Origin: Arthrobacter cheniae
GTDB lineage: Bacteria; Actinomycetota; Actinomycetes; Actinomycetales; Micrococcaceae
Assembly: GCF_003602275.1 (NCBI RefSeq)
Contig: NZ_QZVT01000003.1
Span: 62,001 to 126,000, forward strand
Length of the DNA: 64,000 nucleotides
Direction: 5' to 3'
Shown here: positions 1 through 64,000 of the stretch, one piece after another
Layout: each line of letters begins with the position of its first letter
Position numbering within the stretch: position 1 is the stretch's first letter
Program-made: the position numbers and the translations under genes
Notes under the pieces: model-generated
Seen by the model: only the letters and a program-made list of their open reading frames with translations
What the model was told of the DNA's origin: nothing
The model's database searches: none

Positions 1-1076
1 CGCACCTGGTGCTTGGCCCCGGGGCTTTCGAGCCCGTCGACGAGCACGGCCTCGAGCCCGGGGCGCGGGGCCGGGGCGCCCGTCAGCTGGTGGAGTGCGG
101 GGCGAAGGAACATCTCGAACGAGACGATGGCGCTCACCGGGTTGCCGGGAAATCCGAGGAAGGGGATTCCTGAGATCGTGCCGTGCGCCTGCGGGCCACC
201 CGGCTGCATGGCGACGGAGGAGAACTCGACGCCGCTGTCGGACAGCGCCTGCTTCACGACCTCGTAGGCACCCTGGCTGATGCCTCCCGTACTGAGGACG
301 AGATGGGTGCTGCCCGCGGTGATGGCCGCGAAGACGTCCCGGAGGACGGCGGGATCGTCGCCGACGAGCCGGTGGCGCGTCACCTCAGTTCCGGCCTCGA
401 CCAGCGCCGCCTCGAGGAGCGTGGTGTTGGCGTCGTAGATGGTGCCCGGGGCGAGCGGGGAGCCTGGTTCCGCCACCTCGTCGCCGGTGGACAGGAGGAG
501 CACGTGGAAGCGCGGACGGACGGGGACCTCACCGGCTCCACAGGCCGCGAGCAGACCCAGTTGCGCGGGCCCCAGAAGCGTGCCCGCCGTCAGGGCGACC
601 TCCCCCTCGGCGATGTCGCTGCCGGCCCGGCGCACGAACAGGCCGGCGTCGATGCCCCCGGGCAGGGTGACGGTCGCGGTACCGCCCAGGTCCGCCAGGG
701 CAGCGACGGAATAGAACTGCGCCGGATCGGCGCGCTCGATCGGTACGACGGCGACGGCGCCCGCAGGGATCATGGCGCCCGTCATGATCGGCGCGGCCGT
801 GCCGGGCCGCAGGTCGGCCGGGACGGAGCCTGCCGGGATGGCCTCGGCCACGCTCAGCGCCATGGAACCCGCGAGGTCGTCGGCGTGCACCGCATAACCG
901 TCCATCTGCGAGTTGTCGAAGGGCGGGAGGCTCACCGGCGCGAGGACGTCCGCGGCCAGCACGCGACCGAGGGCCCGGGCGAGCGGCAGGACCTCCGGCG
1001 CTCCGCCGTCGTACCCGCTGCTCCAGCGCAGGAGTCCGGCGACGGCAGCCTGGTGTTCGGCGACGGTTCTTCTCAT
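1..1076 (-). CDS. moeA: Molybdopterin molybdenumtransferase MoeA (3' end outside window)
   Basis: Inserts molybdate into adenylylated molybdopterin, the last step of Mo-cofactor synthesis in the cytoplasm. About 358 residues are visible. The N-terminus reads MRRTVAEHQAAVAGLL, followed by the family segment PFDNSQMDGYAV. Further on are VLSTGGIS and FPGNPVSA, the MoeA signatures near the active site. The C-terminal portion runs off the left edge. The ATG at 1076 is preceded by GGAGGG. The gene lies about 110 bp downstream of the molybdoenzyme at 1187-2743 on the same strand and near moaA-moaD, so this is a cofactor-plus-client cluster. The family is clear; only the C-terminal domain cannot be checked. 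Confidence 0.95.
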   Translation of the reverse strand, partial: MRRTVAEHQAAVAGLLRWSSGYDGGAPEVLPLARALGRVLAADVLAPVSLPPFDNSQMDGYAVHADDLAGSMALSVAEAIPAGSVPADLRPGTAAPIMTGAMIPAGAVAVVPIERADPAQFYSVAALADLGGTATVTLPGGIDAGLFVRRAGSDIAEGEVALTAGTLLGPAQLGLLAACGAGEVPVRPRFHVLLLSTGDEVAEPGSPLAPGTIYDANTTLLEAALVEAGTEVTRHRLVGDDPAVLRDVFAAITAGSTHLVLSTGGISQGAYEVVKQALSDSGVEFSSVAMQPGGPQAHGTISGIPFLGFPGNPVSAIVSFEMFLRPALHQLTGAPAPRPGLEAVLVDGLESPGAKHQV

Positions 1077-1186
1077 CAGTGCCCTCCGCAGCGCCGTCCG
1101 CACACGATCACCGACGTCGGTTCCCGGGGTGGTCGAGCCTCTCGCGAGGCGCCCCGGGCTGCGCGGCGTCGGGCCGGCGGGGTGGT

Positions 1187-2743
1187 CTAGGTCACGGTGA
1201 ACGTTACCGTGTGCAGGCCTTCGGCCCCGTCAGGCGCGGGATCCACGAACGCCTCCGACTGGACGTCTCCCTCGCGGTCCACGGCGCGCGACTGCACGGT
1301 GTGGGAGCCTGCCTCCAGTTCGAGGGCTGCGCTGTACTGGCACCAGGTGTCCGCCGAGATGGGACGGGCGAGCGTCGCCCGCTGCCAGGGGCCGCCGTTG
1401 ACCCTCACCTCCACGGCCTCGACCCCTCGGTGCTGCGCCCAGGCGACACCCGCCACGACGACGACGCCCGCCGGGACCCTCGCGTTCGGACGCGGGACGT
1501 CGACGCGGGACGAGGTCTTGACGGGTCCGCGCTCGGACCAGCCGCGGGTGGACCAGTAGGCCTTGTCGTCCGCGAACCGCGTGACCTCGAGTTCACTCAC
1601 CCACTTCGTCGCGGAGACGTAACCGTAGAGGCCCGGCACCACGAGCCGCACCGGGAATCCGTGCTCGACCGGCAGCGGCTCACCGTTCATGCCGACGGCG
1701 ATCAGGGCATCGCGCGCGTCGGTGAGGGCCTCGAGCGGCGTACCGGCGGTGAAGCCGTCGACGCTCCGCGACAGGACCATGTCCGCTTCCGGCCGCACGC
1801 CCGCGCGTGCCAGGAGCTCCCGGACGGGCCAGCCGAGCCATCGGGCGTTTCCGGTCAGGTCCCCGCCGACGGTGTTGGACACGCAGGCAAGGGTGATGTA
1901 CCGCTCGATGAGCGGCAGCGCCAGCAGGTCGTCGAAGGTGATCTCCACCTCGCGGTCCACGAGTCCGGTCACCCTGAGGGACCACGTAGCGGGGTCGACC
2001 ACGGGTACCACGAGGGCTGTGTCGATCCGGTAGAAGTCGTCCGACGCCGTAACGAGGTCGCTGATGCCGGGGACGTCGAGTTCCGCTCCCTCCGGCACGA
2101 AGGAGCCCGTGTGTGGCGGCGGGGCGGTGGTCTCCGTGGGTGCGGGGAGTCGAATCGCCGAGCGCTGCTGCGCAACGGTGGACTGCGAGGATCGGACGCC
2201 GGTCGCAGCGGCACCGGTGGCGGCCGCGACCAGGGCCGCACCTCCGGCGCCCTGGAGGAAGCGGCGTCGGGCCGAGGGGCTGCCGGTGCTGCCGTCCTCG
2301 CCACTGCGCACCCATACCCTCAGGGCCTTGATGAGTGCGGTGAGCACGAGGATCGCCACCACTGCGGCGACGACGGGTGCGACGAAGGACACCAGGGACG
2401 ATTGCGGCCGTGATGCCACCGCGAGGGTGCCCACACCACCGAAAACGATGACGACGGCTCGCCCGGCGAAGGCCCTGCGGTACTCGAGCACACCCGCGGC
2501 AAGGGCGATCACTGCGATGAGGACAGCCATCGTGACCAGGAGGACGGCTTTGTCCGCCGCCCCGAACCAGGAGATGGCCCAGTCCTTCACGCCGGGGGGC
2601 AGGACATCGATCACGGCGGAGCCGACGGCGCTGACCGGGGTCACGGACGGGCTCAACGCCGCGGCGGCCAGTTCACCGCCGATCACGCCCAGCCCCACGG
2701 CGAGTGCCCCCGCGGCGGCTGCCCACGTACGCCGTCGAATCAT
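1187..2743 (-). CDS. Membrane-anchored molybdopterin-dependent oxidoreductase (sulfite-oxidase fold)
   Basis: 518 residues. The N-terminal part (about 1-140) has four hydrophobic segments. It is followed by an RRRFLQGAGG stretch at 159-168 that looks like a Tat-type motif, then a Pro/Thr-rich linker. The catalytic domain begins near 230 and contains ITLACVSN, where Cys287 is the expected molybdenum ligand of the sulfite-oxidase/YedY family. The C-terminal 110 residues look like the Mo-co dimerisation domain. No haem-binding domain is visible. The substrate cannot be told from sequence; sulfite or S-/N-oxides are possible. The catalytic domain is probably on the outer face of the membrane. The start has a strong AAGGAGG. 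It is divergent from moaA and upstream of moeA. Confidence 0.88.
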   Translation of the reverse strand: MIRRRTWAAAAGALAVGLGVIGGELAAAALSPSVTPVSAVGSAVIDVLPPGVKDWAISWFGAADKAVLLVTMAVLIAVIALAAGVLEYRRAFAGRAVVIVFGGVGTLAVASRPQSSLVSFVAPVVAAVVAILVLTALIKALRVWVRSGEDGSTGSPSARRRFLQGAGGAALVAAATGAAATGVRSSQSTVAQQRSAIRLPAPTETTAPPPHTGSFVPEGAELDVPGISDLVTASDDFYRIDTALVVPVVDPATWSLRVTGLVDREVEITFDDLLALPLIERYITLACVSNTVGGDLTGNARWLGWPVRELLARAGVRPEADMVLSRSVDGFTAGTPLEALTDARDALIAVGMNGEPLPVEHGFPVRLVVPGLYGYVSATKWVSELEVTRFADDKAYWSTRGWSERGPVKTSSRVDVPRPNARVPAGVVVVAGVAWAQHRGVEAVEVRVNGGPWQRATLARPISADTWCQYSAALELEAGSHTVQSRAVDREGDVQSEAFVDPAPDGAEGLHTVTFTVT

Positions 2744-2955
2744 CGGTACCTCCTTCCGGGCCCCGGCGACGGCTCGGTGCCGGGCAGGATGGTCCTCCCG
2801 TTACACGTGCGCGGTCCCCTCGCCGTTCCCCTGTGCACCGCCCCCGGCACCGCCTCCCGCACAGGCCCGCGCACTGCGTCCTACAGTGCCGGGGGGATAC
2901 GCGGAAGAGCCGGTCCGGCGCAGCTGTCGGGTAGGGCTCTGGCCGGTGGAGGGCG

Positions 2956-2961
2956 TAACCT
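2956..2961 (+). promoter_or_regulatory. -10-like hexamer TAACCT for leaderless moaA
   Basis: TAACCT ends 6 bp before the ATG of moaA at 2968. No Shine-Dalgarno sequence is visible, so transcription probably starts at or next to the ATG. This is inferred from spacing only. Confidence 0.45.
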
Positions 2962-2967
2962 CGTTCC

Positions 2968-4038
2968 ATGGGAATCCAACTGGGAATGCCGAGTGCTGCC
3001 CCACGGGCCGCTCTTCCTGGACTCATGGACACCCATGGCAGGCAGGCAACCGACATGCGTCTGTCCCTGACGGACAAGTGCAATCTGCGCTGCACCTACT
3101 GCATGCCCGCGGAGGGCCTCAACTGGCTGCAGAAGGACCAGGTCCTCTCGCGATCCGAGATCGTCCGCCTGGTGCGCATCGGAGTCGATCAGCTGGGGAT
3201 CAGGGAGCTGCGTTTGACGGGCGGCGAGCCGCTGGTCCGCGCCGACCTGCTGGACATCATCCGCGACATCCGCGCTGATCACGCCGACCTGCCCATCTCC
3301 ATGACGACCAACGCGCTCGGCCTCGACCGCCGCGCCGCCCAGTTGAAGGAAGCCGGCCTCACCCGCATCAACGTCTCGATGGATTCACTGCACCCAGGAA
3401 CCTTCGCCCAGCTGACGCGCCGACCGTTCCTGGACCGCGTCCTGAAGGGCATCGAGGCCGCCGCCGATGCAGGACTCGGGCTCGTGAAGATCAACGCCGT
3501 CCTCATGCGCGGCATCAACGATCATGAGGCACCCGACCTCGTGGAGTGGGCGGTGGCCCGCGGATTCGAGCTGCGTTTCATCGAGCAGATGCCCCTCGAT
3601 GCCGACCACGGCTGGACGAAAGCGGGTATGGTGACGGCCGCTGAGATGCGCGCCCTCGTCGAGACCCGGTTCATCCTCACCTCCGACCCCCGCAACCGCG
3701 ACGGGGCTCCGGCCGAACGGTGGGAGGTCCGGGCGAAGGACGCACCCGACGTCGTCCTCGGGACCGTGGGCATCATCGCCTCGGTCACGGAACCGTTCTG
3801 CTCCGACTGCCGGCGGACCCGCGTCACCGCCGAGGGCAAGGTCATGAGCTGCCTCTTCTCACGGGAGGAGACGGACCTGAGGGACCTGCTGCGCTCAGGA
3901 GCGGACGACGACGCCGTCGCCCAGCGCTGGCGCGATGCCATGTGGCTGAAGCCGAAGGCGCACGGCATGGCCCACACGGGCCTCGGCGCCGATGATTTCA
4001 TCCAGCCCGACCGGTCGATGAGCGCCATCGGTGGCTGA
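2968..4038 (+). CDS. moaA: GTP 3',8-cyclase MoaA
   Basis: Radical-SAM enzyme that starts molybdopterin synthesis by turning GTP into 3',8-cyclo-GTP. 356 residues. The SAM iron-sulfur cluster ligands are Cys38, Cys42 and Cys45 in CNLRCTYC. The second cluster is Cys278, Cys281 and Cys295. The SAM-binding TGGEPLV follows near residue 84. The protein ends in Gly-Gly, as is usual and functionally needed in MoaA. The first 30 residues are a short extension. ATGs at residues 7, 20 and 30 are alternatives, but the first ATG has the -10-like hexamer at the right distance. Its stop codon overlaps the start of moaD, so the two are coupled. Confidence 0.96.
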   Translation: MGIQLGMPSAAPRAALPGLMDTHGRQATDMRLSLTDKCNLRCTYCMPAEGLNWLQKDQVLSRSEIVRLVRIGVDQLGIRELRLTGGEPLVRADLLDIIRDIRADHADLPISMTTNALGLDRRAAQLKEAGLTRINVSMDSLHPGTFAQLTRRPFLDRVLKGIEAAADAGLGLVKINAVLMRGINDHEAPDLVEWAVARGFELRFIEQMPLDADHGWTKAGMVTAAEMRALVETRFILTSDPRNRDGAPAERWEVRAKDAPDVVLGTVGIIASVTEPFCSDCRRTRVTAEGKVMSCLFSREETDLRDLLRSGADDDAVAQRWRDAMWLKPKAHGMAHTGLGADDFIQPDRSMSAIGG

Positions 4039-4291
4039 GGTGCTGGTGAGGTACTTCGGGGCCGCCAGGGCTGCCTCAGGAGTCGATCAGGAGCGGCTGC
4101 CCGCCGACCGCCCGCTGGCGGACGTGCTCACCGACCTCCGCAGGCGACCGCCGGTGACGGGAGCCCCCTCCCTCGGCAAGGTCCTCGACCGCAGCAGCTT
4201 CCTGCTCAACGAGGTCTCGCTGCGCGATCCCGCGACGGTGCTGCAGGACGACGATGTCGTGGACATCCTGCCGCCCTTCGCCGGCGGCTAG
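4031..4291 (+). CDS. moaD: Molybdopterin synthase small subunit MoaD (ubiquitin-like sulfur carrier)
   Basis: 86 residues with a beta-grasp MoaD/ThiS pattern. It ends in PPFAGG, whose terminal Gly-Gly is adenylylated and thiocarboxylated to carry sulfur to molybdopterin. It starts with GTG inside the last codons of moaA (8-bp overlap), which indicates translational coupling. No moaE is in the window. Its TAG stop overlaps the stop codon of the convergent M16 protease through the palindrome CTAG at 4288-4291. Confidence 0.92.
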   Translation: MAEVLVRYFGAARAASGVDQERLPADRPLADVLTDLRRRPPVTGAPSLGKVLDRSSFLLNEVSLRDPATVLQDDDVVDILPPFAGG

Positions 4292-5661
4292 GACTGCTCC
4301 GCGAAGTCGGCTTCAGTGTCGAAGGGTCCGACGACGACGGTCGTTCGCGGCGCAGCGGCCAGTTCCCGCGCCAGGTCCTGCACGTCTGCAGCGGTGACGG
4401 TGCGGATACGGTCGAGGGATGCGTCCATGTCGACGAACTCTCCCGAGACGAGCTCCGAGCGGCCGAGGCGTGACATGCGGGAGCTGCTGTCCTCCAGGGC
4501 CATGACGAGCCCACCGGAGAGTTGCCCGACGGCTTTGCGGAGCTCCTCGGCGTCGATCCCGTCGGCGGCCAGCCGGTCGAGCTCCGCACCGAGCAGCCTG
4601 ATGACCTGACCGGTCTTCGCGGGCGAGCAGCCGGCGTACATGCCGAAGTACCCGGCGTCCGCGTAGGCGGCCGAGAAGGAATAGGTCGAGTACACGAGGC
4701 CGCGCTTCTCCCGAACCTCCTGGAACAGTCGCGAGGACATGCCGCCGCCCAGCACGGCGTTCAGGACGCTCATCGCGAACCGTCGCTCGTCGGTCGCGGT
4801 GAGCGATGGGCAGCCGATCAGGATGTTGGACTGCTCGACCGCCCGGCGGATCACATGGGTCCCCGTCGCGCCCTGCACCGCGGTCGCCGTCGTCGAGCGC
4901 CGGGCGACCGGCAGGGCACCCTCCTCGAGGGACCAACCGGCCGTCTCGAGGGCTTCCTGCACGAGCCGGCAGACGATGTCGTGGTCGAGGCCGCCGGCCG
5001 CGGTGACGACCAGTTCCGAAGGCGTGTAGTAGCGCCGGTAGTGGGCCAGGACGGACTCGCGCGGAACGGCCCGGATCGCTTCCGGCGTTCCGCCGATCGG
5101 CCGCCCGAGGGGGTGGTCCCCCAGCACGAGCTCGACGAACTTCTCGTGGGCGACGTCCCCGGGGTCGTCACTGTCCATCGCGATCTCCTCGAGGATGACG
5201 TCGCGCTCCTGCTCGAGCTCCTCGGGGTCGAGCACCGCCGATGTCACCATGTCGGCGATGACGTCGATGGCCATTGGGAGGTCGGAGTCGAGGACACGCG
5301 CGTAGTAGCAGGTGTTCTCCTTCGCTGTGGCGGCGTTGGACTCACCGCCCACCTCGTCGAAGGCCGAGGCGATGTCCATGGCGCTCCGGCGCACGGTCCC
5401 CTTGAACAGCAGGTGCTCGAGGAAGTGGGTGCTCCCGTGCTGTCCCTCGGCTTCGTCCCGGGACCCGACCCCCACCCAGAAGCCGATCGTCGCCGAGCGC
5501 TGTCCCGGCATGGCCTCAGTGAGCACGCGGACGCCACCGGGCAGCACACTGCGCCGGACGACGTTGCCGCCCGGATCACCGGCGACGAAGGAGTGGTCGG
5601 AACCGTCTCCGTCGTTGGGGGTCGGCAGCAGGGGCAGGGACACTATGGAAGACAGGGACAT
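4288..5661 (-). CDS. M16 family zinc metallopeptidase (processing-peptidase-like)
   Basis: 457 residues with two M16 domains. The inverted zinc motif HFLEH is at residues 79-83 (His79 and His83 as ligands, Glu82 catalytic). A downstream glutamate ligand is expected in the DPEELEQERDVILEE region. This family degrades or processes peptides. In many bacteria the gene follows pnp, as here, and its precise substrate is usually unknown. No signal peptide is seen, so it is probably cytoplasmic. The start ATG has AAGGA at good spacing. A strong hairpin separates it from pnp, so it may have its own promoter or depend on read-through. Confidence 0.93.
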   Translation of the reverse strand: MSLSSIVSLPLLPTPNDGDGSDHSFVAGDPGGNVVRRSVLPGGVRVLTEAMPGQRSATIGFWVGVGSRDEAEGQHGSTHFLEHLLFKGTVRRSAMDIASAFDEVGGESNAATAKENTCYYARVLDSDLPMAIDVIADMVTSAVLDPEELEQERDVILEEIAMDSDDPGDVAHEKFVELVLGDHPLGRPIGGTPEAIRAVPRESVLAHYRRYYTPSELVVTAAGGLDHDIVCRLVQEALETAGWSLEEGALPVARRSTTATAVQGATGTHVIRRAVEQSNILIGCPSLTATDERRFAMSVLNAVLGGGMSSRLFQEVREKRGLVYSTYSFSAAYADAGYFGMYAGCSPAKTGQVIRLLGAELDRLAADGIDAEELRKAVGQLSGGLVMALEDSSSRMSRLGRSELVSGEFVDMDASLDRIRTVTAADVQDLARELAAAPRTTVVVGPFDTEADFAEQS

Positions 5662-5691
5662 CTGGTCCTTCTGATTGTTCGGGAAAGGCAG

Positions 5692-5736
5692 ACGGCCCCG
5701 ACGCCGACCGATTCAATCGGTCGGCACCGGGGCCGT
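5692..5736 (-). terminator. Two-stage hairpin downstream of pnp
   Basis: Outer arms of 9 bp (5692-5700 with 5728-5736) enclose a 2x2 internal loop and inner arms of 10 bp (5703-5712 with 5716-5725) with a TCA loop. It starts about 30 bp after the pnp stop. There is no U-tract, which is usual for GC-rich actinobacteria. It probably ends the rpsO-pnp transcript before the M16 gene. Confidence 0.75.
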
Positions 5737-5765
5737 TCGGTGCTCAGGACGAGCGGGTCACGGAA

Positions 5766-8030
5766 CTAGATGTCGCCGTCGGTGACCTCGGGCAGCTCGA
5801 TCCCGGCGTCCTCGGAGGCGCCGTTGGAGTCGTCATCGGCGACGACGGGCGAGAGCGAGAGCTTTCCGCGGTCGTCGACCTTCGTGATTTCCACCTGGAC
5901 CTTCTGACCCACGGAGACGATCTCGTCCACGTTGTCGACACGCTTGCCACCGGCGAGCTTGCGCAGCTCGGAGATGTGCAGCAGCCCATCCTTGCCCGGG
6001 GTGAGCGAGACGAAGGCGCCGAACGTCGTGGTCTTGACGACCGTGCCCAGGTAGCGCTCGCCGATCTCGGGGACCTGGGGGTTGGCGATCGCGTTGACCG
6101 CGGCGCGTGCGGCTTCGGCCGACTCGCCGTTCGTGGCGCCGATCAGCACGGTGCCGTCATCCTCGATCGAGATGTCGGCTCCAGTGTCCTCCTGGATCTG
6201 GTTGATCATCTTGCCCTTGGGGCCGATGACCTCGCCGATCTTGTCGACGGGGATCTTGACCGAGATGATCCTCGGCGCGAACTCGGAGAGCTCGTCCGGG
6301 GTGTCGATCGCGGCCTGCAGGACTCCGAGGATGTGCAGGCGGGCCTCGCGGGCCTGCTTGAGTGCTGCTGCCAGCACCGAGGCAGGAATGCCGTCGAGCT
6401 TGGTGTCCAGCTGGATCGCCGTGACGAACTCAGCCGTTCCCGCGACCTTGAAGTCCATGTCGCCGAAGGCATCCTCGGCGCCGAGGATGTCGGTCAGGGC
6501 GGCGTAGCGCGTCTGGCCGTCGACGACGTCGGACACGAGGCCCATGGCGATGCCGGCGACCGGTGCACGCAGGGGCACACCGGCGTTGAGCAGGGACAGC
6601 GTCGAGGCGCAGACCGAGCCCATCGACGTCGAGCCGTTGGAGCTCAGGGCCTCGGACACCTGGCGGATCGCGTAGGGGAACTCCTCGCGGGACGGCAGGA
6701 CGGGCACGAGTGCGCGCTCGGCGAGCGCTCCGTGGCCGATCTCGCGGCGCTTCGGCGAACCTACCCGTCCGGTCTCACCGGTGGAGTAGGGCGGGAAGTT
6801 GTAGTTGTGCATGTAGCGCTTGCGCGTGACGGGCGACAGCGAATCGATCTGCTGCTCCATCTTCAGCATGTTGAGCGTGGTGACGCCCAGGATCTGCGTC
6901 TCGCCGCGCTCGAAGATCGCGGAACCGTGCACGCGCGGCAGGACCTCCACCTCCGCGGTGAGCTTGCGGATGTCACTGAGGCCACGGCCGTCGATGCGGA
7001 CCTGGTCCTTGAGGATGCGCTGGCGGACGACAGCCTTGGTCAGCGAGCGGAATGCTGCGGACAGCTCCTTGTCGCGGCCCTCGAACTGACCGATGAGTGC
7101 GGCCGTCACTTCGTCCTTGAGCGCATCCGAAGCGTCGTTGCGCTGCTGCTTGTCAGCGATCTGGAAGACCTGCGCGAGCTTGTCGGCCCCTGCGGTCTCG
7201 ACAGCCGCGTACACATCGTCCTGGTAGTCCAGGAATACGGGGAACTCGACAGTCGGCTTCGCTGCGCGCGAGGCCAGGTCGGCCTGGGCTTCGCACAGCG
7301 CGCGAATGAAGGGCTTGGCTGCCTCTAGGCCGTCGGCGACGATCTCCTCGGTAGGCGCGGTCGCCCCGTTCTCCTTGATGAGGTTCCAGGAGTTGTCCGT
7401 GGCTTCGGCCTCGACCATCATGATTGCGACGTCGTCGCCTGCAACCCGACCGGCGACAACCATGTCGAAGACCGAGTTCTCGAGCTCGGAGTGCTTCGGG
7501 AAAGCGATCCACTGATCGTTGCCGCTGCCATCGGATACGAGGGCCACGCGGACGCCGCCGATCGGACCCGAGAAGGGCAGGCCCGAGAGCTGCGTGGACA
7601 TCGACGCTGCGTTGATGGCGACAACATCGTAGCGCACATCGGGGTTGATGGCGAGGATGGTGACGACGATCTGGACCTCGTTGCGGAGGCCCTTGACGAA
7701 CGCGGGGCGCAGCGGGCGATCCATGAGGCGGCAGGCCAGGATGGCTTCCGTGGAGGGGCGTCCCTCGCGACGGAAGAACGAACCCGGGATGCGGCCGGCG
7801 GCGTACATGCGCTCTTCGACGTCGACGGTGAGGGGGAAGAAGTCGAAGCCCTCGCGTGGGTGCTTGCCGGCCGTGGTGGCCGACAGCAGCGCGGTGTCCT
7901 CGTCGATGTAGACCATGGCCGACCCTGCGGCCTGCTGGGCGACGCGCCCGGTCTCGAAGCGGATGGTGCGTGTTCCGAAGCGACCGTTGTCGATCACTGC
8001 TTCGGCGAACTGAATTTCGGGACCCTCCAA
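5766..8030 (-). CDS. pnp: Polyribonucleotide nucleotidyltransferase (PNPase)
   Basis: Phosphorolytic 3'-5' exoribonuclease of mRNA decay; 754 residues from the chosen start. It has two RNase PH-like domains ([15 protein letters not shown] at the start; [14 protein letters not shown] in the second core). A KH domain follows ([18 protein letters not shown]), then an S1 domain ([20 protein letters not shown]) and an acidic tail. The reading frame is open further upstream to 8348 but that part has no homologous look. The start is set at TTG 8030, with GGAGG 8 bases upstream. The GTG at 8039 overlaps that same GGAGG, so it cannot use it. Actinobacterial PNPases begin at the equivalent residue. Confidence 0.96.
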
Positions 8031-8076
8031 GAGAGTCACCTCCGTTTCCTGGTATCGGAGGCAATCGGCACCCGTC

Positions 8077-8104
8077 GTGGCCCCGTCCCTCCTGGACGGG
8101 CCAC
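8077..8104 (-). ncRNA. Bulged hairpin in pnp leader (possible Actino-pnp element)
   Basis: Arms 8077-8088 and 8094-8104 pair over 11 bp with one bulged C and a 5-nt loop. It lies about 47 bases upstream of the TTG start of pnp. Its position fits a cis-acting 5'-UTR element, but I cannot match it to a consensus by eye. Confidence 0.35.
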
Positions 8105-8348
8105 AGCACCCGGTCTTCGATCGAGATCCACGGGGCTGCCGTCGTGGCGCTCCGGAGATCACTACCGAGGACCGCGAATGCGCGGTGCCGATCGACTCCT
8201 GCTGTGCGTTGCATACTTCCATGCTGTCAGGTCGTGCTGGTCCTGCTGGTCGTGCATTCCCGGCTTGCGGGGCGAGCCCCCACTGCCTACGGTGACGGCC
8301 GCTGTCGGCGGTCCGCTCCGGCGATCGGCCGGCGTCCACCTTCAGCAA

Positions 8349-8387
8349 GAAGGCGGCTACCTCTCCCAGGGAGAGGACGCCGCCTTC
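8349..8387 (-). terminator. rpsO-pnp intergenic hairpin
   Basis: Outer arms GAAGGCGGC (8349-8357) and GCCGCCTTC (8379-8387) enclose a 2x2 mismatch and inner arms CCTCTCCC (8360-8367) and GGGAGAGG (8369-8376). It starts 9 bp after the rpsO stop. It could be an attenuating terminator for rpsO or an RNase III-type processing site ahead of pnp, as at the E. coli locus. Confidence 0.7.
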
Positions 8388-8396
8388 CGATGCTAT

Positions 8397-8666
8397 TTAT
8401 CGACGCAGACCCAGGCGCTCGATGAGCGACCGGTAGCGCGTGATGTCGGTGTCCCGCAGGTAGTCCAGCAGGCGACGGCGGCGACCGACGAGAAGAAGCA
8501 GGCCACGACGCGTGTGGTGGTCGTGCTTGTGCATCTTCAGGTGCTCGGTCAGGTCGAGGATACGACGGGAAAGCATCGCGATCTGCACTTCGGGTGAACC
8601 TGTGTCACCTTCGGCGAGAGCGTATTCCTTGATGATTTCCTGCTTGATGGCGGCGTCAAGGGCCAC
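8397..8666 (-). CDS. rpsO: 30S ribosomal protein S15
   Basis: 89 residues, the usual S15 length. The typical features [30 protein letters not shown] and [12 protein letters not shown] are all present. It binds 16S rRNA in the 30S platform. It starts at GTG with TAGGAG 6 bases upstream. It lies between ribF and pnp, the normal actinobacterial order. Confidence 0.97.
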
Positions 8667-8769
8667 GAGTAACTCCTAGAGTTGTACCGTGAACATGTGC
8701 TGAGCGTCGCTTGCACGACGACACAGAAGGATCCAGCCACCACGGACTGCAGCCGAATCTCCCTCGAGT

Positions 8770-9765
8770 TTAGCGTCTGGCCTGTTGTTCTGTCGAAAGC
8801 AGGCCGCGTGCGCGGTCGACGTCGAGCTTCATCTGCTCGATGAGTGCCTCCGGGCCCGTGTACGTCACCTGGCCACGCAACCGTTCCACGAACTCGACGA
8901 CGACAGCCTGCCCGTAGAGGTCGAAGTCCTGCACCCGCTCCGGGGGACGATTGATGACGTGCGCCTCCACCTGGCGGTCGACGCCGTCGAAGGTCGGATT
9001 CGATCCTACGGAGATCGCCGCCGGCCACCTCGTCCCGGCCTCGTCGATGAGCCAGCCGGCATAGATCCCGTCCGCGGGGATGAAGCCCTGCGATGATGCG
9101 GCGAGGTTCGCGGTCGGGTAGCCGAGCTCACGACCGCGCGCTGCCCCGTGGACCACGTCCCCGCGCATGCGGTGGTGGCGGCCGAGTATTCGGGCGGCTG
9201 TGCCGACGTCACCGGCCTCCAGGGCTTCCCGCACCCAGGTCGACGAGCACCGCCGATCGCCGTCCGCGTCCGTCGCGGCCATGGGATAGCTCGTACCGAA
9301 GTCGTCGATCGCGATGACCTCGAAGCCGAGCTTCCGGCCGAGCTCGCGCATGGTCTCGATATCCCCGCTGTTGCCCCTGCCGAAGCGCACGTCGTGACCG
9401 ATGACGACGGCTCGGGCCTTCAGTGCGCGGACGAAGACCCGCTCCACGAACTCCTCGGGTGTGTTCGAGGCAAGCTCCAGGGTGTAGTGCATCATCAGCA
9501 GAGCGTCTATACCGGTGCCGGCGAGTGTCTCGACGCGATCATCGAGACCCATGATCAGCTCGGGTGCGGAGTCCGGCCGGTGGACCTGCGCCGGGTGCGG
9601 ATCGAAGGAGACGACGACCGCGGCGGCGGAACGCTGCCGCGCCGCTTCCACGACCTGCTGCAGCACTCGCAGGTGGCCCCGATGCACTCCGTCGAAGTTG
9701 CCCAGCGTCAGGACGGAGGGCCCGAAATCCTCGGGCACACTGTCCAGGTCTCTCCAGTAGAACAC
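8770..9765 (-). CDS. ribF: Bifunctional riboflavin kinase / FAD synthetase
   Basis: 331 residues. The N-terminal FMN adenylyltransferase domain has LTLGNFDGVHRGH near residues 20-32, the nucleotidyltransferase HxGH-like motif. The C-terminal flavokinase domain starts about residue 185 with ILGRHHRMRGDVVHG and contains GRELGYPTANL. It makes FMN and FAD from riboflavin in the cytoplasm. It is linked to truB and rpsO in most actinobacteria. Here about 2.2 kb of accessory genes on both strands separate it from the 122/159-residue membrane-protein genes that follow truB. Confidence 0.95.
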   Translation of the reverse strand: MFYWRDLDSVPEDFGPSVLTLGNFDGVHRGHLRVLQQVVEAARQRSAAAVVVSFDPHPAQVHRPDSAPELIMGLDDRVETLAGTGIDALLMMHYTLELASNTPEEFVERVFVRALKARAVVIGHDVRFGRGNSGDIETMRELGRKLGFEVIAIDDFGTSYPMAATDADGDRRCSSTWVREALEAGDVGTAARILGRHHRMRGDVVHGAARGRELGYPTANLAASSQGFIPADGIYAGWLIDEAGTRWPAAISVGSNPTFDGVDRQVEAHVINRPPERVQDFDLYGQAVVVEFVERLRGQVTYTGPEALIEQMKLDVDRARGLLSTEQQARR

Positions 9766-10018
9766 GCATCTCCTTCGCGATCCGGCCCGTTCCCGGGGTC
9801 CCGGGTGTCACCCAGCGGGTTGATTGCCGCTCCCATTATGGCCGAACGCGCCGACGCCCACGCCACCGGCTCGGCATTGCCGGTCCTGCCCCGCAGCAGG
9901 GGCTCGTCGTCCTCGGGCAGATGTTTGTCCACATAGGGCGCCTCCATCCGTCGGGCTGGTGCGACCGCGGACATCATCGGAGGAGTCCCCTTCCCGAAGA
10001 CCCGAACGGTAGCAGCCC

Positions 10019-11908
10019 ATGAGTATGCGACACCTCGATCCACCCGATCCCGCGCCACTTCCTGCCCCTCCCTCCCGGCGAAGTCCGGGGCGGGTCACTA
10101 CCGTCACCCTTCTGCTCGCCCTCCTCCTGGGCCTGGCAGGGATGGCTCCCGCGGCCGCCGGCCCCGTATCCGGTGGCTGGCATACCGGTGCGGGCGTCGT
10201 CGGCACCGGGTACTTCGTGGGGCAGCACCGGAATGCCGAGGGCCTGATCGCGTACTGCACCGACTTCGAGCGCTTCTCACCGGACCGGGCGTCGGGCTAC
10301 GGCGACGGAAACACCGGGCCGTTCGTCCGGAGTGACGGGTCCGCCCTGTCCACCGAGGACAACGCGATCCTTGCTTTCGTGCTCGGCCGGTGGGGAGCGA
10401 CTGCGGATGACGACGAGGCAGCGGCGGTCCAACTCGCCGTATGGTCGCTGACCGCGGTCGGGATGGGCTGGGACACTCCCGCCATGACGAAATTCATCCT
10501 CGAACAGGGCCTGACTCCTGATCTTGCGCTCCGCGCCAGATCCATGGTGGACGAGGCACGGACCGGGGCGGGGCCCTACAGCATCTCGGCTGCCTTCGTG
10601 CCCGAGGAGTCCCATGGTGAGGTGCGTACCGCAGTGCTCGCGGCCGATGGAACCACACGTGCCGGGCACAGGCTCCGGGCGGTCGTGGACGGCGCGACTT
10701 TCGCGGACGGCACGACGACGGCCGAATGGACGAGCACCACCGAGCAGCAGGTGCTCGAACTTCGGCGGACCGGGTTCGGGACGGCGCGCGTCACGATCAC
10801 CGCACCTGCCGTGCCCGCTGCCAATGCAGCCTGGCTGGCACCGCGCGAAGCCGACGTGCAGCGGCTCGTCGTGGCCCCTCTCACCGCGGAGGTCGCCGCG
10901 TCCGTGGACCTTCCCGCATCCACGGGGTTCACGCCCGCGGTCATCACGGCGACGTCCGCCGCACGCACCTCGCCGGGTACTCCTGTTCTCGATGTGCTCG
11001 AGGTGTCTGCTGCCGGCCCCGAACCGTGGCTGGTGGATCCCTCGAGCGATACGCCTGTCGCACTGGACGTCGTATCGACCCTTTGGGGTCCGCTGCAGTC
11101 CGCTCCCTCCGAGGGGGCTGGCGTACCGGACGGAACTCCGTCCCTCGGTACCGTCACGACCGCGGTATCGGGGCCCGGCCGGTATGAGACGCCGTCGCTC
11201 GTCGTGGGCACGGCAGGCTATTACGTGTGGACCGAGAGCATCGATCCGAAGACTGCCCGTCCAGCGGCGGCGGCATCACTCATCGCTCCATGGTCCGGAA
11301 GGTTCGGACTGGCTGCCGAGACGACGCTGGTCCCGTGGGAGCCCTCGCTGTCGACCAGGCTCTCGCACTCTTCGGCGCTCCCTGGAGCAGTTCTGCAGGA
11401 CACGGTGACAGGGGACGGCTTCAGCCCGCCCGATGACGGCAGTCTGGTGCGGCTGACGATGTTCGGCCCGCTCTCGGAGCCACCGGTCAAATCGCCGGAG
11501 GTACCTGCGGAAGCCACCGTCCACTCGATCATCACGGTGCCGGCGATGAACGGCGTCACCATCTCGGGCGACTTCGCTCCCCTGCACCAGCCCGGCTGCT
11601 ACACCGTCGTCGCCTCGTTCGAGGGCTCCGACGAGGAGATGCCGTTCACGTCATCCTTCGGCATACCCGCCGAGACGGTCTGCGTCGACGCGCAGCCGAT
11701 GCAGCCCGAAGCTGCAGAGCCCCCAGCAGCACCCGTGCCGTCAGCGGCAACGCAGGCTGAACCGTCCCCATCTCCCGCCGCGGGGATCGCCCAGCCGCAC
11801 CTCGCCACGACGGGAATCAGAGCCACTGCGGCGGCCGGGGTCGGGCTGATGATCGTGGGAATCGGGATGGGCCTCCGGCTGCTGGCTCGGCGGCGGAATG
11901 CCGGCTAG
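10019..11908 (+). CDS. Cell-wall-anchored surface protein with thioester-type domain and LATTG sorting signal
   Basis: 629 residues. Residues 1-47 form a signal peptide (Arg-rich stretch, then a TTVTLLLALLLGLAG core and an Ala-x-Ala-like site). An N-terminal domain follows with YCTDFE (Cys80) and AAAVQLAVW (Gln138). This Cys/Gln pairing and spacing resembles the thioester (TED/TQXA) domains of Gram-positive adhesins, which form an internal Cys-Gln bond. Next come several beta-rich, Ig-like repeats and a Pro/Ala/Ser spacer from about 560. The C-terminus has LATTG at 595-599, a hydrophobic span and ARRRNAG, a class-E-type (LAxTG) sortase signal. No sortase is in the window. It is inverted relative to the housekeeping genes around it. 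The start is uncertain (ATG 10019 or 10025; no clear Shine-Dalgarno). Confidence 0.72.
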   Translation: MSMRHLDPPDPAPLPAPPSRRSPGRVTTVTLLLALLLGLAGMAPAAAGPVSGGWHTGAGVVGTGYFVGQHRNAEGLIAYCTDFERFSPDRASGYGDGNTGPFVRSDGSALSTEDNAILAFVLGRWGATADDDEAAAVQLAVWSLTAVGMGWDTPAMTKFILEQGLTPDLALRARSMVDEARTGAGPYSISAAFVPEESHGEVRTAVLAADGTTRAGHRLRAVVDGATFADGTTTAEWTSTTEQQVLELRRTGFGTARVTITAPAVPAANAAWLAPREADVQRLVVAPLTAEVAASVDLPASTGFTPAVITATSAARTSPGTPVLDVLEVSAAGPEPWLVDPSSDTPVALDVVSTLWGPLQSAPSEGAGVPDGTPSLGTVTTAVSGPGRYETPSLVVGTAGYYVWTESIDPKTARPAAAASLIAPWSGRFGLAAETTLVPWEPSLSTRLSHSSALPGAVLQDTVTGDGFSPPDDGSLVRLTMFGPLSEPPVKSPEVPAEATVHSIITVPAMNGVTISGDFAPLHQPGCYTVVASFEGSDEEMPFTSSFGIPAETVCVDAQPMQPEAAEPPAAPVPSAATQAEPSPSPAAGIAQPHLATTGIRATAAAGVGLMIVGIGMGLRLLARRRNAG

Positions 11909-12627
11909 TCGCGCTGGGCGAACTCCTTGCGCATCGCACTCGTCTTGGCAATGTACTTGTGCCACACGAGCAGGGCCGGTGGGAAGGCGAGCTCAACAAC
12001 CATCAGGACGATCATGACGTAGTTGGGAGTCCCCGAAAAAGCCCAGGACAGCACCCGCCCGATTCCCCCGATGAACACCATCAGGCAGACCAGCCACAGC
12101 ATGTTCGCCCACTCGAATTTGATGGCGATGGTGATGAACGCCGCTCCGACGCCGACCATCATGGCCGAGAAGAACCGGAACTGGTTCTCCAGTGTCGGAT
12201 TGACCGGGCTGGCCTCGGTATCCGGCAGACCCGCGGTGCCGAGGATCAGGTAGTAGGCACCGAAGCCGGCGATGACCAGTCCCACCAGCACGACGACGGT
12301 ACGGAATACGTTCCAGTCACCACCCGAGCTTGCCTTTCCGGCTTTCTTGACCTTGTCACCGGCTTTGCCCTTCGCCTTGTCCCTTGTTCCCCCAGTGGAC
12401 GGAGCGCCGGCTCCGGCACCAGCCGACACGTTGCCCGATGATGACTGGCCGGTGCGCGGCAGGGAGGACGCCGTCGACGTGGCCGGTGGGTTGCCCGTCC
12501 GGCCGGGCTCCCGTGAAGGAGCTCCGGAGGAACGGACACCCGCCTCGTTGAAGCCGCGGGGATCGGACGACGCCGGCCGTCCGCTCGCCGCGGAGGAGTT
12601 GTCGTGCTCGGGATTGTTGCTGGTCAT
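11905..12627 (-). CDS. DUF4345-like membrane protein with disordered N-terminus
   Basis: 240 residues. The first 100 are low-complexity and rich in Ser, Gly, Pro and Lys, probably disordered and cytoplasmic. They are followed by four hydrophobic segments. ENQFRFFSAMMVGVGAAF is typical of DUF4345 proteins, whose function is unknown. The chosen ATG at 12627 has AGGAG just upstream; an ATG 12 codons earlier is less likely. The TAG stop overlaps the stop of the convergent surface-protein gene through CTAG at 11905-11908, leaving no intergenic terminator. Confidence 0.65.
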   Translation of the reverse strand: MTSNNPEHDNSSAASGRPASSDPRGFNEAGVRSSGAPSREPGRTGNPPATSTASSLPRTGQSSSGNVSAGAGAGAPSTGGTRDKAKGKAGDKVKKAGKASSGGDWNVFRTVVVLVGLVIAGFGAYYLILGTAGLPDTEASPVNPTLENQFRFFSAMMVGVGAAFITIAIKFEWANMLWLVCLMVFIGGIGRVLSWAFSGTPNYVMIVLMVVELAFPPALLVWHKYIAKTSAMRKEFAQRD

Positions 12628-12784
12628 GTCGCTCCTGAAGGCCGAATGGTGCTTTAGCGTCATGATCTCACGGGGCAGGCCGCCGCTGTTGGCGATTTCC
12701 CCGGGTTGGGGTGATCGTGGGTAGCAGCTACCGCGGGTGGCCGCACCGCTCGCTGCCGGCTGCGCTCCCCCTGACCCGACGACG

Positions 12785-13264
12785 TCAGATCCTCGAGCGA
12801 CCAGGCCTGTTCCGCCGCAGCCAGATCAGCCCGAGGACGGGCAGGATGAGGGGCACGAATCCGTACCCGCGCCCGAAGGCGGACCAGACGGTCTCACTGG
12901 GAAATGCCTGCGCGTCGAAGATGCTGAGGAGCCCGACCGCGATGACGCCCACCAGTTCGGTGGTCACCGCGACGACAGATATGCGGTAGGCACGCGTTCC
13001 CGGCCGCGCAAGCGACACCGTAGCCACGATGTAGACGACCGCCGCCACCGCGGAGAGCAGGTACGCCACCGGAGCCTCGCTGAACTTCGTGGCGATCTGG
13101 AACCCCGCCCGGGCGGACGCGGCCAGCGCGAAAACGCCGTAGACGGCGATCAGCAGCCGGCCGGGGCCTGTGGCACGGCTCGGGGCAACTCCGTCGGTAT
13201 CGGAAGCTGATGCCCCTGGATACCTGCGGGTCGCTGACTCGTCGCCGTCTGGTATACCGGTCAC
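12785..13264 (-). CDS. Small integral membrane protein, unknown function
   Basis: 159 residues. A polar N-terminus of about 33 residues is followed by four hydrophobic segments (LLIAVYGVFALAASA; VAYLLSAVAAVVYIVATV; ISVVAVTTELVGVIAVGLL; VPLILPVLGLIWL) and a basic tail. I do not recognise a family beyond actinobacterial conserved membrane proteins. It starts with GTG overlapping the TGA of the upstream 122-residue gene (GTGA), so both are coupled to truB. Confidence 0.7.
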   Translation of the reverse strand: MTGIPDGDESATRRYPGASASDTDGVAPSRATGPGRLLIAVYGVFALAASARAGFQIATKFSEAPVAYLLSAVAAVVYIVATVSLARPGTRAYRISVVAVTTELVGVIAVGLLSIFDAQAFPSETVWSAFGRGYGFVPLILPVLGLIWLRRNRPGRSRI

Positions 13265-13629
13265 AGGCCGGCCACTCCGTCCCAGATCTGTTCCATTCGG
13301 TAGAGCATGACGAAAACTGTCAGGCCCGCCGCTGCCAGGACGAAATTACTCCAGCGTGTCCTCTCGAGGATCGCCCACCAGAACGCACCCACGGGTACCA
13401 GGAGTGCCGTCAGGAGATAGCCCCAGAACTCCCAGCCTTCGCCGAGGACGGGATCGCCGGTCGACTGTCGGATCACCGCACCCACCGCATAGGCCAGCAG
13501 GAAGAGCTCCACTGCCGCTGTCGAGAGGATGGTGATGTCGTTCGGGGGTTGGCGCAGGACTGCTGCTCCGATGCAGAGTGCCGCCGAGACGGCGGAGACC
13601 ACTACCCCGATGAGGAAGAAGGGGTCCAT
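13261..13629 (-). CDS. Small integral membrane protein downstream of truB
   Basis: 122 residues, almost entirely hydrophobic with four predicted membrane spans. The ATG has AAGGAG 5 bases upstream and sits 2 bp after the truB stop. With the 159-residue gene it forms a truB-linked membrane-protein pair. The function is unknown; a small two-component transporter or envelope protein would be speculation. Confidence 0.72.
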   Translation of the reverse strand: MDPFFLIGVVVSAVSAALCIGAAVLRQPPNDITILSTAAVELFLLAYAVGAVIRQSTGDPVLGEGWEFWGYLLTALLVPVGAFWWAILERTRWSNFVLAAAGLTVFVMLYRMEQIWDGVAGL

Positions 13630-13631
13630 GG

Positions 13632-14534
13632 TCACTCCTTCCCACCGGGTGCGAACACCAGGGCTGTCCGCGCGGACCCACCCCTGTTCTCGAGCAGCGC
13701 AACAAGGGTTCCATCCGGCGAGAAGGCAGCCACGTGCGCGTCCGGCTGGTCGCTGGGGTCGATCCTGCGCCCGTGCGACACATCGGCGGCTTCGGCATCG
13801 GACAGCTCCCTCACGGGAAAGAGCGCCCGTCCGGCGTCGTCCAGCGACAGGACGTCGAGATGCTCCGCCAGCTGCTCCAGCGTGCGGGCCTGGTCGATCG
13901 AGTACGGACCTACCTGTGTCCGCCGCAGGGCGGTCAGGTGCCCGCCGACGCCGAGGGCGGACCCTAGATCGCGTGCGAGGGCTCGAATGTAGGTCCCCGA
14001 GCTGCACTCGACCGTGACGTCGATGTCCTGTAGGCGGCCGTTGCTCACGCGGCGGATCGCGTGGATCTCGAAGCGGTGGATGGTGACGGGACGCGCCGGA
14101 AGGTCGACGTCCTCACCGGAGCGCACCCTGGCGTAGGACCTCTCGCCCTTCACCTTGATGGCGCTGACGCTGCTCGGTACCTGCTGGATCTCGCCCGTCA
14201 GGGCCGCTATCGCCGTCCGGATGTCGACCTCGGTCACGGCTGCGGCGATGCTGCCGCCGGTGATCTCTCCCTCGGCGTCGTCCGTGATGGTGGACTGTCC
14301 CAGCCGGATGGTTGCGGTGTAGGTCTTCGACGTGCCGACGATGAAGGTGAGGAGCCGTGTTGCTCGATTGATACCGACGACGAGGACGCCGGTGGCCATC
14401 GGGTCGAGGGTGCCGGCGTGCCCGACCTTCCGGGTTCCGGCCAACTTCCGCATGCGGGCGACGACGTCGTGGCTCGTCCAGCCCTGAGGCTTGTCCACAA
14501 TGATCAGCCCTGAGTGGACCTGCCCGGCATTCAC
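13632..14534 (-). CDS. truB: tRNA pseudouridine(55) synthase TruB
   Basis: 300 residues. It begins HSGLIIVDKPQGWTSHDVV after a few residues and contains GHAGTLDPMATGVL, which carries the catalytic aspartate. It converts U55 in the T-loop of tRNAs. A C-terminal PUA-like region follows. The start is GTG 14534 (MNAGQVHSGL). A near-perfect -10 box TATACT ends 6 bp upstream, so the mRNA may be leaderless; GGGGG in between could also act as a weak Shine-Dalgarno. Normally truB follows rbfA; here an inverted aminotransferase gene separates them. Confidence 0.95.
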   Translation of the reverse strand: MNAGQVHSGLIIVDKPQGWTSHDVVARMRKLAGTRKVGHAGTLDPMATGVLVVGINRATRLLTFIVGTSKTYTATIRLGQSTITDDAEGEITGGSIAAAVTEVDIRTAIAALTGEIQQVPSSVSAIKVKGERSYARVRSGEDVDLPARPVTIHRFEIHAIRRVSNGRLQDIDVTVECSSGTYIRALARDLGSALGVGGHLTALRRTQVGPYSIDQARTLEQLAEHLDVLSLDDAGRALFPVRELSDAEAADVSHGRRIDPSDQPDAHVAAFSPDGTLVALLENRGGSARTALVFAPGGKE

Positions 14535-14540
14535 GCCCCC

Positions 14541-14546
14541 AGTATA
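14541..14546 (-). promoter_or_regulatory. -10 box TATACT for truB
   Basis: TATACT on the minus strand ends 6 bp before the GTG start of truB. This is the best -10 match seen in the window. No clear -35 was found. Confidence 0.5.
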
Positions 14547-14639
14547 TGGGCGGGACGGGGCCTCCCTCGCGTCGCGCCCGTCACCAGGCACGGGCGCGGC
14601 CTTCCCCTGAGCCCTGCCACGGCGCGCCTCCGGTCGCGA

Positions 14640-14645
14640 TAGCAT
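14640..14645 (+). promoter_or_regulatory. -10-like hexamer TAGCAT for leaderless aminotransferase
   Basis: TAGCAT ends 7 bp before the ATG at 14653, with no Shine-Dalgarno between. It is in the 118-bp divergent gap with truB. Confidence 0.4.
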
Positions 14646-14652
14646 CCTGCGT

Positions 14653-15834
14653 ATGCCCTCTGCTCCAGCCCGTGTGGTGTCCGTCCCGGTCAACCAGATC
14701 CGTGAGATCACCCAAGCCGCCTGGGCCGCTCCCGATTCGATCGTCCTCAGCATCGGCGAACCCGCCTTCCCCGTCGCGCGCCATGTGCTCGAAGCGGGTA
14801 TCTCTGCCCTGGACCGCGATGACACGAACTACACGCCCAACGCGGGCATCGGGCCCGTGCGGGCGGCCTTCGCCGCCAGGTTTGCGCACCTCTCGGGCGT
14901 CGATGACGACCCCTCGCGGGTCTTCGTCGTGGCTGGAGCGCAACAGGGACTCCATCTGGCGCTCAGCACACTCATCTCCGCCGGTGACGAGGTGTTGATC
15001 CCGGACCCCGGGTATCCCACGTTCACCATGACCGTCGGCCTGCTGGGTGGCGTGTCCGTGCCGTACCCTCTCGTGCCGCACCACGGCTTCCAGCCGCGAG
15101 TCGACGATCTCCAGCAACTCGTCACTCCGCGGACGCGAGTGCTCATGCTCAACTCTCCGTCGAACCCCCTCGGGTCCGTGTTCGACCACGACCTCACGCG
15201 TGAACTGGTCCGCTTCGCCCACCAGAACGATCTCTGGATCATCTCGGACGAATGCTACGAGGCCTTCACCTATGACGTGCCGCATGTGAGCCCCGCCCGG
15301 TTCGACGCCGGTGGGCCCGAAGCCGTACCTGAAGCCGTCGAGGCCCGTGTCATCACGTCCCTGACCCTCTCGAAGACCTACGGCCTCACGGGTCTTCGCA
15401 TCGGCGCTCTCGTGACCCCTCCCGGCATGGAGACCGTGCTGAACAATGTCATGGAGGCGACGGTGTCCTGCGTATCGGCCACGTCGCAGTACGCCGGCCT
15501 CGCTGCCCTGACCGGCCCGCAGGATTATGTATCCACCGCTCTGGACCACTACCGGTCGAACCGGGATGCAGCGACCGCAGTGCTCGACGGGCTCGGCATC
15601 GACTACCTCGACGCCCGCGGCGCCTTCTACCTCTGGGCGAATCTGTCCCATGCGACCGGTGGTGACGTCCGCACCTGGACCAGGACATTCCTTGCAGAAC
15701 GGGGTGTCGCGCTCGCTCCCGGAACGGCGTTCGGGTCGATGGGCGAGGGGTGGGTCCGGATAGCTCTCTGCGGCCGGACGGAAGAACTCGTCGAGGGTCT
15801 CTCCCGGCTGCCGGCCCCGCCATTGCACGACTGA
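14653..15834 (+). CDS. Class I/II PLP-dependent aminotransferase
   Basis: 393 residues with fold-type I aminotransferase features: VVAGAQQGLHLAL for cofactor phosphate, NSPSNPLGSV, SDECYEAF with the PLP-ring aspartate, and SLTLSKTYGLTGLRIG with Lys241 as the Schiff-base lysine. It belongs near aspartate/alanine-type aminotransferases; the amino-acid substrate cannot be assigned. It is inverted inside the otherwise co-oriented infB-rbfA-truB run and followed by a strong hairpin, so it is an independent unit. Confidence 0.9.
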   Translation: MPSAPARVVSVPVNQIREITQAAWAAPDSIVLSIGEPAFPVARHVLEAGISALDRDDTNYTPNAGIGPVRAAFAARFAHLSGVDDDPSRVFVVAGAQQGLHLALSTLISAGDEVLIPDPGYPTFTMTVGLLGGVSVPYPLVPHHGFQPRVDDLQQLVTPRTRVLMLNSPSNPLGSVFDHDLTRELVRFAHQNDLWIISDECYEAFTYDVPHVSPARFDAGGPEAVPEAVEARVITSLTLSKTYGLTGLRIGALVTPPGMETVLNNVMEATVSCVSATSQYAGLAALTGPQDYVSTALDHYRSNRDAATAVLDGLGIDYLDARGAFYLWANLSHATGGDVRTWTRTFLAERGVALAPGTAFGSMGEGWVRIALCGRTEELVEGLSRLPAPPLHD

Positions 15835-15913
15835 TGCCGGGCTGGCGCACGGCGGATCATGCGGCTGTGTGAATGACGTCGGGGACCGACTCGGGGCACC
15901 TGGCGCAGGTACG

Positions 15914-15947
15914 CGAAAGGCAGCCGACGGATGTCGGCTGCCTTTCG
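15914..15947. terminator. 15-bp perfect hairpin between convergent aminotransferase and rbfA
   Basis: CGAAAGGCAGCCGAC (15914-15928), loop GGAT, and the exact complement at 15933-15947. It lies 80 bp after the aminotransferase stop and 38 bp after the rbfA stop, so it can end transcription from both sides. Confidence 0.8.
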
Positions 15948-15985
15948 TGACGCGCTGTCCTTGACCGTCGCGGGGACGGTGGAGG

Positions 15986-16423
15986 CTAGCGAGCTGCTTC
16001 GTCGTCGTCAGAGGTGCGGTACGGGTCCGCATCCCCTGCGAAGTCTGCGCCCTGTGCGATGGCCGCCACTTCGGCGTCGCGCTCGCGTGCCTTCTGCAGC
16101 AGCTCCTCGAGGTGGCTGGCGTTGACCGGCACCTCGTCGGGAACGAACTCCAACGTCGGGGTCAGACGTGCGGTGATGTTCTTGCCGACCTCCGAGCGCA
16201 GCACTCCACGGGCGGATTCGAGCGCCATCCGCGTGGCCTGCTGCTCCTCGGGATCGCCGAGCACCGTGTAGTAGAGCGTTGCATGCTGGAGGTCGTTGGT
16301 GACGCGGGAGTCCGTGATGGTCACGGCTTCCAGCCGGGGGTCCTTCACACGACGCCGCAGCGCCTCGGCGACGATGACTTTGATGCGCTGTGCGAGCCGC
16401 GCGGCGCGGGCCGGATCTGCCAT
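15986..16423 (-). CDS. rbfA: Ribosome-binding factor A
   Basis: 145 residues. The RbfA KH-like fold is recognisable from RLAQRIKVIVAEALRRRVKDP at the start and SEVGKNITARLTPTLEFVPDE in the second half, with an acidic C-terminal tail. It acts in late 16S rRNA maturation of the 30S subunit. It follows infB as usual, but with a strong hairpin between them. Confidence 0.95.
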   Translation of the reverse strand: MADPARAARLAQRIKVIVAEALRRRVKDPRLEAVTITDSRVTNDLQHATLYYTVLGDPEEQQATRMALESARGVLRSEVGKNITARLTPTLEFVPDEVPVNASHLEELLQKARERDAEVAAIAQGADFAGDADPYRTSDDDEAAR

Positions 16424-16490
16424 TGCTGATACTCCTACTGAAACGGGTGTGATGGGGGAATACGACCTGCGGATTCCGGCGGTGCGACGG

Positions 16491-16524
16491 GCACAGGCGC
16501 CCCGGATAACCGGGGCGCCTGTGC
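16491..16524 (-). terminator. 15-bp perfect hairpin between infB and rbfA
   Basis: GCACAGGCGCCCCGG (16491-16505), loop ATAA, and the exact complement at 16510-16524. It starts 10 bp after the infB stop. It has no U-tract. It should reduce read-through into rbfA, or act as a processing or stability element. Confidence 0.7.
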
Positions 16525-16534
16525 TGACCCGAGA

Positions 16535-19510
16535 TCAGACGCGGGGCTTCTCCCGCATCTCGAAGGTCTCGATGGTGTCGCCTTCCTTGACATCGTTGAA
16601 CGAGCCCAGGCCGATGCCACACTCGAAGTCGGTGCGGACCTCGGTGGCGTCGTCCTTGAAGCGCTTGAGCGAGTCCACGGAGAGGTTGTCCCCGATGACC
16701 TTGCCGTCGCGCAGGACGCGGGCCCTCGTGTTGCGTCGGATGACGCCCGAACGAACGATCGAACCGGCGATGTTGCCGAACTTCGAGGAACGGAACACCT
16801 CGCGGACCTCTGCGGTACCGAGCTGCACTTCCTCGTACTCGGGCTTGAGCATGCCCTTGAGTGCGAGCTCGATGTCATCGATGGCTCCATAGATGACCGA
16901 GTAGAAGCGCATGTCCACGCCCTCGCGCTCCGCGAGGTCGGCCACACGTTCGGCCGGCTTCACGTTGAACCCGATGATGATGGCATTGTCGACCGTCGCC
17001 AGGTTGACGTCGTTCTGCGTGATGGCACCGACACCGCGGTGGATGACGCGCAGCTGCACGCCTTCGCCGACATCGATCTTGAGCAGCGAGTCCTCCAGCG
17101 CCTCGACGGCACCCGACACGTCACCCTTGAGGATGAGGTTGAGGGTGTCGACCTTGCCGTCGGCGACGGCCTGGTCGAAGTCCTCGAGGCTGATGCGCTT
17201 GCGGCGCTTCGCCAAAGCGGCGTTGCGGTCGGCTGCTTCACGCTTCCCAGCGATCTGGCGTCCGGTGCGCTCGTCGTCCGTCACGAAGAACGTGTCGCCT
17301 GCCCGAGGGACATTGGACAGACCCAGCACCTGTACCGGACGCGATGGTCCCGCCTCGGTGATGACATCGCCGTTCTCGTCGAACATGGCACGGACGCGTC
17401 CATGGGCCGTACCGGCCACGATCGTGTCGCCCACTTTCAGTGTTCCCGACTGAACCAGGACCGTTGCGACAGCGCCGCGACCACGGTCGAGGTTTGCCTC
17501 GATCGCGATACCGCGGGCGTCCTTGTTCGGGTTGGCCCGCATGTCGAGGGCAGCGTCTGCGGTCAGCAGGACGGCCTCGAGCAGCTCGTCGATACCCATG
17601 CCCTGAAGCGCGGATACGTGGACGAACATGGTGTCGCCACCGTATTCCTCGGGTACCAGGCCGTACTCAGTCAGCTGGCCCTTGACCTTGTCCGGGTTCG
17701 CGCCTTCCTTGTCCATCTTGTTGACTGCGACGACGATCGGCACGTTGGCCGCCTGGGCGTGGTTGAGCGCCTCGACGGTCTGCGGCATGACGCCGTCGTC
17801 GGCTGCGACGACGAGCACCGCGATGTCCGTGACCTTCGCACCACGGGCACGCATGGCGGTGAACGCCTCGTGACCGGGAGTGTCGATGAAGGTGATGGCG
17901 CGCGTGGTGTCCTCGTGCACGTGCTGGATCTGGTAGGCACCGATGTGCTGGGTGATGCCACCGTGCTCGCCCTCGACGACCTTGGTGTTGCGGACGGCGT
18001 CGAGCAGACGCGTCTTACCGTGGTCGACGTGGCCCATGACCGTGACGACCGGCGGACGGGCCTCGAGGTCCTCGTCACCCTCGGCTTCCAGCTCGGCATC
18101 GAAGTCGATGTCGAAGCTGCTGAGGAGCTCGCGCTCCTCGTCCTCGGGCGATACCACCTGGATCTTGTAGCCCAGCTCGGTGCCCAGCACCTCGAACGTG
18201 TCCTCGTCCAGCGACTGGGTGGCCGTGGCCATCTCGCCGAGGTGGAAGAGCACCGTTACGAGTGCTGCCGGGTTCGCCTCAATCTTGTCGGCGAAGTCCG
18301 TGATGGACGAGCCTCGGCGCATGGTGACGATGGTGTTGCCGTCTCCGCGGGGTACGCTCACGCCGCCCAGCGAAGGAGCCGACATCTGCTCGAGTTCCTG
18401 ACGCTTTGCACGCTTCGACTTGCGCTGCTTGCCGCGCCCGGCTCCACCCTTGCCGAAAGCGCCGGCCGTGCCGCCACGTCCGCGGGTGCCCTTCCCGAAG
18501 CCGCCGCCTGCGGGAGCTCCGCTGGGGCTGTTCGGGGCTCCACCGGGTCCGCGGCGCGCACCGGCGCCGGCGCCTGCTCCTGCGCCGGGTGCTCCGCGGC
18601 CAGGGGCAGCGGGACGCTCGGTGCGGTTGGGCATCATGCCCGGAGTGGGCCGTGATCCAGGAGCTCCACCGGGACGGGGAGCACCGGGACGCGGTGCACC
18701 CGGACGGGGCCCGCCGGCACCTGCAGCCGGACGGGGTCCCCCGGCACCTGCAGCCGGGCGGGGTCCACCCGGACCTGCGGCGGCGGGACGCTGCTGTGCA
18801 TCGTCACGACGCCCGGGCCGGGGCATGCCCTGCGATGGTGCGAACGGATTGTTGCCCGGACGCGGCGGACGGTCCGAGGTGCGATCGGCACCACGGTCCG
18901 AGTCCCCGCGACGGGAACCCATCCCCTGCGACGGTGCGAAAGGGTTGTTACCTGGCCGGGGAGCGCCACCGGGACGAGCACCCGAGGGGCGCGTCGTACC
19001 TGCCGGCGGAGCTGCGGGCGGAGTTGCAGGGCGGGGCGCTGGACGCGCTGCCCCGTCCTGCGTGCCCTGCTGTGCCGGCGCTGAGGCGCTCGGGGCAGCC
19101 GGGGCGGGGTTTTCCACAGGTGCAGAGCCGTTGGAGAACGGTGATGCCTGCGGTGCAGCCGGTGCCGCCGGAGCCACGGGAGTGGCGGGCGCTGCCGGTG
19201 CGGGAGTGGAGGCCGCTGCAGGTGCGGCCGGGGCGGGTGCCTCGGGAGCGGGTGCCTCGGGAGCTGCCTGGGCAACACCTGGCTTCGGACCCGACGGCGC
19301 CGGCGCCGAGGGGCGGGATGGTGCGGGATCGGCGGCGGGCTTGGTAGCGCCGGCACCGGGGAATGCGCCGCGAAGTTTCTTCACGACGGGGGCTTCGATG
19401 GTGGATGAGGCTGAACGAACGAATTCGCCCAGTTCCTGCAGTTTCGCAACTGCGTCTTTCGAGGTTATACCGAGCTCTTTTGCGAGCTCGTGTACGCGGA
19501 CCTTGGCCAC
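16535..19510 (-). CDS. infB: Translation initiation factor IF-2
   Basis: 991 residues. It begins [18 protein letters not shown] (IF2_N). A very long Pro/Ala/Gly-rich region (about 60-350) follows with internal repeats. The GTPase domain has GHVDHGKT near residue 490, DTPGHEAF and NKMD. The C-terminal domains end in [18 protein letters not shown]. It brings initiator tRNA to the 30S subunit. It starts at GTG with GGAG upstream. The extended low-complexity N-terminus is typical of actinobacteria. Confidence 0.97.
18714..18767. repeat. 27-bp tandem direct repeat inside infB
   Basis: Units 18714-18740 and 18741-18767 differ at only 2 of 27 positions and encode the GGPRPAAGA peptide repeat of IF-2. 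Related shorter repeats flank it. The peptide [13 protein letters not shown] also occurs twice nearby. Confidence 0.85.
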
Positions 19511-19634
19511 ATTTCTCCTGTCTCGGTCCGCACCGAGTCAGGCACGAACCGTCTATTTCCTACTTCTGATCCCAGTCGCTAGGGCGGCTGGCAGATCGAA
19601 TGCTGAGCGCAACGGATTGGTCATCGTTGCGCAC

Positions 19635-20054
19635 TCATCGCTGGGTTCTCATCGGGTTTCCATGAGGGTTCTGACCCGCTTTCGGGGAGGACGGTGGTGA
19701 ATCGGAGCGCTTATCTCGACGCTCCAGGTGTGCCTGGAAGTCCGCTGCCAACCGCGCAGTGTCCACCGACCCGCGGAAAGCCCTGCTGAAGGCTCTTCGC
19801 TTGATGGCCGTTTCCATGCATGCCGGGTCGGGGTGCAGCCATGCACCCCGTCCGGATAGCCGGCGCCGCTCATCGATGACGGCGACAATCTGTCCGTCGA
19901 TCGGTCGTGCAACAACCCGCATCACGTGTGACTGGCGGTCCCGCCGGCGGCATCCTACGCAGGTGCGTATCGGATGGCGTTCCGCCGGGTGGCGTCCGGA
20001 CTCTTCTCGGTAAGCAGAGTCTTCCGGGCGCGGCTCGACAGCAGTCCCTTCCAT
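19635..20054 (-). CDS. ylxR: YlxR family RNA-binding protein
   Basis: 139 residues. The YlxR/DUF448 signature is RTCVGCRRRDRQSHVMR, followed by GRGAWLHPDPACMETAIKRRAF. It is always between nusA and infB, as here. It is a small nucleic-acid-binding protein; in other bacteria it has been linked to nucleoid or RNase P function, so the role here is not certain. The C-terminal 40 residues are polar and low complexity. Confidence 0.9.
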   Translation of the reverse strand: MEGTAVEPRPEDSAYREESGRHPAERHPIRTCVGCRRRDRQSHVMRVVARPIDGQIVAVIDERRRLSGRGAWLHPDPACMETAIKRRAFSRAFRGSVDTARLAADFQAHLERRDKRSDSPPSSPKAGQNPHGNPMRTQR

Positions 20055-20071
20055 TCTACCCCTTCCGGCTC

Positions 20072-20093
20072 GACCGGCTGACCGGAGCCGGTC
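20072..20093 (-). other. Hairpin overlapping the nusA stop codon
   Basis: Arms GACCGGCT (20072-20079) and AGCCGGTC (20086-20093) with a 6-nt loop. The nusA stop lies within the stem. It could tune nusA-ylxR read-through or mRNA stability; function not shown. Confidence 0.4.
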
Positions 20094-21108
20094 AGTCCTT
20101 GGCAGCCGGGTCAGCCGGGGCAGCCGGGGCGGACTGGGCGGGTTTGGCGGCGTCGGACACGATGTCGATCCGCCACCCGGTCAGCTTCGCGGCGAGGCGC
20201 GCGTTCTGGCCCTCCTTGCCGATGGCCAGCGAGAGCTGGTAGTCCGGTACGACGACGCGTGCGGACCTGGTGGCCTCGTCCGTGATCGTCACGGAGGTGA
20301 CGCGCGAGGGCGAGAGCGAGCTGGCGATGAAGGCCGCGGCGTCGTCGTTGTAGTCGACGATGTCGATCTTCTCGTCGTTGAGCTCGTTCATGACGGCGCG
20401 GACCCGGCTCCCCATCTCACCGATGCAGGCTCCCTTGGCGTTGACACCCGGGACATTGGCCTTCACCGCGATCTTGGTGCGGTGGCCCGCTTCACGCGCG
20501 AGGGCGACGATCTCGACGGTCTTGTCGGCGATCTCCGGCACCTCCAGCTCGAAGAGCTTCCGCACCAGGCCCGGGTGCGAACGGGAAAGAGTGATGGAGG
20601 GTCCCTTCATGCCGCGGTGCACGTCGACGACGAAGGCTCGCAGCCGGGTGCCGTGCACGTACTTCTCCCCGGGCACCTGCTCGGGCGGCGGTAGGACGGC
20701 TTCCACGGACCCGAGGTGGACCTGGATCATGTGCGGATTGTTGCCCTGCTGGATCATGCCGGCGACGAGCTCGCCCTCCTTGCCGCGGAACTCCCCGAGG
20801 ATGTTCTCGTCCTCGGCGTCGCGCAGCCGCTGCAGGATGATCTGCCGGGCCGTGCTCGCGGCGATCCGCCCGAAACCGCCGGGGGTGTCATCGAACTCGC
20901 CGACAGTCCCGCCGTCGTCGTCCTTCTCCGTGGCCCAGATAGTGACGTGGCCGTTGCGGCGGTCGAGCTCGGCACGGGCGGTTTCGTGCGCTCCGGGCGA
21001 TCGGTGGTAGGCGACGAGCAGTGCCTGCTCGATCGTGGGGATCAGCTTGTCCAGCGGGATCTCGCGTTCGCGCTCGAGGAGCCTGAGCGCGCTCATATCA
21101 ATGTCCAT
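20092..21108 (-). CDS. nusA: Transcription termination/antitermination factor NusA
   Basis: 338 residues from the ATG at 21108 ([15 protein letters not shown]), which has AAGGAG 6 bases upstream. It has an N-terminal RNA-polymerase-binding domain, an S1 domain and two KH domains ([40 protein letters not shown]). The C-terminal acidic repeats of the E. coli protein are absent, as usual in Gram-positives. It lies 10 bp after rimP. Confidence 0.96.
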
Positions 21109-21118
21109 GTGGGTCTCC

Positions 21119-21748
21119 TTACGCGTGGTGCACGGCGCCGGAGTTGTCCGGATCGGCCCCATCGATGTCTTCGGTGTGTTCATCCTCAAGATGCGCGAAT
21201 TCGACCTGTACGGTCCCCTTGCGGATCCTGGAAAATTCGAGGGCGAGCGGGTCGCCCTGCTTGGGCTTCATGCCTTTCTTGACCGGCAGCTGTGGAATGA
21301 GCCGGATGCCGGTTGCTGTGACTTCCTGCAGGCGACCGACGACGACGTCCCCCGTCACCGGCTTCACCTCGACCATGCGCCCGATGTTGCGGCGCCAGTG
21401 CCGCGGTTCGGTGAGGGGGCGCGAGACGCCGGGAGAGGAGATCTCGAGGCTGTAGGGACGGTCGTCGTCGTCGGGATCGCTGTCCATCGCCTCGGACAGA
21501 TCCGTCGAGATCGCGGAGATCACATCGAGTCCGACGCTTCCCGAGGCGTCCTCGGGCAGATCGACGACGACGTGCACGGTGCGGTGGGAGCCGGCGATCT
21601 TGATGTCCACATCCTCGAGATACAGGTTGTGCTGTTCGACGACGGGCAGGAGTCTGGTCCGCAGGCGCTGTGCCGCGGCCTGCAGCTCCGCCTCCACGGC
21701 CGACTTGCGGGTCGAGGCGTGGTTTTCGTTCCCGGACCGGACCGCCAT
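21119..21748 (-). CDS. rimP: Ribosome maturation factor RimP
   Basis: 209 residues from ATG 21748, which has GGGAGG 5 bases upstream. RimP features are [16 protein letters not shown] and the core [14 protein letters not shown]. It acts in 30S assembly. The frame is open 15 codons further upstream, but a -10-like TACTCT there suggests transcription starts inside that stretch. It heads the rimP-nusA-ylxR-infB run and is divergent from the DUF4439 gene. Confidence 0.93.
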
Positions 21749-21856
21749 GGCTGCCTCCCACTCGATGATGTTGTCCACCAAGAGTACCGACATTCGGCAG
21801 CACCCGGTGTATGGCCGGGGAAAACCAGGACCTCCGTGGCATCATCGGAAACTGTG

Positions 21857-23161
21857 ATGACAGGGGGGCAGGCAGGCAGGACCCAGGGGCGCGGAGCGCG
21901 TCCGGCCTCTGTTGCTGCGCGTGCAGGCCGCGCGTTCCTCCGCCTGGTCGGCCTCTTCATCGTGGTGCTCCTCGTGGTGGGCATCGGGCTGAATCTCCGG
22001 TCGCCGGAGCCGGAGGAACCCGTCTTCTCCGCGTCCCAGCGTGCACAGCTCGACGCCGAGCGCCGGTACCGCGCACTGGCGGATGAGGCGCGCACGGTGG
22101 CTGCCGCCGGCCCGGCGTCCGCGAGCCACCTGACGCAGATCGCGGAGGACCTCGATGCGCACGCTGACGCCGTCGCACTGCCACGCTCCCCCAGGTCGGC
22201 AACACAGGGTCCGACCGTGGCAACTCCGCCGCCCGCGTCGGAGGCGGCTGCCGTGGCACCTTCCGACGAGGCGCGGGTGCTGACCGGACTGCATAGCAGC
22301 GCGCTCCTGAGCCTCCGCGATGCCATGGGAGCCGAAGCCGGACCGAGGCGGGTGCTCGCCGCAGCCGGTGCGAACCAGTGGCGGCACACCGCGCTGCTCG
22401 CCCAGGCCCTGGAGGTCGAATCGGGGCTTCTGCCGGCTGACGCGCTGTCCGCGACCGATCTTGCAGCCGGGACGGGACTCTTCGCGGGCCTTTCCGATCC
22501 GTCGGCTGCACCAACCGGCTCCCCGGTGGAACCTGCTGCGGAGACACCGACGCCTCCGACGTCGTCCCTGTCGCCCGCAGAAGCCGGCGTGGACGAGGAA
22601 CCGGACGAGGAACCGGCGGACCGCGCCGCGTCGGAGACTCCTGCCGCCGACTGCTCGGGCACTCCCATCGGTCCGGATGCCGACCGGCAGGCGCTACTCA
22701 CCGCGAAGACGGCCGAGGACCAGGCGCGCTACGGATACGACGTCGCCGCCGCGGTGCTCCCCGAACCGGCCAAGGGCCTCGCCCGTTCGGCAATTCACCG
22801 TGCCGCCGCCGATGCCGCAGCCCGACGCCTCGCCGAGCTGTGCATGCCGGTTGATCCGGCTCCGGCTGGTTTCGCCCTCGGCCCGGAGTTCCGTGCCGAC
22901 CCGGTCAGCACCCTGAGGGAACTCGAGGAGGACCACGCCGAGCTCTACGCCGGACTGGTGGCCACCACCGGTCCCGATGTCCGCGCCTGGGCGATCACCG
23001 CCTACAACGCCGCAGCGCAGCGCAGCCTCGAGGCGGGAACACCGCTGGCCGCCTTCCCGGGGCTCGACGGGACCGCCGGAGGAACCACGAGTACGTCACC
23101 GGGAAACTCCCCGTCGGAGGATGCGCCCCAGCCCCGGGAGACGGAGCAGGGTGATGGCTGA
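21857..23161 (+). CDS. DUF4439-type ferritin-like protein with N-terminal membrane anchor
   Basis: 434 residues. A short basic N-terminus is followed by one hydrophobic segment (LVGLFIVVLLVVGIGLNL). A long extracytoplasmic region follows, with an acidic Pro/Glu linker near 230-260. The C-terminal helical domain (TAKTAEDQARYGYDVAAA onward) resembles the DUF4439 ferritin-like fold. Metal ligands are not obvious. The function is unknown. Its stop overlaps the start of the following kinase-like gene by 8 bp, so they form an operon. The start could also be the GTG three bases earlier. Confidence 0.65.
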   Translation: MTGGQAGRTQGRGARPASVAARAGRAFLRLVGLFIVVLLVVGIGLNLRSPEPEEPVFSASQRAQLDAERRYRALADEARTVAAAGPASASHLTQIAEDLDAHADAVALPRSPRSATQGPTVATPPPASEAAAVAPSDEARVLTGLHSSALLSLRDAMGAEAGPRRVLAAAGANQWRHTALLAQALEVESGLLPADALSATDLAAGTGLFAGLSDPSAAPTGSPVEPAAETPTPPTSSLSPAEAGVDEEPDEEPADRAASETPAADCSGTPIGPDADRQALLTAKTAEDQARYGYDVAAAVLPEPAKGLARSAIHRAAADAAARRLAELCMPVDPAPAGFALGPEFRADPVSTLRELEEDHAELYAGLVATTGPDVRAWAITAYNAAAQRSLEAGTPLAAFPGLDGTAGGTTSTSPGNSPSEDAPQPRETEQGDG

Positions 23162-24206
23162 GGACCGACCCGATCCCAGGTCGATCCGCCCGGGAAGCGA
23201 CCCCGCGCTGGACCTCCCCGAGCTCCCCCACCGCCTGGTGCAGAGTGCGCGGACCATCGCCGGTGGTGCCCGCTGGACGCGGGAGTGGGGCGGCCTGCTG
23301 GCCGACCGGCTGACCGCGTGGGACCTCGACCTCGACCTGGAACCGGGGCAGCTCCCCTGGGCCGGCTTGTGCGCGGTCGTGGTGCCCGTCATCCGGCGCA
23401 ACGGCGCACAACCGGCGAGAGCCGTCCTGAAGCTCACGATCCCGCACGACGAGGCGCTTCCGGAGCCCGATGCCCTGGAACTCTGGGACGGAAGGGGTGC
23501 GGTTCCCCTGTTGGCGGCGTCGCGTCCCGACTTCGCGCTGCTCCTCGCACGGCTCGACGGCGACCATTCCCTGCGGGACGTCCCGCTCGACGAGACGCCC
23601 CAGCTGTGGGCGTCGGTGGTACGGCAGCTCTCGATCCCCTCCGGCGACAGCCCGCTCTGGGCCGCTTTCCCGCACCTGGCATCGGAGGCCGAGCAGTGGA
23701 CCGACACCCTGCCGGCCCGCTGGGACGAACTCGGCGAACCCTTCCCCCGCTGGCTCATGGAAGCCGCACTCGAGGTCTGCCAGTCCCGCGGCATCGTCGG
23801 CAGGCGGTCGGAGCGCGACGTCCTCGTGCACTCCGACCTGCACTACGAGAATCTCCTGCCGTCCGTCCCGGGGCAGCTGCGCGACTTCACGGCGATCGAT
23901 CCGAAGCCGGTGCTCGGCGATGCCGAGTACGCCGTGGCCCCGATGCTCTGGAACCGGTTGGGTGAACTCGACGCGGCAGATCCGGCGGGCCACCTCCGCG
24001 CGCACTGCTCAGCCCTCGCCGCCGCGGCCGGTCTCGACGACGAGCTGGCCTCCGGCTGGACCGTGGTGCGGGAGGTCCGCAGCGCCCTGGCCCATCTCGG
24101 TCACGGCCGGATCGGGGAGGCGCAGCGATCCCTATGGGTAGCCAGCTCGGTGGCGGGGCGGACGCTGGACGCCCTGCCCGCCGTCGGTGACCTGCCGGCC
24201 CCCTGA
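23154..24206 (+). CDS. Aminoglycoside/hydroxyurea phosphotransferase-like kinase
   Basis: 350 residues. The catalytic loop VHSDLHYENLL and the Mg-binding FTAIDPKPVLG match the APH(6)/hydroxyurea-kinase family. Many chromosomal members have unknown natural substrates, so a resistance role should not be assumed. It is translationally coupled to the DUF4439 gene. It is convergent with the TauE-like exporter only 13 bp away. Confidence 0.8.
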   Translation: MAEDRPDPRSIRPGSDPALDLPELPHRLVQSARTIAGGARWTREWGGLLADRLTAWDLDLDLEPGQLPWAGLCAVVVPVIRRNGAQPARAVLKLTIPHDEALPEPDALELWDGRGAVPLLAASRPDFALLLARLDGDHSLRDVPLDETPQLWASVVRQLSIPSGDSPLWAAFPHLASEAEQWTDTLPARWDELGEPFPRWLMEAALEVCQSRGIVGRRSERDVLVHSDLHYENLLPSVPGQLRDFTAIDPKPVLGDAEYAVAPMLWNRLGELDAADPAGHLRAHCSALAAAAGLDDELASGWTVVREVRSALAHLGHGRIGEAQRSLWVASSVAGRTLDALPAVGDLPAP

Positions 24207-24219
24207 CCGAGGGGCCGCG

Positions 24220-25035
24220 TCAGGACGGAGCGCCGACGAGCGGCCGGATGTTCTCGATCCAGACGTCGGAACCGAGCTTGATGATCAGCGCGCCGACGAC
24301 GGCGAGGAACACGATGCGGATGAACCTGCTGCCCTGGCTGATGGCCATGCGCGAGCCCGTATAGCCTCCGGCCATGTTCGCGACGCCGAGCAGCAGGCCG
24401 AGGCCCCACAGGATGGACCCGTTCGGCAGGAAGAACATCAGGGCACCGAAGTTGGTCGCCATGTTGACGATCTTCGCCTTCGCGCTGGCGCCGAGGAAGT
24501 TGTAGCCCAGCAGGGTCACCATCGCGATGATCAGGAAAGAACCGGTACCCGGCCCGATCAGGCCGTCGTAGAACCCGATGACGAGGCCGATCGCGCCCGC
24601 CGTGCCGTAGTGCCGGGCGCCCTGGTGTCGGAGCTTTGTCAGCGTTCCCACGGAGGGTTTCAGCGCGGTGAAGAGAGCCACGGCGACGAGCGCGACGACG
24701 ATGATCGGCTTGAAGACCGACGACGGCAGCAATGCGGCGAGGATGGCCCCGCCGAAACTGCCGACGAGGGCGATCCCCGCCATCGGCAGGGCTGTGCGCA
24801 GATCCGGATGCGCGCGCCGGTAGTAGGTGATGGCGCTCGTCGTCGTTCCGAAGATGGAACCCAGCTTGTTGGTGGCCAGCGCCTCCACGGGCGTGATGCC
24901 CGGTACCAGCAGGAGGACCGGCAACTGCAGCAGGCCACCCCCGCCGACGACGGCGTCCACCCAGCCCGCAGCGAAGCCGGCGACGAGCACGAGCAGGATC
25001 GTCGCGAGGTGCAGTTCCTCGAGTCCGGAGCCCAC
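24220..25035 (-). CDS. TauE/SafE family sulfite/anion exporter-like protein
   Basis: 271 residues with about eight membrane spans. It has the family's repeated pattern: FAAGWVDAVVGGGGLLQLP near the N-terminus and IGFYDGLIGPGTGSFL in the second half. It probably exports a sulfur-containing or other organic anion; the substrate is unknown. A role with the sulfite-oxidase-like enzyme at 1.2 kb cannot be claimed, since they are far apart. GTG start; no clear Shine-Dalgarno. It lies 5 bp after the proS stop, so it is probably in the proS transcript. Confidence 0.85.
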   Translation of the reverse strand: MGSGLEELHLATILLVLVAGFAAGWVDAVVGGGGLLQLPVLLLVPGITPVEALATNKLGSIFGTTTSAITYYRRAHPDLRTALPMAGIALVGSFGGAILAALLPSSVFKPIIVVALVAVALFTALKPSVGTLTKLRHQGARHYGTAGAIGLVIGFYDGLIGPGTGSFLIIAMVTLLGYNFLGASAKAKIVNMATNFGALMFFLPNGSILWGLGLLLGVANMAGGYTGSRMAISQGSRFIRIVFLAVVGALIIKLGSDVWIENIRPLVGAPS

Positions 25036-25040
25036 CGCGG

Positions 25041-26840
25041 CTAGTGCGCCGTGATGTCGCGCAGCAGGGCGACGGCCTCGCCGACGGCGACGTTCTGTGC
25101 CTCGCCGCTGCGGCGGTCCTTGACCTCGAGGACGCCGTCGGCGAGACCACGGCCGACGACGACGATGGTGGGCACGCCGATGAGCTCGGCATCGCCGAAC
25201 TTGACGCCCGGCGAGACCTTGGGACGGTCGTCGTACAGCACGGTCAGGCCCACCGACTCGAGTTCGGCGGCAAGCTTCTCGGCCGCCTCGAAGACCTCGG
25301 TGCCCTTGCCCGTCGCGACGATGTGGACGTCTGCCGGGGCCACGCTGCGGGGCCAGATGATGCCGCGGTCGTCATGGTTGGACTCCGCGAGGGCGGCGAT
25401 CGCCCTCGTCACGCCGACGCCGTAGGACCCCATGGTCACCGTGGCGAGCTTGCCGTTCCGGTCGAGCACCTTCAGCCCGAGCGCCTCGGCGTACTTCCGG
25501 CCGAGCTGGAAGATGTGCCCCATCTCGATGCCGCGCGCAGCGACGAGCGGACCGGAACCGTCGGGAGCCTCGTCGCCCTCGCGCACCTCGACGGCTTCGA
25601 TGGTGCCGTCCCAGGTGAAGTCGCGACCTGCCACGAGGCCGAAGACGTGCTTGCCGTGCTCGTTGGCACCCGTGATCCAGGCCGTTCCGCTGACGACCCG
25701 CGGGTCCACGAGGTACAGCAATCCGGTGGCTGCCTCGGCGCCGAGTACCGCGGCGTCCAGGGCGAGGCCCGGGCCGATGTAGCCCTTGACCAGGCCCGCA
25801 TGCTTCTTCAGGTCCTCCTCGTTGGCCGCTTCAACGGCCACCTCTCCGCCCGTCCCGAGGTGCCCGGCGATGGTCGCCTCGATGCGCTTGAGGTCCACCG
25901 AGCGGTCGCCGGGAACGCCGACGACGACGATCTCGCGCTCTCCCGTCGGCAGTACCGCGGCGAGCACCACGTTCTTGAGGGTGTCCGCAGCCGTCCAGCC
26001 ACGGTCCTCGCGGGGCACCGCGCCGTTGGCATGTGCCACCAGCGTCTCGATGGTCGGGGTGTCAGGCGTGTCGCGCACCTCGGCCGGGGGCGCGCCGGTG
26101 AAGTCGATGGCATCCGGCACGACCGTGGTGACGGCCTCCACGTTCGCGGTGTAACCGCCCTCGGACCGGACGAAGGTGTCCTCGCCGATGGGGGTGGGGT
26201 GGAGGAACTCCTCGCTCTTGGAGCCGCCCATGGCCCCGGCCGTCGCCGTCACGGGGACGACCTCGAGGCCGAGGCGCTCGAAAATGCGCAGGTACGCACC
26301 GCGGTGGAGCTGATAGCTCGCCTCGAGTCCCTCGTCGTCGATGTCGAAGGAGTAGGAGTCCTTCATGATGAACTCCCGGCCGCGGAGCAGACCGGCGCGT
26401 GGCCGGGCCTCGTCGCGGTACTTGGTCTGGATCTGGAACAGGCTCACGGGAAGGTCCTTGTACGAGGTGTACAGGTCCTTCACGAGCAGCGTAAACATCT
26501 CCTCGTGCGTCGGCGCCAGAAGGTAGTCGGCCCCCTTGCGGTCCTGCAGGCGGAAGATGCCGTCGCCGTACTCGGTCCAGCGGTTGGTCGCCTCGTAGGG
26601 CTCCTTGGGCAGCAGCGCCGGGAAGTGGAGTTCCTGGGCGCCGATGGCTTCCATCTCTTCGCGCACGACGGCTTCGACGCGGGCGAGGACCTTCAGTCCC
26701 AGCGGCAGCCAGCTGTAGATGCCGGGAGCCGCACGCCGGATGTAGCCCGCCCGCAGCAGGAGGCGGTGACTCGCGACTTCCGCGTCGGCTGGGTCTTCAC
26801 GCAGGGTGCGCAGGAAAAGGGTCGAGAGTCGTAAGACCAC
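25041..26840 (-). CDS. proS: Prolyl-tRNA synthetase (bacterial type)
   Basis: 599 residues from GTG 26840 ([15 protein letters not shown]). Class II motifs are visible: [34 protein letters not shown] (motif 2 area) and [16 protein letters not shown] (motif 3). The insertion (editing) domain lies between, from about 225 to 390. It charges tRNA-Pro. It follows GNAT-ispG-rseP-dxr, the normal actinobacterial order. A minus-strand TAGATT at 26909-26914 is a possible -10 box; a 7-bp hairpin is at 26879-26894 in the leader. No T-box was recognised. Confidence 0.95.
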
Positions 26841-26982
26841 GCGGGGTGTCCGTTCGTATCGGTACTGCCATCCATCTCCCCGCCGTCCGGCGGGAAACAA
26901 CAGGTACCAATCTAGCGGGTCCGTCCCCCACGGGCCGGTCCCCGGCGCGTCAGGGTCGACGGCGTCGTGGCCGGCAGGGTCC

Positions 26983-27885
26983 TCAGAAGAGGATCGTCGC
27001 GAACGTGTCCACCTGCTCGAAGCCAACGCGCTTGTACGAGGCGATGGCGCGAGCGTTGTAGGAGTTCACATACAAACTCACGGTGGGCGCCAGGGCGCGG
27101 GCGGCGACGACGACGGCGGCCATGTAGGCGGCGCTCAGTCCCTTGCCGCGGTGGTCCGGAGCCACCCAGACGCCCTGCACCTGCACGGTCTGGGAGGAGA
27201 CCGTGCCGAGCTCGGCCTTGAAGACCACGTCGCCGCCGTCGTCGAAGGCGGCCAGTGAGTGCTTCCTGCCGATGAGGGACGCGACGCGACGCCGGTAGTG
27301 GTCCGACCCGCCGGTGAAGGGCGAGTAGCCGACCTCCTCCTCGAACATCGCGGCGCACGCGGGCAGGAGGCGGTCGAGCTCGTCGGGCCGCGTGAACCGG
27401 AGATCGTCCGCGGGTGTGATGAGTGGATCGGTGTCGATGGCCATGAGCGGCTGCGTGGGCCGGACGTCGAACGGATCCCCGCTGTAGTCCTCGAGCGTGG
27501 ACCACATATCCATGACGCCCTCGGACAGGCCGAAGATCGATGAGAAGGTGCGGCCCGAGCGGCCGAGGTGGTCGCCGAAGATGGCACCGGTCTCGTCCGT
27601 CACGCCCACCGGAACGAGATTGACCCCTGCCCAGCAGGCGGCGCGCAATTCGTTGTGGCGGAACATCCCGATGATCTCCCCGCCGGAGAAGGACGGCGCG
27701 GCATTGCCCATGGATTCGAGATGGGAGGCGACGAACACGTTGGCCACCGGGTCCTCGTTGACGATCGCCCAGAGGTCGCGCGTGTCTGCCTCTCCGAGGA
27801 CGCGGAAGGACCAGGGTCCCTCGGGATCGGCCTGGGGCTTAGCTAACGGTAACCATGGGGCCACCCTGGCCAGCAGTTTCGCCAT
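26983..27885 (-). CDS. GNAT family N-acetyltransferase (DUF4081-type)
   Basis: 300 residues from ATG 27885. The N-terminal half has [19 protein letters not shown], typical of the DUF4081 group found next to ispG in actinobacteria. The C-terminal half is a GNAT domain with [19 protein letters not shown] (acetyl-CoA-binding Q/RxxGxG/A loop) and [16 protein letters not shown]. The substrate is unknown. The start overlaps the end of ispG by 47 bp; a GTG at 27864 would give 293 residues and less overlap. Either is possible. Confidence 0.82.
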
Positions 27886-29005
27886 CAGCCTCACCCATTT
27901 CCTCTGCGAGCCGCATCGCTTCCTCGATGAGTGTCTCAACAATCTGGTCCTCGGGGACAGTCTTGATGATCTCTCCCCGGACGAAGATCTGGCCCTTGCC
28001 ATTGCCGGATGCGACACCCAGGTCCGCTTCACGTGCCTCACCGGGCCCGTTGACGACACACCCCATGACGGCCACGCGCAGGGGGACCTCCATGCCCTCG
28101 AGGCCGGCCGTGACCTCTTCGGCGAGCGTGTAGACATCGACCTGGGCCCGGCCGCACGAGGGGCAGGACACGATCTCGAGCTTGCGTGGACGCAGGTTGA
28201 GCGACTGCAGGATCTGGTTGCCCACCTTGATCTCCTCGACCGGAGGAGCGGACAGGGAGACGCGGATGGTATCGCCGATGCCCTTGGAGAGCAGCGCCCC
28301 GAAGGCGGTGGCGGACTTGATGGTGCCCTGGAAGGCGGGACCGGCCTCGGTGACCCCGAGGTGCAGGGGCCAGTCCCCGCGCTCGGCGAGGAGTTCGTAG
28401 GCGCGGACCATGATCACGGGGTCGTTGTGCTTGACCGAGATCTTGAAGTCGTGGAAGTCGTGCTCCTCGAACAGGGACGCCTCCCACACGGCGGACTCGA
28501 CGAGCGCCTCGGGGGTGGCCTTGCCGTACTTCTCCATGAGGCGGGGATCGAGCGAGCCGGCGTTGACGCCGATGCGGATGGAGGTTCCGGCGGCCTTTGC
28601 CGCGTCGGCGATCTGCTTGACCTGGTCGTCGAACTTGCGGATGTTGCCCGGGTTCACTCGGACGGCCGCGCAGCCGGCATCGATAGCGGCGAAGACGTAT
28701 TTCGGCTGGAAGTGGATGTCGGCGATCACCGGGATCTGCGACTTCCTCGCGATGATCGGGAGCGCGGCGGCGTCGTCGCCCGTGGGGCATGCGACGCGCA
28801 CGATGTCACAGCCCGTGGCCGTCAGTTCCGCGATCTGCTGGAGTGTCGCGTTGATGTCGGTGGTCTGGGTGGTGGTCATGGACTGGATGCTGATCGGAGA
28901 GTCAGACCCGACTCCTACCGAGCCGACCTTGATCTGGCGGGTCTTGCGCCGGGGGGTGAGGACGGGTGGCGGTGCTGCTGGCATTCCTAGGCTGACCGAA
29001 GTCAA
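27839..29005 (-). CDS. ispG: 4-hydroxy-3-methylbut-2-enyl-diphosphate synthase IspG (GcpE)
   Basis: Iron-sulfur enzyme of the MEP isoprenoid pathway; 388 residues. [16 protein letters not shown] near the N-terminus and the cluster cysteines in [10 protein letters not shown] and [12 protein letters not shown] are present. The start is set at TTG 29005 ([14 protein letters not shown]), which has GGAGG 5 bases upstream; the frame is open 24 codons further but with no ribosome-binding site. dxr lies 3 kb upstream in the same direction, so two MEP-pathway steps are close together. Confidence 0.95.
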
Positions 29006-29104
29006 AACATCCTCCATGCTGGCGGCCTTGACCGCACGTCCGACGAGATTCTTGATTCCATTATCCACCCGGCCCAACGGTCCGGGAGCCGGTCGCGTTC
29101 CAGG

Positions 29105-29395
29105 TCACACGAGGTCGCGGAACGCTCCGATGATCGGGTTCCACGCCGTGGTCTTGACGGCCGAGATGGCTCCCGCCCGGGCGAAGGGATCCTCGCTGAC
29201 GAGCTGGTTGAGATCCGCCTCGGTCCCGGCGGAGAACACCAGGAGTGCTCCGGTTCCGTCGGCGAAGGGACCGGAGGCGAGGACGCGCCCCTGCCCTACG
29301 AGCTCTTCGAGCCACTGTCGGTGCGCCGGGCGGTGCTCTGCGCGGAGGTCGTCGTGGTCGGGGTTGTACACGTACTCAACGGCGAAGATGCTCAT
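29105..29395 (-). CDS. YciI-like protein
   Basis: 96 residues, the usual YciI length, with an N-terminal MSIFAVEYVYNPD, HRQWLEELVGQGRVLASGPF and a C-terminal DPFARAGAISAVKTTAWNP. YciI-like proteins are small ferredoxin-like dimers. Some degrade aromatic or chlorinated compounds but most have no known role. It is probably leaderless (TAGGGT 6 bp before ATG). It belongs to the insert between rseP and ispG. Confidence 0.85.
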   Translation of the reverse strand: MSIFAVEYVYNPDHDDLRAEHRPAHRQWLEELVGQGRVLASGPFADGTGALLVFSAGTEADLNQLVSEDPFARAGAISAVKTTAWNPIIGAFRDLV

Positions 29396-29401
29396 GGCTT
29401 C

Positions 29402-29407
29402 ACCCTA
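29402..29407 (-). promoter_or_regulatory. -10-like hexamer TAGGGT for leaderless YciI gene
   Basis: On the minus strand TAGGGT is followed by GAAGCC and then ATG. There is no Shine-Dalgarno. Confidence 0.4.
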
Positions 29408-29413
29408 CGTGAC

Positions 29414-29854
29414 TCACAGCAGGTAGACCTTGATGATGGTCGCCACCCCTGCGGCCCAGAGCATGGAGGCCAGCGTACCGATGATGAACCGCTCCGATGC
29501 GGCCGGGGATTCCTTCAGCTCGGCGTACCGGCCGAGGGCCTTGACGGCCACGATGTAGGCGATGGCGACGGGTTCGCCACCGAGGATGGCGACGGTCACC
29601 GCGAGGCGCTCCAGCACACCGATCACCAGGCCGCCGCGGAGTACACCCGGCGGCAGGCTGTCGACGGGCGCCCGGGGCGGCTCGGCGGGCGGATCGGGAA
29701 GATCGAACTGGGGCTGGTCCGCGGGCTCCGGCAACTCCGCCCGCCGGCGCTCCGCCGTATCGACGGACCGGGCGAGGCGCAGCACGAGCATGGTCACCGG
29801 CGAGCCGATGCCGCCGGCCACGAGCAGGGCCACCACGATCCACAGTGCCTCCAT
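29414..29854 (-). CDS. SatE-like membrane protein (C-terminal half only)
   Basis: 146 residues. There is one N-terminal membrane span, an acidic Pro-rich cytoplasmic linker (about 33-65), then GVLERLAVTVAIL, AIAYIVAVKALGRYAEL and ERFIIGTLASMLWA. These three blocks resemble the C-terminal membrane part of SatE/DUF3307 proteins; the N-terminal DUF3307 domain itself is missing. The ATG has GGAGG 7 bases upstream. It lies 77 bp downstream of the SatD-like gene, matching the satD-satE pairing elsewhere. The biochemical role is unknown for the whole family. Confidence 0.6.
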   Translation of the reverse strand: MEALWIVVALLVAGGIGSPVTMLVLRLARSVDTAERRRAELPEPADQPQFDLPDPPAEPPRAPVDSLPPGVLRGGLVIGVLERLAVTVAILGGEPVAIAYIVAVKALGRYAELKESPAASERFIIGTLASMLWAAGVATIIKVYLL

Positions 29855-29931
29855 CACCCCTCCTCCGTACGCCATCCGATGTTCCTCATGTCTACAGCAC
29901 GGCACCCCCGAACGAGCGGACGCCCAACCCG

Positions 29932-30528
29932 CTACGCCGTGCCGTCGTCGGACCAGGCCAGGAGGCGTGCCGCCGCCGGCCGGACGGCCTGCTCCTCGTG
30001 CCAGGCGGCCCTGCCGGCTGCCTTGCTGACGGCCTGCGGCGTGATGCCGAGCGATCTGGCGACGGCGGTCTGGGTGCCCCGCATCCCGGGCTGGAGGAGG
30101 TCGAGGATGCGCCACTCCGCGTCCGACCGGGCCATGACATGCCGGCCCAGAAGCGCGAGCACGCCCTCCGCCTCCCTCGCGCCGTCAGGACCCTCGACGG
30201 CCAACGGCGCACGGTCCCCTGTTTTCTTTGCCCGGTCCACGGCCGCACGTGCTGCCACGAAGGCCGACCCGCGACCCTCCCGCGGCGATGACGGGTAGGG
30301 CGTCTCCACCCCACCGATCCCGATTCCTACGTACCACCCGCCCGCCCGCAGGCACAGCAGTGCGGCGTCGACGACGTCGGGCGGATCGGCGACGACGCCC
30401 TGTGCCTCGTCGCCGACCGAGCGCTCCCACGGAAGCACCGTGGGGATGGGCCGCAGGAGCTCGAGCAGCTCAGGGATGCGATCCTGAGCGCGTCGGCTGC
30501 CCGCCTGGTCGATGGTGAGGACGAACAT
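29932..30528 (-). CDS. SatD-like protein with C-terminal helix-turn-helix
   Basis: 198 residues. The N-terminal two thirds contain SVGDEAQGVV, GGWYVGIGIGG and GRGSAFVAARAAVDRAKK, a pattern seen in SatD-family proteins. The C-terminal part has a helix-turn-helix (TQTAVARSLGITPQAVSKAA). Family function is unknown (first named from a Streptococcus mutans secretion/acid-tolerance locus). A probable leaderless promoter and a 22-bp imperfect palindrome lie directly upstream, so it may repress itself. It sits with its membrane partner between rseP and ispG, an unusual place. Confidence 0.62.
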   Translation of the reverse strand: MFVLTIDQAGSRRAQDRIPELLELLRPIPTVLPWERSVGDEAQGVVADPPDVVDAALLCLRAGGWYVGIGIGGVETPYPSSPREGRGSAFVAARAAVDRAKKTGDRAPLAVEGPDGAREAEGVLALLGRHVMARSDAEWRILDLLQPGMRGTQTAVARSLGITPQAVSKAAGRAAWHEEQAVRPAAARLLAWSDDGTA

Positions 30529-30534
30529 TCATCA

Positions 30535-30540
30535 ACCGTA
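30535..30540 (-). promoter_or_regulatory. -10-like hexamer TACGGT for leaderless SatD-like gene
   Basis: On the minus strand TACGGT is followed by 6 bp and then the ATG at 30528. No Shine-Dalgarno is present. Confidence 0.45.
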
Positions 30541-30544
30541 TGGG

Positions 30545-30566
30545 GTTGAAATTCGATTTACAACCG
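30545..30566. promoter_or_regulatory. Candidate operator of the SatD-like gene
   Basis: 22-bp imperfect palindrome with GGTTG/CAACC ends; 9 of 11 base pairs are symmetric. It occupies the -15 to -40 region of the putative promoter and abuts the rseP stop. Its AT-rich core stands out from the surrounding GC-rich DNA. Confidence 0.45.
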
Positions 30567-30567
30567 A

Positions 30568-31911
30568 TCAGCCGAACAGATCCACCGGCTTCACGATGTC
30601 CGCGTAGATCAGCAGGACGCCCATCCCCATGAGGAGGATGGCCACCGCGTAGGTGAGTGGCAGGAGTTTCGCCATGTCGAAGGGCCCAGGATCGGGACGC
30701 TTGAACACGCGGGCAATCGTCCGGCGCAAGCCTTCCCACAGGGCGCCGGCCACGTGGCCGCCGTCGAGCGGCAGGAGCGGGATCAGGTTGAAGACGAACA
30801 GGGCCAGGTTCACCCCGGCGACCAGTCCGATGAGCGTCGCGGCTCGGGAGGCCACCGGGATCTCCTCCATCGCGGAGATCTCGCCCGCGATCCGTCCGAC
30901 GCCGACGACACTGATGGGCCCCTCAGGATCCCGCGGCGCATCCGAGAAGGCGGCCTGGCCGACCTCGACGACGCGCTGCGGAAGGTTCAGCACCACACCT
31001 GCCACCCGGGCCAGCGAATCGCCGACGGCGGGAAGAACCTCCGTCGCGGGCTGCGGAACGAGCTCCTGCGTGGATCCGACGCCGATGAAGCCGACTTCCT
31101 GGGTCACCGTGGTGCCGTCGTCGTCGACCACCGCGGAGCCGTCCTCCGAGGCGACGGGTCGCTCCGTCAGCAGGGGCGTGATCGTGGAATCGATGGTCTC
31201 GCCGTTCCGGACATAGCTGATGCCGACCTCGCGTCCTGCGGCCTCGCGGATCCAGCCGGACAGTTCGTCCCAGTCGGTGACCTCCCGGCCGTCGAAGGCA
31301 ACGACGCGGTCGCCGGGAAGCAGGCCTGCCTCGTAGGCGGGCGCGGCGGGATCCTCGGCGGTGCATTCGGTCTGTCCGGTGGCGGCCTGCTGCCCCGCGG
31401 GTACGACGCACTCGGAGACGGAGGACAGCGTGGTGGTGGCCTGTGCCGTGCCGAAACCCATGATGAGCACGGCGAACAGCACCGTCCCGATGAGGAGGTT
31501 CATCAGCGGCCCGCCCAGCATGATGACAATGCGCTTCCAGATCGGGAGCTTGTAGAAGACGCGGTTCTCGTCGCCCGGCTGCAGCTGCTCTGCCGCCGCC
31601 TGGCGCGCGTCGTCCGTCAGCTGCTGGAAGACTCCCGTGCTGGACTGCCGCACCGCCCCGGCCTGCTCCGTCGCGGGCGGGAACATACCCACCATCGAGA
31701 CGTAGCCGCCGGCGGGGATCGCCTTCAGCCCGTACTCCGTCTCCCCCCGGCGCCTCGACCAGAGGGTGGGGCCGAAGCCCACCATGTACTGCGTGACCCG
31801 CACCCGGAAGAGCTTCGCGGGCATCAGGTGCCCCACCTCGTGCAGTGCAATCGACGCGGCGATACCGACGACGACGAAGAGGACTCCGGCGATGAACAAC
31901 AGAATAGTCAC
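30568..31911 (-). CDS. rseP: RseP/Rip-type site-2 membrane metalloprotease (M50)
   Basis: 447 residues. The zinc motif ALHEVGHLM is near residue 20 inside the first membrane span. A PDZ domain ([21 protein letters not shown]) is in the middle and [10 protein letters not shown] in a late span supplies the third ligand. It cleaves transmembrane substrates such as anti-sigma factors in regulated intramembrane proteolysis. It starts with GTG overlapping the dxr stop (GTGA), with AAGGA upstream. The dxr-rseP pairing is standard in actinobacteria. Confidence 0.93.
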
Positions 31912-33194
31912 AGCGTTTCCTTCTGGCCTTCTGAACCGGCTGCCGGATGCGGCAGCGGAGACTCCGGCGGTGTATCCCCGAGGCCACAACGGATTCGGGC
32001 GCTCATCCGTGCCCACTGCTCGGCCTCGAGTACCGCCTCGAGCGTCAGTGGACCTGCCGCGCCTGCCGCCTCACGGCTACGCTGCTCGTCGACGACGGCC
32101 GACACCGTGTCGACGATGTCGGTGAAACCAATGGCTCCCCGGTGGAAGGCGTCGACGGCCTCCTCATTCGCCGCATTGAACACTGCCATGCGCGTGCCTC
32201 CCTCGGCGGCCGCGCGCTTGGCCTGGATGATGGCAGGGAAGGCCTCCTCGTCCAGCGGCTCGAACGTCCATTCCGCGGGTCGGCTCCAGTCACAGGAACG
32301 CGCTGATCCCGGCACCCGGAAGGGCCAGCCGATACCGAGGGCGATGGGCAGGCGCATGTCCGGCGGCGATGCCTGCGCGAGCGTCGATCCGTCGATGAAC
32401 TGGACCATCGAGTGGATGACGGACTGCGGGTGGACGACGACGTCGATCCGCTCCAGCGGGATGTCGAAGAGGAGGTGCGCCTCGATGACCTCGAGCGCCT
32501 TGTTGACCATGGATGCGGAGTTGGTACTGATGACGCGGCCCATGTCCCAGGTGGGGTGGGCGACGGCCTGGGCGGGCGTGACGTCGCGGAGCTGAGCCCG
32601 CGTCCTGCCGCGGAAGGGACCTCCGGAGGCGGTGAGGACCAGGCGGTCCACCTCCTCAGCCGTGCCCCCGCGGAGCGCCTGGGCGATGGCGGAATGCTCG
32701 GAATCCACGGGCACGAGCTGCCCCGGCGCGGCCGCGGCACGGACCAGGGCTCCCCCGGCGATGAGCGACTCCTTGTTGGCCAGCGCGAGGAGGTGCCCGG
32801 CCGCGAGCGCGGCGAGCGTCGGCTCGAGCCCGATGGATCCGGTGATCCCGTTGAGGACGACGTCGGCGTCGGGCCACGCGGCGACCTTCGCCGCGGCACT
32901 CACGCCCGCGAAGAGTTCCGGCGAGTATCCGGAGATGCCGGCGGCGTCGGCCGCCGCGCCGATGGCCCGCTCGAGCTCGGCTTCGGATACGGAGGCGACG
33001 CCGACGGCGGGAGCACGGACGGCGACGGCCTGACGCGCAAGCAGGTCCAGGTTCCGTCCGCCCGCGCTCAGCCCGGCGACGCTGAAGCGCCCCGGGGCCG
33101 CGGCGATCACCTCGAGTGCCTGGGTACCGATGGAGCCGGTGGACCCGAGGATGGAGACGCGCCGTCGCTCGCGGGTGGGGTTGCTGAAATCCAT
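31908..33194 (-). CDS. dxr: 1-deoxy-D-xylulose-5-phosphate reductoisomerase
   Basis: 428 residues. The NADPH-binding loop [17 protein letters not shown] is at the start. The active-site region [24 protein letters not shown] and [11 protein letters not shown] is intact, as is HPTWDMG. It makes MEP, the second step of the non-mevalonate pathway. The C-terminus extends some 30 residues beyond the usual end (after [12 protein letters not shown]) with a Pro/Ser/Gly-rich tail. The stop overlaps the rseP start. Confidence 0.96.
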
Positions 33195-33244
33195 GGCTCC
33201 AGTATCCCGCAGTCCGGTGCGGGTGCTCCCCCCAGGACGCGCCT

Positions 33245-34072
33245 CTACCCTGCGACCCCGGCCCGCACGAGGACGCTCCGTGCATGCCGCAGGATCGGCT
33301 CGTCCACCATGCGCCCCTCGTACGTGAAGACGCCCCGCTCCCCCTCGGCGGCGGCGAGCAGCGCGCGTGCGCGTTCCACCTCGGCGTCGTCGGGAGCGAA
33401 GGCCGTCCGGATGACGGCCACCTGGCTCGGGTGGATCGACGCCTTGGCCGCGAACCCCGAGGCGACGGCGTCGTCGGCCTCGGTGGAGAGGCCTTCGGTG
33501 TCGGCGATGTCCACGAAGACGGCATCGATGCAGCCGATGCCCGCGGCGCCGGCGGCGAGGAGCACCTGCGAGCGCGCGTGGAGGGCCACGGCCCGGTACG
33601 TCCCTCCGGCCGTCCGGCTCGAGGTACCGCCGAGGGAGGCCACGAGGTCCTCGGCTCCCCACATGAGTGCGGTGACGCCGTCCGATCCTGCGATTTCGAC
33701 GGCATTCACGACGCCACGCGCGGTCTCGCAGAGCGCGATCACCCCGACGTCACCGAGCGCTGAGCGGACCGCGGCGACGTCGTCGGGCGACTCGGTCTTC
33801 GCGAGCATGACCGTGCGGTAGTTCGTGCCTCGAACCGCTTCGCAGTCGAGCGCGAAATCGGGGGTTCCGACGGCATTGAGGCGCACCACGGTCCGATCCG
33901 GATCCAGGACCGACGCGGCGAGTGCCCGGCGTGCCGCCTCCTTCGCGGCGGGCGCGACGGCGTCCTCGAGGTCGAGGATGACGGTGTCGGCGCGCTCGGC
34001 GGCCTTGCCGTACCGCTCGGGCCGATCCGCCGGACAGAAGAGCAGTGCGGGCCCCAGCGGGATGCCGCTCAT
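33245..34072 (-). CDS. citE: CitE/HpcH-type acyl-CoA lyase of leucine catabolism
   Basis: 275 residues, (beta/alpha)8 HpcH/HpaI family. It has [16 protein letters not shown] at the start, [11 protein letters not shown] with the metal-binding acidic residues, [10 protein letters not shown] and a [12 protein letters not shown] loop. The position matches mycobacterial Rv2498c, a bifunctional beta-hydroxyacyl-CoA lyase acting on 3-hydroxy-3-methylglutaryl-CoA and citramalyl-CoA. So it may supply the last cleavage step of leucine breakdown here, where no classical HMG-CoA lyase is present. This role is inferred from context. Its start overlaps the maoC stop by 4 bp (ATGA). Confidence 0.82.
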
Positions 34073-34578
34073 GGGCGTGCCGCCCGGTCTGCTGCCGAGG
34101 ACCACATGAGGACCGAGCGGGTAGCCGTCGCGACGACGTCGCCGTGCTGGTTGCGGCCGGTGTGGGCCAGGGACACGATGCCCTGGCCGGGACGCGAGGT
34201 GGAGGGCCGGATACCGGTGACCTCGGTCTCGGTGTACAGGGTGTCGCCGTGGAAGAGCGGCGTCGGGAAGGCGACGTCGGTGAGCCCGAGCTGGGCCACG
34301 ATGGTGCCCTGCGTGAGCTGCGAGACCGACTGCCCGACGAGCGTCGCGAGGGTCAGCATCGAGTTGACGAGGCGCTGCCCGAAGGGCTGGCCTGCCGACC
34401 ACGCCGCATCGAGGTGCAGGGCCTGCGTGTTCATGGTGAGCGTGGTGAACAGCACATTGTCGGCCTCGGTCAGGGTCCGTCCCGGGCGGTGTGCGTAGAC
34501 CGCGCCGACGGCGAGTTCGTCGAAGTACAGTCCGCGCTGTTCGATGACGTCGCGGGCACCGTTCCCTCCCTCGGTCAC
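34069..34578 (-). CDS. MaoC-like acyl-CoA hydratase
   Basis: 169 residues, hot-dog fold. [24 protein letters not shown] carries the hydratase-2-type Asp and His. It corresponds by position to Rv2499c next to citE in mycobacteria. In leucine or itaconate breakdown it could hydrate 3-methylglutaconyl-CoA or itaconyl-CoA; this is inferred. It starts with GTG overlapping the scoB stop and overlaps citE at the other end, so it is tightly coupled. Confidence 0.83.
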
Positions 34579-35225
34579 GCCGCGGCTTTCCCGAGCTCGA
34601 TCCGCAGGGGTGCGCCGGTGGCGGCGATGACGTCGTCGGCAGAGACGCCCGGAGCCGTCTCCCGCAGCACGAGGCCGTCCGGCCCGACGTCGATCACGGC
34701 GAGGTCGGTGACGATCCTGTCCACGCAGCCCTTGCCCGTCAGGGGAAGCGAGCAGGATTCCACGATCTTCGGCCGGCCCGATCGGTCCACGTGCTCCATC
34801 ATCACGATGACGCGCTTGGCGCCGAAGACGAGGTCCATGGCCCCGCCCATACCCTTGACCATCTTGCCCGGCACCATCCAGTTGGCGAGGTCACCGTTCT
34901 GGGCCACCTCCATGGCACCGAGCACTGCGACGTCGACGTGTCCGCCACGGATCATGCCGAACGAGGACGCCGAATCGAAGTACGCGGCTCCGGCATTGGC
35001 CGTGACCGTCTCCTTGCCGGCGTTGATGAGGTCGGGGTCGACGGCGTCCTCCGCCGGGTAGGGACCCACGCCGAGGATGCCGTTCTCCGAGTGGAGCACC
35101 ACCTCGACGCCGTCCGGGATGTAGTTCGGGATGAGGGTGGGCATGCCGATGCCCAGGTTGACGTACTGTCCGTTCTCGAGCTCCAGGGCAACCCTGGCCG
35201 CGAGTTCGTTGCGGGTTCGAGCCAT
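34575..35225 (-). CDS. scoB: 3-oxoacid CoA-transferase subunit B
   Basis: 216 residues from ATG 35225, which has AAGGAG 7 bases upstream (an ATG two codons earlier overlaps the scoA stop and sits too close to it). The catalytic glutamate is in [21 protein letters not shown] and GMGGAMDL are family features. With ScoA it moves CoA from succinyl-CoA to acetoacetate, allowing use of acetoacetate from leucine. Confidence 0.93.
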
Positions 35226-35227
35226 GG

Positions 35228-36025
35228 TCATGCTCCTTCGGGTGCGTTGAGGCCGGCCTGCGGATCGGGGCTGCCGGCGAGGGAGACGGTGCGCTTCTCG
35301 ACGCGCTTCTCGACATCCGCCGCGACGACGACGCGCTGGACGAAGATGCCCGGGGTGTGGATCTCGCCGGGATCGAGCTCACCCGGCTCGACCAGCTGCT
35401 CCACCTCGGCGATCGTGATCCTGCCGGCCTGCGCGCACAGGGGGTTGAAGTTCATCGCGGTGGCATGGAAGACGAGGTTGCCGTGGCGGTCTCCCTTCCA
35501 GGCATGGACAAGGGCGTAGTCGGGGCGCAGTGATTCCTCGAGCACGTAGTCGACGCCGTCGAAGGATCTCACCTCCTTGGCCTTCGACGCGACGGTGACG
35601 TTCCCGTCGGCGTCGTACCGCTGGGGCAGGCCGCCCTCGCTGACCTGCGTGCCGACACCGGCGGTCGTGTAGAAGGCGGGGATACCCGCGCCACCTGCAC
35701 GGAGCTTCTCGGCGAGTGTGCCCTGCGGCGTCAGCTCCACCTCGAGTTCGCCGGAGAGGTACTGGCGCGCGAACTCCTTGTTCTCACCGACGTAGGAGCT
35801 GATGGTCCGGCGGATGCGGTGGTCGGACAGCAGCCTGCCGAGCCCCCACCCGTCCACGCCGCAGTTGTTGCTCATCGTCTCGAGCTCCGACGTGCCCTGC
35901 GCATGCAGGGCGTCGATCAGGGTCACCGGAATTCCGCACAGGCCGAACCCGCCGACGGCGAGGGAGGCACCGTCGGGGATGTCCGCCACGGCCTCCGCCG
36001 CGCTGCCAACCACTTTGTTGATCAC
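35228..36025 (-). CDS. scoA: 3-oxoacid CoA-transferase subunit A
   Basis: 265 residues. It begins [19 protein letters not shown] and has [17 protein letters not shown] and [15 protein letters not shown], subunit A features. GTG start with AAGGAG 5 bases upstream. It is followed immediately by scoB and lies 49 bp after the acyl-CoA dehydrogenase. In mycobacteria the scoAB pair is at the other end of the carboxylase genes. Confidence 0.93.
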
Positions 36026-36074
36026 TGCTTCTCCTTCGTTGTGCCGCTGTCCGCGCCCGTCCGGCGGCTGGGCG

Positions 36075-37243
36075 CTAGAGTCCGAGGTCCCTCGCGATCA
36101 GCATGAGCTGGACCTCCGTGGTCCCCTCGCCGATCTCGAGGATCTTCGAGTCACGGTAGTGCCTGGACACCACGAACTCGTTGATGAAACCGTAGCCGCC
36201 GAAGATCTGTGTCGCTTCGCGCGCGTTGTCCATGGCGGCCTCCCCTGCCACGAGCTTGGCGATCGATGCCTGCGTCTTGAAGGGCTTGCCCGCGAGCATG
36301 CGCGACGCCGCGTCGTAGTAGGCCAGGCGGGCCGTGTGCGCCCGGACCTGCATGCGGGCGATCTTGAACTGGATGGACTGGTACGCACCGATATTGCTGC
36401 CGAAGGCCATGCGCTCCCCGGCGTAGCGGATCGACTGCTCCACACAGCCCTGTGCCGCGCCCGTGGCGAGCGCCGCGATGGCGATCCGGCCCTCGTCGAG
36501 GATCTGGAGGAAGTTCGCATAGCCGCGTCCGCGGATGCCGAGCAGGTTGGCCTCGGGGACGCGCACGTCCTTCAGCGTCAGCGGGTGCGTATCGGAGGCG
36601 TTCCAGCCCACCTTGTTGTAGGCCTTCTCGGCTGTGAAGCCGGGAGTCTCCGAGGGAACGAGGAAGGTCGAGATCTCCTTCTTCACGGAGCCGTCCGGGC
36701 GCTCGGAGGTTCCCGTGACCGCAGTGACGGTGACCAGCGAGGTGATGTCGGTGCCGGAGTTGGTGATGAACTCCTTGGTGCCGTTGATGACCCACTCGGG
36801 TCCGTGCGCGCCGTCCTCGAGCTTCGCCGTCGTCTTCGTGCCGGAGGCGTCGGAGCCGGCCTCGGACTCGGTCAGGCCGAAGCCGCCGAGGGCAGCCCCT
36901 GATGCGAGGGAAGGCAGCCACTGCTGCTTCTGCTCCTCGGTGCCGAAGCGGTAGACGGGCATGGCGCCGAGGGAGACGCCTGCCTCGAGGGTGATCGCCA
37001 CAGATTGGTCCACGCGTGCCAGCTGCTCGAGCGCCAGGCAGAGCGCGAAGTAGTCGCCGCCCATTCCCCCGTACTCCTCGGGGAACGGCAGGCCGAAGAG
37101 GCCCATGTCGCCCATCTGCTTGACGACCTCGTAGGGGAAGCTGTGCTCGGCGTCGTGCTTGGCGGAAACGGGTGCCACGACCTCGTCGGCGAATTCGCGG
37201 ACGGTGTCGACGAGGTCCTGGTATTCCTCGCTCAGTTCGAAGT

Positions 37244-37247
<4 letters not shown>
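36075..37247 (-). CDS. Acyl-CoA dehydrogenase (probable isovaleryl-/branched-chain)
   Basis: 390 residues. FAD-dependent dehydrogenase: [16 protein letters not shown] and [14 protein letters not shown] line the flavin and substrate site; [19 protein letters not shown] and GGYGF are present. The final helix has IGEGTTEVQ, where Glu is the usual catalytic base position; human isovaleryl-CoA dehydrogenase has its base elsewhere, so motif alone does not prove that substrate. Context with the methylcrotonyl-CoA carboxylase supports isovaleryl-CoA. It overlaps accA by 4 bp. Confidence 0.88.
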
Positions 37248-39346
<2,099 letters not shown>

Positions 39347-39350
39347 CTGG

Positions 39351-40958
39351 TCACATCCGGAAGAGGCCGAAGGAGGTATCGGGGAGGGGCGCGTTGGCGC
39401 AGACGTCGAGGGCGAGTCCGAGGACCCTGCGGGTGTCGGCAGGATCGATGACGCCGTCGTCCCAAAGGCGCGCCGTCGAGTAGTACGGGTTGCCCTGGGT
39501 CTCGTACTGGTCGCGGATGGGTGCGCGGAACGCCTCCTCGTCCTCGGAGGACCATTCCTCGCCGCGTCCCTCGAGCTGGTCGCGCTTCACGGTCGCGAGG
39601 ACGGAGGACGCCTGATTGCCGCCCATGACGGAGATGCGGCCGGCCGGCCACATCCACAGGAAGCGCGGGGAGAACGCCCGGCCGCACATCGAGTAGTTCC
39701 CCGCGCCGAACGAACCGCCGACGACGACGGTCAGCTTGGGGACGCGGCAGGTGGCGACAGCTGTGACCATCTTGGCGCCGTTCTTCGCGATGCCGCCGGC
39801 CTCGTAGTCCTTGCCGACCATGAAGCCGGAGAGGTTCTGCAGGAACACCAGCGGGATGCCGCGCTGGTCGCACAGTTCGATGAAGTGGGCGCCCTTCAGG
39901 GCGGACTCGCTGAACAGCACACCGTTGTTGGCCACGATGCCGACCCGGTGCCCGTGGAGGGTCGCGAACCCGGTGACGAGCGTGGTCCCGTACTCACGCT
40001 TGAACTCGTGGAAGTGGGACCCGTCGACGATCCGGGCGATGATCTCGCGGGCGTCGTACGCCGCATTGACATCTGTCGGGACGGCGCCGTACAGCTCGTC
40101 CGGCGCGACGGCGGGCTCCTGTACCCTGTCCCGGCCTGCCGACGGCAGCGCCGCGGGCGGCAGGGTGGAGATGATGTCCCGCACGATCTCCAGGGCGTGC
40201 TGATCATTCTCCGCCAGGTGGTCCGTGACCCCCGAGATCCGGGCGTGGACGTCACCGCCGCCGAGCTCCTCCGCCGTGACGACCTCGCCGATCGCGGCCT
40301 TCACCAGCGGCGGACCACCCAGGAAGATGGTGCCCTGGTTGCGGACGATCACCGTCTCGTCGCTCATCGCCGGCACGTAGGCTCCACCGGCAGTGCAGCT
40401 GCCGAGAACAGCCGCGATCTGGGGGATTTTGCGGGCCGACATGGTGGCCTGGTTGTAGAAGATCCGGCCGAAGTGGTTGCGGTCCGGGAAGACCTCGTCC
40501 TGGCGGGGCAGGAACGCCCCACCGGAATCCACGAGGTACACGCACGGCAGGTTGTTCTCGAGGGCGATCTCCTGCGCCCGGAGGTGCTTCTTGACCGTCA
40601 TCGGGTAGTAGGTGCCGCCCTTGACCGTCGCATCGTTCGAGATGACGAGGACATGGCGCCCGTGGACCAGGCCGATACCGGCGATCACGCCCGCACCGGG
40701 GCACTCGTCGTCGTACATACCGTTCGCCGCGAGGGGGGCGATCTCCAGGAAGGGGCTGCCGTCGTCGAGCAGGTGGTCGATGCGCTCACGAGGGAGGAGC
40801 TTGCCGCGGGCCACGTGCCGCTCCCGGGAGTGCTCGGGGCCACCGAGGGCGGCCGTCGCGAGGCGCCTCTGAAGGTCGTCGACGAGTTCCGTCTGGGCGG
40901 CGGAGTTCGCCCTGAATGTCGGTGACAGCGGATCGACCTTCGACGTCAGGGTCTCCAT
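39351..40958 (-). CDS. accD1: Methylcrotonyl-CoA carboxylase beta subunit (carboxyltransferase)
   Basis: 535 residues. The sequence is of the MCC-beta type and not propionyl-CoA type: [55 protein letters not shown] and [18 protein letters not shown]. It makes 3-methylglutaconyl-CoA in leucine degradation. First gene of a likely eight-gene operon (accD1-accA1-ACAD-scoA-scoB-maoC-citE in reading order, perhaps with genes beyond). Two palindromic operators lie directly upstream, with a divergent TetR regulator. Confidence 0.94.
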
Positions 40959-40983
40959 CGACTACTTCCTCGCGCAGTGTTCA

Positions 40984-40999
40984 GTTAGCATTCACTAAC
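40984..40999. promoter_or_regulatory. TetR operator 1 between accD1 and the regulator
   Basis: GTTAG-N6-CTAAC, a perfect inverted repeat, 26 bp upstream of the accD1 start. It matches 12 of 16 positions of the core of operator 2 when read in reverse. Centre-to-centre distance is 25 bp. Confidence 0.65.
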
Positions 41000-41003
41000 C
41001 GGG

Positions 41004-41029
41004 TTCAGGTTAGTGGTCATTAACCTGAA
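41004..41029. promoter_or_regulatory. TetR operator 2 (26-bp palindrome)
   Basis: Arms TTCAGGTTA (41004-41012) and TAACCTGAA (41021-41029) with an 8-bp spacer; 18 of 18 arm bases pair. It contains the 16-bp core GTTAGTGGTCATTAAC. It lies midway between the two divergent starts. Confidence 0.7.
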
Positions 41030-41073
41030 TGTCCATCAGAATGAGGGAAATACTCCCCCGGATCGAGGATTGC

Positions 41074-41685
41074 ATGGAGGCACTGCCCACCGAGGACCGC
41101 GTGACGGGCCGGAGCATCGCGAAGGCCACCCGCCGCGCTGCCCTCCTCGACGCCGCCGCACAACTCTTCGCCGAACGTGGCTACAACGGCGTCTCCATCG
41201 AGGACCTCGGCGCCGCGGCCGGCGTAAGCGGTCCGGCCGTGTACCGGCATTTCACCGGCAAGCCCTCGGTCCTCTCGGCCCTGCTCAGCGGCGTGAGCGA
41301 GGACCTGCTGGAGGGCGGCCGGGCCGTCGCCGTCGGCGCCGACTCCCCCGAAGACGCACTGCGGAGCCTCATCCGCTTCCAGGTGGAGTTCGCGCTGAAC
41401 AATGCCAACGTCATCCGGGTCCAGGACCGCGACCTCCGCTCCCTGGCGCACGACGACGAACGCAACGTGCGGTCCCTGCAGCGCAGCTACGTCCAGGTAT
41501 GGGTGGATGAACTCGCCGCTTTTCGCCCTGAGACGGACCGCTCACTGCTCCGGCGCAGGGTCCACGCCGTCTTCGGCCTCATCAACTCGACACCCCACAC
41601 GGCGCACGGCACTGGCGCGGGAGACGAACTCTCGGCGCTCCGGGACCTGCTGCAGGACATGGCGTGGGCTGCGCTGACGGTCTGA
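41074..41685 (+). CDS. TetR family repressor of the leucine-catabolic operon (BkaR-like)
   Basis: 203 residues from ATG 41074, with GAGG 5 bases upstream; the frame is open 15 codons earlier. The helix-turn-helix is AAQLFAERGYNGVSIEDLG/AAAGVSGPAVYRHF (about residues 25-60). The C-terminal ligand domain is typical TetR. It is divergent from accD1 with two operators between, as Rv2506 (BkaR) is in mycobacteria. An acyl-CoA intermediate is the likely inducer. A 25-bp perfect palindrome overlaps its stop. Confidence 0.9.
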   Translation: MEALPTEDRVTGRSIAKATRRAALLDAAAQLFAERGYNGVSIEDLGAAAGVSGPAVYRHFTGKPSVLSALLSGVSEDLLEGGRAVAVGADSPEDALRSLIRFQVEFALNNANVIRVQDRDLRSLAHDDERNVRSLQRSYVQVWVDELAAFRPETDRSLLRRRVHAVFGLINSTPHTAHGTGAGDELSALRDLLQDMAWAALTV

Positions 41686-41704
41686 TCCGCCGGGCGGATC
41701 AGAC
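41680..41704 (+). terminator. 25-bp perfect palindrome overlapping the TetR stop codon
   Basis: Arms of 12 bp (GTCTGATCCGCC and its complement) around a single G. The TGA stop at 41683-41685 is within the left arm. Probably a terminator; its symmetry would also allow a protein-binding role. Confidence 0.55.
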
Positions 41705-41843
41705 GGTCGGTTCTACGGTGCCACCTGCCGTGGGAAGGGTACGATCCGTCGTCGTCCAGCGGCTTTCCCGGGCGCCTAGTACGCTGAACCACGAGAAGTC
41801 CCGGCCGCGCCGAGCGGCCACACCATCGACTGAAAGTACCGCC

Positions 41844-42311
41844 GTGATCACGCTACGTCCCGTTGAAGCCACCGACCTCGACGAATTCTTCTCGCACCAG
41901 CTGGACCCGAGCGCCAACCACATGGCTGCCTTCGGCGCGAAGAATCCGTCCGATCGCGGCGTCTTCGACAACCACTGGCAGGACATCCTGAACGACCGCA
42001 GGATCACGGTGCGCACCATCCTGTCCGACGGCCACGTGGTGGGCAGCATCCTCGCCTACCACGACGGCGAGGCCCCCGAGATCAGCTACTGGATAGACCG
42101 CTCGCGGTGGGGACAGGGCATCACCACCGCCGCCGTCGGACAGTTCCTGAACGAGGTCACCGAGCGGCCCATCCGGGCGCGTGCCGTGGCGGACAACGCG
42201 AGTTCCATCCGGATCCTCGAGCGCTGGGGCTTCCAGCAGGTGGGCGAGACGCAGGGCTTCGCACCGGCACGCGGCGCCGTGGTGCGCGAACTGATCCTCG
42301 AACTGCCGTAG
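41844..42311 (+). CDS. GNAT family acetyltransferase (RimJ/RimL-like)
   Basis: 155 residues from GTG 41844 (MITLRPVEATDLDEFF). It has the GNAT core ISYWIDRSRWGQGITTAAV for acetyl-CoA binding and NASSIRILERWGFQQVGE at the end, typical of the RimJ/RimL group. The substrate is unknown. It sits alone between the TetR gene and the convergent bkdC. The ribosome-binding site is weak. A long untranslated region (about 158 bp) precedes it. Confidence 0.85.
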   Translation: MITLRPVEATDLDEFFSHQLDPSANHMAAFGAKNPSDRGVFDNHWQDILNDRRITVRTILSDGHVVGSILAYHDGEAPEISYWIDRSRWGQGITTAAVGQFLNEVTERPIRARAVADNASSIRILERWGFQQVGETQGFAPARGAVVRELILELP

Positions 42312-42339
42312 CCCTCCCGCGCCACGGCTACGGGAGGGC
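42306..42339. terminator. Alternative hairpins between GNAT and bkdC
   Basis: Two competing stems share bases: GCCCTCCCG (42311-42319) with CGGGAGGGC (42331-42339), and CCGTAGCC (42306-42313) with GGCTACGG (42326-42333). The second includes the GNAT stop codon. It lies between convergent genes, so bidirectional termination is likely. Confidence 0.6.
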
Positions 42340-42381
42340 CGCGGCCCCGGCTGCGATCCGGCTCGTGCCGGCACCGGGACG

Positions 42382-43842
42382 CTAGACCATGGTGAGAACC
42401 ATCGCGGGCTTCCGCAGGATGGTACCGACGTCCGCCAGGAAGCGTGAGCCCTGCTCGCCGTCGACAAGTCGGTGGTCGAAGGACAGGCTGAGTGTCATGA
42501 CGGACCGCAGGGCCACGGCGCCCTGATACTCCCAGGGCATGCTGCGCACCGCTCCCATCGCCAGGATCGCCGCCTCGCCCGGGTTGAGGATGGGGGTCCC
42601 CGCGTCGATGCCGAAGACCCCGATGTTGGTGATCGAGACGGTACCGCCGGCAAGGTCCGCGGGCGGTGTCCTGCCCGCCCTGGCGGTGTCGGCCAGGGAG
42701 TTCAGGGCCCGCGCGAGGTCCACCAGCGTCAGGGACTGCGCGGCCTTGATGTTCGGTACCAGCAGGCCGCGGGGAGTCGCAGCGGCGATCCCGAGGTTCA
42801 CGTCCGCGTACTGCACGATCTCCTGCGACGCCTCGTCCCATGACGAGTTGAGTGTCGAGTTCCGGGAGATCGCGATGCACACGGCCTTGGCCACGATGGT
42901 CAACGGGGTGACCCTGGTGCCGTCGAAGGCGCGCGCCGCCTTCAACTCCGTGAGCAGGTCCATCGTCTCGGTCACGTCGATGGTGAGGAACTCCGTCACA
43001 TGGGGCGCGGTGAAGGCGCTCGCCACCATCGCGGCCGCCGTGTGCTTCCGCATTCCCCGTATCGGGGTGCGCGTCTCCCCCAGGGTCGACCCCGCGGGCG
43101 ACGACCTGACCGGCGCAACGTGAACTGCAGCGACCGGGTCGGCGCCGGCAGCAGGCGTAGCCGTCGGGCTTCCCGTGGTGCCCGCGAGGGCTGCAAGCAC
43201 GTCCGCGCGGGTGATGAGGGCTCCCGGACCCGTCCCCGTCAGGGCATCGAGCGTGATGCCGAGGTCCCGGGCGAGCTTGCGGACCGGTGGCGTGGAGCGT
43301 GGACGCTCGCCGGCGGACGTGCCGGCGGACGTGCCGGCGGGCGGGGCCGCGGGCGGGCCGGCGGGCGTGCTCGCAGGCGTACCGGCGGACGTGCCGGCGG
43401 TTGGGCCCACGACCGTCGTCGCTGGCGTACCCATGGAGGTATCGGCGCGCAGTGTCCGGGAACGCCGCTGGGGCCGTCCGCCCTTCTCCACGGCGGCTCC
43501 GTAGCCCACGAGGTTCGGCTCGCGCTTCTCGGGCGCCTCGTTGCTCGCCGACATCGGCGTCGGATCATCCATTTCAGGCTCCCCCGCCACCTCGAACGAG
43601 ACGATCCTCGCGCCGACGTCGACAACGGCACCGGCGGCTTCATGGAGCTTCACCACGACACCCGCGTAGGGCGACGGCAGCTCGACGACGGCCTTGGCGG
43701 TCTCGACGTCGGCGATGATCTGGTTCAGCTCGACGGTCTCGCCCTCGGCCACCCGCCACTGGACGATCTCGGACTCGGTCAGTCCCTCGCCGAGATCCGG
43801 CAGGCGGAACTCCCTGATCCTGGTCGACGTCGTCGTGGTCAC
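42382..43842 (-). CDS. bkdC: Branched-chain keto acid dehydrogenase E2 (lipoamide acyltransferase)
   Basis: 486 residues from GTG 43842, overlapping the bkdB stop (GTGA). The lipoyl domain has DVETAKAVVELPSPYAG with the lipoyl lysine. A peripheral subunit-binding domain follows (TPPVRKLARDLGITLDALTG). The catalytic domain ends with SLSFDHRLVDGEQG, whose His and Asp are catalytic. The linker near residues 140-180 is built of Thr/Ala/Gly/Pro repeats. It transfers acyl groups to CoA. No E3 is in the window. Confidence 0.93.
   Translation of the reverse strand: MTTTTSTRIREFRLPDLGEGLTESEIVQWRVAEGETVELNQIIADVETAKAVVELPSPYAGVVVKLHEAAGAVVDVGARIVSFEVAGEPEMDDPTPMSASNEAPEKREPNLVGYGAAVEKGGRPQRRSRTLRADTSMGTPATTVVGPTAGTSAGTPASTPAGPPAAPPAGTSAGTSAGERPRSTPPVRKLARDLGITLDALTGTGPGALITRADVLAALAGTTGSPTATPAAGADPVAAVHVAPVRSSPAGSTLGETRTPIRGMRKHTAAAMVASAFTAPHVTEFLTIDVTETMDLLTELKAARAFDGTRVTPLTIVAKAVCIAISRNSTLNSSWDEASQEIVQYADVNLGIAAATPRGLLVPNIKAAQSLTLVDLARALNSLADTARAGRTPPADLAGGTVSITNIGVFGIDAGTPILNPGEAAILAMGAVRSMPWEYQGAVALRSVMTLSLSFDHRLVDGEQGSRFLADVGTILRKPAMVLTMV
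43309..43410. repeat. Short tandem repeats in the bkdC linker
   Basis: GCGGACGTGCCG and close variants occur at least three times, encoding a GTSAGT/TPAGPPA-type flexible linker. Such slippage-prone DNA may vary in length among strains. Confidence 0.7.
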
Positions 43843-44873
43843 TGGAACGCTCCTTCGCCCTGCAGCCCGCCGTCGGGCACGCTGAGGGAGTTCGGGCGGC
43901 GCAGCACGCGGTCCACGCCGTCGAGGATCCTGTCCAGGTCCGGCAGGTGGTGGAACTCGAGCTTCGAGTAGGGGTACGGGATGTCGAAGCCCGTGACGCG
44001 GACAGGTGCGTGCTCGAGGTAGTCGAAGCACCGCTCCGTGATGCTCGCGGCGATCTCCGCTCCGAGGCCGCCGGACTGGGCTGCCTCGTGCGTGACGACG
44101 AGCCGTCCGGTCTTGCGGACGGAGGCCTCGACCGTCGCGAAGTCGATCGGCGCGAGGGATCGCAGGTCGATGACCTCGATGGAGATGCCGTCGTCGGACG
44201 CGGCGATGGCTGCGTCGCGCGCCGTCGACACGAGGGGTCCGTAGGCCACGAGGGTGACGTCGGTCCCCTCGGTGACGACGCGGGCCGCCCCCATGTCCGA
44301 GGATGCCGGGCCTCCTCCCTCATCCACCTCGCCCTTGACGTGGTACCGCCGCTTGGGCTCGAAGTAGAGGACGGGGTCGTCGCTGGCGATGGCCTGCTGG
44401 ATCATCGTGTAGGCGTCCTGTGGGTTGGAGACGCTGACCACGCGCAGCCCCGAGGTGTGCGTGAAGTACGCCTCGGGTGACTCGGAGTGGTGCTCCGGCG
44501 AGCCGATGCCGCCCCCGAACGGTACCCGGACGGTGATGGGCATCTTCACGGCGCCCTGGGTGCGGTAGTGCAGCTTGGCGACCTGGCACACGATCTGGTC
44601 GAAGGCCGGGTAGATGAACCCGTCGAACTGGATCTCGACCACGGGGCGGTAGCCGCGGTAGGCCATGCCGACGGCGGTCCCCATGATGGCGGCTTCGGCG
44701 AGCGGGGTGTCGAGGACGCGGTGGGAACCGAAATCCTTCTGCAGCCCGTCGGTGATACGGAACACCCCGCCGAGCTTCCCGATGTCCTCACCCATGAGGA
44801 TCACCTTGGGGTCGTCGTCCATGGCGCGGCGCAGGCCTGCGTTGATGGCGCGGCCGAAGGTCATCGTGGTCAT
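43839..44873 (-). CDS. bkdB: Branched-chain keto acid dehydrogenase E1 beta subunit
   Basis: 344 residues. MTTMTFGRAINAGLRRAMDD at the start, GEDIGKLGGVFRIT, EIQFDGFIYPAFDQIV and RVPFGGGIGSPEHHSESPE are E1-beta features. With E1 alpha it decarboxylates 2-keto acids of leucine, isoleucine and valine with ThDP. Start overlaps the bkdA stop by one base (TGATG). Confidence 0.94.
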   Translation of the reverse strand: MTTMTFGRAINAGLRRAMDDDPKVILMGEDIGKLGGVFRITDGLQKDFGSHRVLDTPLAEAAIMGTAVGMAYRGYRPVVEIQFDGFIYPAFDQIVCQVAKLHYRTQGAVKMPITVRVPFGGGIGSPEHHSESPEAYFTHTSGLRVVSVSNPQDAYTMIQQAIASDDPVLYFEPKRRYHVKGEVDEGGGPASSDMGAARVVTEGTDVTLVAYGPLVSTARDAAIAASDDGISIEVIDLRSLAPIDFATVEASVRKTGRLVVTHEAAQSGGLGAEIAASITERCFDYLEHAPVRVTGFDIPYPYSKLEFHHLPDLDRILDGVDRVLRRPNSLSVPDGGLQGEGAFQ

Positions 44874-46075
44874 CAGCGGGGTCCTTCCTGGGGTGCCCCG
44901 GCAAAGGAGGCGAGGTAGCGCTCGTAGTGGTCCTGCTGGCGGTCCAGCCAGGAGTTGGGCTCGCTGTACACGTGCCGGAAGACATCCGACGGCGCGGGCT
45001 CGGGCATCGAGAGGCAGCCCTCGCGCAGCTCGGCGGCGACGGCGTCCGCCTTCGCCCTCACGGTGTCGGTGAAGTCCGCCTCGAGCAGTCCGAGGGAGTC
45101 GAGCAGGGCGGCGATCCGTGCCAGCGGGTCCCGCTCGGCCCAGTCCTCGAGCTCGTTGGCATCGCGGTAGCGGGTGGGGTCGTCCGCCGTCGTATGCGGG
45201 CCCATGCGGTAGGTCACTGCTTCGATGAAGGTCGGCCCGCCTCCGGACCGGGCGCGGGCCAGCGCTTCCCGCATGACGGCGAGGCAGGCAAGGACGTCGT
45301 TGCCGTCGACGCGGACCGAGGGGATGCCGAAGCCCGGAGCCCGGCGCGCGATCGGCACGTGCGCCTGCAGTCCGACGGGCTCCGAGATGGCCCAGTGGTT
45401 GTTCTGGCAGAAGAAGATCACCGGCGCCTGGTAGCTCGCGGCGAAGACCATCGCTTCGTTGACGTCACCCTGACTCGTGGCGCCGTCGCCGAAGTAGGCC
45501 ACGGCGACGGAGTCCGCACCGTCGTGGATGATACCCATCGCGTAGCCCGTGGCATGCAGCGTCTGGGCCCCGATGATGACCTGCGGGGTGGCCATGTTGA
45601 TCGTGTAGGGGTCCCACCCCGAGGACGCGTTGCCCCGCCAGACCCTCAGGATGTCAGCGAGATCCACACCCCGACAGTAGGCGACGGCGTTCTCGCGATA
45701 GCTGGAGAAGACGAAGTCGTCGGGGCGGAGGGCCCGTCCGGAACCGATCTGCGCGGCCTCCTGGCCGAGGAGCGGCGGCCAGAGCGCGAGCTCGCCCTGG
45801 CGCTGGAGTGCCGTGGCCTCGGCGTCGATGCGTCGCACCACGACCATGTCCTCGTACAGCTTCTGCACCGCGGCGCCGTCGACGTCGGCGATGAGCTCGT
45901 CGTAGTGTCGATGCGGGTGGCGCACGCCGTGGTGGTCGACGAGCTGGACGAGGTCATCCCCGCCGACTCGCGCCGGCCCGGGGAGAACTGTCCCGCCGGC
46001 GGTTTCCTGCATCGGTTCCTGCCGGGAGGACCCGCTGGTAGATCCTGGTTCCGGCCGGGTGGCGTCCTCGGTCAT
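44873..46075 (-). CDS. bkdA: Branched-chain keto acid dehydrogenase E1 alpha subunit
   Basis: 400 residues from ATG 46075; GGAGG is 9 bases upstream. An extra 12-codon open stretch lies upstream. The first 50 residues are low complexity. ThDP-binding motif GDGATSQGDVNEA is followed by FFCQNNHWAIS. RMGPHTTADDPTRYR is the phosphorylation-loop region of E1 alpha. First gene of bkdABC; a perfect CRP-type site lies 88 bp upstream and a divergent Lrp regulator beyond. Confidence 0.94.
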   Translation of the reverse strand: MTEDATRPEPGSTSGSSRQEPMQETAGGTVLPGPARVGGDDLVQLVDHHGVRHPHRHYDELIADVDGAAVQKLYEDMVVVRRIDAEATALQRQGELALWPPLLGQEAAQIGSGRALRPDDFVFSSYRENAVAYCRGVDLADILRVWRGNASSGWDPYTINMATPQVIIGAQTLHATGYAMGIIHDGADSVAVAYFGDGATSQGDVNEAMVFAASYQAPVIFFCQNNHWAISEPVGLQAHVPIARRAPGFGIPSVRVDGNDVLACLAVMREALARARSGGGPTFIEAVTYRMGPHTTADDPTRYRDANELEDWAERDPLARIAALLDSLGLLEADFTDTVRAKADAVAAELREGCLSMPEPAPSDVFRHVYSEPNSWLDRQQDHYERYLASFAGAPQEGPR

Positions 46076-46162
46076 TGCACGCAACCTCCGCACTCGCAGA
46101 CGACCCTCCACCGGCGATCCGCACGGCTGGAAGGGCTCCGGGCGCCTTCACCCGGAGTGGTT

Positions 46163-46178
46163 GTGACCCTACTCACAC
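46163..46178. promoter_or_regulatory. Perfect CRP/GlxR-type site between bkdA and lrp
   Basis: TGTGACCCTACTCACA matches the TGTGA-N6-TCACA consensus of CRP and actinobacterial GlxR at 10 of 10 defined positions. It lies 88 bp from the bkdA start and 84 bp from the lrp start, so it could serve both. Confidence 0.7.
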
Positions 46179-46247
46179 CTGACAGGTAGCACAACCGATT
46201 GATCCGCGACTGAGCACCTTGCACTATTCCGGCCGGTTCACCCGTGT

Positions 46248-46253
46248 TAGCGT
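46248..46253 (+). promoter_or_regulatory. -10-like hexamer TAGCGT for leaderless lrp
   Basis: TAGCGT ends 8 bp before ATG 46262. No Shine-Dalgarno is visible. Confidence 0.35.
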
Positions 46254-46261
46254 TGCGCACT

Positions 46262-46738
46262 ATGCAACCCCTCGACCTCACCGACACCCGCCTGCTACAG
46301 GCCATGGCCAAAGACCCACGGCGGACCGTGGTCGCCCTCGCACAGAAGCTCGGGCTGTCACGCAACACGGTGCAGGCGAGGATGGCGCAGCTCGAGAAGA
46401 AAGCGGTCTTCCTCTCGTTCGAACGCCGTATCAACACGGTGTCGCTGGGATACCCGCTGACGGCCTTCATCCACGTCCATGTGCAGCAGCAGAAGCTCGC
46501 CGCCATCACGCACAGCATCGCTGCCGTCCCCGAGGTCATCGAAGCCTTCGGCCTGACCGGACAGGCCGACATCCTGGTGCGCGTGGTCGCCGTCGACGCC
46601 GAGGACCTCTTCCGTATCAATGGGAAGATCCTGGCGTGCGAGGGGGTCGAGCGCTGCGACACCTCGCTAGCGATGGGCGAGCTCATCCCCTTCCGGGTCG
46701 AACCGCTCCTCGCGCGCGGGCCACGGCCGGTGTCGTAG
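46262..46738 (+). CDS. Lrp/AsnC family regulator, probable bkd regulator
   Basis: 158 residues from ATG 46262 (MQPLDLTDTRLLQAMAKDP). The N-terminal helix-turn-helix is VVALAQKLGLSRNTVQARMAQL; the C-terminal RAM domain has VIEAFGLTGQADILVRVVA. Lrp proteins sense amino acids; a gene divergent from bkdABC fits BkdR-type control by branched-chain amino acids. A GTG at 46244 would add six residues. Confidence 0.9.
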   Translation: MQPLDLTDTRLLQAMAKDPRRTVVALAQKLGLSRNTVQARMAQLEKKAVFLSFERRINTVSLGYPLTAFIHVHVQQQKLAAITHSIAAVPEVIEAFGLTGQADILVRVVAVDAEDLFRINGKILACEGVERCDTSLAMGELIPFRVEPLLARGPRPVS

Positions 46739-46762
46739 ACCGATCCGTCGAGGACCACAGGA

Positions 46763-46792
46763 AAGGCCGCCCACCTGTCGGTGAGCGGCCTT
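46763..46792. terminator. Hairpin between convergent lrp and actP
   Basis: AAGGCCGC-C-CACC, loop TGTC, GGTG-A-GCGGCCTT: 12 bp with one mismatch. It lies 24 bp after lrp and 22 bp after the symporter stop; bidirectional. Confidence 0.75.
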
Positions 46793-46813
46793 CTCCGTAC
46801 CTGGACGGACCTT

Positions 46814-48451
46814 TTAGTGGTCGGTGGCCTTCTCGGCTCCGACACCGGTCAGCGAGCGGACCTCCATCTCCGCCTGCTTCATCGGGTCCTCCTTCGTGCG
46901 GGAGAGGATCGTGCCCAGCCAACCCAGGAAGAACGCCAGCGGGATCGAGACGATGCCCGGGTTGCTGAGCGGGAACACCGAGAAGTCGGCGCCCTGGATC
47001 ATCGACTTCTCGCCGCCGGAGACGACCGGCGAGAGAGCGATCAGGAGGATGGCCGAGCCCAGTCCGCCATACATGCTCCAGACGGCGCCCTGGGTGTTGA
47101 ACTTCTTCCAGAACAGCGAGTAGAGGATGGTCGGCAGGTTGGCGCTGGCAGCCACCGCGAAGGCGAGCGCCACGAGGAATGCCACGTTCTGCCCCTGCGC
47201 ACCGATGCCGCCGATGATCGACAGGAGGCCGATGACGACGACGGTCCTCCGCGCCACCTTGACCTCGCCGTCGGGGTCCACCTTGCCGCGCCGGATGACG
47301 CTGGCATAGATGTCATGGGCGAACGATGCGGCGGCCGTGATGGTCAGGCCCGCGACGACAGCGAGGATCGTGGCGAAGGCGACGGCGGAGATGAGCCCGA
47401 GGAGGATCGACCCGCCGAGCTCATAGGCCAGGAGCGGAGCTGCCGAGTTCACGCCACCGGGAGCGGCGGCGATGCGCTCGGCACCGATGAGTGCACTGGC
47501 GCCGTAGCCGAGGACGAGCGTGAAGAGATAGAACGCGCCGATGAGCCAGATGGCCCAGACCACGGAGCGGCGGGCCTCCTTCGCCGTCGGGACGGTGTAG
47601 AAGCGCATGAGCACGTGGGGCAGGGCTGCCGTGCCGAGGACCAGGGCGAGCGCCAGCGACAGGAAGTCGATCCGCGTGATGGCACTGAGGCCGTACTGCA
47701 GGCCGGGGCTGGTGATCGCCGCGTTGCCGGAGGTCTCGATCGCCGCACCGAGCAGGGTGGAGAGATTGAAATTATGGATCGCGAGGACCCAGACGGTCAT
47801 GATGAACGCGCCGGCGATCAGCAGGCAGGCCTTGATGATCTGCACCCAGGTGGTGCCCTTCATGCCACCGATCAGCACGTACATGATCATGAGGACACCG
47901 ACCACGGTGATGACGACGGACTGGCCGAGGCGGTCGTCGATGCCCAGCAGCAGTGAGACGAGTCCACCCGCGCCCGCCATCTGCGCGAGGAGGTAGAAGA
48001 AGCAGACAGCGAGTGTGGTGATCGCCGCGGCGATGCGGACCGGGCGCTGCTTCAACCGGAAGGACAGGACGTCGGCCATCGTGAACTTGCCCGTGTTGCG
48101 GAGGAGTTCCGCCACCAGGAGCAGTGCCACGAGCCAGGCCACGAGGAACCCGATCGAGTAGAGGAAGCCGTCATAGCCGTTGATGGCGATGGCGCCGACG
48201 ATGCCGAGGAAGGACGCCGCCGAGAGATAGTCGCCTGCGATGGCCGTGCCGTTCTGGCCACCGGTGAACGAGCGGCCGGCAGCGTAGTAGTCGGCTGCCG
48301 TCTTGTTGTTGCGGCTCGCCCTCAGCACGATTACGAGGGTGATGGCGACGAACAGGCCGAAGATGGAGATGTTGAGCAGAGGCGAACCGACGGTCGTGGT
48401 CTCGGCCGTCTGTAGGGGGACGCGGACTGCCGCGCTGGAGATGATGCTCAT
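46814..48451 (-). CDS. actP: Cation:acetate-type symporter ActP (sodium:solute symporter family)
   Basis: 545 residues with about 13 membrane spans. ADYYAAGRSFTGGQNGTAIAG near the start, DYLSAASFLG and AHDIYASVIRRGKVD are typical of ActP/MctC symporters. It imports acetate, pyruvate or similar acids with a cation. It is coupled to the DUF485 gene (ATGA overlap), a usual pairing. The neighbouring sensor-regulator pair may control it. Confidence 0.9.
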   Translation of the reverse strand: MSIISSAAVRVPLQTAETTTVGSPLLNISIFGLFVAITLVIVLRASRNNKTAADYYAAGRSFTGGQNGTAIAGDYLSAASFLGIVGAIAINGYDGFLYSIGFLVAWLVALLLVAELLRNTGKFTMADVLSFRLKQRPVRIAAAITTLAVCFFYLLAQMAGAGGLVSLLLGIDDRLGQSVVITVVGVLMIMYVLIGGMKGTTWVQIIKACLLIAGAFIMTVWVLAIHNFNLSTLLGAAIETSGNAAITSPGLQYGLSAITRIDFLSLALALVLGTAALPHVLMRFYTVPTAKEARRSVVWAIWLIGAFYLFTLVLGYGASALIGAERIAAAPGGVNSAAPLLAYELGGSILLGLISAVAFATILAVVAGLTITAAASFAHDIYASVIRRGKVDPDGEVKVARRTVVVIGLLSIIGGIGAQGQNVAFLVALAFAVAASANLPTILYSLFWKKFNTQGAVWSMYGGLGSAILLIALSPVVSGGEKSMIQGADFSVFPLSNPGIVSIPLAFFLGWLGTILSRTKEDPMKQAEMEVRSLTGVGAEKATDH

Positions 48452-48831
48452 TTCTTTCCACCTGCCGGATCGATGAAGGCCTCAGGGGCCGCTTCTTCGA
48501 GCTCGTGTCGAAGGTTCGCCGCGATGGGGTCGAGGCGCCGATTGGCGTAGCTCACGTACCACATGGTGATGGCGAAGGTGCTGACGAACTGCAACAGCCC
48601 CAGGATGATCCCGACGTTGATGTTGCCGGACACCGGGGTGGCCATGAAGTCGTGGGCAAAGGCGGCCAGCAGCACGTAGGCGAAGTACCAGAGCAGGAAG
48701 AACACTGCCATGGGGAAGACGAAGCTGCGATGGCGCTTGCGCAGTTCCTTGAACTGCTCGGTCTGCTGGACTTCGGTGAAGTCGACGGCAGCCCCGGAGC
48801 CGGCTTCCGGCTCTACTGGGTGCGAACCCAT
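48448..48831 (-). CDS. DUF485 membrane protein, symporter partner
   Basis: 127 residues. It has RKRHRSFVFPMAVFFLLWYF and two hydrophobic spans, the DUF485 (YjcH) pattern, with a polar N-terminus. DUF485 proteins are co-transcribed with ActP-type symporters. The ATG has GGAG 5 bases upstream. A CRP-type site is 73 bp upstream. Confidence 0.88.
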   Translation of the reverse strand: MGSHPVEPEAGSGAAVDFTEVQQTEQFKELRKRHRSFVFPMAVFFLLWYFAYVLLAAFAHDFMATPVSGNINVGIILGLLQFVSTFAITMWYVSYANRRLDPIAANLRHELEEAAPEAFIDPAGGKK

Positions 48832-48903
48832 GGTTTCTCCTTCTTCTCGGGCGTCACCTCGACCGCGAAGGCGGCACCGTTGCCACTCAGGGAGGCACGC
48901 CGG

Positions 48904-48919
48904 TGTGACACCCATCACT
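48904..48919. promoter_or_regulatory. CRP/GlxR-type site upstream of DUF485-actP
   Basis: TGTGACACCCATCACT matches TGTGA-N6-TCACA at 9 of 10 positions. It is 73 bp from the DUF485 start and 157 bp from the divergent sensor kinase. Confidence 0.6.
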
Positions 48920-49063
48920 GTGCGGCATGGGGTCGCCACCCGCCAGCAGGCCGCGCGTGCGTGTCGGTAAGCGAGCAGCAAGGTGCGGTGAACGGTCGGC
49001 GGGCGCGATGAACGGCGTTGACCGGCGCAGGGCCGGGGGCCGGGGGTGGGACCGATCGGACGC

Positions 49064-49069
49064 TACTGT
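49064..49069 (+). promoter_or_regulatory. -10-like hexamer TACTGT for leaderless sensor kinase
   Basis: TACTGT ends 6 bp before ATG 49076. The GGAG between is too close to the start to work as a Shine-Dalgarno. Confidence 0.45.
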
Positions 49070-49075
49070 GGAGCA

Positions 49076-50263
49076 ATGTTCAGCGCCGCCGTCGACACCG
49101 CCCTGGTGTGCGCGGTCGCCATCATCACGCTCTGCGTCGTCGCCCTGCTCGGCTTCCGCCTCTCACGCTCCTACCGGGATCTCGGGTCTGATGCCGACCG
49201 CGCCACCTACGCCACCCTGCACACGGCGGCCCTCGCCTCCGAGTACCTGCGCGAGGGGCTGACCCCGTCGGGCGCCTCGAAGGCGAGCCGCTACCTGCGC
49301 GGGCTCCTTCGGTGCGACGTCCTCATGATGAGCGACGACGCCGGCGTGCTCGCGTGGGACGGCGGACGCGGGACGCCGCCGGACGTGATGCCACTCGTGC
49401 GGCAGGTCCTCGAGAGCGGCCGCACCCAGATCTTCCGGCGGCAGCGGCTCGAGGCCGCGGGGCTGACGGGACTCGGCGAACTCGTCCTCTCGCCGGTACG
49501 CGTCGACAACCGGGTGGTGGGCACGGTCGGCGCCTTCGCCGGCGATGTGAACGCGGGCCTCGTGCGCGCGACGAACGAGCTCGCCGGCTGGGTGTCCACC
49601 CAGGTGGAGCTCGCGGAACTGGCCTCGTCCCGCCGCCTGCTCGCCGAGGCGGAGCTCCGTGCCCTGCGCGCACAGATCAGCCCGCACTTCATCTACAACT
49701 CGCTGAACGCGATCGCGTCCTTCATCAACACGGATCCGCAGCGGGCGCGTGAGCTCGTGGTCGAGTTCGCCGATTTCACCCGATACTCCTTCCGCCGGCA
49801 CGGGGACTTCACGACGGTTGCCGAGGAGCTGCGCAGCATCGACCGGTACCTGCTCCTCGAACGGGCGCGCTTCGGGGACCGGTTGAAGGTCACCCTGGAG
49901 ATCGGCCCGGAGGTCCTCAGCACGGTGATCCCGTTCCTCAGCCTCCAGCCGCTCGTCGAGAACGCCGTGCGCCATGGTCTCGACTCCAAGGACGGCGTCG
50001 GTAACATCACCATCACGGCGCACGATGTCGGCTCCTTCGCCGAGGTGACCATCGAGGACGACGGCGTGGGCATCGACCCGGACCATCTCCGGTCCGTCCT
50101 CGCGGGCCATACCGAGGACGTCCATGTAGGCCTGCGCAACGTCGACTCGCGACTGCGCCAGGTCTACGGTGACGACCACGGCCTCATCATCGACACGGCA
50201 CCCGGCGCAGGCACGCTCATCACCCTCCGCGTGCCGAAGTCGCAGCCCGATCACCAGGCGTGA
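49076..50263 (+). CDS. LytS-type sensor histidine kinase
   Basis: 395 residues. One N-terminal membrane span (about 6-28), then a GAF-like sensing domain (about 45-165). The His-kinase domain has QISPHFIYNSLNAI with the phosphorylated His204, and the ATP domain has LVENAVRHGL and DDGVGI. This LytS/YehU kind pairs with LytTR regulators and in several bacteria senses pyruvate or related acids. It lacks the usual multi-span 5TM sensor, so the signal may be sensed in the cytoplasm by the GAF-like part. Confidence 0.9.
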   Translation: MFSAAVDTALVCAVAIITLCVVALLGFRLSRSYRDLGSDADRATYATLHTAALASEYLREGLTPSGASKASRYLRGLLRCDVLMMSDDAGVLAWDGGRGTPPDVMPLVRQVLESGRTQIFRRQRLEAAGLTGLGELVLSPVRVDNRVVGTVGAFAGDVNAGLVRATNELAGWVSTQVELAELASSRRLLAEAELRALRAQISPHFIYNSLNAIASFINTDPQRARELVVEFADFTRYSFRRHGDFTTVAEELRSIDRYLLLERARFGDRLKVTLEIGPEVLSTVIPFLSLQPLVENAVRHGLDSKDGVGNITITAHDVGSFAEVTIEDDGVGIDPDHLRSVLAGHTEDVHVGLRNVDSRLRQVYGDDHGLIIDTAPGAGTLITLRVPKSQPDHQA

Positions 50264-50269
50264 GGCGCG

Positions 50270-50275
50270 TAACCT
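50270..50275 (+). promoter_or_regulatory. -10-like hexamer TAACCT ahead of the response regulator
   Basis: TAACCT ends 7 bp before ATG 50283, in the 19-bp gap after the kinase. The same hexamer precedes moaA. Confidence 0.35.
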
Positions 50276-50282
50276 AGAACGC

Positions 50283-51002
50283 ATGGTCAATGTCATCATC
50301 GCCGACGATGAGCTCCCCGCCGTGGAGGAACTGGCCTTCCTGCTCGGCAAGGACGCCCGGATCGGGACGATCCACCGCGCGTCGAGTGGAGCCGAGGCGC
50401 TCAGGGCCCTCGAGCAGCACAGCGTCGACGCCCTCTTCCTCGACATCCACATGCCCTCCCTCTCCGGGCTCGACATAGCCCGCGTGATCTCCCGCTTCAC
50501 CCGCCCGCCCGCGATCGTCTTCGTGACGGCGGACGAGGACCGGGCCCTCGAGGCCTTCGAGCTGCGCGCGGTCGACTACCTCCTGAAGCCCGTGCGGACC
50601 GAGCGCCTCGCGGAGTCCGTGCGGCGCGTCTGCGAGCTGATGGAGGGCTCGACCGCGGCGCCCGAGGTCATCACCGTGGACCAGGGCGGTGTGAGCCGCA
50701 TGATCAGGCGCGACGACGTCCGGTACGTGCAGGCACAGGGCGACTATGCGCGACTGCATACGTCGGAGGCGAGCTACCTCATCCGCATCCCGCTCAACGA
50801 CCTCGAGCGCCAGTGGGCGGAGGCCGGTTTCCTCCGCACGCACCGCTCGTACCTCGTGGCGATGGACCAGGTACGGAAGGTCCGCATCGGCGCGGGCCGG
50901 GCGAGCCTGTTCGTCGGGGACGCGGAGCTGCCCGTCAGCCGCCGGCACCTCCCCGATGTCCGGGAGAAGCTCGAGGCCACGCGCCTCCGCCCGAGTCACT
51001 GA
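50283..51002 (+). CDS. LytTR-type response regulator
   Basis: 239 residues. Receiver domain with acidic DD at 8-9, the phosphorylated Asp54 in LFLDIHMPSL, and the signalling lysine in DYLLKPV. LytTR DNA-binding domain from about 135 (VRYVQAQGDYARLHT; FLRTHRSYLVAMDQV). It follows the kinase by 19 bp and precedes a symporter operon; a local carboxylate-uptake regulator is likely. Confidence 0.93.
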   Translation: MVNVIIADDELPAVEELAFLLGKDARIGTIHRASSGAEALRALEQHSVDALFLDIHMPSLSGLDIARVISRFTRPPAIVFVTADEDRALEAFELRAVDYLLKPVRTERLAESVRRVCELMEGSTAAPEVITVDQGGVSRMIRRDDVRYVQAQGDYARLHTSEASYLIRIPLNDLERQWAEAGFLRTHRSYLVAMDQVRKVRIGAGRASLFVGDAELPVSRRHLPDVREKLEATRLRPSH

Positions 51003-51048
51003 CGGCCCCGGTGGATCCGCTCCCGACCACCGCGGGGACGACGGCCCG

Positions 51049-51435
51049 ATGACCGAGGACAGCTCCGAAGCGCCCCGCAGGGTCCGCGTCACCGCGCCGA
51101 GGACGGCGGCACGCGCCACCGGCGGGTCCTTCCCCGTGGCACGCGAGATGGCCGAGCAGTCCGAGGTGGGCCAGCTCTTCGTCGCCTCCCTCATCAGGTC
51201 GCAGCTGCGCCTGGCCCTCGTGGTGGCCGGCGGTTTCCTGGTCATCCTCATCGGGATCCCCGTGCTGCTCGCCGTCTTCCCGGACATCAACAGCGTGACC
51301 ATCCTGACCGTGCCCATCCCCTGGCTGCTCCTCGGCCTCGGCATCTACCCCCTGGTCATCGGATGCGCCGTCCTCTACATCCGCAGTGCCTCGCGCAACG
51401 AGCGTCGCTTCCAGGACCTGGTGGACGATGACTGA
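51049..51435 (+). CDS. Two-span membrane protein, likely small partner of the second symporter
   Basis: 128 residues. A basic, Arg/Thr-rich N-terminus is followed by two hydrophobic spans (LALVVAGGFLVILIGIPVLLA; IPWLLLGLGIYPLVIGCAVLY). It resembles the DUF485-like small partners of sodium:solute symporters. Its stop overlaps the symporter start by 8 bp, so the two proteins are made together. Confidence 0.75.
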   Translation: MTEDSSEAPRRVRVTAPRTAARATGGSFPVAREMAEQSEVGQLFVASLIRSQLRLALVVAGGFLVILIGIPVLLAVFPDINSVTILTVPIPWLLLGLGIYPLVIGCAVLYIRSASRNERRFQDLVDDD

Positions 51436-52927
51436 CGCCCTTGACAGCACGGGCCTGCAGCTGAATCCCGCGGTGGGCTACACCGCCCTGGTCCTCGTTG
51501 CGCTGAGCACCGTGCTGATCGGCATCTACGGACTCCGGATCTCGCGCACCACGGGCGATTTCTATGTCGCCTCCAGGACGGTCCGCCCCTGGTGGAACGC
51601 CTCCGCCATCGGCGGCGAGTACCTCTCCGCTGCCAGCTTCCTCGGCGTCGCGGGACTCATCCTCATCTCCGGCGTCGACGCCCTCTGGTTCCCCATCGGC
51701 TACACCGCCGGCTATCTCATGCTTCTCCTGTTCGTTGCCGCTCCCCTGCGCCGGTCCGGCGCCTACACCATCCCCGACTTCGCCCAGGCGAGGCTGGACT
51801 CCCTGCTGGTGCGCCGGGTGACCAGCATGCTCGTCGTCGTCGTGGGCTGGCTGTACATCGTGCCGCAACTGCACGGCGCCGCCCTGACGGTGCGCATCAC
51901 CACCGGTCTGCCGTCATGGGTGGGGCCGCTCGCCGTCGTCGTCGTCGTATCCCTCAGCGTCGTCACCGGCGGGATGCGCTCGATCACCTTCGTGCAGGCC
52001 TTCCAGTACTGGCTCAAGCTGACGGCCCTCGCGGTCCCCGTGGCGTTCATCCTGTTCCGCCTTGGCGCGGACGGGCGGGAGATCACCGCAGGAGGGAGTG
52101 CCTTCACGGCGGATCTCAACACGACGGCGGACGCGTCCCTCTACGGCACCATCTCGCTCGTCATCGCACTCCTCTTCGGGACACTCGGCCTGCCGCACGT
52201 GCTCGTGCGCTTCTACACGAATCCCGATGGCGCCTCTGCGCGCCAGACCACCCTGATCGTCCTCGGCCTGCTCTCCGTCTTCTACCTGTTCCCCACCGTC
52301 TACGGGGTCCTCGGCCGCATCCACACTCCCGAACTCGCGGCGGAGGGAGCTGCGGACGCCACGGTCCTGCTGCTGCCCGGGCGCATTTTCGACGGCGCCA
52401 CAGGGGACGTCCTGTCCGCGCTGGTGACGGCGGGGGCCTTCGCGGCGTTCCTCTCGACGACCAGCGGCCTCGTGGTGTCCCTGGCCGGCGTGGTGAGCCA
52501 GGAGTTCTTCCAGGGCAGCGTGACCGGCTTCCGGCGCGCGGCTCTCCTGTCCGCGCTCGTGCCGCTCATCATCGCCCTGCTGACGGACAGCCTCGCCCTG
52601 GCAGGCAGCGTCGGATCAGTGTTCGCCTTCACCGCCTCCACCATCTGCCCGCTGTTGCTGCTGGGGATCTGGTGGCGGGGACTGACGGACGCCGGCGCCG
52701 TAGCAGGGATGCTCGTCGGCGCAGTGCTGTGCGGTGGGGCGATCGCCGCCACGGCGCTGCTGGGGCCCTTGGCCGGTGACCCCTCGGTATGGCTGGCACA
52801 GCCCGCGCTCTGGACGGTCCCGGCAGCCTTCGCCACGATGGTCCTCGTGTCCCGGGCGACAGCGGGGCGGCGGCCCGCCTCGGCGTCGCGCGTCCTGGCC
52901 AGGCTCCACACGCCCGAGGCGCGCTAG
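51428..52927 (+). CDS. Sodium:solute symporter family transporter (second symporter)
   Basis: 499 residues with about 13 membrane spans. SRTTGDFYVASRTVRPWW, GEYLSAASFLGVAGL and LPHVLVRFYTNPDG are typical of this family. It is more distant from ActP and shorter at the C-terminus. The substrate is not known, but the context suggests another short-chain carboxylic acid. Transcribed with the sensor-regulator genes upstream. Confidence 0.88.
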   Translation: MTDALDSTGLQLNPAVGYTALVLVALSTVLIGIYGLRISRTTGDFYVASRTVRPWWNASAIGGEYLSAASFLGVAGLILISGVDALWFPIGYTAGYLMLLLFVAAPLRRSGAYTIPDFAQARLDSLLVRRVTSMLVVVVGWLYIVPQLHGAALTVRITTGLPSWVGPLAVVVVVSLSVVTGGMRSITFVQAFQYWLKLTALAVPVAFILFRLGADGREITAGGSAFTADLNTTADASLYGTISLVIALLFGTLGLPHVLVRFYTNPDGASARQTTLIVLGLLSVFYLFPTVYGVLGRIHTPELAAEGAADATVLLLPGRIFDGATGDVLSALVTAGAFAAFLSTTSGLVVSLAGVVSQEFFQGSVTGFRRAALLSALVPLIIALLTDSLALAGSVGSVFAFTASTICPLLLLGIWWRGLTDAGAVAGMLVGAVLCGGAIAATALLGPLAGDPSVWLAQPALWTVPAAFATMVLVSRATAGRRPASASRVLARLHTPEAR

Positions 52928-52937
52928 GTGTGCCGGT

Positions 52938-52964
52938 ACCCGCCGGATCACCTGCCCGGCGGGT
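52938..52964. terminator. Hairpin between symporter and DivIVA-like gene
   Basis: ACCCGCCGG (52938-52946), 9-nt loop, CCGGCGGGT (52956-52964). It lies between convergent genes, 11 and 13 bp from their stops. Confidence 0.75.
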
Positions 52965-52976
52965 GGAGCGGGTGCG

Positions 52977-53555
52977 TCAGTCGATTCCCGCCATGAGTTC
53001 GACGACGCGGTCGAGGAACACATCCACCTGGTTCTCCTCATATCCGTCGGCGCCCCGGGCCTCCCGGAACACTGCACGGCGCACGACGTCGACACTCATG
53101 GGCACGTCGTCCTCGAGGTACTGGAGGAGCTCGTCGCAGAGGCGGTCGACGTCCTCGATGGCGTAGCTGGAACTCTTCTCCTTCGCGGGGCGTCGGAAAC
53201 GCTCCCCCGCCGGCCGGTGGAGACGCCGGCGAAGGACGGCAGCGGTCCTGCCGATCTGCCGCAGCCACGCGTCCTCGCCCTTGGTGCTGATGAGGAGGTC
53301 CCGCTCCCGCTGCGCGAAGACATCCTCCAGCCGGTCCAGGGCGGCGTCGACGGCCTGCGGCTCATAGCCTCCCTTGGCGGGGTCGAACGCCATCGCGCGG
53401 ACCTCGTTGCTGGAGATGGCCTCGCTGTCCGGGTCCTCCGCGTTGTAGTAGCCGCGGGCCTTCGTCAGGAATCGGTCCACCTGGCGCGTGTTGTAGCCGA
53501 ACTCACGGCGTCCTACGCGGGCAAAGGGAGAACTGCCCGGGCGAGCCTCGTCCAT
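52977..53555 (-). CDS. DivIVA-domain-like protein
   Basis: 192 residues. Three short repeats of the DivIVA type can be seen: FGYNTRQVDRFLTKAR, GGYEPQAVDAALDRLEDVF and DGYEENQVDVFLDRVVELM. Each has a hydrophobic patch plus VDxFL. There is no long coiled coil, so this is not the classic polar-growth DivIVA/Wag31. It may be an adaptor at curved membranes. It is downstream of cdsA in the same direction. Confidence 0.8.
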   Translation of the reverse strand: MDEARPGSSPFARVGRREFGYNTRQVDRFLTKARGYYNAEDPDSEAISSNEVRAMAFDPAKGGYEPQAVDAALDRLEDVFAQRERDLLISTKGEDAWLRQIGRTAAVLRRRLHRPAGERFRRPAKEKSSSYAIEDVDRLCDELLQYLEDDVPMSVDVVRRAVFREARGADGYEENQVDVFLDRVVELMAGID

Positions 53556-53634
53556 CGTGTGAAGTCCTTCTACTGAAACCCTCGTGAGACCGTGCGGGAG
53601 CCGGTGGCTCCGGAATGTGTCCGCTGACCTGCGG

Positions 53635-54654
53635 TTACAGCAATCCCGGTACCAATGTAGCGGACAGCAGGTATGCCATCGGGGAGGCGAAGACGATCGA
53701 ATCGAGGCGGTCCATGACACCGCCGTGGCCCGGGAGGAGTGTGCCCATGTCCTTCACCCCGAGCTCGCGCTTGATCATCGATTCGGCGAGGTCCCCGGCC
53801 GTGGCCGCGGCGACGATGGCCACGGCGAGGACCAGACCGATCCAGAGCGGCTGATTGAGGAGGAAGACGGCGCAGAGCCCACCGACGATCAACGCGCCGC
53901 CGATCGAACCACCGAAGCCCTCCCAGGACTTCTTGGGGCTGATCTTCGGGGCCATGGCGTGCTTGCCGAAGAACGCACCGATCAGGTAGCCGAAGGTGTC
54001 GTTCGCGACGACGAGCAGCAGCAGCGTGGCAATGACGAGGAACCCGCCCTCCGCGCGCATGAGCAGCATCGCGAAACTCAGCATGAAGGGTACCCAGAGC
54101 ACCGCGAAGGTGCCGGCCATGAGGCTCTTCGCGGCGTGCGGCGCAGGGTCCAGCGAGCGCCAGAGGAAGAGCGCCAGTACGGCGAAGACGGCTCCGACGG
54201 CCATACCCTCGGCTCCGCCGAAGTAGGCGGAGAACGGGAGCACCAGGGTCCCGGCCAGCGCAGGCACGAGCGGAACGTGGATGCGACGGATCTCGAGTGC
54301 ACGGCTGATCTCCCAGACGCCGACCGCGGCGAACAGGGTGACGATGCCGACGAAGACGACCGGGAAGAACAGCAGACCCACAAGGACGGGGATCAGGAGG
54401 CCGGCGCCGACCCCGATCGCGGCCGGCAGGTTACGCCCGGCGCGCGAGGGAACGCCCGGCTCCCTGATAGGCCGTCGCCGACGGAGCAGCCCGCGACTCG
54501 ACGGCCCGGCGGTGACCGTCTTCCGGGAAGCGGGTGCGGGTACGTCCTGTTGCGCCGGTGCGGTATCGGCCGCGACACCGCTGCCGTTCTCTGTCCCGAC
54601 GGCGGGTCCGGGTTCTCGCCGGGGACCCGCACCGGGAGGATCGAGGTCTGCCAT
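53635..54654 (-). CDS. cdsA: Phosphatidate cytidylyltransferase
   Basis: 339 residues. A disordered Pro/Ala/Gly/Arg-rich N-terminus (about 75 residues) is followed by eight or so membrane spans. The signature KDMGTLLPGHGGVMDRLDS near the C-terminus gives the CDP-DAG synthase active site. It makes CDP-diacylglycerol, the precursor of phosphatidylglycerol and cardiolipin, and so serves the CDP-alcohol phosphotransferase at 63.1 kb. Overlaps frr by one base (TGATG). Confidence 0.93.
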   Translation of the reverse strand: MADLDPPGAGPRREPGPAVGTENGSGVAADTAPAQQDVPAPASRKTVTAGPSSRGLLRRRRPIREPGVPSRAGRNLPAAIGVGAGLLIPVLVGLLFFPVVFVGIVTLFAAVGVWEISRALEIRRIHVPLVPALAGTLVLPFSAYFGGAEGMAVGAVFAVLALFLWRSLDPAPHAAKSLMAGTFAVLWVPFMLSFAMLLMRAEGGFLVIATLLLLVVANDTFGYLIGAFFGKHAMAPKISPKKSWEGFGGSIGGALIVGGLCAVFLLNQPLWIGLVLAVAIVAAATAGDLAESMIKRELGVKDMGTLLPGHGGVMDRLDSIVFASPMAYLLSATLVPGLL

Positions 54655-55211
54655 CAGACCTCGAGCAGCTCGGTTTCCTTGCGCTTCAGGAGTTCGTCGA
54701 CGAGGTCCACGCGGGACTTCGTCAGGGCGTCGAGTTCCTTCTCGGCGCGCGAGCCCTCGTCCTCACCGGCGTCGCCGTCCTTGACGGCCTTGTCGATACC
54801 ATCCTTGGCCTTGCGCCGGACGTTGCGGATGGAGATCTTGGCATCCTCCGCCTTGGTCTTCACCAGCTTCACGTATTCCTTGCGACGCTCCTGCGTCAGC
54901 TCGGGCAGGACCACCCTGATCACGTTGCCGTCGTTGGAGGGGTTGGCGCCGAGATCGGAATCGCGGAGCGCCTTCTCGATGTCGTTCAGCACACTGCGGT
55001 CGAAAGGGGTGATGAGCAGCGTGCGGGCTTCGGGGTTCTGGAAGGACGCCAGCTGCTGCAGCGGGGTGGGTGCGCCGTAGTACATCACCACCACCTTCGA
55101 GAACATCGCGGCGTTGGCACGGCCGGTGCGGACCGTCGCGAAATCGTCCTTTGCAACCTCCACGGCCTTATCCATCTTGTCGGTGGCTTCCAGCAAGGTC
55201 TCTTCGATCAC
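54654..55211 (-). CDS. frr: Ribosome recycling factor
   Basis: 185 residues, the normal length, from GTG 55211 with GGAG 5 bases upstream. [20 protein letters not shown] and [19 protein letters not shown] are typical. It splits post-termination ribosomes with EF-G. In the pyrH-frr-cdsA run. Confidence 0.96.
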
Positions 55212-55330
55212 AATGTCTCCTTCGCTCTGCAGTCGGCTGCCCGGCAACCGTTCCAGTGGTCAATCCTAGTTCAAGGGCGTGCGGCGGCCCGGCGGACCCG
55301 GGGCATCGTTGCCCTGCCCGTCCGAACCAG

Positions 55331-56071
55331 CTAGGTGGTGACGACCGTGCCCAGCTTCTCGCCGCGGATAGCCCGCGTGACATTGCCCTCGCCCTCCATG
55401 CCGAACACCACCATGGTCAGGTTGTTGTCCTTGCACATGGTCATGGCTGTCTGGTCCATCACGCGGATATCACGGCGCAGCGCCTCGTCATAGGACAGCG
55501 TCTCGAGCTTCTCCGCCGTCGGGTCCTTGTTCGGGTCCGATGTGTATACGCCGTCGACGCCGCTCTTGGCCATGAGGACCTCGTCCGCGTGTACCTCGAG
55601 CGCGCGCTGGGCGGCGACGGTGTCGGTCGAGAAGTAGGGCAGGCCCGCTCCCGCGCCGAAGATGACCACGCGCCCCTTCTCGAGGTGGCGGATGGCTCGC
55701 CGCGGGATGTAGGCCTCGGCTACCTGCCCCATGGTGATCGCGCTCTGCACACGGGTTTCGACGCCGGCCTGCTCGAGGAAGTCCTGGAGCGCGAGGCAGT
55801 TCATGACGGTGCCGAGCATGCCCATGTAGTCGGCGCGGGACCGGTCCATGCCGCTCTGCGATAGTTCGGCCCCACGGAAGAAGTTGCCGCCGCCAACGAC
55901 GACCGCCACTTCGACCTCGCCGACCGTGGCAGCGATCTGCCGCGCCACGGAGCGGACGGTCTCGGGGTCGACACCCAGCTTGCCGCCGCCGAAGACCTCG
56001 CCTGAAAGCTTGAGGAGTACTCGGCGCCGGCCCTCGGTACCACCCGTCGGAGCGGTGGAAGTGGTGTCCAT
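55331..56071 (-). CDS. pyrH: UMP kinase
   Basis: 246 residues. Amino-acid-kinase fold: [26 protein letters not shown] and [13 protein letters not shown]-like region ([19 protein letters not shown]). It phosphorylates UMP. The ATG has GGGAGG 6 bases upstream. It follows tsf with a strong terminator in between. Confidence 0.96.
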
Positions 56072-56185
56072 AAAGTGCCTCCCGGCGTAGAGCTGCGGGC
56101 CGTTCCTGGTCGGACGGCCGATGATGCGGGGGTTGGGATGTTGCCGGACCCGTTACAGGATACGGGGCGCCTCCCAGACGCAGGA

Positions 56186-56216
56186 AAGGGCGGCCGCCCC
56201 GATGGCGGCCGCCCTT
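56186..56216 (-). terminator. 13-bp perfect hairpin after tsf
   Basis: AAGGGCGGCCGCC (56186-56198), 5-nt loop, complement at 56204-56216. It starts 30 bp after the tsf stop and 115 bp upstream of pyrH. It divides rpsB-tsf from pyrH-frr-cdsA. Confidence 0.8.
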
Positions 56217-56246
56217 CACCTTCGTGCTGTGGCCCTGGCCTCGGGC

Positions 56247-57083
56247 CTAGGCTCCGACGCGGAAGCGGGCGAAGGCAGTGGCCTTCACGTTCGCTTCGGT
56301 GAGTACCGCGGCGACGGACTTCTTCGCGTCCTTCGCGAAGGCCTGGTCGACCAGGACACCTTCCTTGAAGAACCCGGTGAGGCGTCCCTCGACGATCTTC
56401 GCGAGCGCCTGCTCGGGCTTGCCCTCGGCGCGTGCGGTCTCGTCGGCGATGCGGCGCTCGGACTCGACGAGCTCGGCGGGAACCTCGTCGCGCGTCAGGT
56501 AGGTCGGCGAGTACGCCGCGATGTGCACGGCGACGTCGTGCGCGGTCTGTACTGCTGCGTCGCCCGAACCCTCGACGGCGAAGAGCACGCCGACCTGGGC
56601 GGGGAGGTCCTTGGACGTCTTGTGCAGGTAGGCGTCGACGATCTCGCCCTCGACGCGGGCGATGCGGCGGACGTCCACCTTTTCGCCGAGCAGTGCGCCT
56701 GCCTCGATGACGTGCTCGGACACGGGCTTGCCCTCGAGCTCGAAGGCCAGCAGGGTCTCGACGTCCGTGGCACCGGACTCGATGGCGGCAGCGAGTACCT
56801 TGTTCGAGAAGTCGACGAAGGGAGCAGCCTTGGCGACGAAATCGGTCTCGCAGTTCACCTCTACCAGGACGCCGACGTTGCCGTCGACCCGAGCGGCGAC
56901 GAGGCCCTCGGCGGTGGAGCGGCCTTCACGCTTCGTCGCGCCCTTGAGGCCCTTGATGCGGATCAGTTCCAGGGCCTTGTCGGCGTCGCCATCGGCTTCG
57001 TCGAGGGCCTTCTTGACGTCCATCATGCCGGCGCCGGTGCGCTCGCGCAGGGCCTTGATGTCAGCGGCAGTGAAATTTGCCAT
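56247..57083 (-). CDS. tsf: Elongation factor Ts
   Basis: 278 residues from ATG 57083, with TAGGAG 5 bases upstream. MANFTAADIKALRERTGAGMMDVKKAL and VEVNCETDFVA are EF-Ts signatures. It exchanges nucleotide on EF-Tu. It lies 135 bp after rpsB. Confidence 0.96.
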   Translation of the reverse strand: MANFTAADIKALRERTGAGMMDVKKALDEADGDADKALELIRIKGLKGATKREGRSTAEGLVAARVDGNVGVLVEVNCETDFVAKAAPFVDFSNKVLAAAIESGATDVETLLAFELEGKPVSEHVIEAGALLGEKVDVRRIARVEGEIVDAYLHKTSKDLPAQVGVLFAVEGSGDAAVQTAHDVAVHIAAYSPTYLTRDEVPAELVESERRIADETARAEGKPEQALAKIVEGRLTGFFKEGVLVDQAFAKDAKKSVAAVLTEANVKATAFARFRVGA

Positions 57084-57120
57084 ATGAACTCCTAAGTTGA
57101 TGTGGATCCAGGAAGAGCTT

Positions 57121-57139
57121 CCGCGGGCGCTGCCCGCGG
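57121..57139 (-). other. Hairpin in rpsB-tsf gap
   Basis: CCGCGGGC (57121-57128), loop GCT, GCCCGCGG (57132-57139). With the hairpin at 57179-57206 it may tune rpsB:tsf expression. Confidence 0.5.
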
Positions 57140-57178
57140 TGCAGGCGTCACGCGGTGAACACCTGCCGAACATGCGGA

Positions 57179-57206
57179 AAGGGGCGCGGTTTAACCCGCA
57201 CCCCTT
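57179..57206 (-). terminator. Hairpin just after rpsB
   Basis: AAGGGG-C-GCGG, loop TTTAAC, CCGC-A-CCCCTT: 10 bp with one mismatch, starting 12 bp after the rpsB stop. Probably a partial terminator. Confidence 0.55.
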
Positions 57207-57218
57207 ACGCAACGGGAA

Positions 57219-58166
57219 CTACTTGGCGTCGGTAGCGGGTGCTTCCGGCACAGGAACTTCCTCGGCAGGAACCTCGGCTGCTGCAGGGGCCTCGGCGGCG
57301 AGCGCCTCTGCCTCGGCGGGAGCCTGGTCTGCAGCGGGAGACTCGGAGGTCGCCGGAGCGGAAGCCTCTGCTGCGTCCGGGGCGGCTACCTCGGCGGTGT
57401 TGCCCTCGAGGAGTTCGCGCTCCCACTCGGCCATCGGCTCGTCCGCAACCGCGGAATCGTTGTTGCCCGAGCGGTTGTGGCGGGCGATGAGGCCCTCGGC
57501 CACGGCGTCCGCGATGACGCGGGTGAGAAGATTGACGGCGCGGATGGCGTCGTCGTTACCCGGGATGGGGAAGTCGACCTCGTCGGGATCGCAGTTGGTG
57601 TCGAGGATCGCGACGACGGGGATGTTCAGCTTCTTCGCCTCGTCGATGGCGAGGTGTTCCTTCTTCGTGTCGACGACCCACACGACCGAGGGAGCCTTGG
57701 TCAGGTTGCGGATGCCACCGAGGTTGGTCTGCAGCTTGGTGAGCTCACGCTTCATGAGCAGGAGCTCTTTCTTCGTGTGGCCCGAGCCGGCGACGTCGTC
57801 GAAGTCGATCTCTTCGAGTTCCTTCATACGCTGGATGCGCTTGGAGACCGTCTGGAAGTTGGTGAGCATGCCGCCGAGCCAGCGCTGGTTCACGAAGGGC
57901 TGGCCGACGCGGTTCGCCTGATCGGCGATCGCTTCCTGTGCCTGCTTCTTCGTGCCGACGAAGAGGACGGTTCCGCCGTGGGCGACGGTGGCCTTGACGA
58001 ACTCGTACGCACGGTCGATATAGCCCAGCGACTGCTGGAGATCGATGATGTAGATGCCGTTGCGCTCGGTGAAGATGAAGCGCTTCATCTTCGGGTTCCA
58101 ACGGCGGGTCTGGTGACCGAAGTGGACGCCGCTGTCGAGCAGCTGGCGCATGGTTACGACTGGCAT
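57219..58166 (-). CDS. rpsB: 30S ribosomal protein S2
   Basis: 315 residues. [21 protein letters not shown] and [17 protein letters not shown] are typical, as are [20 protein letters not shown] and [21 protein letters not shown]. The last 50-60 residues form an Ala/Glu/Pro-rich acidic tail, which is common in actinobacteria. It carries a weak AAAGG ribosome-binding site; the leader is long. Confidence 0.97.
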
Positions 58167-58553
58167 GTCATGCCTTTCTTCAGCAGGGCTCAGGCGCAGT
58201 GCGCCGCCTCTGCTTGTTGACGGTTGTCTCAGTGATGGCCGGGGTGGCCGTCACATCCTGGCACCTGGTCGTCATGGACACGCCCTCCCCTACCGGACAT
58301 CGCCGGACCGCAGGGTGGGCATTCCGGGGCTCTTCGAGAGCACCGGATCGCAGGCACGCGTAGTCAGCCTCACCATTCCACGTTCCATCGAAGCCGTAGG
58401 CACGAGGAGGTGGAAGCAGCGGACTGCTTACTCAAGTGTACTACAGCGGCAGGAAGGCAGGAGGCGGACGACCCCGAGGTGAACCGCTCGAACGTTGTCC
58501 ACATAGGCTCCCGGACGCGCCGTTCGTCCCAGCTGACCGGTCAGTGTTCTTCC
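58167..58553. promoter_or_regulatory. 387-bp divergent region rpsB / M23 peptidase
   Basis: No gene is supported here. On the minus strand TACACT at 58435-58440 could be an rpsB -10 box, giving a leader of about 265 nt that might hold an S2-responsive element. A 9-bp near-perfect hairpin is at 58232-58254. On the plus side a 12-bp palindrome CTGACCGGTCAG (58533-58544) lies 9 bp before the peptidase start. Confidence 0.4.
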
Positions 58554-59195
58554 ATGACAGACCGCCGTCCTACCCTTGGCTCCGCGATTCGAACCCACCG
58601 ATCCATCGCTCGATCCCGAGTCCGGACGGTGGTCGCCCTGGTCGTCATCACGGGGTCCGGGGCCGGCGCCACGGGCGAACCGGCGACGGCGGGCCAGGTC
58701 ATGCCGCACGGCAGAGTCGGCCCGGACGCGAGCGACCCCCGCTCCCCGTCGGACTTCGTCCCGGAATGGTCGTGGCCGCTGCCTCCCACCCCGGCCGTCC
58801 TGCGGTTCTTCGAAAGGCCTCCGCAGAAGTGGAAGCCCGGCCACCGGGGCGTCGATCTGTCGACCGGCGGGCACGCAGTACCGATGACGAGTCCGGCGGA
58901 TGGAACGGTCTCCTTCGCCGGGACGGTCGTGGATCGCGGCGTGCTCTCGATCGACCACGGTGGCGGCAGGGTCAGCAGCTTCGAGCCCGTCAGCACGGAA
59001 CTGGTGAAGGGGCAGCCTGTCGTCAGGGGAGAGACCGTCGCGACGGTCGCTGTTGCCGCAGTGCGGGGTACGTCGCGGAGTCACTGCGGAGGGATCTGTC
59101 TTCACTGGGGTGTCCGTGTCGATGGCGAGTACGTGGACCCGCTCTCCTTCGTGACGGATCGCCGTCCCTCTGTGCTCCTGCCGCTCCGCCCATGA
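58554..59195 (+). CDS. Exported M23-family endopeptidase (LytM-like)
   Basis: 213 residues. A basic N-terminus and hydrophobic segment (VVALVVITGSGAGATG) suggest export. The first zinc motif is HRGVDL (His and Asp). The second is CLHWGVRVDGEYVDPL, in which the usual HxH is CxH, a known actinobacterial variant. It probably trims peptidoglycan cross-links. It is divergent from rpsB and followed by a strong hairpin. Confidence 0.85.
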   Translation: MTDRRPTLGSAIRTHRSIARSRVRTVVALVVITGSGAGATGEPATAGQVMPHGRVGPDASDPRSPSDFVPEWSWPLPPTPAVLRFFERPPQKWKPGHRGVDLSTGGHAVPMTSPADGTVSFAGTVVDRGVLSIDHGGGRVSSFEPVSTELVKGQPVVRGETVATVAVAAVRGTSRSHCGGICLHWGVRVDGEYVDPLSFVTDRRPSVLLPLRP

Positions 59196-59260
59196 TGGGT
59201 TACGGCACGGAGGCGACGGATCAGGCGGGCAGGGCACCGGACGAGGGAAGGTTCGGACGA

Positions 59261-59294
59261 GGAAGGACCGGACGACGATTCGTCCGGCCCTTCC
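59261..59294 (+). terminator. Hairpin between M23 peptidase and acyl-CoA dehydrogenase
   Basis: GGAAGG-A-CCGGACGA, loop CGAT, TCGTCCGG-C-CCTTCC: 14 bp with one mismatch. It lies between convergent genes. Confidence 0.75.
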
Positions 59295-59358
59295 TTGCCT
59301 CTGCGTGCTGGTGGAGCCTGCCAGCCTCGGTCCGCCATCGTCTGGGTCGGATCGGGTC

Positions 59359-60549
59359 CTAGACGAACGCGGCAATCCCGGTGATCGACCTGCCGACGAC
59401 AAGCGTGTTGATCTCCTGCGTGCCCTCATAGGAGTAGATGGCCTCCGCGTCGGAAAAAATCTTAGCCATCTCGTAGTCCGTGACGATGCCGTTGCCGCCG
59501 AAGATGTTCCGTCCGGCCGCGACACTCTCGCGCATGCGGGCGGTGGTGAAGGCCTTGGCCAGGGCGGACTGCTCGTCCTTCGCCTTCCCGGCGTCCTCGA
59601 GTTGCGAGAGGCGGACCATCATGCCCATCGAGCTCATGGCGTTACCGAGGATCTGCACGAGCTGCTGCTGGACCAGCTGGAAACTCGCGATGGGACGGCC
59701 GAATTGCTCGCGCTCCACGGCGTAGCGCCGGGCGACGTCGAATGTGGCGAGCTGCTGGCCAACGGCCTGCCAGCCGACGGCCAGCCGTGTCACCTTGAGG
59801 ACCTTGTTGGTGTCCCTGAAACTGTTGGCGCCCTTGAGATGGAAGTCGTCCGAGATGACGACGTTGTCCAGCACGATGTCGGCGTTCTCGACCATCCGCA
59901 GGGCGATCTTGTTCTCGATCTTCGTCGATGAGAACCCCGGCGTCCGGGTGTCGACCATGAAGCCCTTGACCTGGTTGTCCTCGACGTCGCGGGCATAGAT
60001 GACGACCCAGTCGGAGAAGGTCGCGTTACCGATCCACCGCTTGGCGCCGTTCAGTGTCCAGGAGTTCCCATCCCGGCGCGCCGTCGTCCGCGTTCCGCCG
60101 GCGACGTCGGAACCGCCGAGCGGCTCCGTCAGCCCGAAAGCGCCGATCTTCTTCAGGGCATAGATGTCGGGGAGCCACTCCTCCTGCTGCTCCTTGGAAG
60201 CAAGGGCCTCGATGGAACCGGTGAACAGCCCGTCATGGACACCCAGGAAGGTTGCGAACGACGTGTCCGCCCTCGTGAACTCGGCATGGGTGATGCCGGC
60301 GAAGAGGTTGGAGTAGCCCTGGCGGTACACCGGGCTCACGGGATCCAGCTCGGCGATCTTGGGGATGAGCTGCTGGGGGAAGGAGCCCTGGTTCCACCAC
60401 TCGACGGCGTTGGGCCGGATCTCGCGAGCGAGCCAGGCACGGATCTCCCCCAGGCGTGATCGCTCCTTGCTCGTCAGCAACTCCTCGAAGGCGTAGAAGT
60501 CACCGTCCGCGTAGGGCAGGTTGTTGACATCGATCGGCGTTCTGCTCAT
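59359..60549 (-). CDS. Acyl-CoA dehydrogenase, glutaryl-CoA-dehydrogenase-like
   Basis: 396 residues. GAFGLTEPLGGSDVAGG and WTLNGAKRWIGNATFSD surround the flavin, and IYSYEGTQEI holds the catalytic glutamate. FGGNGIVTDYE and the overall pattern fit the glutaryl-CoA dehydrogenase branch, which would act in lysine or tryptophan breakdown; the substrate is inferred. GAGG is 8 bases before ATG. An operator-like palindrome lies 90 bp upstream. Confidence 0.87.
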   Translation of the reverse strand: MSRTPIDVNNLPYADGDFYAFEELLTSKERSRLGEIRAWLAREIRPNAVEWWNQGSFPQQLIPKIAELDPVSPVYRQGYSNLFAGITHAEFTRADTSFATFLGVHDGLFTGSIEALASKEQQEEWLPDIYALKKIGAFGLTEPLGGSDVAGGTRTTARRDGNSWTLNGAKRWIGNATFSDWVVIYARDVEDNQVKGFMVDTRTPGFSSTKIENKIALRMVENADIVLDNVVISDDFHLKGANSFRDTNKVLKVTRLAVGWQAVGQQLATFDVARRYAVEREQFGRPIASFQLVQQQLVQILGNAMSSMGMMVRLSQLEDAGKAKDEQSALAKAFTTARMRESVAAGRNIFGGNGIVTDYEMAKIFSDAEAIYSYEGTQEINTLVVGRSITGIAAFV

Positions 60550-60639
60550 GGGAACTACCTCACTCCGGTCCTCGGCGACCGGCACTCTCACTCGACCAGG
60601 TGAACTACGCGATGGGCGCGTGATGCACCCGAATGTCAT

Positions 60640-60655
60640 GTTACCCGTCAGTAAC
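60640..60655. promoter_or_regulatory. Operator-like palindrome upstream of the acyl-CoA dehydrogenase
   Basis: GTTACCCGTCAGTAAC: GTTAC/GTAAC arms with a 6-bp spacer, the same layout as the TetR operators at 40984-41029. Read in reverse it matches operator 1 at 12 of 16 positions. A TetR-type regulator probably binds it. Confidence 0.5.
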
Positions 60656-60782
60656 TTAGGGCGCCAGTGGCTCATCAGGGGTGCGGTCGATCGGAAGAAG
60701 CGGAGCTGGTGCTGTCAGGGGAAAATCGGATGCGCCACCCCGATGGAGTGACGCATCCGTACCGGTTGTTGCCGGCTGCGAG

Positions 60783-60856
60783 TAGGGCTGCTGGGGCTTG
60801 AACCCAGGACAAACGGATTATGAGTCCGCTGCTCTAACCAGCTGAGCTACAGCCCC
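60783..60856 (-). tRNA. tRNA with CAU anticodon (elongator Met or Ile2)
   Basis: 74-nt cloverleaf on the minus strand. Acceptor GGGGCTG/CAGCCCT (position 1-72 is G-U), D arm GCTC/GAGC, anticodon stem GCGGA/TCCGT with loop CTCATAA, T arm CTGGG/CCCAG with TTCAAGC loop, discriminator A. CCA is not encoded. CAU can read AUG or, after lysidine modification, AUA; sequence alone does not decide. Confidence 0.93.
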
Positions 60857-60962
60857 GAGGAGCGAGGAGCACCTCTCGCGTCGGCGCCGGGAGCAGTATC
60901 CGGCGCTGGACGCAGGTCCTATTGTAAGCAGACGCCGATGACAGGACCGGCGAAGCTCCGTG

Positions 60963-62186
60963 TCAGGACGTCGACGACGCCTGCTGCACCTCATGCGGAC
61001 GATCCGCGGACAACGTCCCGTAGTACAGACCCTCGAAGGTTTCGAGGGTCGTGGTGATGTCGTGCTTCATCACCATCTTCCGACTGGCGGCCCCCATCCT
61101 GAGCTGGTCCTCGCGCGACATGCCGAGAATCTGGGCGATTCGGTGACTCAGCTCGTTCGAATCACCGGGCGTGAACAGGTAGCCGTTGTCGCCGTCGGTG
61201 ACGAGGTGTGGGAGCGCCATCGCGTTGGCGAGCAGCACGGGCGTCGACGCCGACATCGCCTCGAGCGTCACCAGGGACTGCAGTTCGGCCGTTCCCGGCT
61301 GGCAGAACAGGGACGCGCGGATGTAGCTCAGTCGCAGTTCGTCGTCGTCGATCAGGCCGCGGAAGGTCACGCGGTCGCTGATACCGAGGCGCGCAGCCTG
61401 GGCCTGCAGGGCGGATTTGACCTCGCCGCCCCCTACGATCTCAAGCCGCACGCGGAGGTGGTCCGGCGTCTTCGCCACGGCATCGATCAGCACATCGACG
61501 TGTTTTTCCTCGGCGAGTCGACCCACGAAGAGGACCGTCGGATCCTCGTTGGGCTCGATGGTCTCCCCCGGCTGCACCTCGTAGCCGGCCGAGTCGATAC
61601 CGTTGGAGACTGCCAGTACCTCACGCAGGAAGGCGTGGTCATGCATGGCCTTGGCGGCGAGCGGCGTCGGGGTGGTGACGGCGGCCGCCTTACCCATCAC
61701 CTTGCCCATGTCCTTCCAGGAGTTCTTGGCGACGACTTTTTTCAACCACGCGGGGAACGGCAGGAACGGGTTCAGGTTCTCCGGCATGAAGTGGTTGGTG
61801 GCAACCACGCGGATGCCACGCCTGACCGCTTCGTAGAGCGTGTATTCGCCCACCATGTAGTGGCACTGGATGTGGACGACGTCGGGCTGGACCTGATCGA
61901 ACAGCCTGCTGATATCGCGCCGGATCTCCCACGGGTAGCAGATCCGCCAGTAGTCGTGCGTCGGCACGCTGTGCGAGCGGAGGCGGTGGACGGCCCACTC
62001 GCCGCCGGGTTCCGTGTAGCTCCTGCCGTTGGACACGCCCGGAGCGAGGACGTGCACTGAATGGCCGCGGCCCGTCATTCCCTTGGCGAGCCGGTATCCG
62101 AACTGCGCTGCACCGTTCACGTTGGGCGGATAGGTGTCCGCGGCGATCAGGATGGTCAGGGGCTTGTAATCAGCCGGGTAACTCAC
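60963..62186 (-). CDS. Glycosyltransferase family 4 (alpha-mannosyltransferase-like)
   Basis: 407 residues, GT-B fold. The N-terminal domain has DTYPPNVNGAAQFGYRLAKG. The C-terminal domain has VLFVGRLAEEKHVDVLIDA and the EX7E motif in GTAELQSLVTLEAMS. It resembles actinobacterial mannosyltransferases that act on glycolipids (PimB/MgtA kind). It starts with GTG. It is downstream of a CDP-alcohol phosphotransferase, so a lipid acceptor is plausible. Confidence 0.87.
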   Translation of the reverse strand: MSYPADYKPLTILIAADTYPPNVNGAAQFGYRLAKGMTGRGHSVHVLAPGVSNGRSYTEPGGEWAVHRLRSHSVPTHDYWRICYPWEIRRDISRLFDQVQPDVVHIQCHYMVGEYTLYEAVRRGIRVVATNHFMPENLNPFLPFPAWLKKVVAKNSWKDMGKVMGKAAAVTTPTPLAAKAMHDHAFLREVLAVSNGIDSAGYEVQPGETIEPNEDPTVLFVGRLAEEKHVDVLIDAVAKTPDHLRVRLEIVGGGEVKSALQAQAARLGISDRVTFRGLIDDDELRLSYIRASLFCQPGTAELQSLVTLEAMSASTPVLLANAMALPHLVTDGDNGYLFTPGDSNELSHRIAQILGMSREDQLRMGAASRKMVMKHDITTTLETFEGLYYGTLSADRPHEVQQASSTS

Positions 62187-62235
62187 GCGTAAATCCCCTA
62201 CGTCGGTGTGCTGGTCGGAACTGCCGGGGCTCGGC

Positions 62236-63111
62236 TCAGCGCTGCCGCTTCACCACGTCGGGATGATGACGGGACAGGGCAACGACCCCAACAATAGCAA
62301 TGAGGGCTGCAGAGCCCATGCCCAGCGCCGTCACCGTGCGCACATCCGGCTGCAGCTCGTCCAGGATGGTGATGCCGACCGCGATGCCGATGATCGGGTC
62401 GATGACCGTGAGGCCGGCGATCACGAGATCGGGTGGCCCGGTCGCGTAGGCGCTCTGGACGAACCAGGAGCCGAGGGCCGCGGCCGCAACGAGTGCCACC
62501 AGGGTCAGCAAGGGCACATTCAGCAGGAAGCGACCGTTCGGGTCGAGAAGGTGGCCGGCCACGATCTTGGTCAGGACGGCGACGAAACCGAACAGCACGC
62601 CTGCCCCCAGGATGTAGGCGAAGGCGTTGAGTCGATGCCGTCCGAACACGGCGAGGGCTCCGAAGACGACGACGGCGGCGCCGAGCAGGAGCACGACCGA
62701 TAACTCCTGCGCCGAATCGACAGCATGATTCTCGCGCGTGACATTGACGGCGAGAAGCACGAACAGGGCGCTTCCGGTCACGCAGGCGGTGATCGCCGCG
62801 ACGGTAGGACGGTTGATGCGGATTCCCTGGTCGCGCGAGTTGACGATGGTGGTGATCACCAGGGCGATCGCGCCGATCGGCTGGACGACGGTCAGACTCG
62901 CGAGCGCAAGCGCGACGACGTTCAGGGCTGTCCCTGCACCCAGGAGAATGAGCCCGAAGAGCCATCGCGGGCTGGTGAGGAGCCGGGTGAGACCGGAGGA
63001 GCTCAGCGCCAGGCCGCCCGTGTTCGCCCGGACGGCACTACCCTGCCGTTGAGCTCCGAAGGCGAGGAAGACGGCGCCCAGCAGCGCCAGCCCGATGGCT
63101 AGGAGGGGCAC
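62236..63111 (-). CDS. EamA/DMT-type multispan membrane transporter
   Basis: 291 residues from GTG 63111 with about nine or ten membrane spans arranged as two related halves. Features include VVQPIGAIALVITTIVNSR in half one and VIAGLTVIDPIIGIAVGITIL in half two, typical of drug/metabolite transporter family proteins. The substrate is unknown. Start overlaps the pgsA stop by 13 bp. It is followed by the glycosyltransferase after 49 bp. Confidence 0.82.
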   Translation of the reverse strand: MPLLAIGLALLGAVFLAFGAQRQGSAVRANTGGLALSSSGLTRLLTSPRWLFGLILLGAGTALNVVALALASLTVVQPIGAIALVITTIVNSRDQGIRINRPTVAAITACVTGSALFVLLAVNVTRENHAVDSAQELSVVLLLGAAVVVFGALAVFGRHRLNAFAYILGAGVLFGFVAVLTKIVAGHLLDPNGRFLLNVPLLTLVALVAAAALGSWFVQSAYATGPPDLVIAGLTVIDPIIGIAVGITILDELQPDVRTVTALGMGSAALIAIVGVVALSRHHPDVVKRQR

Positions 63112-63722
63112 GTCTGCTGGTCGGCCCTCTCCAGCCGGTACTTGCGATGCGCTGCGGTGAAGTAGGCGTAGAAGGCGATCAGGTGCAGGACGCAGCCTGC
63201 AGCGAGCAGGGCCTGGGCGACGATCAGGAGCCACTGCTGCCCGAACCCCTCGACGCGATGGAGCAGGAGCAGCGGCGCACCGACGAGCAGGAGCGTCGTC
63301 CGGACCTTACCTACCGTGACGACCTCCAGGTGAAGAGGGCCGCGGAAGAGGATGAGCGCGTTGATGATGATGATCGCGTCCGGGATGACGATCGTCCAGA
63401 CGAGCCACGCCGGCGCTATGCCGGCGACCACGAAGGTCACCGCTACCACCATGAGGGCTGTGCGGTCGGCCACCGGGTCGAGCCATTTCCCCACCACCGA
63501 GACCTGGTTGAGCCGCCGGGCGACATACCCGTCCACCCAGTCCGTGCTTCCCATGATCACGAGGGCGATGACCGCCGCCCCGTATCGCTGCTGGGTGATG
63601 AGCCAGACGAACAGCGGGACGATGAGGAAGCGGATGACCGTGATGAGGTTGGGCAGGGTCCACGGCGTCGCGAGTTCGGCGCCCTCGCTGCCGGGCTGCG
63701 CGCCAGCCCCGATCAATTTCAT
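63099..63722 (-). CDS. CDP-alcohol phosphatidyltransferase (PgsA/cardiolipin-synthase-like)
   Basis: 207 residues. The full catalytic signature D-x3-DGxxAR-x8-G-x3-D-x3-D is in DWVDGYVARRLNQ and VVGKWLDPVADR. It has about six membrane spans. It uses CDP-diacylglycerol from CdsA to make a phospholipid; the acceptor alcohol is unknown. ATG 63722 or GTG 63725; GGGAGG is upstream of both. Confidence 0.88.
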   Translation of the reverse strand: MKLIGAGAQPGSEGAELATPWTLPNLITVIRFLIVPLFVWLITQQRYGAAVIALVIMGSTDWVDGYVARRLNQVSVVGKWLDPVADRTALMVVAVTFVVAGIAPAWLVWTIVIPDAIIIINALILFRGPLHLEVVTVGKVRTTLLLVGAPLLLLHRVEGFGQQWLLIVAQALLAAGCVLHLIAFYAYFTAAHRKYRLERADQQTCPS

Positions 63723-63754
63723 CACCCGTGCCTCCCCACCCCATTATGCAGGCA

Positions 63755-63817
63755 GGCGGCCCGTCACCCGTGACTCCCGCTGCAGGGCGCGAGTCGATTC
63801 ACGGGCGAGGGGCCGCC
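63755..63817. terminator. Nested hairpin upstream of the CDP-alcohol transferase
   Basis: GGCGGCCC (63755-63762) pairs with GGGCCGCC (63810-63817); inside, CCGTGA (63768-63773) pairs with TCACGG (63799-63804). It may end transcription of the gene entering from the right. Confidence 0.5.
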
Positions 63818-63865
63818 TCGCGGTTATGCGTCTGTGGTGCGGGTGGAACGCCGGCACAGCCGGGA

Positions 63866-64000
63866 TTACTTGCTGAGGAGCCTGCGCAGCATGACGAGCA
63901 TCGCGACGACGGAACCGGCGAGGACGCTCAGCGGCTTCCAGCGGTCAGCGAGGCTGGTGTTGTGTGGGACGTCGCGACGGACTGCGACGGCAGCAACGTT
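63866..64000 (-). CDS. C-terminus of an unknown protein (5' part outside window)
   Basis: The last 44 residues are visible: a basic stretch (VAVRRDVPHN), then DRWKPLSVLAGSVVAMLVML and a final RRLLSK. One hydrophobic segment lies near the end. It is too short to identify. It reads into the same strand as the phospholipid genes. Confidence 0.5.
   Translation of the reverse strand, partial: NVAAVAVRRDVPHNTSLADRWKPLSVLAGSVVAMLVMLRRLLSK

Follow-up and report, generated by a model that had tools for sequence, protein, structure and literature searches.

A probable wall-anchored adhesin of Arthrobacter cheniae with a divergent class II-like thioester domain and a predicted Cys80–Gln281 bond

A gene on the forward strand of a 64,000-nucleotide stretch of the Arthrobacter cheniae genome (contig NZ_QZVT01000003.1, positions 62,001 to 126,000; hereafter referred to as the window, in whose numbering all coordinates are given) raises the question of whether its product is a surface protein with an internal Cys–Gln thioester and, if so, which glutamine forms the bond. 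The initial annotation had proposed a thioester adhesin of this kind, with Cys80 and Gln138 as partners and a class-E sorting signal. Our analysis makes it highly probable that the protein is a wall-anchored adhesin with a divergent class II-like thioester domain (TED), a Cys80–Gln281 thioester, a tandem stalk and an LATTG anchor.

The coding sequence (10019..11908, plus strand) starts with ATG and encodes 629 amino acids. It is not a chance reading frame, since 10 other genomes of the genus have, at the corresponding site, a homologous frame uninterrupted by stop codons; its assignment also draws on the positions of the motifs. Whole-gene pairwise dN/dS was 0.23 and 0.28 against the homologues L006 and L007, respectively, values that are rough because synonymous sites are near saturation. 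A promoter scan found no promoter. The motifs listed by the initial annotation were found where it had placed them, each in one copy: YCTDFE at residue 79, VQLAVW at 137 and LATTG at 595. The signal peptide (residues 1–47; 10019..10159), likewise as described, was recognized by eye from a hydrophobic run and an AAA/GP cleavage site near residue 47. The TED, delimited by profile comparison and alignment, spans residues 48–294 (10160..10900). Cys80, within YCTD (10256..10258), is its sole cysteine, the others in the protein being Cys527 and Cys555.

To see which residues of the N-terminal domain are conserved, we collected homologues. Searching the proteins of 97 relatives, we recovered the gene from 18 genomes, that of A. 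cheniae among them. Eleven belong to the same genus, one to a different genus of the family and six to the order. We aligned the N-terminal domains of 24 sequences, with a mean column identity of 29%. Exactly two columns were invariant, those of Cys80 and of Gln281, which lies in VQRLV (10859..10861). In 11 of the 24 rows the conservation of Gln281 was not selected for, because the search model (L033–L036, L039–L041; ending at residue 195) or the matched stretch (the plasmid sequences L130, L131, L132 and L139; ending at or before residue 222) stopped short of it. Six plasmid records matched the domain, none over more than 80% of its length, and four of them were taken in. We left out L042–L044, which are false matches and HisS by sequence, L021 and L024, whose stretches contain no TED region, and L037, which comes from the same genome as L022. 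The wider alignment A5 was made without the near copies L038, L013, L014, L016 and L017, and retained the close relatives L025/L041 and L130/L131/L139.

A class-wide scan covering 394 genomes gave 23 matches. We examined 18 new loci, among which three matches without a locus do not figure; the false matches L191–L193 were set aside, as was L190, a different TED-like protein with its Cys region outside the stretch, and 14 loci had the domain. Both residues were present in 12 of the 14 and both were lost in the other two, a single residue being kept in none. The glutamine sites of L182, L188 and L189, where the automatic alignment slipped, were located by eye and then by string match. The two loci that lack the pair, L183 and L185, belong to one genus and retain the domain with Cys replaced by Val and Gln by Arg, which suggests a non-covalent descendant. 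Because of these two sequences, it must be accepted that a TED can exist without the bond, and one may ask whether the window protein is likewise an ordinary, non-covalent surface protein with a degenerate TED fold. We regard this as improbable: the fold can persist without a thioester, but the window protein and all 24 aligned homologues have both residues, and no other column is invariant.

We then considered which glutamine would be the partner of Cys80. The initial annotation had assumed a short TED, with a bond between Cys80 and Gln138 (10430..10432) inside residues 50–190. The order of the motifs fits such a quick reading, and Gln138 is present in 13/13 members of A1, an alignment of closer relatives. 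It is, however, the glutamine of the TQxxPhiW-type helix motif, which is reported to be non-essential for the thioester (PMC4450167, PMC6194298); in solved TEDs this glutamine adjoins the cysteine, with no bond between the two. Moreover, the 24-sequence alignment retains Gln138 in 12 rows and Trp142 in 13, and the 12 homologues with Asp, Ala or Ser in the Gln138 column all have Cys80 and Gln281; two of these sequences, L025 and L041, have a Gln a few residues from the column that may be misaligned. A Cys80–Gln138 bond is thus very unlikely. The proposal of a thioester domain stood, on the strength of the profile comparisons below and of the invariant Cys80, and the choice of Gln138 did not. 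The spacing that had been called as expected applies to the wrong glutamine, the Cys80–Gln281 distance being 201 residues, and the suggested fold range of 50–190 would leave the bond-forming strand with Gln281 outside.

Cys80 and Gln281 are, most likely, the thioester pair. YCTD corresponds to the TED cysteine signature, [YFL]C followed by a hydrophobic and a hydrophilic residue, with Thr in the third place being weakly hydrophobic, and VQRLV corresponds to the glutamine signature PhiQzetaPhiPhi. VQLAVW has the Gln and Trp of TQxxPhiW, a motif found in most but not all TEDs, with Val in place of Thr. Invariance of the Cys and the Gln has been published for TEDs (PMC4450167, PMC6194298). According to Walden et al. 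2015, class II TEDs often have no obvious Gln motif (PMC4450167), so that the prediction of Gln281 rests more on conservation, including the joint loss with Cys in L183 and L185, than on the motif.

The distance between the two residues also bears on the class of the domain. It is 201 residues in the window protein and 192–220 across the 24 homologues. Published residue numbers give 129, 152 and 153 for the class I domains of CpTIE, SfbI and PnTIE (PMC4450167) and 171, 195 and 204 for the class II domains of SaTIE, BaTIE and EfmTIE86 (PMC6194298); for the TED of plasmid pLS20, the modelled spacing is 188 (PMC8092201). Judged by this measure, the window protein fits class II (171–204) and not class I (129–153). 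In three plasmid homologues, Big_1 Ig-like matches (E 5e-7 to 3e-6, below the Pfam cut-off) fall between the Cys and the Gln, at the site of the beta-sandwich that class II TEDs carry, as a slipknot, between helix 3 and the Gln strand. From the spacing and these matches we infer that a beta-sandwich is inserted between the helical part and Gln281, approximately at residues 196–270 (10604..10828).

Recognition by existing models was poor. The initial annotation had suggested PF08341 as a check, and this model matched neither the window protein nor any other protein of its genome; at E 1 the window protein had no Pfam match at all, PF20610 included, and NCBIfam scans of it gave nothing relevant. 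Among 17 aligned members including the window protein, four touched PF08341 (best E 0.036) and one PF20610 (E 0.077). The accepted class II TED of pLS20 itself passes the Pfam cut-offs narrowly, with 28.8 against 27 and 23.6 against 22 bits, and we therefore take the Pfam miss as a limit of the models. Whether Pfam detects a TED is a practical criterion and not a chemical one.

Profile-to-profile comparison was more informative. With hhalign, the family matched surface proteins encoded on four plasmids, three from Streptomyces and one from Cutibacterium, with a probability of 99.4% over 232 columns. Against eight PF08341-positive actinomycete proteins the probability was 89.8%, or 92.1% with A5, aligned on the Gln motif; against seven pLS20-type TEDs it was 39.4%, or 74.7% with A5, aligned on the Cys motif. 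In none of these comparisons did any of 100 column shuffles score as high as the real alignment, the highest shuffle probability being 1.77%, and reversed alignments gave 0.06–0.41%. A global profile alignment with the pLS20-type TEDs was poor (1.4%), yet it paired the QRL motifs. Known sets of TEDs match one another poorly (1.1–2.6%), so these probabilities are no strict measure. In the PDB, the TED of EfmTIE86 (6FWY) was the top match of alignments A1, A2 and A4, with E values of 0.067, 0.012 and 0.026 that are weak on their own. With A5 an attaching-and-effacing protein, a designed protein and a phage tail protein came ahead of it, leaving it fourth of 11 (E 0.16), and the TED 6FX6 ranked seventh; a search with the single protein gave chance-level matches alone. 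The absence of a PF08341 match, the weak PDB matches and the two homologues without both residues count against the main reading. That the protein is an unrelated surface protein, whose Cys and Gln serve another use such as metal or ligand binding, is nevertheless very improbable: direct hits to solved TEDs by sequence are weak, but the profiles match PF08341-positive and pLS20-type TEDs far better than the shuffles do, and the Cys and Gln motifs and the class II spacing are present.

The TED is followed by a stalk in which residues 300–441 (D1; 10916..11341) and 440–557 (D2; 11336..11689) are two copies of one domain, as indicated by a profile comparison of the two (99.0%). D2 contains Cys527 and Cys555, between which a disulfide is possible. 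Profiles of T-Q ester domains matched the stalk with probabilities of 0.2% and 30%, and a stalk of that type is not supported. The whole protein has three Lys, none of them in the conserved columns of the stalk, which makes a classical isopeptide stalk unlikely. The columns that are invariant in 17/17 members include Pro306, Thr310, Gly320 and Asp325, and Glu434 is kept in 16/17.

The C-terminus has the features of a class-E sortase substrate: LATTG at residues 595–599 (11801..11815), found by motif search, and after it a hydrophobic segment and a basic tail, ARRRNAG (11816..11905). An LAxTG signal is present in 11/11 members of the genus (LATTG and LARTG once each, LAETG twice and LAQTG seven times), always with a hydrophobic segment and basic residues behind it; the sorting site of L026 is an LARTG upstream of its last LxxTG. 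Class-E sortases are described as recognizing LAxTG (PMC5148588). Five sortases are encoded in the A. cheniae genome, one of which (L001) is of class E, scoring 229.6 bits with NF033747 against a cut-off of 160; for the remaining four the best-scoring class is F, with one above the cut-off. Both the class-E sorting signal and the sortase expected elsewhere in the genome were thus found as the initial annotation had anticipated, and the protein is probably anchored by this enzyme. A class-E sortase above the cut-off occurred in 11/11 genomes with the TED gene and in 12/27 others of the genus (Fisher, 0.0022). A kinship-aware test offered two supported independent pairs, and random pairings gave 1.2 in which the sortase changed the same way and 0 in which it changed the opposite way; the link between gene and sortase, not significant once relatedness is counted, is suggestive. 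At three places in the same genome (L002, L003 and L004), a secreted protein is paired with a class F-like sortase, and the three pairs resemble one another.

We next addressed how the gene came to its place. On one side lies ribF (8770..9765, minus strand; FAD synthetase/riboflavin kinase), and on the other, also on the minus strand, are three small membrane genes, the first of which encodes a DUF4345 protein (11905..12663), followed by truB; these assignments derive from Pfam and neighbourhood comparison, with the ORF listing for the DUF4345 gene. The TED gene converges tail-to-tail with the DUF4345 gene, and the stop codons of the two share one CTAG (11905–11908). The order truB-memC-memB-memA-ribF is constant in the 37 readable genomes of the genus (of 38; G032, in which ribF is near a contig end, was left out), and in 11 of the 37 the TED gene stands inverted between memA and ribF. 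On the tree of the neighbours, this pattern of presence requires at least four changes, two of them forced by starred branches. The window protein, L084 and L109 form a starred group in the TED tree, and their genomes fall in one starred group of 19 in the neighbour tree, 16 of which have no TED gene. Seven of the other eight carriers group in the TED tree (91), with L097 unplaced, and the neighbour tree joins all eight (94). The single site and the broadly matching trees point to an old resident that was lost several times, and a long residence with repeated loss is the more likely history.

The gene is inverted, as the initial annotation had noted, and lies between ribF and the DUF4345 gene; the suggestion that it had been acquired there is not supported, the same site being used in two groups of the genus and the gene tree broadly resembling that of the neighbours. 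The GC content of the gene is 69.4% against 68.3% for the window, its GC3 is 0.79 against 0.81–0.84 in three neighbours, and the repeats around it are short and imperfect. The domain had no match in phages and no confirmed match in viral contigs. Taken with the site shared in 11/37 genomes, these results do not support a recent transfer. In G041, G281 and Leifsonia, no match to ribF or truB was found in the 13–19 kb around the gene. One record titled Vibrio cholerae strain 35D (L007; WNZI01000016.1) has the Arthrobacter-type order truB-memC-memB-memA-TED-ribF-rpsO with 58–100% identity, and is a mislabelled or contaminated assembly.

Compared with the class II TEDs of known structure (BaTIE, SaTIE and EfmTIE86; PDB 6FWV, 6FX6 and 6FWY), the window protein shares the [YFL]C, TQxxPhiW-type and late Gln motifs, the spacing (201 against 171–204), the N-terminal position behind a signal peptide and a sortase anchor. 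It differs in a sequence that is barely recognizable, in an LAxTG anchor, in a stalk not recognized as isopeptide or T-Q ester domains and, going by the records, in a gene that is not on a pathogen chromosome. TIEpLS20, the conjugation adhesin of the Bacillus plasmid pLS20, is also of class II type and has YQRLM, whose Q is the glutamine of the modelled bond, where the window protein has VQRLV. Its Cys is reported to be required for efficient conjugation, and its stalk was modelled as CnaB-type (PMC8092201). Its gene is plasmid-borne in a conjugation operon, in contrast to the location of the window gene between ribF and the DUF4345 gene.

The same N-terminal domain, with the Cys and the late Gln, is found in the Streptomyces plasmid proteins L130, L131 and L139 ('SpaA isopeptide-forming pilin-related') and the Cutibacterium protein L132 ('VaFE repeat'), which differ from the window protein in having Asp at the Gln138 site, a SpaA or T-Q ester stalk and an adjacent sortase gene. 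On the linear Streptomyces plasmids, the gene for the TED–SpaA protein is followed by the sortase gene, regulator genes flank the two, and the TED part goes unnamed in the records. On the Cutibacterium acnes plasmid p11-79, a gene for a TED and T-Q ester (VaFE) protein (L132:3833-8158) precedes a class F sortase gene, and a conjugal transfer gene lies two genes beyond the sortase, an arrangement that recalls the pLS20 mating adhesin. A PT-repeat surface protein beside a sortase is mentioned in a 2017 paper on Cutibacterium plasmids of this kind (PMC5696575). The PF08341-positive actinomycete proteins L113–L119 and L121, which we infer to be Streptomyces-like, have YC together with TQVAIW-type and QTQIL-type motifs, most of them sharing the order seen in the window protein, and L113–L118 have LAxTG ends; unlike the window protein, they have a clear PF08341 match and another stalk, and L121 has no Cys. 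Divergent TEDs are already well established: five TED-like clusters, several of them class II, were reported when the fibrillar adhesins of Firmicutes and Actinobacteria were surveyed (PMC9210967). Covalent thioester adhesion is described mainly from pathogens, in addition to the Bacillus plasmid (PMC4450167, PMC6194298, PMC8092201). Our literature search found no paper naming both Arthrobacter and 'thioester domain' and, among the titles listed, none describing the family of the window protein.

If the main reading is correct, the signal peptide would direct export of the protein, and the divergent class II-like domain (residues 48–294), with its beta-sandwich inserted between the helical part and Gln281, would close an internal thioester between Cys80 and Gln281. 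The class-E sortase would cleave LATTG and tie the protein to peptidoglycan, and the two-copy stalk (residues 300–557) and a Pro/Ala-rich linker would keep the TED away from the cell. An amine of a target, probably of a Lys, could then attack the thioester to give an isopeptide bond between Gln281 and the target, as shown for streptococcal SfbI.

A wider proposal, possible but on balance doubtful, is that these proteins belong to an actinobacterial branch of class II-like TEDs that escapes the standard models and whose members occur both on chromosomes and on plasmids of Streptomyces and Cutibacterium. Instead of attaching cells to animal hosts, the proteins of this branch may weld them covalently to other bacteria or to environmental polymers, in mating or aggregation. 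Under the same proposal, the Lys-poor tandem stalk, in which Thr310 and Asp325 are invariant and Glu434 is nearly so, may hold an undescribed cross-link. The replacement of Gln138 by Gln281 as the predicted partner decides which constructs and mutants would be informative, and a profile for actinobacterial TEDs missed by PF08341 could be built from the alignment of 24 sequences. A TED conserved in a soil-type genus, and probably anchored by a class-E sortase, would offer a harmless system in which to seek a non-host target of thioester chemistry.
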